Source: a virus. Taken from it: a DNA stretch of 21,208 bases. Under the pieces are notes generated by a model. It made no database searches, was not told where the DNA came from, and saw only the letters and a program-made list of their open reading frames with translations. The stretch's first letter is position 1. Each line of letters opens with the position of its first letter. The position numbers and the translations under genes were made by a program. The stretch lies in the IMG/VR virus record IMGVR_UViG_3300042470_000375, positions 1 through 21,208 of that record; one strand, 5' to 3'. This document shows, one piece after another, positions 1 to 21,208 of this stretch.

Positions 1-219
1 AAATATTTCATCATCAATATCATCAATAACAACCAATTTAGTTTTTGGTTTAATTATAGCATCCCAATAATTAAGCATCTTGCTCACATATTGAAGCGGT
101 TGCAATGTCCATACAACTTCATCACTATTGTAATTTAGTGCTATTTCTTTTGCCTTTAAACTTTTGCCGCTATTTTTAGGGCCGATAATAATTGTTAGTT
201 TGTTTTTCATTGGTTTCAT
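1..219 (-). CDS. P-loop ATPase, partial (C-terminus beyond the left edge)
   Basis: The first 73 residues of an ATP-binding protein are present. A Walker A motif GPKNSGKS lies at about residues 13-20, and a hydrophobic strand ending in acidic residues (LVVIDDIDDE, about residues 62-71) looks like Walker B. The short distance between them suggests a compact AAA/RecA-type NTPase. I start it at the ATG at 219; an in-frame ATG at 210 is also possible. It is the last gene of the leftward replication module, separated from the primase-helicase by an iteron-rich gap, so a role in replication initiation or helicase loading is plausible, though this is inference. DNA packaging or a general phage ATPase is not excluded because the diagnostic C-terminal part is missing. 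Confidence 0.75.
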   Translation of the reverse strand, partial: MKPMKNKLTIIIGPKNSGKSLKAKEIALNYNSDEVVWTLQPLQYVSKMLNYWDAIIKPKTKLVVIDDIDDEIF

Positions 220-227
220 TGTTTCAC

Positions 228-473
228 TTGTTACACTTATTACACATTTTATTTTTTATCTGTAACGCTCAAAAAGTGCGCTAATATTGGTGTTTACTTA
301 TTGTGTTACAGATGTTACACATTATTACACAATTAACATACTATATATATACACACACACGCACACACACGCACATATATTTTTATATAGCATTTGAAAA
401 ACGATGTGTAAATGTGTAATCTGTAACATTTATAAAATATCTATTTGATTTTCAACATAGTAACTTGTTACAC
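228..473. other. Candidate phage replication origin with iterons
   Basis: This is a dense cluster of one short motif, (T/A)TTACAC with its reverse complement GTGTAA. Copies on the plus strand lie at 228-236, 237-246, 302-310, 311-320, 321-330 and 465-473. Copies in the opposite orientation lie at 261-266, 405-411, 413-419 and 422-427. The 12-mer CTTGTTACACTT occurs exactly at 227-238 and again at 464-475. The copies at 302-330 are spaced 9-10 bases apart, about one helical turn. An AT-rich alternating tract (340-389) sits between the two oppositely oriented clusters. The block lies between the primase-helicase and a P-loop ATPase, the usual place for a phage origin. Iterons plus a melting-prone tract are known origin features; the origin role here is inferred. 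Confidence 0.55.
340..389. repeat. Alternating TA/CA dinucleotide tract
   Basis: About 50 bases of nearly perfect alternating purine-pyrimidine sequence: a TA run, then CA runs interrupted by two GCs, then another TA-rich end. Such sequence can unwind easily or adopt a left-handed form. It sits centrally in the candidate origin and could be its unwinding element. It is non-coding on both strands. Confidence 0.85.
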
Positions 474-2544
474 TTCCTTTGATTTTTACCTCATAAGCAC
501 GAATTGTTTTATTTCCATCCCTAATTACTTGCTGAAAATAACCACATTTTTTTAATGCCTGCCCCATTCTTTTGGTATTCGTTTTGAAACTTGGATGTAT
601 TTTTTGCAATTCAAGTATAACATCAGTGTTGGTCATTTTGCTGGTAGGGTCATTTTGAATGTGCCGGTTAATCAATTCAACTTCGCTCATTACTTCAATA
701 TTCTTTTCATTGGCTTTGTTCAAGTATTCAATTTGTATTTTGGTTAAAAACCACCCCTCTTTATCTGCTTTCCATTCGTTATAAAGTTCGATAAATAGTT
801 TATCCTTATCAATGGCCAAATACGCATCAAAATCAAAGCTAATTAAATTTATGGGTATTATACGCCTGTTCCCTGTCGGGTCATTAATTACCTCGGCATC
901 ATTTGATGTTCCACCCAATACTGCCAACCTCAATAGGTCTTCACTTACTCGGCCGTATGGCATACGGATGCTAAATGTTTGTTGACTGCTCAATCTTTTT
1001 AATTTAGTAGCATCCTTTTTTGACTTACCACCAAACTCATCATCAACAATTAGCCATTTCTTTGTCATTAAAATTTCACTGTCTTTGCCCTCATCTAAAT
1101 TGCTTTCGGCATAAAACTTTCGAAGTTTCTTTGGTAAAAGATTTCTAAAAAATTCAGTTTTTTTGATGCCCTGCTCACCGGCAATAACTAAAATCATTAA
1201 GGAGTAAGTGCCGAAAGCAGAACCAATTAAACCAAGCAACCACTTTTTTAAGTAAATGTCAAGGTATTGGTCAAAATTGTACACACCATCGGTTTCATAA
1301 AGTAGCTGTTCAATTTGGAAGCATGCCTTTAATTTTTCAAATTCATTATCAGTTGTTAAGTGTGAATTTTCCTCAAACCATTGCCTAATAGGGTTATACG
1401 ATGTGCTGTTATCTTTGTTTTGTATCAATGTAAAAACCTTGTCTTTTGAAATTCCATCATCAATCTTTTGCCACACCTTTGTGTAAAAATTTGCCAAAAT
1501 TCGGTCTGTCATTTCCTCACCATTAAATTCAAAGTTACGTGTGATTTCATTAAATCGAACATTATTAAGTTTTATGAGGTCCACGATTTCATCAATCTCG
1601 GTCCTTTCCTGTTGCTTGTTAGTTATAAACACTTCGGCATCACTCAAAGGAATGTTTAACTTTTCAAGCGCTTCTTTTGGGTTATCGGCTAACTTTACAA
1701 TTGACTTAATATTCTCGGTCCTTTCCGATGTGGTGCTTATGCCTGCCTGCTTAAAAATGTAATAAACTGATGCAATAGAAACACCAGTGCCATTCCTTTG
1801 AAGCGCAATGTTATAATCACGCTCGGCTTGCTTGTATAAATATTTTGGCGATGATTGGCAAAGCGTATGAAAGTAATTACGACCACTTTCGTTAAACTCC
1901 TGCGAAAGTGCAAATGCTAAACGTATGTAATCTTCATAATTATCAAACAAATTCATTGGTGCTGCTTTGACAACCATTTCATCAAAATCACTTTTAATAA
2001 CTACCGGCTTTGGCTTCGGCTTGTCTTTTTTCTTCAAGTAGGTTTTGAATGTTTTTGCTTTCTTGTTAATGTAAATGTCGGGGTCGTAAGAAACGAAACG
2101 CAATCTGCTTGTGTCCTTGCAACTTTTATCAAGCACGATATTAAATTGAACCATAAAGTAATGCTCCAAACCTAAATAAGCATCAAGGTGTCGCTCACCA
2201 TCTATGCGCACAAATACGGCATAACCATTTCCCGAAAGTGAACGATGCACGGAATAAACATATTCATTGCGTTTTATTCGCTCAATGTCGATGGTTACGA
2301 TTTGGTCTTTCGCATCAATATCAAGGCATATAAAACCGCTATGTTCAAGTAATTTATTTGCTGCCCTTTGCATAAAGCTACCCGATGCAGTCACGCAAGT
2401 AGTCAATTCTTTTTTTGTGCGCCCAGCACGATAGTTTAGGACCTCATCTTGCCACCTGCCGTTTTTAATACCATCAAAATATTCATCTACCTCTATACTC
2501 GCTACCGATTGGTTGCTTTTAGCACCTTTAAAAACTGAAATCAT
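430..2544 (-). CDS. Primase-helicase: BT4734-like primpol N-terminus plus VirE ATPase
   Basis: This 704-residue protein has two recognisable halves. The N-terminal part resembles BT4734-like/archaeo-eukaryotic primase domains: CLDID (about residues 73-77) gives the metal-binding hDhD motif, followed by SGNG (104-107) and SRLRFVSYDPD near 147-156. The C-terminal part resembles the VirE/D5-like helicase family: Walker A GEQGIKKT (456-463), Walker B WLIVDDE (497-503), GGTSND (544-549) and GNRR (558-561) as a likely arginine finger. It probably primes and unwinds phage DNA at the adjacent origin candidate. A GTG at 2583 would add 13 residues, but the ATG at 2544 has the AT-rich ACCTAT-type leader seen at other genes, so I prefer it. 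The gene has its own promoter (2656-2686) and a structured leader. Confidence 0.88.
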   Translation of the reverse strand: MISVFKGAKSNQSVASIEVDEYFDGIKNGRWQDEVLNYRAGRTKKELTTCVTASGSFMQRAANKLLEHSGFICLDIDAKDQIVTIDIERIKRNEYVYSVHRSLSGNGYAVFVRIDGERHLDAYLGLEHYFMVQFNIVLDKSCKDTSRLRFVSYDPDIYINKKAKTFKTYLKKKDKPKPKPVVIKSDFDEMVVKAAPMNLFDNYEDYIRLAFALSQEFNESGRNYFHTLCQSSPKYLYKQAERDYNIALQRNGTGVSIASVYYIFKQAGISTTSERTENIKSIVKLADNPKEALEKLNIPLSDAEVFITNKQQERTEIDEIVDLIKLNNVRFNEITRNFEFNGEEMTDRILANFYTKVWQKIDDGISKDKVFTLIQNKDNSTSYNPIRQWFEENSHLTTDNEFEKLKACFQIEQLLYETDGVYNFDQYLDIYLKKWLLGLIGSAFGTYSLMILVIAGEQGIKKTEFFRNLLPKKLRKFYAESNLDEGKDSEILMTKKWLIVDDEFGGKSKKDATKLKRLSSQQTFSIRMPYGRVSEDLLRLAVLGGTSNDAEVINDPTGNRRIIPINLISFDFDAYLAIDKDKLFIELYNEWKADKEGWFLTKIQIEYLNKANEKNIEVMSEVELINRHIQNDPTSKMTNTDVILELQKIHPSFKTNTKRMGQALKKCGYFQQVIRDGNKTIRAYEVKIKGSVTSYYVENQIDIL

Positions 2545-2561
2545 ATAGGTAAAATTAAATA

Positions 2562-2643
2562 AACCCCTACCAAAGTACGCCACCCGCCAAGGGGCAATAC
2601 TAAGATAGGGGTTATGTTGTTAAATCGTTTCAATTTGGCGGGT
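2562..2643 (-). promoter_or_regulatory. Structured 5' leader with interleaved inverted repeats (pseudoknot topology)
   Basis: Two perfect inverted repeats interleave upstream of the primase-helicase start: AACCCCTA (2562-2569) with TAGGGGTT (2606-2613), and ACCCGCCAA (2582-2590) with TTGGCGGGT (2635-2643). Because the arms alternate rather than nest, the transcript could form a pseudoknot or two competing hairpins. All of it lies between the promoter and the ATG at 2544, and the last arm ends 18 bases before that ATG, so it could control translation. It could instead be a protein operator. No known riboswitch class is recognised. Confidence 0.5.
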
Positions 2644-2655
2644 TATTTTGTGATG

Positions 2656-2686
2656 CAAATATAAGTATTCCCTACTTAATCTGCAA
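2656..2686 (-). promoter_or_regulatory. Bacteroidota-type promoter for the primase-helicase
   Basis: On the minus strand the -7 box is TATATTTG (2656-2663), an exact match to TAnnTTTG. A TTG lies 20 bases upstream (2684-2686) in the -33 position. It sits inside the 3' end of the Gp157-like gene and points at the structured leader, which begins about 12 bases downstream. The internal position suggests that the primase-helicase can be made separately from the upstream recombination genes. Confidence 0.6.
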
Positions 2687-3166
2687 GTTGCAATTAGCAA
2701 CTATTCTGCACCCAATAATATCAGCACCATTCTTGATGGCTTCCTTGATTGCCATCTTATCTGCTTGCTCGGTAACTTTAACCACTTTGTAAGGTGCAGG
2801 AAGTTGGTTTACATCATCCACCTCAACGGCTTCCGATTTGCGAAAGTTAATCTTAACCAAGGGCGTTTTAATTTCATCAATGTTAAACAATTCCATTGCG
2901 TGCTTGATGTTCGCCTTTAAGCGCTCCGATGCGTTTTCACGTGTTTTTTTCATCGCCTGCAAACGTTTGATTTCAGCATCAATAATATCAACCTCGCTGT
3001 CGATTTGCTTTATTACAAAGGAATAAGCAACAGATTTGTTTTGGAGTTGTTCTTCAGTGATGGCTAATGCTTCGGACAATTCGGGGGTTAATTCACCCCC
3101 ATTGTCGATTAGTTCCTCTGCTAATTGGTTATAGCTTTGCTCAATTTGATAAATTGTTAGTTTCAT
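2672..3166 (-). CDS. Siphovirus Gp157-like protein
   Basis: This 164-residue protein fits the Gp157 family of phage replication/recombination modules. It has a helical, strongly charged N-terminal two-thirds with a likely coiled coil (about residues 50-95, including IDAEIKRLQAMKKTRENASERLK). A short beta-rich tail follows, holding the family-like stretches IKTPLVKINFRKSEAVEV and LPAPYKVVKV. The family's biochemistry is poorly defined; it was originally linked to phage resistance in Streptococcus and usually neighbours single-strand annealing proteins. Here it follows recT directly. The ATG at 3166 is preceded by an A-rich leader without a Shine-Dalgarno site. Confidence 0.82.
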   Translation of the reverse strand: MKLTIYQIEQSYNQLAEELIDNGGELTPELSEALAITEEQLQNKSVAYSFVIKQIDSEVDIIDAEIKRLQAMKKTRENASERLKANIKHAMELFNIDEIKTPLVKINFRKSEAVEVDDVNQLPAPYKVVKVTEQADKMAIKEAIKNGADIIGCRIVANCNLQIK

Positions 3167-3179
3167 AGTTTTTAAATTA

Positions 3180-3269
3180 TTATTTGTTAGTGATTACTTC
3201 TGTTGTCCGGATTTTATTGTTAGTTTTCGGATAATGCTTGTTTTATTGGTTAGTGATTGCTTCTGTTGT
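3180..3269. repeat. Direct repeat duplicating the 3' end of recT
   Basis: The segments 3180-3206 and 3243-3269 match at 25 of 27 positions. The second is the last codons of recT including its stop (TTEAITNQ-stop). The first, lying in the gap before the Gp157 gene, would encode TTEVITNK-stop if in frame. The duplicated stop region suggests a past local duplication or recombination with a related phage that left a remnant of a second 3' end. Confidence 0.8.
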
Positions 3270-3947
3270 GGTTTCTTTTGATGTCAATTTCGCTTTCATT
3301 TCATCTTTTGCTGCAATGACACGTAAATCTTGTTTAACATCCTTGCTTAACTTGCCCCACAATGTTTTAATCTCATCGAGTGAAACACATACTTGAATAT
3401 CATTAATAACCTCATCAACAGGTGTAATAATAACGTGTTGAGTGTCCTCTGTTTGAATGTTTTGCATTTCTTCGGGAACATAAACAGGCCCGCTGAAAAT
3501 GTCTGGGCAATACCACTTAACACCGTTGCTGATTGCGCGGGCAAATAGCATATTCTTTGGAAACTTCTCAATGTTCTTTGTTCCTGCCTTACGTGCATCC
3601 TCAATTGTGAATGTTGAGTTGCCTATTTTATCAGCACCTTGGTAAAAGTCAATTGAGCATATCTTCTCGGATGCTTCCACTACTTTATAGTCATACTTGC
3701 CACTACCTTTTAAGCGTGATGCAATTAACCCTGCTCCTATGGTTGGCTTACCTTGAATGATGTGTATGCCTGTCATGGCTGCAAAAGGTGGGATGCCAAT
3801 TTCTTGGCCTGCTTGGATTTTCACTATTGCCTGCGCTGCCGATTTCACATCGGTAAACATTCCGCTTTCGGCAAATGCCTTTGCCATGTTCATAAGTTCG
3901 CCAATTGGCAACTGTTGCACTGTTGAAACTTGTGTGTTTGTGTTCAT
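3243..3947 (-). CDS. recT: RecT-family single-strand DNA annealing protein
   Basis: The 234-residue product matches the core pattern of RecT-type recombinases. A helical start is followed by AAQAIVKIQAGQEIGIPPFAAMTGIHIIQGK (described here by its key stretches AQAIVKIQAGQEIG and GIHIIQGKPTIGA, about residues 38-74). Further on are GSGKYDYKVVE and then KFPKNMLFARAISNGVKWYCPDIFSGPVY near residues 128-156. The last 70 residues are low in conservation and Thr/Glu-rich. It probably anneals phage single-stranded DNA during replication and recombination, working with the DUF3127 OB-fold protein upstream and Gp157 downstream. No partner exonuclease is visible nearby. The start at 3947 has the recurrent AAAACCTATG leader. 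Confidence 0.85.
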   Translation of the reverse strand: MNTNTQVSTVQQLPIGELMNMAKAFAESGMFTDVKSAAQAIVKIQAGQEIGIPPFAAMTGIHIIQGKPTIGAGLIASRLKGSGKYDYKVVEASEKICSIDFYQGADKIGNSTFTIEDARKAGTKNIEKFPKNMLFARAISNGVKWYCPDIFSGPVYVPEEMQNIQTEDTQHVIITPVDEVINDIQVCVSLDEIKTLWGKLSKDVKQDLRVIAAKDEMKAKLTSKETTTEAITNQ

Positions 3948-3971
3948 AGGTTTTGTTTTTATTGGTTAGTA

Positions 3972-4298
3972 TTAAAATAAATTATCATCGCTTATTCCTT
4001 TATCACTTACCGGCACATTCTCTGTCCTGTCTATCTTCCACCCCTCAATGGAGTTGAAATACTTAACGCTGCCATCCTTGCCTTGGTATTGCTTACCGCG
4101 TAGGTTGTAGCATACGGTCACGTTATCGCCCACCATGTACTTGTCAAGCATCGAGCATTTATCCTGTGTGAATTGCACCGTAATGTGTTGTGGGTACTTG
4201 TCGGCCACTGTGATGACCATTTCACGCTTTGCGAAGTTGTCGCTTACTTGTTGCGTGTTGTAAAGTTCTCTAATTGTACCTGTGATTGTGTTTGTCAT
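3972..4298 (-). CDS. DUF3127 OB-fold protein, probable phage ssDNA-binding protein
   Basis: The 108-residue product shows the DUF3127 pattern: an ITGTIRELYNTQQVSDNFAK opening followed by KREMVITV, then PQHITVQFTQDKCSMLD (about residues 36-52), GDNVTVCYNLRGKQ (57-70) and KYFNSIEGWKI (79-89). The family is predicted to have an OB fold and is common in Bacteroidota and their phages. The end is acidic with a terminal aromatic, ISDDNLF, like the protein-docking tail of bacterial SSB. Its place immediately before recT supports a single-stranded DNA-binding role. ssDNA binding is inferred from family and context and is not shown by the sequence alone. Confidence 0.82.
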   Translation of the reverse strand: MTNTITGTIRELYNTQQVSDNFAKREMVITVADKYPQHITVQFTQDKCSMLDKYMVGDNVTVCYNLRGKQYQGKDGSVKYFNSIEGWKIDRTENVPVSDKGISDDNLF

Positions 4299-4312
4299 TG
4301 TGTTTTTGGTTT

Positions 4313-4948
4313 TTAGTGTTTAGATTTCTTGTTTATTAATTTTTTTATCAGTTTAATTGCGGTGTTAATATTTAATTCTTCATCAATATCTACATTAAAT
4401 TCTTCCTTAAAAAACTTTTTGTATGTTTTATAATCTAATAAAATTGTTTTGTCTGGTATTGCAAAAAAGTCAATAGGTTTTATACTGCAATACAACTTGT
4501 TATTAAATCCATAATCAAACAACAAAATTGGAATTCTATTTATGTCAAAATATTTTTCTAAAAATAAAGGGCTAATAGTTTCTTTCATTGTATAAACTTT
4601 AATTATTCTTTTATCCAATACTCCTTCGTTGAATAGTATCTCATACCTTGCAACACATTGGTTTGATGAAACAGTAAATTTTGAATACATTTGACTTAAT
4701 GATTGGTAATTAAACCCTTGATATTCATGAAACACATATTTTAAATTAAAAAAATCAAATTCAATATCATACTTGTGCCAATTATATTTTTCTAATTCAG
4801 AAACATCAACAGTTTTATCTACCATTTCAGTTTTAGTATAAGTTTCTCCATCAACCACAACAGATTTAATTTTCCGTTCAGTTATATCAATAGTTCCGCC
4901 TATTGTAAACTCATTATCCGATATTTTTTTAAAGAATAAATTACGCAT
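4313..4948 (-). CDS. Hypothetical protein, AT-rich insert-like gene
   Basis: A 211-residue protein of no family I recognise. It is rich in Lys, Ile, Phe, Tyr and Asn, with alternating short hydrophobic stretches that suggest a mixed alpha/beta soluble fold, and it ends in a strongly basic helix (IKLIKKLINKKSKH). There is no signal peptide or membrane segment. I prefer the ATG at 4948, which overlaps the previous stop by 8 bases; a GTG at 4975 would add nine residues. The DNA is visibly more AT-rich than the flanking genes, with frequent AAA, ATA and TTA codons, so the gene may have been acquired separately. It sits between small early genes and the DUF3127-recT pair and could be an accessory, host-interaction gene. 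Confidence 0.7.
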   Translation of the reverse strand: MRNLFFKKISDNEFTIGGTIDITERKIKSVVVDGETYTKTEMVDKTVDVSELEKYNWHKYDIEFDFFNLKYVFHEYQGFNYQSLSQMYSKFTVSSNQCVARYEILFNEGVLDKRIIKVYTMKETISPLFLEKYFDINRIPILLFDYGFNNKLYCSIKPIDFFAIPDKTILLDYKTYKKFFKEEFNVDIDEELNINTAIKLIKKLINKKSKH

Positions 4949-5186
4949 TGTCAAAGTTTTTAGACTCTGCTTCACGTAATTTTAAACCATCTTTATAAAC
5001 TGCATTGTGCTGCGTTAATTTCATTTGAACGTCTGCTCTCTTTAATTCATACATTAAAGCATTGTTTGCTTGCTTTGCTAAATTAGCTTGTGCAGACGCA
5101 GTTTGAACATCTATTTCGTTTTTGTCTAATTTCTCCATTTGCATGAAGATAAATGCTAACATTGATTTGTTGTTTACTGGTGTCAT
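4941..5186 (-). CDS. Small helical hypothetical protein
   Basis: The 81-residue product is almost entirely predicted helix, with regularly spaced Leu/Ala/Met and many charged residues (for example TASAQANLAKQANNALMYEL near residues 29-48). A small coiled-coil or oligomerising protein is likely. No family is recognised. The start at 5186 follows the AAAACCTATG leader. Its end overlaps the next gene's start by 8 bases, implying coupled translation. Comparable small helical proteins are common before recombination modules in Bacteroidota phages, but no function can be given. Confidence 0.7.
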   Translation of the reverse strand: MTPVNNKSMLAFIFMQMEKLDKNEIDVQTASAQANLAKQANNALMYELKRADVQMKLTQHNAVYKDGLKLREAESKNFDNA

Positions 5187-5198
5187 AGGTTTTGTGTT

Positions 5199-5468
5199 TT
5201 AATTGTTTAAATTGATTAGTATTTCACTTATTAATGCTTCGGGTAACGCATCGAATTGTTCCGATGTATGTTTGTATTCATGCTCTGTCCATTCCTCGCC
5301 ATTTGGATTGCTGTAATGCTTTGCAACCGCTTCGTAGGTAATATTGATGTCATTGTAATTAAAATGCTCGCATATCGCATCTAATAACGCCCATGATAAT
5401 GACTCGGCATCATCGGACAATTCAATGATTTCACATTCGCTGTTGAATTTGATTATGATTTCTTTCAT
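5199..5468 (-). CDS. Small acidic hypothetical protein
   Basis: An 89-residue acidic protein with no recognised family. It opens with a beta-like segment (MKEIIIKFNSECEIIEL) followed by likely helices (SLSWALLDAICEHF, about residues 24-37, and ALPEALISEILINLNN at the end). There is no membrane segment. The start overlaps the stop of the upstream alpha-CTD-like gene as ATGA, so the two are translationally coupled and may act together. Its strong negative charge would allow it to mimic DNA or bind a basic partner, but nothing specific supports that. Confidence 0.7.
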   Translation of the reverse strand: MKEIIIKFNSECEIIELSDDAESLSWALLDAICEHFNYNDINITYEAVAKHYSNPNGEEWTEHEYKHTSEQFDALPEALISEILINLNN

Positions 5469-5725
5469 TGCTTTACAAGTTCATTAAATTCAACAATGGT
5501 CTTAACACCGCACATGTTAATTCGCATGAGCTCACGCTCGGTTAGTTCCTCAACGTTTTCGTGTCCACATTCAACTGCCTTGTAAAGAATATTGATTAAC
5601 CGTCTGCTCATTTTGTGCTTGTTGTACTCGATGAATGATTTGAGCGGTGTTCCGTTCTGTTGTGCTTTGTACTGCTGGCAGATAAGAAGTGCCTTGTGGT
5701 ATTGTTTATCTGTTATTGGTTTCAT
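5465..5725 (-). CDS. Small protein with an RNA-polymerase alpha-CTD-like helix-hairpin-helix
   Basis: The 86-residue product has a basic N-terminal helix region (about residues 1-25). Residues 39-84 (opening MSRRLINILYKAVECG, then VEELTERELMRINMCGVKTI) resemble the C-terminal domain of the bacterial RNA polymerase alpha subunit. That domain reads roughly LSxRxxNxLxxxGIxTVxDLxxxxExxLLxxxNxGxKSLxEI. The fold would contain a helix-hairpin-helix that binds DNA or transcription activators. The gene overlaps its upstream neighbour by 20 bases and its downstream neighbour by ATGA. A role in redirecting host transcription is possible. The alternative is a generic helix-hairpin-helix DNA-binding protein. 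The resemblance is by eye and needs a profile search. Confidence 0.62.
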   Translation of the reverse strand: MKPITDKQYHKALLICQQYKAQQNGTPLKSFIEYNKHKMSRRLINILYKAVECGHENVEELTERELMRINMCGVKTIVEFNELVKQ

Positions 5726-5975
5726 ATTGTGTTAGAATAAAGTGAACGAATTTAGGGTTATCAATGTAATCTTTACCTGCAAGGTGTATGATTTTAACAC
5801 CACATTCGCATAGCTTAATGATGTCCTCGTTTTCTTTGGTTTCCCACGATGCTGTGAGATCGCCATTTTGGTCGTAAAAGTAATAAGTATCAGTATCGCT
5901 TTCGTACTGTAATTTCTCATCCGTGTCTTCATTATCCCACGTTGTTAGTGTTGTTGTGATTGTTGTAATGTTCAT
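5706..5975 (-). CDS. Small hypothetical protein, first gene after a promoter
   Basis: An 89-residue product with no recognised family. It starts with a Thr-rich beta-like stretch (MNITTITTTLTTWDN), followed by a charged Asp/Glu/Tyr-rich middle and the hydrophobic segment CGVKIIHLAG (about residues 58-67). It is soluble and acidic. It is the first gene downstream of the promoter-like site and tandem repeat at 6001-6047, so it may be among the first products of that unit. The start at 5975 has a CCCCTATG leader, a variant of the recurrent start context in this genome. Confidence 0.68.
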   Translation of the reverse strand: MNITTITTTLTTWDNEDTDEKLQYESDTDTYYFYDQNGDLTASWETKENEDIIKLCECGVKIIHLAGKDYIDNPKFVHFILTQYETNNR

Positions 5976-6000
5976 AGGGGTTTTGGTTTTGATTAGGGTG

Positions 6001-6008
6001 CAAATATG
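6001..6008 (-). promoter_or_regulatory. Possible -7 promoter box
   Basis: On the minus strand CATATTTG matches TAnnTTTG except for the first base, 26 bases upstream of the ATG at 5975. No TTTG is seen at the expected -33 position; instead the tandem TTAACAAA repeat (6028-6047) occupies that region. It may therefore depend on an activator bound there. Confidence 0.4.
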
Positions 6009-6027
6009 GGTTTTAATTTGATATGTA

Positions 6028-6047
6028 TTTGTTAAGATTTGTTAAAA
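6028..6047. repeat. Tandem 10-bp operator-like repeat, copy 1
   Basis: Read on the minus strand this is TTTTAACAAATCTTAACAAA, two 10-base units in exact helical phase. A 19/20 identical copy is at 9075-9094. Each copy lies just upstream of a -7-like box, in the gap at a transcription boundary. This is what a binding site for a phage regulator would look like. Confidence 0.55.
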
Positions 6048-6049
6048 GG

Positions 6050-6697
6050 TTATAGTTTGCCCCATTGTTCAGCCATAGCTTTTGCAATGCCGGGAAAAGT
6101 TTTTGAACGCATTTTGCCAATAAGTTCTTTATTGTACATAAACGCATCAGCATACCATTTTGGTTGTTTCTTTTTTTTACCTGTTTTTTTATCTACCCAC
6201 TCAAAAAACTCTCCTTTGTTAGTATGCGTTACCACATCATCAAACAAGTTAGGAGTTGCATTATGATACAATGGTGGTAAGTTTTTAAGCCATAAACAAG
6301 TAGTTTTTTGAAATTCATCACCAAAATAATAAGGTTGAATTACTTGGTCGGGCTTTCTGTATATTTTACTCATTATCCCTACTGGATTTTCAACAGCTAT
6401 TCTTTGTATCGGAGCATTCACAATTTTCATAAAAAAATCAATACCTTGCTGTTGCCTGCCATCTTTTCGTTTTTCTTCAAACCATGCAGCACCACTAACA
6501 GCTAAATGTGTGCAAGGCGGAAAAGCTATCATCATATCCCACCCCATATCAATAACCTCAAAAACATCTTGTTGATAATGCCATTCAGGATGACCACCAG
6601 AACATTCTTGTATATCACAACTGAATGCTTCATGCCCTAATTTCCTAAATTCCTTGCAAACCGCTTGGCTTTCTTCACACGCTATCAATACTCTCAT
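6050..6697 (-). CDS. Phage DNA (cytosine-5) methyltransferase family protein
   Basis: The 215-residue product has the motifs of small phage C5 cytosine methyltransferases. An N-terminal strand-helix unit VLIACEESQAVCKEFRKLGH ends at SCDI (about residues 3-29) and would bind S-adenosylmethionine, followed by the catalytic-loop motif FPPCTHL (59-65, Cys62). ENP sits at 103-105, and the closing RSKTFPGIAKAMAEQW (198-213) resembles motifs IX-X. It is shorter than restriction-associated enzymes and no restriction endonuclease is nearby, so self-protection of phage DNA from host enzymes is likely. The target sequence cannot be predicted. The ATG at 6697 overlaps the previous stop (TGATG); a GTG one codon earlier is less likely. 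Confidence 0.85.
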   Translation of the reverse strand: MRVLIACEESQAVCKEFRKLGHEAFSCDIQECSGGHPEWHYQQDVFEVIDMGWDMMIAFPPCTHLAVSGAAWFEEKRKDGRQQQGIDFFMKIVNAPIQRIAVENPVGIMSKIYRKPDQVIQPYYFGDEFQKTTCLWLKNLPPLYHNATPNLFDDVVTHTNKGEFFEWVDKKTGKKKKQPKWYADAFMYNKELIGKMRSKTFPGIAKAMAEQWGKL

Positions 6698-7038
6698 CAC
6701 ACCTCACTCATTATAGTCACCACTCGTTTACCCGACAACCTTGCCAATTCAACATTCTGCTTTATCCTGTTACGGAACGCTTCGGCTTGGTGTACGCTTG
6801 TAAAGTCATCATCTAACTTTGACACTTTGCGCTTTAACCTTTCGACAACATCGCTGATAATATCCACGACATCGTGAACAGTTGTGTTGTGAATCATTGC
6901 GATTTCAGTGGTTGTTAATCCGTTGTTGTATTGAAGCCACATATCCCAATGTTTTATCTCAATTGTTGCAGGTCGAATGCTATCCCGGTACGCATCACAC
7001 ACCACTCGGATTGCTTTGCGTGTTTTAGTTTTAGCCAT
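6697..7038 (-). CDS. Sigma/HTH-like DNA-binding protein, hypothetical
   Basis: The 113-residue basic protein contains a plausible helix-turn-helix at about residues 40-61: GLTTTEIAMIHNTTVHDVVDII, with the typical pattern of short helix, turn and recognition helix. A charged helical segment follows (VVERLKRKVSKLDDDF). The end QNVELARLSGKRVVTIMSEV is also helical then beta-like. It resembles the region 4/LuxR type of HTH but no named family is certain. It could regulate phage genes or be a terminase-small-subunit-like DNA-binding protein, though it is far from the head genes. A strong Shine-Dalgarno, AAAGGAGGTG, precedes the ATG, and the gene overlaps the previous one by 8 bases. The methyltransferase follows with overlapping stop and start. 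Confidence 0.7.
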   Translation of the reverse strand: MAKTKTRKAIRVVCDAYRDSIRPATIEIKHWDMWLQYNNGLTTTEIAMIHNTTVHDVVDIISDVVERLKRKVSKLDDDFTSVHQAEAFRNRIKQNVELARLSGKRVVTIMSEV

Positions 7039-7225
7039 TGGCCACCTCCTTTCGCCAATTAATCAAGTGCTGGTGCAACTCATTAAAGTTGTGGCATCTA
7101 CGTGGTTGTGTTAGTTTCGCACCTGCCTTGGGTTTAATAGCTGATGCCGTTGGAATGTAAAAGAAGATAGCTTGCATCCATTCCTTTGCGCTGAATTGAG
7201 CGCGGATTTCTGTTAGTAGGTTCAT
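7031..7225 (-). CDS. Small basic hypothetical protein
   Basis: A 64-residue basic protein of no recognised family. Residues 1-30 are amphipathic (MNLLTEIRAQFSAKEWMQAI then FFYIPTASA), and the C-terminal half is rich in Lys/Arg/His with a helical end (NFNELHQHLINWRKEV). A small nucleic-acid-binding role would fit the charge but is speculative. I chose the ATG at 7225 because it carries the AAAACCTATG leader; an in-frame ATG at 7249 lies inside the preceding gene. The 3' end carries the Shine-Dalgarno of the HTH gene and overlaps it. Confidence 0.68.
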   Translation of the reverse strand: MNLLTEIRAQFSAKEWMQAIFFYIPTASAIKPKAGAKLTQPRRCHNFNELHQHLINWRKEVANG

Positions 7226-7238
7226 AGGTTTTAGTTTG

Positions 7239-7418
7239 TTAAGGTGCATATTTTAATAATAAGTATAATAATAATAATGCAATTGTATATGCTCCGAATA
7301 TCCAACCAAAATAATCTAAAATGCTACCATTAAAAGGGTTGAAATCTTTGTCTTCTTTATAAATTCTATAACATGATATTGTAAACCATATTATAATTAA
7401 TACTGTTGTTGTTATCAT
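7239..7418 (-). CDS. Small two-helix membrane protein
   Basis: This 59-residue product has two hydrophobic segments: MITTTVLIIIWFTISCY (about residues 1-17) and YFGWIFGAYTIALLLLYLLL (36-55). They are separated by a short polar loop with YKEDKDFNP. The predicted topology is a membrane hairpin. The leader AATAAAACTAAAATG closely resembles that of the neighbouring gene at 7661, which supports it as a real gene. It is far from the lysis region, so it is more likely an accessory host-membrane-interacting protein (superinfection exclusion, for instance) than a holin; this is inference only. Confidence 0.68.
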   Translation of the reverse strand: MITTTVLIIIWFTISCYRIYKEDKDFNPFNGSILDYFGWIFGAYTIALLLLYLLLKYAP

Positions 7419-7445
7419 TTTAGTTTTATTGTTTTTTGTTGTATA

Positions 7446-7661
7446 TTAAATCAGTCCTAATTGTTTGGCTCTTTCATAAACTTTTTCAACTTCATAATCG
7501 CTACCAATAATTTTTGATGCTTTAAATACCTTCTTAAAATTATCATCATCAAGGTCGATTAAAGTGTGAGCTTGTGTTTTAAATTCTGCACCTTTTTGTT
7601 TTAAAGCATCAAACAATGCCGAAAACACTTCGTTTTGTTTATCTGTAAAGTTATTCATCAT
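7446..7661 (-). CDS. Small acidic helical hypothetical protein
   Basis: A 71-residue product, mainly helical, with segments FTDKQNEVFSALFDALKQKG and KKVFKASKIIGSDYEVEKVY around a DLDDD loop (about residues 36-40). No family is recognised and there is no membrane segment. The leader AATAAAACTAAAAATG is shared with the next gene at 7418. A second ATG at 7658 is equally usable. The gene is the first one downstream of the cassette-like element at 7685-8100, so its transcription must cross that element. Confidence 0.65.
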   Translation of the reverse strand: MMNNFTDKQNEVFSALFDALKQKGAEFKTQAHTLIDLDDDNFKKVFKASKIIGSDYEVEKVYERAKQLGLI

Positions 7662-7684
7662 TTTTAGTTTTATTGTTGTATAAG

Positions 7685-7720
7685 CGTTAATAATTAGCGA
7701 GTAGCGGGTAGTTATGTGCC
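7685..7720. repeat. Left end of the cassette-like element, with inverted repeat
   Basis: This end holds CGTTAATAATT (7685-7695), then AGCGAGTAGCGGGTAGTTA (7696-7714). GTTATGTGCC (7711-7720) is the exact reverse complement of GGCACATAAC at 7967-7976 on the far side of the small zinc-finger gene. The 11-mer CGTTAATAATT recurs at 10765-10775, and the second segment recurs with 17 of 19 matches at 10303-10321, so the two loci share end modules. Confidence 0.72.
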
Positions 7721-7723
7721 ATT

Positions 7724-7942
7724 TTAGGACACACCAACATACTGCTTTTTGGTTTTAGGTTTATATTTTGGATGACATTTTTCAACCTGTGAAACTTTAT
7801 GTGTTTTTGCACATTCCTTACATATTGGTTGGTTGGTTCTCCAATGCCAAAATTTAGTTGTTCTGCCACACCCAAAATAGCATTTTTCGTAAACTTTAAG
7901 GTTTTGGTATAGGTCTTTTGCTTCTTTTACTAATGGTATCAT
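7724..7942 (-). CDS. Small zinc-finger-like protein carried on a cassette-like element
   Basis: The 72-residue basic product has four cysteines spaced as a zinc knuckle: Cys21-x3-Cys25 (CYFGC) and Cys41-x2-Cys44 (CKEC), 15 residues apart, with Trp32 and Trp34 between them. The tail is Lys-rich (KCHPKYKPKTKKQY). Nucleic-acid binding is likely, but no named family is recognised. The gene exactly fills the space between two perfect 10-bp inverted repeats (7711-7720 and 7967-7976) and is preceded in its own direction by an attC-like palindrome. No promoter of the type found elsewhere is visible, so it probably relies on read-through. The one-gene-per-unit organisation suggests lateral acquisition. 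Confidence 0.68.
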   Translation of the reverse strand: MIPLVKEAKDLYQNLKVYEKCYFGCGRTTKFWHWRTNQPICKECAKTHKVSQVEKCHPKYKPKTKKQYVGVS

Positions 7943-7966
7943 AGTTCAAAATTTGTGAAGAAAAAC

Positions 7967-7976
7967 GGCACATAAC
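7967..7976. repeat. Right inverted repeat of the zinc-finger cassette
   Basis: GGCACATAAC is the perfect reverse complement of GTTATGTGCC at 7711-7720. The two arms enclose only the 72-residue gene and its short leader. Confidence 0.8.
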
Positions 7977-7977
7977 A

Positions 7978-8089
7978 GCACCTAACCAAAATTGGCGGTG
8001 TAGTACTGAAATGAACTATTGTGCTTCGATTAAACATTTATTTTAGTTTGAAATTTTGTGCTTCGTAATCGCCAACTTCTGTTAGCTGC
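7978..8089. other. attC-like imperfect palindrome (integron-cassette-like recombination site)
   Basis: On the plus strand the order is GCACCTAAC (7978-7986), a 5-base spacer, TTGGCG (7992-7997), a 72-base centre, CGCCAA (8070-8075), a 5-base spacer, and GTTAGCTGC (8081-8089). Outer arms pair at 8 of 9 positions and inner arms pair perfectly. This is the R''-spacer-L''...L'-spacer-R' plan of integron attC sites. ACCTAAC fits the consensus RYYYAAC, while GTTAGCT misses GTTRRRY by one base. The 112-base length is in the attC range. The centre holds a direct repeat TTGTGCTTCG (8019-8028, 8056-8065). No integrase gene is in the window, and the function is inferred from layout. Confidence 0.5.
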
Positions 8090-8099
8090 AAAACGTTAA

Positions 8100-8270
8100 T
8101 CAATCCCCATCCTCATCATTTATCCGCTTAACAACCGCCTTGTATTCGGCAGTTGCTTTGAGTTGTTTAACGTATTGTTTTATCTGCGCTCGGTACATTT
8201 CGGGAATGCGTATGCGCACGGCAGGCGGCTCCAATTTGCGGCCTTGATTTCTGTCGGAGTGTGGTCTCAT
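8100..8270 (-). CDS. Small basic hypothetical protein
   Basis: A 56-residue product with a basic N-terminus and a helical, strongly charged C-terminal half (MYRAQIKQYVKQLKATAEYK, about residues 25-44, then VVKRINDEDGD). No family is recognised. The ATG at 8270 overlaps the stop of the tiny membrane peptide upstream (ATGA), so the two are co-translated. Its stop codon lies 10 bases from the attC-like site, so the cassette-like element appears to have landed immediately after this gene without damaging it. The codon use is slightly more GC-rich than that of the AT-rich neighbours. Confidence 0.68.
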   Translation of the reverse strand: MRPHSDRNQGRKLEPPAVRIRIPEMYRAQIKQYVKQLKATAEYKAVVKRINDEDGD

Positions 8271-8350
8271 TTCTTTGCGTTATTACGTTGTGATGTTGCT
8301 GCCCAAGTGAGCGTTGCTGTTGTGAAGATTAGTAATAGGATTGTTGCCAT
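8267..8350 (-). CDS. 27-residue single-span membrane peptide
   Basis: A short product with a hydrophobic N-terminal two-thirds (MATILLLIFTTATLTWAATS) and a positively charged tail (QRNNAKK). It could be one membrane helix or a cleaved signal peptide. The reading frame stays open for 48 residues further upstream, but the ATG at 8350 has the same leader and first three codons as the gene at 8564, which marks the start. The stop overlaps the next start (ATGA). The size is unusual; function unknown. Confidence 0.55.
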   Translation of the reverse strand: MATILLLIFTTATLTWAATSQRNNAKK

Positions 8351-8585
8351 AGTTATTTGTTTTAAAAGGTTAAAAATTATTAGATTACGATGGCCAAACA
8401 CCATTTGTTTTATGAATAGTTGCGTGATATAAACCATTCTTGTAAACGCTAATACTCTTGTCTTTCCATTTGTCAGCGTATTGTTTAGCTTCATGTAAAT
8501 CAGTAAAGCGTTCGCTATTTCTGCCTGTTGCGTATTTAATTACATCTTTATTTTGTGTTGCCATAGTTATTTGTTTAAAAGTTAA
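8342..8585. repeat. Duplicated gene leader including the first codons
   Basis: The blocks 8342-8373 and 8556-8585 are almost identical. On the minus strand both contain AAACAAATAACTATGGCAACA (differing only by single bases further upstream), covering the leader, the ATG and codons 2-3 of two successive genes. After codon 3 the proteins are unrelated. Confidence 0.75.
8385..8564 (-). CDS. Small hypothetical protein
   Basis: A 59-residue soluble protein of no recognised family. It has a central helix (FTDLHEAKQYADKWKD, about residues 20-35) followed by a beta hairpin-like segment (SISVYKNGLYHATIHK), an alpha-beta layout seen in many short phage proteins. The ATG at 8564 has an A-rich leader that is repeated at the next gene. 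A GC-rich short hairpin (CCCC/GGGG around 8605-8616) lies in the leader region upstream and could affect expression. About 100 bases separate this gene from the one at 8673. Confidence 0.66.
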   Translation of the reverse strand: MATQNKDVIKYATGRNSERFTDLHEAKQYADKWKDKSISVYKNGLYHATIHKTNGVWPS

Positions 8586-8672
8586 TGCAGTGTAGGATGC
8601 TGCGCCCCGTGGGGGTTGGTTTTATCGTTTTTATTTTGTATTTACTGTTGCTTTCATATTTTTTATTTTATT

Positions 8673-9011
8673 TTAGTTTGTTGACTTTATTGCTCCGGTT
8701 GATATTAATTTTTTGAAAGCAAACATTGTCATTTTGTTTCCGCAAACGCCCCCGCAATTTTTTTCAAGTCCTGAAGCATGGTCGCTGATACGTATGGTGA
8801 TGTCTGTTTTCCCATCATAAATAAACATATCTGCCCAACATTTACCTTCATTTAACACTTCAACATTTAATCTAACATAGTGAGAAAGACCATTAGTTAA
8901 GCAGGTTTCAACTTTTACATTTGTATATCCCATTTCGTTCATCATAGTAACGATAGGCGTTGTGTGGTCGAAATCTGTGTTAAATTCTGTTTTTTCAAAT
9001 GTGCTTTTCAT
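8673..9011 (-). CDS. Hypothetical protein, first gene of the accessory/early region
   Basis: A 112-residue mixed alpha/beta protein. There is a helical segment (TTPIVTMMNEMGYTNVKVET, about residues 18-37) followed by strands (LSHYVRLNVEVLNEG and DITIRISDHASGLEK). A late CGGVCGN motif (two cysteines, about residues 86-90) may bind metal. It resembles small phage proteins with the IRISDH-type motif but has no functional assignment. It is the first gene after the intrinsic terminator and has the best promoter of the region in front of it, so it is probably the first product of its own transcript. The start at 9011 has the CCTATG leader. Confidence 0.72.
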   Translation of the reverse strand: MKSTFEKTEFNTDFDHTTPIVTMMNEMGYTNVKVETCLTNGLSHYVRLNVEVLNEGKCWADMFIYDGKTDITIRISDHASGLEKNCGGVCGNKMTMFAFKKLISTGAIKSTN

Positions 9012-9037
9012 AGGTTTGTTGTTTTAATTTGTTGGCA

Positions 9038-9068
9038 CAAATATCAACCTATTTTTCATACCTGCAAA
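9038..9068 (-). promoter_or_regulatory. Bacteroidota-type promoter for the accessory region
   Basis: On the minus strand TTTG (9065-9068) is followed after 19 bases by GATATTTG (9038-9045), one mismatch from TAnnTTTG. The 19-base spacing is as expected. It lies just downstream of the terminator at 9095-9122 and of a tandem operator-like repeat (9075-9094), so a new transcript probably begins near 9033. Confidence 0.62.
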
Positions 9069-9074
9069 TTTTAT

Positions 9075-9094
9075 TTTGTTAAAATTTGTTAAAA
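9075..9094. repeat. Tandem 10-bp operator-like repeat, copy 2
   Basis: Minus-strand TTTTAACAAATTTTAACAAA, two identical 10-base units, 19/20 identical to the copy at 6028-6047. It sits immediately upstream of the -33 element at 9065-9068, a position from which a bound protein could activate or repress. Confidence 0.6.
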
Positions 9095-9122
9095 CAAAAA
9101 AAGCAGCCCATTTCTGAACTGC
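9095..9122 (-). terminator. Intrinsic terminator ending the structural-lysis transcript
   Basis: On the minus strand GCAGTTC (9116-9122) pairs with GGGCTGC (9103-9109) across a 6-base loop, with two G-U pairs, and is followed by seven Ts (9096-9102). It lies 48 bases after the stop of the spanin-like gene and separates the late region from the accessory region. Confidence 0.72.
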
Positions 9123-9169
9123 CCCTTAAAACAAATTACGCCCTATGAAAACGTGCTCAAATATAGTAA

Positions 9170-9610
9170 TTAATTCAATATTGACAAAATAAATATCATT
9201 ACCGCCCCCAATACCGCAATGCGCTTGTGCCTGCGCTGTTTTCGTATCTCTTTGCTTTGCGCTACTATGAGCGTTGAGTCGGCAACAATTACGCTATCTT
9301 TGACCGCTATCTCAACCTCTTTTATCTGTATCAATGTATCGCATTCTTGCACCACCAACTGAATGAACGTATCACACTCGGCAGGTGCAATGGTGCGAAT
9401 GTACTTAACTCTTGTAACATACACGGTATCTCGTATTCTACTTTTGGCTTCGGCCATTCTTGCACGTTCCCTCAATACTTCGGTTTGGTTCAATAAACTA
9501 TCAATGTTGTGGTTGACATTAAACGGCTCTACGTGCGTTCTATGGCACGTTCGGTAAGTCATGGCCACCAACACAAGTAACAAGGCGGCAAGTTGCAGAT
9601 ATACTCTCAT
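9170..9610 (-). CDS. Spanin-like (Rz-like) membrane protein
   Basis: A 146-residue protein with an N-terminal hydrophobic segment (about residues 3-18, LQLAALLLVLVAM) and a long charged helical region likely to form a coiled coil (about residues 36-126). The C-terminal hydrophobic segment is at 131-145 (IAVLGAVMIFILSIL). Position at the end of the lysis region, just before the terminator, fits a spanin that disrupts the outer membrane or bridges the envelope. The second membrane segment at the C-terminus is not typical of lambda Rz, and no lipobox cysteine is evident, so the type is uncertain. It overlaps the preceding gene by ATGA. Confidence 0.6.
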   Translation of the reverse strand: MRVYLQLAALLLVLVAMTYRTCHRTHVEPFNVNHNIDSLLNQTEVLRERARMAEAKSRIRDTVYVTRVKYIRTIAPAECDTFIQLVVQECDTLIQIKEVEIAVKDSVIVADSTLIVAQSKEIRKQRRHKRIAVLGAVMIFILSILN

Positions 9611-10029
9611 ACTAATATAATGTTTTCAACTTTTACTTTGAATGGTATGCGCTTACCAGTGTAATCTTCCTCTGCATACGGCTTCAAAGTGTAGCCGATT
9701 GGCAATGTTCTACGGCTCGGAAAGCTAAACCCTTGTGTCATATCATTGACAATGCAATAGTATTCATAACGGCTCATCTTCAATGTTACATGGCACAACT
9801 CCCCCACTTGCACCTCACCAATGTACTTGCTTATCTGTTTGCCGTTTAAGTAGGTATAAAGAAACAATCTGCAGGTGCTTGTATCTTCGCTTCTATTGAT
9901 GCCTATGCGCACGCTGTCAACATGATGATGCCCACGTGAAAATCCTGCAATCTTTTGAACGCCCTCGCTCGGTTGCATATCCGGCACGGTAAACTTAAAG
10001 GTCATTATTCTTGGGTTGAGTATTAGCAT
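9607..10029 (-). CDS. Hypothetical beta-rich protein in the lysis region
   Basis: A 140-residue protein with a predicted all-beta layout and many aromatic residues (for example VDSVRIGINRSEDTSTCRLF then LYTYLNGKQISKYIG, about residues 38-71; KMSRYEYYCIVND, 84-96; YTLKPYAEED, 113-122). This resembles jelly-roll or lectin-type folds, which in phages often belong to cell-wall- or sugar-binding proteins, but no family is certain. Two starts are possible: ATG at 10029 (overlapping the holin-like gene's stop) and ATG at 10005. It follows the holin-like gene and precedes the spanin-like gene, so an envelope-related role would fit. Confidence 0.68.
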   Translation of the reverse strand: MLILNPRIMTFKFTVPDMQPSEGVQKIAGFSRGHHHVDSVRIGINRSEDTSTCRLFLYTYLNGKQISKYIGEVQVGELCHVTLKMSRYEYYCIVNDMTQGFSFPSRRTLPIGYTLKPYAEEDYTGKRIPFKVKVENIILV

Positions 10030-10283
10030 CCTGCCCCCTCTTCTCTACGGTCTACTCTCGGCTCGGTTGGGGTGTTGCTCCGTAAGTTAATAATCTGCTC
10101 AACCGTTACAATGCCCATACATACGGCAGCGAATATCAACCAAGCATAAAGCGCATCGATTTGAGCGGCTTCGGGTATCAACCTTGCAGTAATGTATATC
10201 GAAGTTGCAACAGCTACGAATGCGCTCAACTTACGTGCTGAATAGTTGCCTTTTATATTCTTAAAGCTATCAAGTATTTTCAT
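10023..10283 (-). CDS. Holin-like two-span membrane protein
   Basis: An 86-residue product with a basic amphipathic N-terminus (MKILDSFKNIKGNYSARKLS) and two hydrophobic segments (about residues 18-35 and 45-64, separated by an EAAQID turn). The tail is charged and ends RREEGAGC. The FKNIKGNYSARK...TVEQIINL pattern is like small holin-type proteins common beside endolysins of Bacteroidota phages. It would form pores in the inner membrane that release the endolysin. A second holin candidate lies at 12204-12482. One may be a holin and the other an antiholin. Confidence 0.66.
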   Translation of the reverse strand: MKILDSFKNIKGNYSARKLSAFVAVATSIYITARLIPEAAQIDALYAWLIFAAVCMGIVTVEQIINLRSNTPTEPRVDRREEGAGC

Positions 10284-10302
10284 GTTTGTTTATTGTTGTT
10301 GT

Positions 10303-10325
10303 AGCGAGTAGTAGGTAGTTAGCGG
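10303..10325. repeat. Left end of a second cassette-like unit
   Basis: AGCGAGTAGTAGGTAGTTA (10303-10321) matches 17 of 19 bases at 7696-7714. It continues into GTTAGCG (10318-10324), which is inverted relative to CGCTAAC at 10783-10789. As at the first cassette, the repeat abuts the stop codon of the enclosed gene (TGA at 10326-10328). Confidence 0.65.
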
Positions 10326-10748
10326 TCATTGCTGACAACGCTCTAAAACATATTTTTCTGCGATTTCTTGAAACGCCCTTGTATCGTGATAATACTTTTG
10401 AAAAACAGGGTTTTTAATCCAAGTCATAAAAGCCATATCAGTAATTTCATTTTCTTTTTCTTTTGGGCATTCTATCCAGTATTGCAAAAGTTCACCTGAC
10501 TTTATTTCAATCACATTCTTTACTTTACAATCTTGCATCCGTTCAACTAATGCCCTAAATTCAAAAGCAAGGGCATATTTCACTGTTAGACATAATGGTT
10601 CTCGATATTGCAACGAACCGCTAACAAGCGGTTGTGGTAATGCTTGGTTTCTCATTCTATTTATGCAATCGCAAAGCCCTGCATTTAATTTGTCTTCACT
10701 GCAAGCTATAAAGCAGTGCTTTTCTTGTTGTTGTGGTATAAATGTCAT
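10326..10748 (-). CDS. Hypothetical protein inside a cassette-like unit
   Basis: A 140-residue soluble protein of unknown family with seven cysteines (two in LCDCINRM, about residues 25-32). It begins with a helical, Gln-rich stretch, has a central segment rich in hydrophobic and aromatic residues (YREPLCLTVKYALAFEFRAL), and ends in a helical tail (AFQEIAEKYVLERCQQ). It lies between the DUF3310 gene and the holin-like gene, interrupting what reads as a lysis operon, and its stop is directly followed by end sequence shared with the element at 7696-7720. That placement suggests a gene gained as a single unit. No function is inferred. Confidence 0.68.
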   Translation of the reverse strand: MTFIPQQQEKHCFIACSEDKLNAGLCDCINRMRNQALPQPLVSGSLQYREPLCLTVKYALAFEFRALVERMQDCKVKNVIEIKSGELLQYWIECPKEKENEITDMAFMTWIKNPVFQKYYHDTRAFQEIAEKYVLERCQQ

Positions 10749-10764
10749 TTCATTTAAAATTTAT

Positions 10765-10804
10765 CGTTAATAATTCGCACTACGCTAACCGCCCCACCGT
10801 TAGC
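10765..10804. repeat. Right end of the second cassette-like unit
   Basis: Contains CGTTAATAATT (10765-10775), identical to 7685-7695, then CGCTAAC (10783-10789). GTTAGC (10799-10804) is complementary to GCTAAC (10784-10789) across a 9-base loop. The last arm overlaps the stop of the DUF3310 gene. It lacks the inner arms needed for a full attC-like site. Confidence 0.55.
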
Positions 10805-11018
10805 CACAAGCACTACTTTCTTTATTAATTTCATATTCCAAGTACCACAATGCTTTCTGCAAGTCCTGTTTACGGTTGCCCTTGTTATCGGCACGTAATA
10901 CGTATTTAATCAAGTTGCCCAATTCAAAGTTTAACTTGTAATGATTGATGATGTTAATGACTTCAAGCGGGTTGTCCTTGCCACCGTAATGCTTTGGATG
11001 ATTAACGGCTTCGCTCAT
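10800..11018 (-). CDS. DUF3310 family protein
   Basis: The 72-residue product shows the DUF3310 pattern: VNHPKHYGGKDNPLEVINII (about residues 5-24), followed by FELGNLIKYVLRADNKG (31-47) and QDLQKALWYLEYEI (51-64). The family is widespread in tailed phages and is sometimes linked to phage nucleotide kinases such as T7 gp1.7, where it is one domain; stand-alone copies like this one have no assigned reaction. Nucleotide metabolism is therefore only possible. The ATG overlaps the preceding stop (ATGA). Confidence 0.85.
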   Translation of the reverse strand: MSEAVNHPKHYGGKDNPLEVINIINHYKLNFELGNLIKYVLRADNKGNRKQDLQKALWYLEYEINKESSACG

Positions 11019-11191
11019 ATCACTTCTTTTAAATTCAACCGTTCAAACTCTTTGATGGTCATGGTAAACTTCGCACCGCTTTCGGCCATAAACTCCATGT
11101 GTGGCATCATGTGTCCTGCAATGGGTATAGTTATCATGCGTAGGTAAGTAATGACCTTGCCCGAATAGTTGTATCGTTTGCCTTTAATCAT
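11015..11191 (-). CDS. Small hypothetical protein coupled to the endolysin
   Basis: A 58-residue product of no recognised family. It is beta-rich and Met-rich, with a basic start (MIKGKRYNYSGKVITYLRMI), a middle HMMPHMEFMAESG and a helical end (KEFERLNLKEV). A possible small barrel. I begin it at the ATG at 11191, which has a clear Shine-Dalgarno (TTGGAGGG, eight bases upstream) and overlaps the endolysin's stop (ATGA). An in-frame upstream ATG at 11206 would lie inside the endolysin gene before that Shine-Dalgarno. Nothing indicates its role. Confidence 0.68.
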   Translation of the reverse strand: MIKGKRYNYSGKVITYLRMITIPIAGHMMPHMEFMAESGAKFTMTIKEFERLNLKEVI

Positions 11192-11583
11192 AGTTTTGCC
11201 CTCCAATTTTTAAGTTCAAAATGTGGTGCATCTTTGAAACGCACCCAATCGCCACCCCATTCAACATCATTTGATATGCTTTTAATGATGTCTGCAAACG
11301 CTTTGAAATACTTTGGCGACCAATCTAACTTCCTATTGCGAACGAATGCTATATCGAACGCAAATGAGGGGTTATAATTATGCGGACTTTCACCAGGTCT
11401 TGCATTGGTTATTTTCGGCCTTTTATTGAAGTACACTTGTTGCATAGCATTGTTTCTATACGTGCAAGTTCTTATTACGTTAACATCACCGTTTTGTTGG
11501 TTAAACACGGCTTCTGCTTTGAGGTACGCATCCGATAATATAGGGTGCAAGTCTTTTAAATCACGGCTTTCAAATGGTTTCAT
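11188..11583 (-). CDS. Endolysin, M15-type peptidase (D-Ala-D-Ala carboxypeptidase/L-Ala-D-Glu endopeptidase-like)
   Basis: The 131-residue product has the zinc-peptidase M15 layout. SPHNYNPSFAFDIA (about residues 66-79) gives zinc ligands His68 and Asp77, and WGGDWVRFKDAPHFEL (109-124) gives the third ligand His121 with the usual upstream Glu108. It would cut cross-links or stem peptides of peptidoglycan and so lyse the host. There is no signal peptide, so it needs a holin for release. The first zinc motif differs from the usual SxHxxGxAxD by two extra residues. It is in an operon with two-span membrane proteins on both sides, overlapping each neighbour by ATGA. Confidence 0.85.
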   Translation of the reverse strand: MKPFESRDLKDLHPILSDAYLKAEAVFNQQNGDVNVIRTCTYRNNAMQQVYFNKRPKITNARPGESPHNYNPSFAFDIAFVRNRKLDWSPKYFKAFADIIKSISNDVEWGGDWVRFKDAPHFELKNWRAKL

Positions 11584-11798
11584 CCCTTTATACTTTTATA
11601 CCAAGTGAATAATGTAATAGGTAACGTAGCAAGCACGGCACTCAATGACAAACAGCAGAATACTTGTAACAAGTGGCTTTCCATTGTGATAATCTCTAAT
11701 ATAATAATCTTAATGTCATGCAACACGGCTGTGTTAATGACTACTGAAATGACCGCAAACACGGTCGCTTCAAATAATTTTCTTTGATTTCGGCTCAT
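11580..11798 (-). CDS. Two-span membrane protein next to the endolysin (holin/antiholin candidate)
   Basis: A 72-residue product with a basic N-terminus (MSRNQRKLFE), two hydrophobic segments (about residues 10-37 and 42-66) and a basic end (WYKSIKG). The first segment includes a short polar break (HDIK). Its start at 11798 has the AAAACCTATG leader and its stop overlaps the endolysin's start (ATGA), so the two are made together. That coupling makes it a strong holin or antiholin candidate, although no family motif is recognised. Confidence 0.68.
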   Translation of the reverse strand: MSRNQRKLFEATVFAVISVVINTAVLHDIKIIILEIITMESHLLQVFCCLSLSAVLATLPITLFTWYKSIKG

Positions 11799-11816
11799 AG
11801 GTTTTTTGTTTTAGTT

Positions 11817-12041
11817 TTATTTACTTGCTTTCCTGCTTTTGGCTTTACGTGCCTGCGCTCGGTAAGTTTGTTTGGGATGATAGTAAGGAATGTAGATTGG
11901 CGAAGTGTATGAATGAAATTGCCCTGCTCCATTGCCACTTCCATATTTTACATTTGGCAAATCATCAACAATTCTGCTATCAGCACCAGATGCCATTGCC
12001 ATAGCTGTTAATCCAAGTAATCCAACAATTGATTTTTTCAT
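11817..12041 (-). CDS. Small exported basic protein, first gene of the lysis operon
   Basis: A 74-residue product with a likely signal peptide (MKKSIVGLLGLTAMAMASGA, cleavage near residue 18-20). The mature part is Tyr/Pro-rich in the middle (YTSPIYIPYYHPKQTY), and the tail is strongly basic (RAQARKAKSRKASK). A positively charged secreted peptide could bind the cell wall or the outer membrane. There is no recognised family. It is directly downstream of the best promoter of the region and so is the first product of that transcript. The leader is AAAACAAAAAACCTATG. Confidence 0.68.
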   Translation of the reverse strand: MKKSIVGLLGLTAMAMASGADSRIVDDLPNVKYGSGNGAGQFHSYTSPIYIPYYHPKQTYRAQARKAKSRKASK

Positions 12042-12064
12042 AGGTTTTTTGTTTTAGTTTGCCG

Positions 12065-12095
12065 CAAAGATAGTAATTAATTTCAATCTCGCAAA
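12065..12095 (-). promoter_or_regulatory. Bacteroidota-type promoter for the lysis operon
   Basis: On the minus strand TTTG (12092-12095), 19 bases, then TATCTTTG (12065-12072): an exact match to TTTG-N19-TAnnTTTG. It overlaps the stop region of the small membrane gene at 12083 and lies 24 bases upstream of the ATG at 12041. It would allow lysis genes to be expressed separately from the structural genes. Confidence 0.75.
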
Positions 12096-12232
12096 CCTAA
12101 CCAAACCAATACCGCCCCAAGCACCGTTTTGACTGCCCTGCGATACTCGGCACGCATAACGATTACAAAGGCAACGGCTACGACAATAACCGCAATGAAT
12201 GGCTTAACTATTGTTATTAGCTCGTTGCTCAT
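12083..12232 (-). CDS. Small hydrophobic membrane protein
   Basis: A 49-residue product with one strong membrane segment (IVKPFIAVIVVAVAFVIVM, about residues 7-25), a basic stretch (RAEYRRAVK) and a second weaker hydrophobic stretch (TVLGAVLVWLGL). It is in frame with a longer open stretch, but the ATG at 12232 gives a sensible start 29 bases inside the preceding holin-like gene. Reading-frame overlap of a holin-like gene with another small membrane gene is typical of phage lysis modules. It could be a holin regulator. The assignment is tentative. Confidence 0.55.
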   Translation of the reverse strand: MSNELITIVKPFIAVIVVAVAFVIVMRAEYRRAVKTVLGAVLVWLGLRD

Positions 12233-12482
12233 TCTGCAGTTTAGCCAATTCAATCTTGTTTTTCTTGTACGCAAGCCAACCGTTAACAATACCGAGAATG
12301 ACAACGATTAACGAACCGATTTTAATTGCCCATTTGGTAAATTCATCCATATCAATTCCCGATGTATAAAGTTCAACAAACAAAGTAGTTGTGCCTATAA
12401 TTACTTGCAGTATAGCACCCATAATAGTTCCGCCAAACAAGTCGGTAACTGTGCTATGCGCTTGCGCTATGTCTTGGTTCAT
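12204..12482 (-). CDS. Holin-like two-span membrane protein
   Basis: A 92-residue product with two membrane segments (about residues 17-37, GGTIMGAILQVIIGTTTLFV, and 52-71, AIKIGSLIVVILGIVNGWLA) joined by an acidic loop (SGIDMDEFT). It ends in a charged, probably cytoplasmic, coiled tail (YKKNKIELAKLQNEQRANNN). This is a typical small holin layout. The ATG overlaps the stop of the 52-residue gene (ATGA). It directly follows the fibre gene and precedes the lysis promoter, so it may be made with the late structural genes. Confidence 0.65.
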   Translation of the reverse strand: MNQDIAQAHSTVTDLFGGTIMGAILQVIIGTTTLFVELYTSGIDMDEFTKWAIKIGSLIVVILGIVNGWLAYKKNKIELAKLQNEQRANNNS

Positions 12483-12637
12483 AAGGTTTCGACTGCTGTT
12501 TTAAGTTCTTCCATTGTTCTATATTCGGTATCGGCAAGGTAAACGAATGTGATACACCCATCTAATTCAATGTGGCAGCCAAATTCATCTATTTGCTCAA
12601 AGTAGTTGCTTGTTACTTGCTTGTTGTATATTGTCAT
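12479..12637 (-). CDS. 52-residue hypothetical protein
   Basis: A short acidic product (MTIYNKQVTSNYFEQIDEFG..., ending MEELKTAVETL) with an alpha/beta character and no recognised family. It starts two bases after the fibre gene's stop and ends overlapping the holin-like gene's ATG, so its place in the operon supports it as a real gene despite its size. Its role could be fibre assembly or lysis; neither is shown. Confidence 0.65.
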   Translation of the reverse strand: MTIYNKQVTSNYFEQIDEFGCHIELDGCITFVYLADTEYRTMEELKTAVETL

Positions 12638-12638
12638 A

Positions 12639-14522
12639 TTAAGTTATTGATAAAACGTTACACACTGAACTATCGGATGCCGAACCATTTTGTATTGCAC
12701 AAATCAAATAACTATCTACTGTCCAATCAAGTGCAAGTGTTGAAACCGCAGCCGTTGACACTCCAAAATCAGTTGATGCGAACGTTGTTGCTGTAAACAC
12801 TCTCGTTCCGTTACCCGTTCCATTTGCCACCTCAACAGGTATCCATCTTGACAATTGTGAAAATACACTACTTGCTGCTCCTGCTGCTGTTGTTGCTAAT
12901 AAAATTGCGCCTGTTAATGATGCCGTTGTGTTCCAATACAAACGAAGTTGTATCGTTCCTGCATTGCCTGTCTTTGCTGCCCTTGCAAGCAACATAACCA
13001 TTGAATTTGCTTTGAGCGTATTGGCAGGAACAAGTAAACTTTTTGAAAGCGTGCTTGCCGTTGTTCCTGTAACTGCCGTTCCATTTGTGTTATCGCTTAC
13101 TTTCAATGCTTTGGCTTCCCATAAACTGTTTGAGGAATTATAAACCAATGTGTCACTTTCGGCAGGTGTTTGCGCACTTACATCATGCAATTCATTAAGT
13201 TCATAACCATTCTGCACTTTCACGTACATACGACCTGCGCTTCCATTACTTGCAGTGGTTACCGTTGCAACGTAAACTAAATGATTTGGTGCATATGGTT
13301 TAACATTTGTTATTGCCCCAGCAGTAGCGCCTAAATAAATACTATCCCCATCGGCATAAGTTGAAGTTGGTAATATGCTTAATCCATCAAGTAAACCTTG
13401 CAAAATAATGATACCCTTTTGATTTGCTGCAATGCTTGTAGAATATACAACACCAACAGTCCTTGCCGATGTAGCATCTGATGTGTTGTTTGCTAACTTA
13501 ACTGTCATTCTATCTCCAGTACCACCAAAAGCATATACTACTTGCCCCTTTGTAATAGATACGCTATCATCATTGGTAACGTATGCGAACAAGCTATTAG
13601 GTGAAGTACCTATACATTGAAAACCGTTAAGAGTTGAGTTAAACACGCAAAGCATTTCGCTACCTGCCCAAATGTCACCACCGATTATCGCGCCATCGTT
13701 GTTGCGGAATAGTGATTTTGCCCCAAGCGTGTTAATGTTCAACGTTGCTGCGGTTGTATTACCATTTGTAAATCGTATCAAGTAGGTATCGCCATCGGCA
13801 TAACCTGTAACACCTGTGATTGTTGTTGTGTATGTATCTGTACCCGCTGCCGTTGCCTTTGTGATACCGCCTAAACCCGTTAAATCACTCAACATTGCAA
13901 AGGTTTCTGTTCCTCCTGGTTTGTTGGGTAGTTCAAAATCAGTTGAAGTTGTAAGGTTTGGCGATTTTATCACCGCATCTGCTGCCAACGCATTAGCTAT
14001 TTTTATTTGGTCTTCTTTGATTACTACGCTTTGAGTACCATCGCTAATTTCTAATCCCGTTGTCGATACACTCCCCGCATCTAACACTTGTTGCAAGTCG
14101 GGGGTGGAAACCGTAAACGTATCAGTAACAATATCATACGTTCCAATCTCACCTGTGTTGGCATCTATACCGAATTGATATAAAGTAATGTTGCTATCAG
14201 CGCAAACCAATATGATTTTACTTGCACCAACGGCATCGTTAATTTGATAAAATTTATAACCTACTGCTAAGTTATTAGTAAGCAATGTTTGCAAGTCAGC
14301 ACGTGATATATTCTCGTTGTAATAAGAGGAAAACATCGCACCGTTGCCATCAAGTCCAACATAACCATTGGCTTGGTCTTTATCGGATATAATATTTGGT
14401 GATGAGTCAAGTAGGTTTACAAATCTATCCTGCGCGTTTTGGCCTGTGATATAATTAATAACATTGTTAAATATGTTACTTGTAATATCTATGAGCATCT
14501 GCGCCCTGTTCTTTTGCGCCAT
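12639..14522 (-). CDS. Tail fibre/adhesin-like structural protein
   Basis: The 627-residue product has a helical N-terminus (MAQKNRAQMLIDITSNIFNN...) that probably attaches it to the virion, then a long chain of Gly/Thr/Asn-rich beta segments. One region (about residues 220-310, including TYTTTITGVTGYADGDTYLI) resembles phage tail-fibre shaft domains. A later stretch LHDVSAQTPAESDTLVYNSS (about residues 449-468) is a repeat unit often seen in fibre and baseplate proteins of Bacteroidota phages. The C-terminal 130 residues form a beta-rich, probably trimeric, receptor-binding head. It is likely to recognise host surface polysaccharide or protein. It directly follows the two paralogous virion proteins. 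Confidence 0.78.
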   Translation of the reverse strand: MAQKNRAQMLIDITSNIFNNVINYITGQNAQDRFVNLLDSSPNIISDKDQANGYVGLDGNGAMFSSYYNENISRADLQTLLTNNLAVGYKFYQINDAVGASKIILVCADSNITLYQFGIDANTGEIGTYDIVTDTFTVSTPDLQQVLDAGSVSTTGLEISDGTQSVVIKEDQIKIANALAADAVIKSPNLTTSTDFELPNKPGGTETFAMLSDLTGLGGITKATAAGTDTYTTTITGVTGYADGDTYLIRFTNGNTTAATLNINTLGAKSLFRNNDGAIIGGDIWAGSEMLCVFNSTLNGFQCIGTSPNSLFAYVTNDDSVSITKGQVVYAFGGTGDRMTVKLANNTSDATSARTVGVVYSTSIAANQKGIIILQGLLDGLSILPTSTYADGDSIYLGATAGAITNVKPYAPNHLVYVATVTTASNGSAGRMYVKVQNGYELNELHDVSAQTPAESDTLVYNSSNSLWEAKALKVSDNTNGTAVTGTTASTLSKSLLVPANTLKANSMVMLLARAAKTGNAGTIQLRLYWNTTASLTGAILLATTAAGAASSVFSQLSRWIPVEVANGTGNGTRVFTATTFASTDFGVSTAAVSTLALDWTVDSYLICAIQNGSASDSSVCNVLSIT

Positions 14523-14524
14523 AA

Positions 14525-15118
14525 TTAAGGAATATCAAATGAGTCATCAAAGCTATTGTCAAATGAAGCACCGTAAACATTTGTGCTGATGTTGCAAACA
14601 AACACATTATCGGGTTTCAAATATTGTTCTGGCATTAAATCATGTGTCCATGATGCCGTTATTGTGTACAAAATATCATCTTTTAAACTGTTTTTTATCG
14701 GCATATTTACCGTTAAATTACAAGGTCTTTGTGCTAAATGTACTAATGTTTCTGTGATGAATGCCATGTAGTAATTCCTACTGCCATTTATCGCATTATA
14801 ATGATTTATATTGCCATAAAAGTCAGGGTCTTGATAGGTTACAACATGCTTCAAAGCCACAAGTGTTTCTTCGCTATATCCGAAGCCACGGCCATTTATC
14901 GGCTCGGCATTGTATTCGCCATTGGTTTCGGGCAACAACACAATCATGCCCAAGTTGACACCTGCCTGCCAAACAACAGGGTTTTCGGGGTCAATTGCAA
15001 CTTGATTATAGAACGATTTGTGTATCAATGCAACACCACGCACGCGCCCCATTTCGGCCTCGCATGTGCATGATTGATGCGTTGGTATTTCGTTGCAGTT
15101 ACTTGGATAGTATGCCAT
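14525..15118 (-). CDS. Virion protein, paralogue 2 of a tandem pair
   Basis: The 197-residue product starts MAYYPSNCNE and shares the line-up of the next gene upstream: MAYYPS-x-C, a Cys cluster (CTCE), GRVRGVAL, VVWQAGVNLG, GFGYSEE, VTYQDPDF, INGSRNYYMAF and a Cys-containing final strand. It carries an extra C-terminal tail with a small repeated Ser-Phe-Asp motif (SFDNSFDDSFDIP). Beta-rich, soluble, structural. Candidates are tail tube or decoration protein. Such cysteine-tagged MAYYPS proteins recur in Bacteroidota phages (recalled, not checked). The position between the connector genes and the fibre supports a tail role. Confidence 0.72.
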   Translation of the reverse strand: MAYYPSNCNEIPTHQSCTCEAEMGRVRGVALIHKSFYNQVAIDPENPVVWQAGVNLGMIVLLPETNGEYNAEPINGRGFGYSEETLVALKHVVTYQDPDFYGNINHYNAINGSRNYYMAFITETLVHLAQRPCNLTVNMPIKNSLKDDILYTITASWTHDLMPEQYLKPDNVFVCNISTNVYGASFDNSFDDSFDIP

Positions 15119-15136
15119 TGTTTGTTAAATTAATGA

Positions 15137-15156
15137 TGAAACCTTACGGGGTTTCA
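15137..15156 (-). promoter_or_regulatory. Hairpin between the two paralogous virion genes
   Basis: TGAAACC (15137-15143) pairs with GGTTTCA (15150-15156) across a 6-base loop, giving a 7-bp stem in a 48-base gap. It is followed by AT-rich sequence but no long T-run, so partial termination or mRNA processing between the paralogues is more likely than a full terminator. Confidence 0.5.
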
Positions 15157-15166
15157 ATCATGTTAG

Positions 15167-15709
15167 TTAGGGAACATAACAAGTAAATACACTTGATGGT
15201 GACTCAACTTCAGCAGGGAAGTTCTCACTTGTCCACTTAACTTCGTAATCCCATGTACGCTCCAATTTCAAATCATTTGCGATTGGGTTTTTAGGCACAA
15301 TAGTGCAAGGTTCATCACTGATTGCAAGCACGGTTTCGCTCCTAAACGCTATGTGAAAGTTGCGCGTGTTCTTAATCGTGTTTGCGTGTGGTTGATTACC
15401 AACATAGTTCGGGTCTTTGAATGTCAACATAAAAGTGTAGCTGTTTAGCTGCTCTTCTGTATCTCCATACCCTTGCCCCATGTTTGGTGTTCCACCATCG
15501 AATTCGCCTTGAACCTCTGGGTAAATGTAAATATCGCCCGAAGCAATACCGGCATTCCACAATGCAACATCTTCTAAATCTGTTATCAATGTTGGATAGT
15601 ATTGCTTATTAACGAATGCAACTGAACGAACGCGCGATAATTCAACGCCACACGTTCCGCATATATGGTCTGCGATGCTTGTATCGCAACCTGATGGATA
15701 GTAAGCCAT
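15167..15709 (-). CDS. Virion protein, paralogue 1 of a tandem pair
   Basis: The 180-residue product begins MAYYPSGCDTSIADHICGTC, with a Cys-x2-Cys pair, then ELSRVRSVAF (about residues 23-32). Later segments LWNAGIASGDIYIYPEVQGEF, GYGDTEEQL, LTFKDPNYVG and NTRNFHIAFRSETVL align without long gaps to the next gene. Beta-rich and without membrane segments, it is probably a virion subunit such as a tail tube protein, though no fold is proven. The two genes are separated by a hairpin. Neither a tape-measure gene nor a tail-assembly chaperone frameshift pair follows. Confidence 0.72.
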   Translation of the reverse strand: MAYYPSGCDTSIADHICGTCGVELSRVRSVAFVNKQYYPTLITDLEDVALWNAGIASGDIYIYPEVQGEFDGGTPNMGQGYGDTEEQLNSYTFMLTFKDPNYVGNQPHANTIKNTRNFHIAFRSETVLAISDEPCTIVPKNPIANDLKLERTWDYEVKWTSENFPAEVESPSSVFTCYVP

Positions 15710-15728
15710 AGTTAATTAATTTTTAGTT

Positions 15729-16280
15729 TTAACAATCGCAAAAAGTTTGACAACCTCTACGATATGTTGATTTGATTGTGTATCGGACTGCAATCAGTCC
15801 ATATTGACCCCCAACTCTCACTTGGGCATCCGTACATTCTTCTTTGAATACAACATTGCTGTTCATCTCTGTACTTGTTACCTCGATAGTGCAACCGAAT
15901 ATCTGCAAACTCTCACATATTGCTTTACTCATTACACTTGGAAGCGCAGTTACAAACCAGTCTTTTATTGTTTCAAAGTTGATTAATGCACGTGTGAATA
16001 TTATTAATTGAACAGGTGTTGTTTCCTCTACCTTGTCCATTTTGTTGCCGTAATCAAACTCCATTGCATTGAAGCTACTTGATGAGGTTCTATGATACCA
16101 ACTGATTTTAAATTGATCCTGTAAGAATGGATTTATGATGTTTTCGCCATCAATAATGCCCGGGTATTTTTTATCACCATCATAATAAAAGTCAGCCATG
16201 CCGAATGCCTTTCTATTCTCAATTTGAATAGCTGCAACAAGTGCCTTATCAATTTCGGTTATGATTGCTTTATTATTCAT
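15729..16280 (-). CDS. Connector or tail-terminator candidate
   Basis: A 183-residue protein, mixed alpha/beta. The N-terminal helix (NNKAIITEIDKALVAAIQIE) is followed by beta-rich segments and a Cys-bearing end (RRGCQTFCDC). Its position after a gp10-like completion protein and before tail proteins is where tail terminators or head-tail connectors lie, but motif support is weak. I start it at the ATG at 16280, which overlaps the preceding stop as TAATG; a 26-residue extension would read into the previous gene. The start has no Shine-Dalgarno, so coupling with the previous gene probably drives it. Confidence 0.65.
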   Translation of the reverse strand: MNNKAIITEIDKALVAAIQIENRKAFGMADFYYDGDKKYPGIIDGENIINPFLQDQFKISWYHRTSSSSFNAMEFDYGNKMDKVEETTPVQLIIFTRALINFETIKDWFVTALPSVMSKAICESLQIFGCTIEVTSTEMNSNVVFKEECTDAQVRVGGQYGLIAVRYTIKSTYRRGCQTFCDC

Positions 16281-16720
16281 TATGAATTTATCAATGCTAT
16301 TGCAGTTTCTTCCGCAACTATACGTGTAATATCTTGCTCCTTTTCGGTAAGCAACCAAATATCGCCATATTTTTCTTCTAAATATGTAATTTTTTCATCA
16401 TTGCTTGGTGATGTGTTACCTATTGTGTAACCATTTTCAGTGGCTTTCAATGTGTAACCATTTTCAAGTTCACGTGTCAATGATGCCACAACATTCTTAT
16501 CGGCAGTTCTATTGTAACGCTCGCGCACTTTCATGTATGAATTTGAGTAAGTGCCAATCTTTGCACCCTTGCTGTTCAATCCCTCAACATGTATGCGATT
16601 TTTTAACTCGGGCAACACAGCCAATGCAGCAGCACGTGATATTGTTTCGGGGTTATCCAACTCACGAAACTTTGATAATATCGTGCCAATTACGAATGGT
16701 ATGTTGCTTGTTATCTGCAT
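16280..16720 (-). CDS. Tail completion / virion morphogenesis protein (HK97 gp10 / Mu gpG-like)
   Basis: The 146-residue product has an N-terminal helix, then ALAVLPELKNRIHVEGLNSKGAKIGTYSNSYMKVRERYN... (key stretch RIHVEGLNSKGAKIG, about residues 42-56). This RIxxxGxxSxGxxIG-Y element is typical of gp10-like/Mu gpG completion proteins. The last part has KYGDIWLLTEKEQD, like the conserved 'IF-L' segment near the end of that family. It would close the head and join the tail. It starts as TAATG at the end of the preceding gene and is followed by another overlapping start. Confidence 0.7.
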   Translation of the reverse strand: MQITSNIPFVIGTILSKFRELDNPETISRAAALAVLPELKNRIHVEGLNSKGAKIGTYSNSYMKVRERYNRTADKNVVASLTRELENGYTLKATENGYTIGNTSPSNDEKITYLEEKYGDIWLLTEKEQDITRIVAEETAIALINS

Positions 16721-17730
16721 TAAGGTATTTGACTAAAAACTTGTACTAAACTGTTGCACTCCAAACACGCATCACACTCAAACTTTAAGCCACCTAATGC
16801 GTTCTTCAATGCTTCCTCATAACGTACATTATAAAGATTGATTAACTCCTTGGCTTCTTCACGTTTGATTGATGTATAAAAATTTACACGCTCGGAGTAA
16901 AGTCGTTCTTCTAAAAATTCAATGCCCAATAGATACCAATATGCTTCGGCAAATAATAGTCTATTGTTGCATACGGCAGCGTTATATGAGCAACCGAGTG
17001 TTACTGTTGCACGTAAACTATTAATGGTGTTATTTTGAACGTAATTGCCGTTGCTTTCTGCAAAGCCGTAAATGTAACCGCATTCATCTAACCCATAGCA
17101 ATCATAAAAACATGATTGAAAGTTAGCATTGACATCCGTTGTCAAGTAGCTTACTCCATTGATGTCCGTGTCTGTGAACGCAATACCAAGCAAAGCGCAA
17201 TTAAATTCTTTTAATATAGTGATTTCATTCCAACCCAACGACAAGTCAGCCATTGTTAAAGTCTTTGTGAATAATACTTCCTTTGTTAAGTAGTTGATAA
17301 ATTCAATATCAACAGTTGTGGCCGTGTTTGTGGCCGATTTATAAAATGATATTCTATCAACTTGTAATGTTTGAAATGGACTAATAACCCAATTCTCATT
17401 CAATGACCATGCTTGCATAAACAATATGCCCTTGTAAACATCATCACTTATGGCATTCGTTTCTGGAGTGCCTGTTACCGATACCGTTCTACGCACACGT
17501 TTAATATCATAACGTGTTGACATTGCAGAAATGATTTGGTTTTTAATACGTGCTTCGGCACGCTCATTGATGGCATTCCATACGCCAACATAATTTACTT
17601 GCTCACTATTTGCTACTTGCTCAAATGATTTTAATGAAATGCCGGGCAGGCTGTTCAAAGAATAAACAGCCTGCGGCACTTCTGTAATTGAGCAACCCTT
17701 AAGTTTTACAATTCCATCAAAGCAACTCAT
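16720..17730 (-). CDS. Cys-rich virion-associated protein following the capsid gene
   Basis: A 336-residue protein with no named family that I can assign. It starts MSCFDGIVKLKGCS and contains LNSLPGISLKSFEQVAN (about residues 26-42), a pattern recalled from proteins following capsid genes in other Bacteroidota phages. Fourteen or so cysteines are present, clustered in FQSCFYDCYGLDECG (about residues 202-216) and near the end (FECDACLECN). Beta-rich and soluble. The cysteines could bind metal or form disulfides in mature virions. Its place right after the capsid gene suggests a head or neck component. It ends with a TAATG overlap to the completion protein. Confidence 0.7.
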   Translation of the reverse strand: MSCFDGIVKLKGCSITEVPQAVYSLNSLPGISLKSFEQVANSEQVNYVGVWNAINERAEARIKNQIISAMSTRYDIKRVRRTVSVTGTPETNAISDDVYKGILFMQAWSLNENWVISPFQTLQVDRISFYKSATNTATTVDIEFINYLTKEVLFTKTLTMADLSLGWNEITILKEFNCALLGIAFTDTDINGVSYLTTDVNANFQSCFYDCYGLDECGYIYGFAESNGNYVQNNTINSLRATVTLGCSYNAAVCNNRLLFAEAYWYLLGIEFLEERLYSERVNFYTSIKREEAKELINLYNVRYEEALKNALGGLKFECDACLECNSLVQVFSQIP

Positions 17731-17734
17731 TCAA

Positions 17735-18847
17735 TTAAGAGTTAGTTGCGGTGTAACGTAAACTTCCGTTGTTGCCTGTTAAACGGTCAGTTGATTGGTA
17801 AGCATCCGATGGTACTTGCCACAAAGCAAAACGCTTGCTCATGATTAATGAGTAACCTGCGCCAAGCGTAGTTTCTTCGTAACCAACGGTTGTTTCTTGC
17901 GGGCAATCGATTTCTTTTAATTGGAAGTCGATGTTAAGCATACCTAACATGCCATCAGCACCCGGCAAGTTCAAAGGAACAGCCATGTTCCAAAAAGTTG
18001 ATGTGCCTAATTTCTTTGCACGGAAACCTCTGTAACGGTCAAGTTCAACAAGTCCAAAAGTACCTGGTTGGAATACTCCGAATTGGTTTGAACCCCATGA
18101 TGATGCAGCATAAAGGTCATGATACCACTCAATGTTACCTGCGGCAGCGTTGTTGTTCAATTGAGCATACTGTGTCATTGCACCGTTTGCTGCTTGTATC
18201 ATTGCGCTGTTTACAAGTCCGCTACCAATTACGATTGGCTTACCCATTCCCTCGTTAACGGCATAATCCGATAGAACTTTTGTCCATCCCTCGTTAAATA
18301 AGTTAACGGTGTTGTCATCGTTAAAGTTAACGGTAACAGAAGAGTTGTTGCCTGTTACGGCATTCGTTCCCCATACTACTTGACCTAACAAAGTTTGGTC
18401 GATTTTACCAACAAATCCATTCATTGCGGCCATTAAACCTGCAAGGTGTTCCTGCATAAATGGTGTTGGTGCTGAACCGATTTGAACGGTTGCAGATGCT
18501 TCATCGCAGTAACGTGCAATTGTAGCATCATCAAAGTGTAAACCAAACTTCACAATTGAAGTTGTGTCGATGGTAACTTCATCGTATGCCTGTACTAAAT
18601 CAACATCGCAGTTGTCGCTTGTTGACATTTGAGCAGGTACGGTTCTGTTGTAATATTTCAAGCGCAAGTCCTTAATGTGGCCTGCTGTGTTTGCCAAAGA
18701 CAAAGCGTCTTGAATTGGGGTTGCTTGTGCGCCTTTTTCCAAGGTAGCACGTAATAAACCGCTCGGAGTAACTTTATGCTCGGGAGCGTTTTCGCCTATC
18801 ACAAATTTCATGTGCATAAGCATTGCGGGACAATATCCTAAAGCCAT
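17735..18847 (-). CDS. Major capsid protein
   Basis: A 370-residue product. Its size, place after a scaffold-like gene, and balanced alpha/beta composition rich in Ala, Gly, Asn and Thr are as expected for a major capsid protein. Segments such as VDLVQAYDEVTIDTTSIVKF (about residues 82-101), PFMQEHLAGLMAAMNGFVGK (128-147) and a C-terminal beta region (TTLGAGYSLIMSKRFALWQV) resemble the N-arm/E-loop, spine helix and A/P domains of HK97-type capsids. The family is one found in Bacteroidota phages and was not named by search. It builds the icosahedral shell on the scaffold. The leader is short (24 bases), in an operon with the scaffold gene. Confidence 0.8.
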   Translation of the reverse strand: MALGYCPAMLMHMKFVIGENAPEHKVTPSGLLRATLEKGAQATPIQDALSLANTAGHIKDLRLKYYNRTVPAQMSTSDNCDVDLVQAYDEVTIDTTSIVKFGLHFDDATIARYCDEASATVQIGSAPTPFMQEHLAGLMAAMNGFVGKIDQTLLGQVVWGTNAVTGNNSSVTVNFNDDNTVNLFNEGWTKVLSDYAVNEGMGKPIVIGSGLVNSAMIQAANGAMTQYAQLNNNAAAGNIEWYHDLYAASSWGSNQFGVFQPGTFGLVELDRYRGFRAKKLGTSTFWNMAVPLNLPGADGMLGMLNIDFQLKEIDCPQETTVGYEETTLGAGYSLIMSKRFALWQVPSDAYQSTDRLTGNNGSLRYTATNS

Positions 18848-18871
18848 TGTAAATTATTGTTTTTATTGCTG

Positions 18872-19720
18872 CTACTTAAAGCCATCAAGTGCTTTTTCTA
18901 TGTCAGCCATTGCGGAGTTGGCAGCGTTGTTAAGTTTTGGTGTTTGACCACCTTGTGTCGGCTTCGGCTGTGCTTGACTTCCTGCGCCATTTACTTTTAT
19001 AAACTTATTGTCGGCCAAGGCCATGTTTGTGAGAGTGTCAAGGTCGAGTTCCTTTCCGTTGTCAAAGATAAACATTTTTTCATCATCTTTTGCAACTAAT
19101 TTTAATTTTCCTTCAATTCTTTTTACGGTTGCATTTTTTTCGGATAGCTTTTTGTTCAAAAATTCACGTGCAATCCTACGTTCAACATCTGCATCGAATT
19201 GACCGGGCAATGGTTTTGAACCGATAATCGCATCAATTTCTTGTTCAGTAAACCTCTGCTCATACTCATTACGCACGCTATTAACCGCTTCATCACGCTC
19301 ACGTTGTTGTTGTGATAGCATTTGGTTAAGTTCGTTGATTTTCTGCTTTAATTCAGCATCATTCGACTTCGTTTGTGGCTTCGTAGCTGCTATGGCTGCG
19401 ATTGCCTTTTCAATCTTTTCAAATGTGTTTTTGTTTTCGCTTATTGCCCTTGCATCATCCTCACTAACACCGTTATCTTTCAACCACGTTTCAACTTTCT
19501 TGTTGAATGGGTCAAGGGCGTTACCGTAATAATGCGCTTTTAATGTTGAATTGTGCTTTGCTTCATCAATTGTAAGCAATGTTGGTAGTGCTTCTTTTAC
19601 CTTATCGGGTACTTCAAATGCTACTCCTTTGTTTTGCACGATTGCGTTAAACTCATCAGTGCCTTGTGCGATGCCGATTTTCGGCAACAATTGTTCTAAT
19701 ATTTCAGCTAATAATGCCAT
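18872..19720 (-). CDS. Scaffold-like protein
   Basis: A 282-residue acidic, helical protein. The centre forms a likely coiled coil (about residues 121-158, including ELKQKINELNQMLSQQQRER). It has two charged domains around it, then a flexible Gln/Gly/Pro linker (about residues 246-262), and a C-terminal helix (MADIEKALDGF) that fits a capsid-binding helix. This is the typical form of phage scaffolding proteins, which guide assembly of the capsid protein that follows and then leave or are cleaved. No protease domain is seen. The start at 19720 has an A-rich leader. Confidence 0.72.
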   Translation of the reverse strand: MALLAEILEQLLPKIGIAQGTDEFNAIVQNKGVAFEVPDKVKEALPTLLTIDEAKHNSTLKAHYYGNALDPFNKKVETWLKDNGVSEDDARAISENKNTFEKIEKAIAAIAATKPQTKSNDAELKQKINELNQMLSQQQRERDEAVNSVRNEYEQRFTEQEIDAIIGSKPLPGQFDADVERRIAREFLNKKLSEKNATVKRIEGKLKLVAKDDEKMFIFDNGKELDLDTLTNMALADNKFIKVNGAGSQAQPKPTQGGQTPKLNNAANSAMADIEKALDGFK

Positions 19721-19745
19721 GTTGTTATGTTTTTTAAATGATTAA

Positions 19746-19805
19746 TTAACGACTTCCACCGCAGCACCCGCCACGTGGTTTAGTTGGTTTTGTTCCCTTT
19801 GGCAT
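19746..19805 (-). CDS. 19-residue Gly/Cys/Lys-rich peptide
   Basis: The predicted product is MPKGTKPTKPRGGCCGGSR. Its ATG overlaps the stop of the gene before it (TAATG) and has a strong Shine-Dalgarno (GGAGGAG, ending 8 bases upstream), which is rare in this genome. It lies between two head genes. It carries two adjacent cysteines between glycine pairs, with a net charge of about +5, suggesting nucleic-acid or capsid binding. It is too short for homology, so the coding claim rests on the start signals. Confidence 0.5.
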   Translation of the reverse strand: MPKGTKPTKPRGGCCGGSR

Positions 19806-20158
19806 TACTTGGCTCCTCCTTTTTTAGCTTCAATAACTGCCAATCTTTCGGCAAGTTCTTGATTTTGTTTTAACAACATTGCAACGATGTCATTTGACTG
19901 CTGCGCTTGCTGACCTTTGCGGACCACAGGGTACTTCTCGGCATGCGCTTCTGCAACTCCAATCTCTGCCGCTTCATCAACTGTTAGTTCAACTTCTTCA
20001 ATCGTGTACTTCTCACGCTTATCTTTGCTCAAAGTTGATTTGTAAGCGTTGTAAAAACTTTTGTTTGATGGATTTGATGGCACGTGCTTTTTGTTGCCCC
20101 TTGCATCAGTGATTAATAGTAACTTGTACTTCTTTGTTTGTGTCGGATTTGTTTCCAT
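19805..20158 (-). CDS. Small head-module protein with C-terminal coiled coil
   Basis: A 117-residue product with a basic, beta-like N-terminal half (TKKYKLLLITDARGNKKHVP, about residues 8-27) and an acidic linker (TIEEVELTVDEAAEIGVAEA). Its long C-terminal helix (residues 84-113, DIVAMLLKQNQELAERLAVI) looks like a coiled coil ending in KKGGAK. No family is recognised. It sits between the morphogenesis protein and the scaffold gene, so it is probably an assembly factor or minor head component. Its 3' end provides the Shine-Dalgarno for the 19-residue peptide. Confidence 0.7.
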   Translation of the reverse strand: METNPTQTKKYKLLLITDARGNKKHVPSNPSNKSFYNAYKSTLSKDKREKYTIEEVELTVDEAAEIGVAEAHAEKYPVVRKGQQAQQSNDIVAMLLKQNQELAERLAVIEAKKGGAK

Positions 20159-20161
20159 TGT

Positions 20162-21073
20162 TTATTTATTTAATTGATTGATAATGTTTTTCGGTACTAA
20201 ACTTGTTGGTATTGGATATGCTTGATGTCCGCAATTGTAACCACCGCGGTAAACAGGGAAGTTGCTTGTGTTCGTGTCCTCATACATGCCCTGTGGTAAT
20301 CCTGTTCGGTCGTATATCTGTCCTTTCATTGCCTTAAATTCTTCAAAGTTGCCCTTGATAATCTTTGGCAATTCGCTTATGTGATAGTATTGTTTTTGTG
20401 TCAATGCCTTACAAAACGTGCGTGTTGTCTTTATGTTACTGCCTACATATCTATACCACTCCCATCCCAAGTCCGATGATATAACGCTGTTTACCGTTGC
20501 CGTGTATTGATTGATTGAGTCGGTTGCAATCTGCTTTGTGTACTTAACCAATGCGCCATCGATTTCTGGAGTGCCATTGATAAAGTTGTTTAACTCCTTT
20601 GTCATCTTTGAGTAGCTTCCACCTGTTGTTGTGTAAGTCATAATCATTTCACGTATCGGAGTAATGAGCGATGTGTTCAAACCGCTTTCGGTCATGCTTT
20701 CAACCATAAGCGTAACCGATTGTTTACGTATAGCTTCTAATACCTTTGGCGGTTTGAATTTCTTTTCTAATGCCTTAAAGTAATTATTGTTTAATGTATC
20801 AACCTTTTCATACAACTTGCCTAATTTAGTAACGCTTTCAAGATAATCAGTGTCATCAAGTATAATGCTTTCCATATCAGTTTTTAAGTCGGATAACAGT
20901 TTGATATTCCTTGCTGAATTGGTAATGGTATCGCCTTGTACAATTAACTCCTTTTGAAACCTCAACAAACGCCTGTAAATCTGCTCTTGAATGGCAGGGA
21001 TAGCTTCATTGAAGTCAATCAAACCATTATCAACTGCATCAAGTACCTTTTGTATGTCTTTACTCGCTGACAC
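20162..21073 (-). CDS. Phage head morphogenesis protein (Mu gpF / SPP1 gp7-like)
   Basis: The 303-residue product has a long helical N-terminal region and, in the last third, the signature of the Mu F-like family. RYVGSNIKTTRTFCKAL (about residues 208-224) is followed, after about 50 residues, by GGYNCGHQAYPI (277-288). The Cys221, Cys281 and His283 set matches the family's metal-site-like pattern. Such proteins bind the portal and few copies enter the capsid, where they aid assembly or DNA delivery. The start is a GTG at 21073 that overlaps the previous gene's stop by 14 bases. The order (possible portal, then this) is the usual one. Confidence 0.8.
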   Translation of the reverse strand: MSASKDIQKVLDAVDNGLIDFNEAIPAIQEQIYRRLLRFQKELIVQGDTITNSARNIKLLSDLKTDMESIILDDTDYLESVTKLGKLYEKVDTLNNNYFKALEKKFKPPKVLEAIRKQSVTLMVESMTESGLNTSLITPIREMIMTYTTTGGSYSKMTKELNNFINGTPEIDGALVKYTKQIATDSINQYTATVNSVISSDLGWEWYRYVGSNIKTTRTFCKALTQKQYYHISELPKIIKGNFEEFKAMKGQIYDRTGLPQGMYEDTNTSNFPVYRGGYNCGHQAYPIPTSLVPKNIINQLNK

Positions 21074-21208
21074 CTAATATGCTTTCAATTAATTTATCTT
21101 TTGCTTCAATATTCCTAATCTTTTCAGTTGCGTATTGCTCCAATATCGCATACTTCTGTGATTTAGTTAGATTGATAAAGTCCTTGTTTTCGGCAATGGC
21201 ACGGTCAA
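21060..21208 (-). CDS. C-terminal end of an upstream head gene (portal?), partial
   Basis: The last 48 codons of a gene that continues past the right edge are visible. They encode a highly charged helix: DRAIAENKDFINLTKSQKYA, then ILEQYATEKI and KDKLIESILGVSE before the stop. This would suit the C-terminal tail of a portal protein, the usual neighbour before a Mu F-like gene, but nothing diagnostic is in view. Its 3' end overlaps the GTG start of the morphogenesis gene. Confidence 0.7.
   Translation of the reverse strand, partial: DRAIAENKDFINLTKSQKYAILEQYATEKIRNIEAKDKLIESILGVSE

Follow-up and report, generated by a model that had tools for sequence, protein, structure and literature searches.

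The region between the primase-helicase gene of this phage and the gene that follows it carries numerous copies of one short repeat, which raises the question whether these repeats are the place where replication starts and, if so, which protein reads them. The window, i.e. the whole stretch of DNA analysed, is an entire IMG/VR record, a phage fragment of 21.2 kb (21,208 nucleotides). Bases 220-429 are intergenic and extend from the 3' end of the primase-helicase gene to the start of the next gene. The features of the locus are as follows.

1-219: next gene, a truncated P-loop NTPase.
229-236 and 239-246, + strand: outer iteron pair TGTTACAC and ATTACACA, adjoining the start of the downstream gene.
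259-266, - strand: lone reversed iteron CTGTAACG; relatives too have one reversed site at this position.
304-310, 313-320 and 324-331, + strand: inner left array TGTTACAG, TGTTACAC and ATTACACA, with spacings of 9 and 11.
342-380: strictly alternating purine/pyrimidine tract of 39 bases; the + strand reads TA first and CA after it, and no alternating run of the contig is longer.
404-411, 412-419 and 421-428, - strand: inner right array ATGTGTAA, ATGTGTAA and CTGTAACA, with spacings of 8 and 9, reversed with respect to the left array.
466-473, + strand: outermost iteron TGTTACAC, within the 3' end of the primase gene and part of an exact 13-mer repeat.
430-2583, - strand: primase-helicase of 717 amino acids, with BT4734_N primase, PriCT_2, VapE-like helicase and C-terminal winged helix (Pfam/PHROG).
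484-690, - strand: C-terminal winged-helix domain, residues 632-700 approximately, the predicted iteron reader (AlphaFold models; coupling to the iterons).
505-522, - strand: wing codons for R688 (520-522) and T693 (505-507), the counterparts in the alignment of the two residues with the strongest coupling to iteron sequence.

About ten 8-mers of the TGTTAC(A/C) or ATTACACA form are present within positions 229-473. An earlier note on this DNA had counted about ten motif copies within 250 bases, and their coordinates hold. The count over the whole contig which it proposed gave seven of the 19 copies of TTACAC and six of the 22 copies of GTTACA in these 246 bases (1.2% of the length), so that the two motifs are about 50 times and about 32 times commoner here than elsewhere. 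In Markov shuffles of the iteron region these counts were reached in at most 0.08% of runs. The repeat cluster is genuine and functional-looking.

Two sets of iterons, at 304-331 (+) and 404-428 (-), flank the central tract. The description of left copies as pointing one way and right copies the other is correct for these inner arrays, which are inverted, but the rule is broken by a - copy to the left of the tract (259-266) and a + copy to its right (466-473). An alternating tract is indeed found in the middle, although its strictly alternating part measures 39 bases and not the 50 first reported, and the exact 12-mer repeat, whose second copy does lie inside the primase gene, is actually a 13-mer, ACTTGTTACACTT, at 226-238 and 463-475. 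The outermost iteron is at the same place in nearly all close relatives. Cumulative GC skew, considered as a further test for an origin, climbs almost monotonically, nearly all genes being on one strand; as transcription in these phages runs almost entirely along one strand, it is uninformative here.

The primase-helicase matches PF08800, PF08707 and PF05272 (BT4734_N, PriCT_2 and VapE-like) above the Pfam cut-off. Its full-length model is modest in quality, with a mean pLDDT of 66, while the core of the C-terminal winged-helix model reaches a pLDDT of 88-94. In structural comparison with the PDB, the whole protein comes closest to PriRep1 from a staphylococcal pathogenicity island, with double-stranded DNA (7pds; Foldseek E 4.5e-9), which is also matched by profile (E 1.7e-11). 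For the winged helix alone the best fold match is the RFX DNA-binding domain (1dp7 and 8zjr; Z 8.3 and 7.3). The RFX domain uses its wing for base contacts, and reading of DNA by the wing is also what the coupling described below suggests; RFX is a eukaryotic transcription factor, and the resemblance is one of fold only; no kinship is claimed. The alpha protein of phage P4 is likewise a fused primase-helicase, whose C-terminal winged-helix origin-binding domain reads short repeats, and P4 uses two separate sites, ori and crr. The P4 domain (1ka8) matches the present winged helix weakly (Foldseek E 0.28, Z 5.8), and P4 differs in having two sites where here there is one cluster, in being a helper-dependent satellite and in the phylum of its host. 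In the window the primase gene is preceded by genes for Gp157-like, RecT-like and ssDNA-binding proteins (2672-4298), in a compact replication module.

Relatives were collected by a primase-based scan, which gave 66 loci, by scans with relatives, which added about 80 loci in a distant clade, and by a genome scan, which found 11, all but one in records from Bacteroidota; these records include Flavobacteriales, Chitinophaga, Saprospiraceae, Flavobacterium, Pedobacter and Mucilaginibacter. IMG/VR records are mostly fragments. Repeat clusters were found by an unbiased, motif-blind search for 7-mer clusters. The automatic motif finder returned a wrong or weak motif in L003, L021, L042 and L064, which were removed by hand; with L005, L013, L044 and L047, also left out by hand, bad or weak calls number eight in all.

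In about 120 relatives, compared as the earlier note had proposed, the place of the densest repeat cluster is almost always the same: on nearly every contig it is found within about 60 bases of the primase stop or, in clade B, directly upstream of the primase start. In clades A and C, as in the window, the cluster is immediately 3' of the primase gene, and in clade B (L037-L045, L049 and L283; 62-66% identical) directly before it. Clade C (about 36-38% identical) has the CA strand as its sense strand, with the tract at stop+110-130 rather than stop+50; judged by eye from array order and distances, the whole layout appears inverted relative to the gene. The relatives keep the layout, with inverted arrays on the two sides of a central tract and a reversed site standing alone; about twenty different iteron sequences fill it. 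They include TGTTACA, TCTGTAAC, GGTTACA, ATTACAC, TGTTGCA, GTTGCCAC, GTTGTCC, GCTGTCCA, GCCTGTCC, TGGTGCA, TGATGCA, ACCCCTAC, GTCGCA and CTTACCACC, and there are more.

Some loci deserve separate mention. The cultured Flavobacterium phage mumin6-4 (L070) has about fourteen GGTAAC/GTTACC sites at 16303-17210, downstream of its VapE gene, grouped in inverted orientation on both sides of an AT-rich stretch, and this cluster is a likely origin; in phi46:1 no obvious iteron cluster was seen beside the primase. In L285, from Chitinophaga polysaccharea, thirteen repeats of the GCGCGAACC type are located at about 1-340, some 6 kb upstream of the primase stop. L286, a contig of a Peregrinibacteria MAG, carries a clade C primase, GTGCAAC iterons and a 42-base tract, and is probably a Bacteroidota phage contig wrongly binned. 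Two contigs carry two divergent primase-plus-origin copies each, near opposite ends and in the same orientation (L006 and L036 on IMG/VR 3300042310_000167, 39.6 kb; L219 and L280 on 3300008259_000070, 40.0 kb); these are either strains joined in assembly or true double replicons.

The iteron letters change together with the winged helix of the neighbouring protein. Among 62 distinct clade C proteins, the distances between iterons correlate with those between winged helices when the helicase core is controlled for (partial r 0.37; 0 of 500 permutations), and not with those between cores when the winged helix is controlled for (partial r 0.014; 111 of 500 permutations). Since permutation tests leave some shared ancestry, 31 disjoint nearest-neighbour pairs were added, for which the Spearman coefficient is 0.79 for the winged helix (p 1.4e-7) and 0.42 for the core. 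A Mantel test on all 109 proteins gave a partial r of 0.09 for both winged helix and core; it did not discriminate, probably because of saturated distances, and the clade of 62 proteins was used instead. When 368 variable columns were scanned, the winged helix, which supplies 47 of them, contained 19 of the 20 most coupled, and the two strongest correspond to residues 696 and 691 of L217 (T693 and R688 of the window), both in the wing hairpin. From this coupling we infer that the iterons are read by the C-terminal winged helix of the primase, their predicted reader.

At position 688 clade B proteins have Lys with TGTAACC; two distinct lineages pair Cys with TGTAATA, and a third pairs Met with TGTAAT. 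A one-letter code, by which a hydrophobic residue 688 goes with T after TGTAA and a basic one with C, fits L037-L045, L049 and L283; it was rejected, as L051, L130 and L139 have K with TGTAAA and clade A tolerates C or T. Because of these exceptions the pattern is a lead and not a code.

In near-identical phages the recognition domain and the candidate origin have also been exchanged as one unit. Between L214 and L218 identity is about 95% over 1.9 kb of the primase gene; it is 42-77% across the winged-helix codons and the origin, and 97% on the far side. In the pairs L217/L216 and L232/L235 there are 3-4 residue differences in the C-terminal region compared, and identity drops in the wing and the origin only.

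The closest known systems are the origins of SaPI and other PICI elements, used by Rep or PriRep (PriRep1, 7pds; SaPI5, 7ola). SaPI Rep uses its C-terminal domain to recognise iterons that immediately follow its gene, and apparently does so as two hexamers (PMC7581432); PICI origins lie 3' of rep and have an AT-rich region between two sets of iterons (PMC6092414). Like them, the present loci have a homologous VapE-type helicase, a candidate origin placed 3' of its gene, a central element between two inverted sets of iterons, and iterons that differ between relatives; recognition by the C-terminal part of the protein, likewise shared, is here predicted from coevolution. The present loci differ in serving autonomous tailed Bacteroidota phages and not satellites, in an origin that precedes the gene in clade B and is apparently inverted in clade C, and in the central element, here a long alternating tract. 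They are probably a variant of the PICI kind of origin, working like one, and are not part of a PICI, because the complete relative G001 (34 kb, with end repeats) has its own capsid and tail genes, encoding terminase, portal, major head protein, sheath and tape measure; the window encodes an endolysin and a protein with a weak tail-protein match. In view of the organisation shared with PICI/SaPI origins, the earlier label of a new origin type was too strong. In SCCmec, the helicase Cch2 loads itself, and its C-terminal domain binds short direct repeats that closely follow the gene (PMC7581432); the putative origin of Cch2 differs in having only three AAGTG iterons, with no alternating tract described (PMC7581432), and Cch2 belongs to the D5/SaPI5-like helicase branch.

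Taken as a whole, the cluster is best explained as a candidate replication origin of a tailed Bacteroidota phage, which we regard as very probable. The proposal of an origin beside its replication protein is supported by the conserved position, the layout kept while the letters change, the coevolution with the winged helix and the homology to SaPI initiators. Two of the checks named in the earlier note, on motif density elsewhere and on the presence of the iterons in relatives, also turned out in its favour. The same repeats could instead be an operator array, bound by the primase-helicase or another regulator to control the following gene and without origin function: the region is the intergenic DNA upstream of that gene, whose start is adjoined by the outer iterons. 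This is improbable, since the following gene differs between phages with almost identical primase genes (the window, 1-219, and L002; L008 and L014) while the array stays, which places a module junction exactly at the outer edge of the origin. Moreover, the clade B array sits upstream of the primase, an array of about ten sites, grouped in opposite orientations on the two sides of a 40-base tract, is more than an ordinary operator would have, and homologues use the same layout as an origin. Such exchange points at the array borders, and the fact that packaging sites can hold repeats, would also suit a packaging or recombination site bound by terminase or recombinase. Given that the letters coevolve with the winged helix of the primase, that the array stays beside the primase and that the terminase gene of G001 is located elsewhere, we consider this explanation very improbable.

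For the tract alone, a further explanation has to be weighed, compatible with an origin: a neutral microsatellite, produced by slippage at an origin in which the iterons alone matter. It would account for the richness in CA/TG, for a length that varies from 23 to 53 bases (median 42) among 78 distinct tracts, and for several relatives with intact iterons and no tract. Against it, all 78 remain strictly alternating although their units change (CA, CATA, TATA, CG), at a nearly fixed distance from the primase stop, and on opposite strands in two clades with 37% protein identity. Of the 121 loci with sufficient sequence beyond the stop, 106 have their longest alternating run in this region, the longest run elsewhere on the same contigs having a median of 11 and a maximum of 20 bases; on the window contig the next longest run is of 15 bases. 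We therefore rate neutral slippage as unlikely, though a good deal less so than the two alternatives to an origin. Being absent in clade B, in L051, L064 and L065 and in the three cultured relatives checked (P12024S, phi46:1 and mumin6-4), the tract is a lineage feature and not universal.

Duplex stability lends no support to the earlier view of the tract as an unwinding element: at -1.249 kcal/mol per step it is near the contig mean of -1.290, and the least stable 50-base windows are elsewhere. The 100 bases from position 375 are among the least stable on the contig. In a crude supercoiling energy model, whose output is taken as a hint, the tract is the most Z-prone site of the window, and Z-form competes with melting only in small topological domains or under moderate stress. 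A Z-prone or flexible element fits the tract better than an unwinding element.

The course of initiation proposed here is the following. The C-terminal winged helix of the primase-helicase, mainly through its wing, would bind the 8-bp iterons, and the inverted arrays would load the protein in opposite orientations on the two sides of the tract, probably as two hexamers. The tract may absorb negative superhelical stress, as Z-form or flexible DNA, and so aid the opening of the adjoining AT-rich DNA; the helicase domains would then unwind outwards and the primase would prime, giving bidirectional replication. A more far-reaching proposal, which is tentative and for which we see somewhat less than an even chance, is a Bacteroidota-specific origin in which the conserved Z-prone tract is a working part, wing and iterons form an exchangeable cassette, and residues 688 and 693 partly set the iteron letters as a readable code.

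In the literature searched, replication origins of Bacteroidota phages appear to be undescribed. The finding supplies a testable origin for a group of freshwater phages and indicates that an origin of the PICI plan can occur outside satellites. The 62 proteins and iterons of one clade are a natural data set for how a winged-helix initiator chooses its origin, and the conservation of a 40-base alternating tract in the middle of an origin raises a question of non-B DNA, namely why it is kept. Practical uses may include minimal replicons for Bacteroidota and the study of incompatibility or exclusion between coinfecting phages. If the more far-reaching proposal is true, the wing-iteron cassette would give a readable code for new origin specificities.
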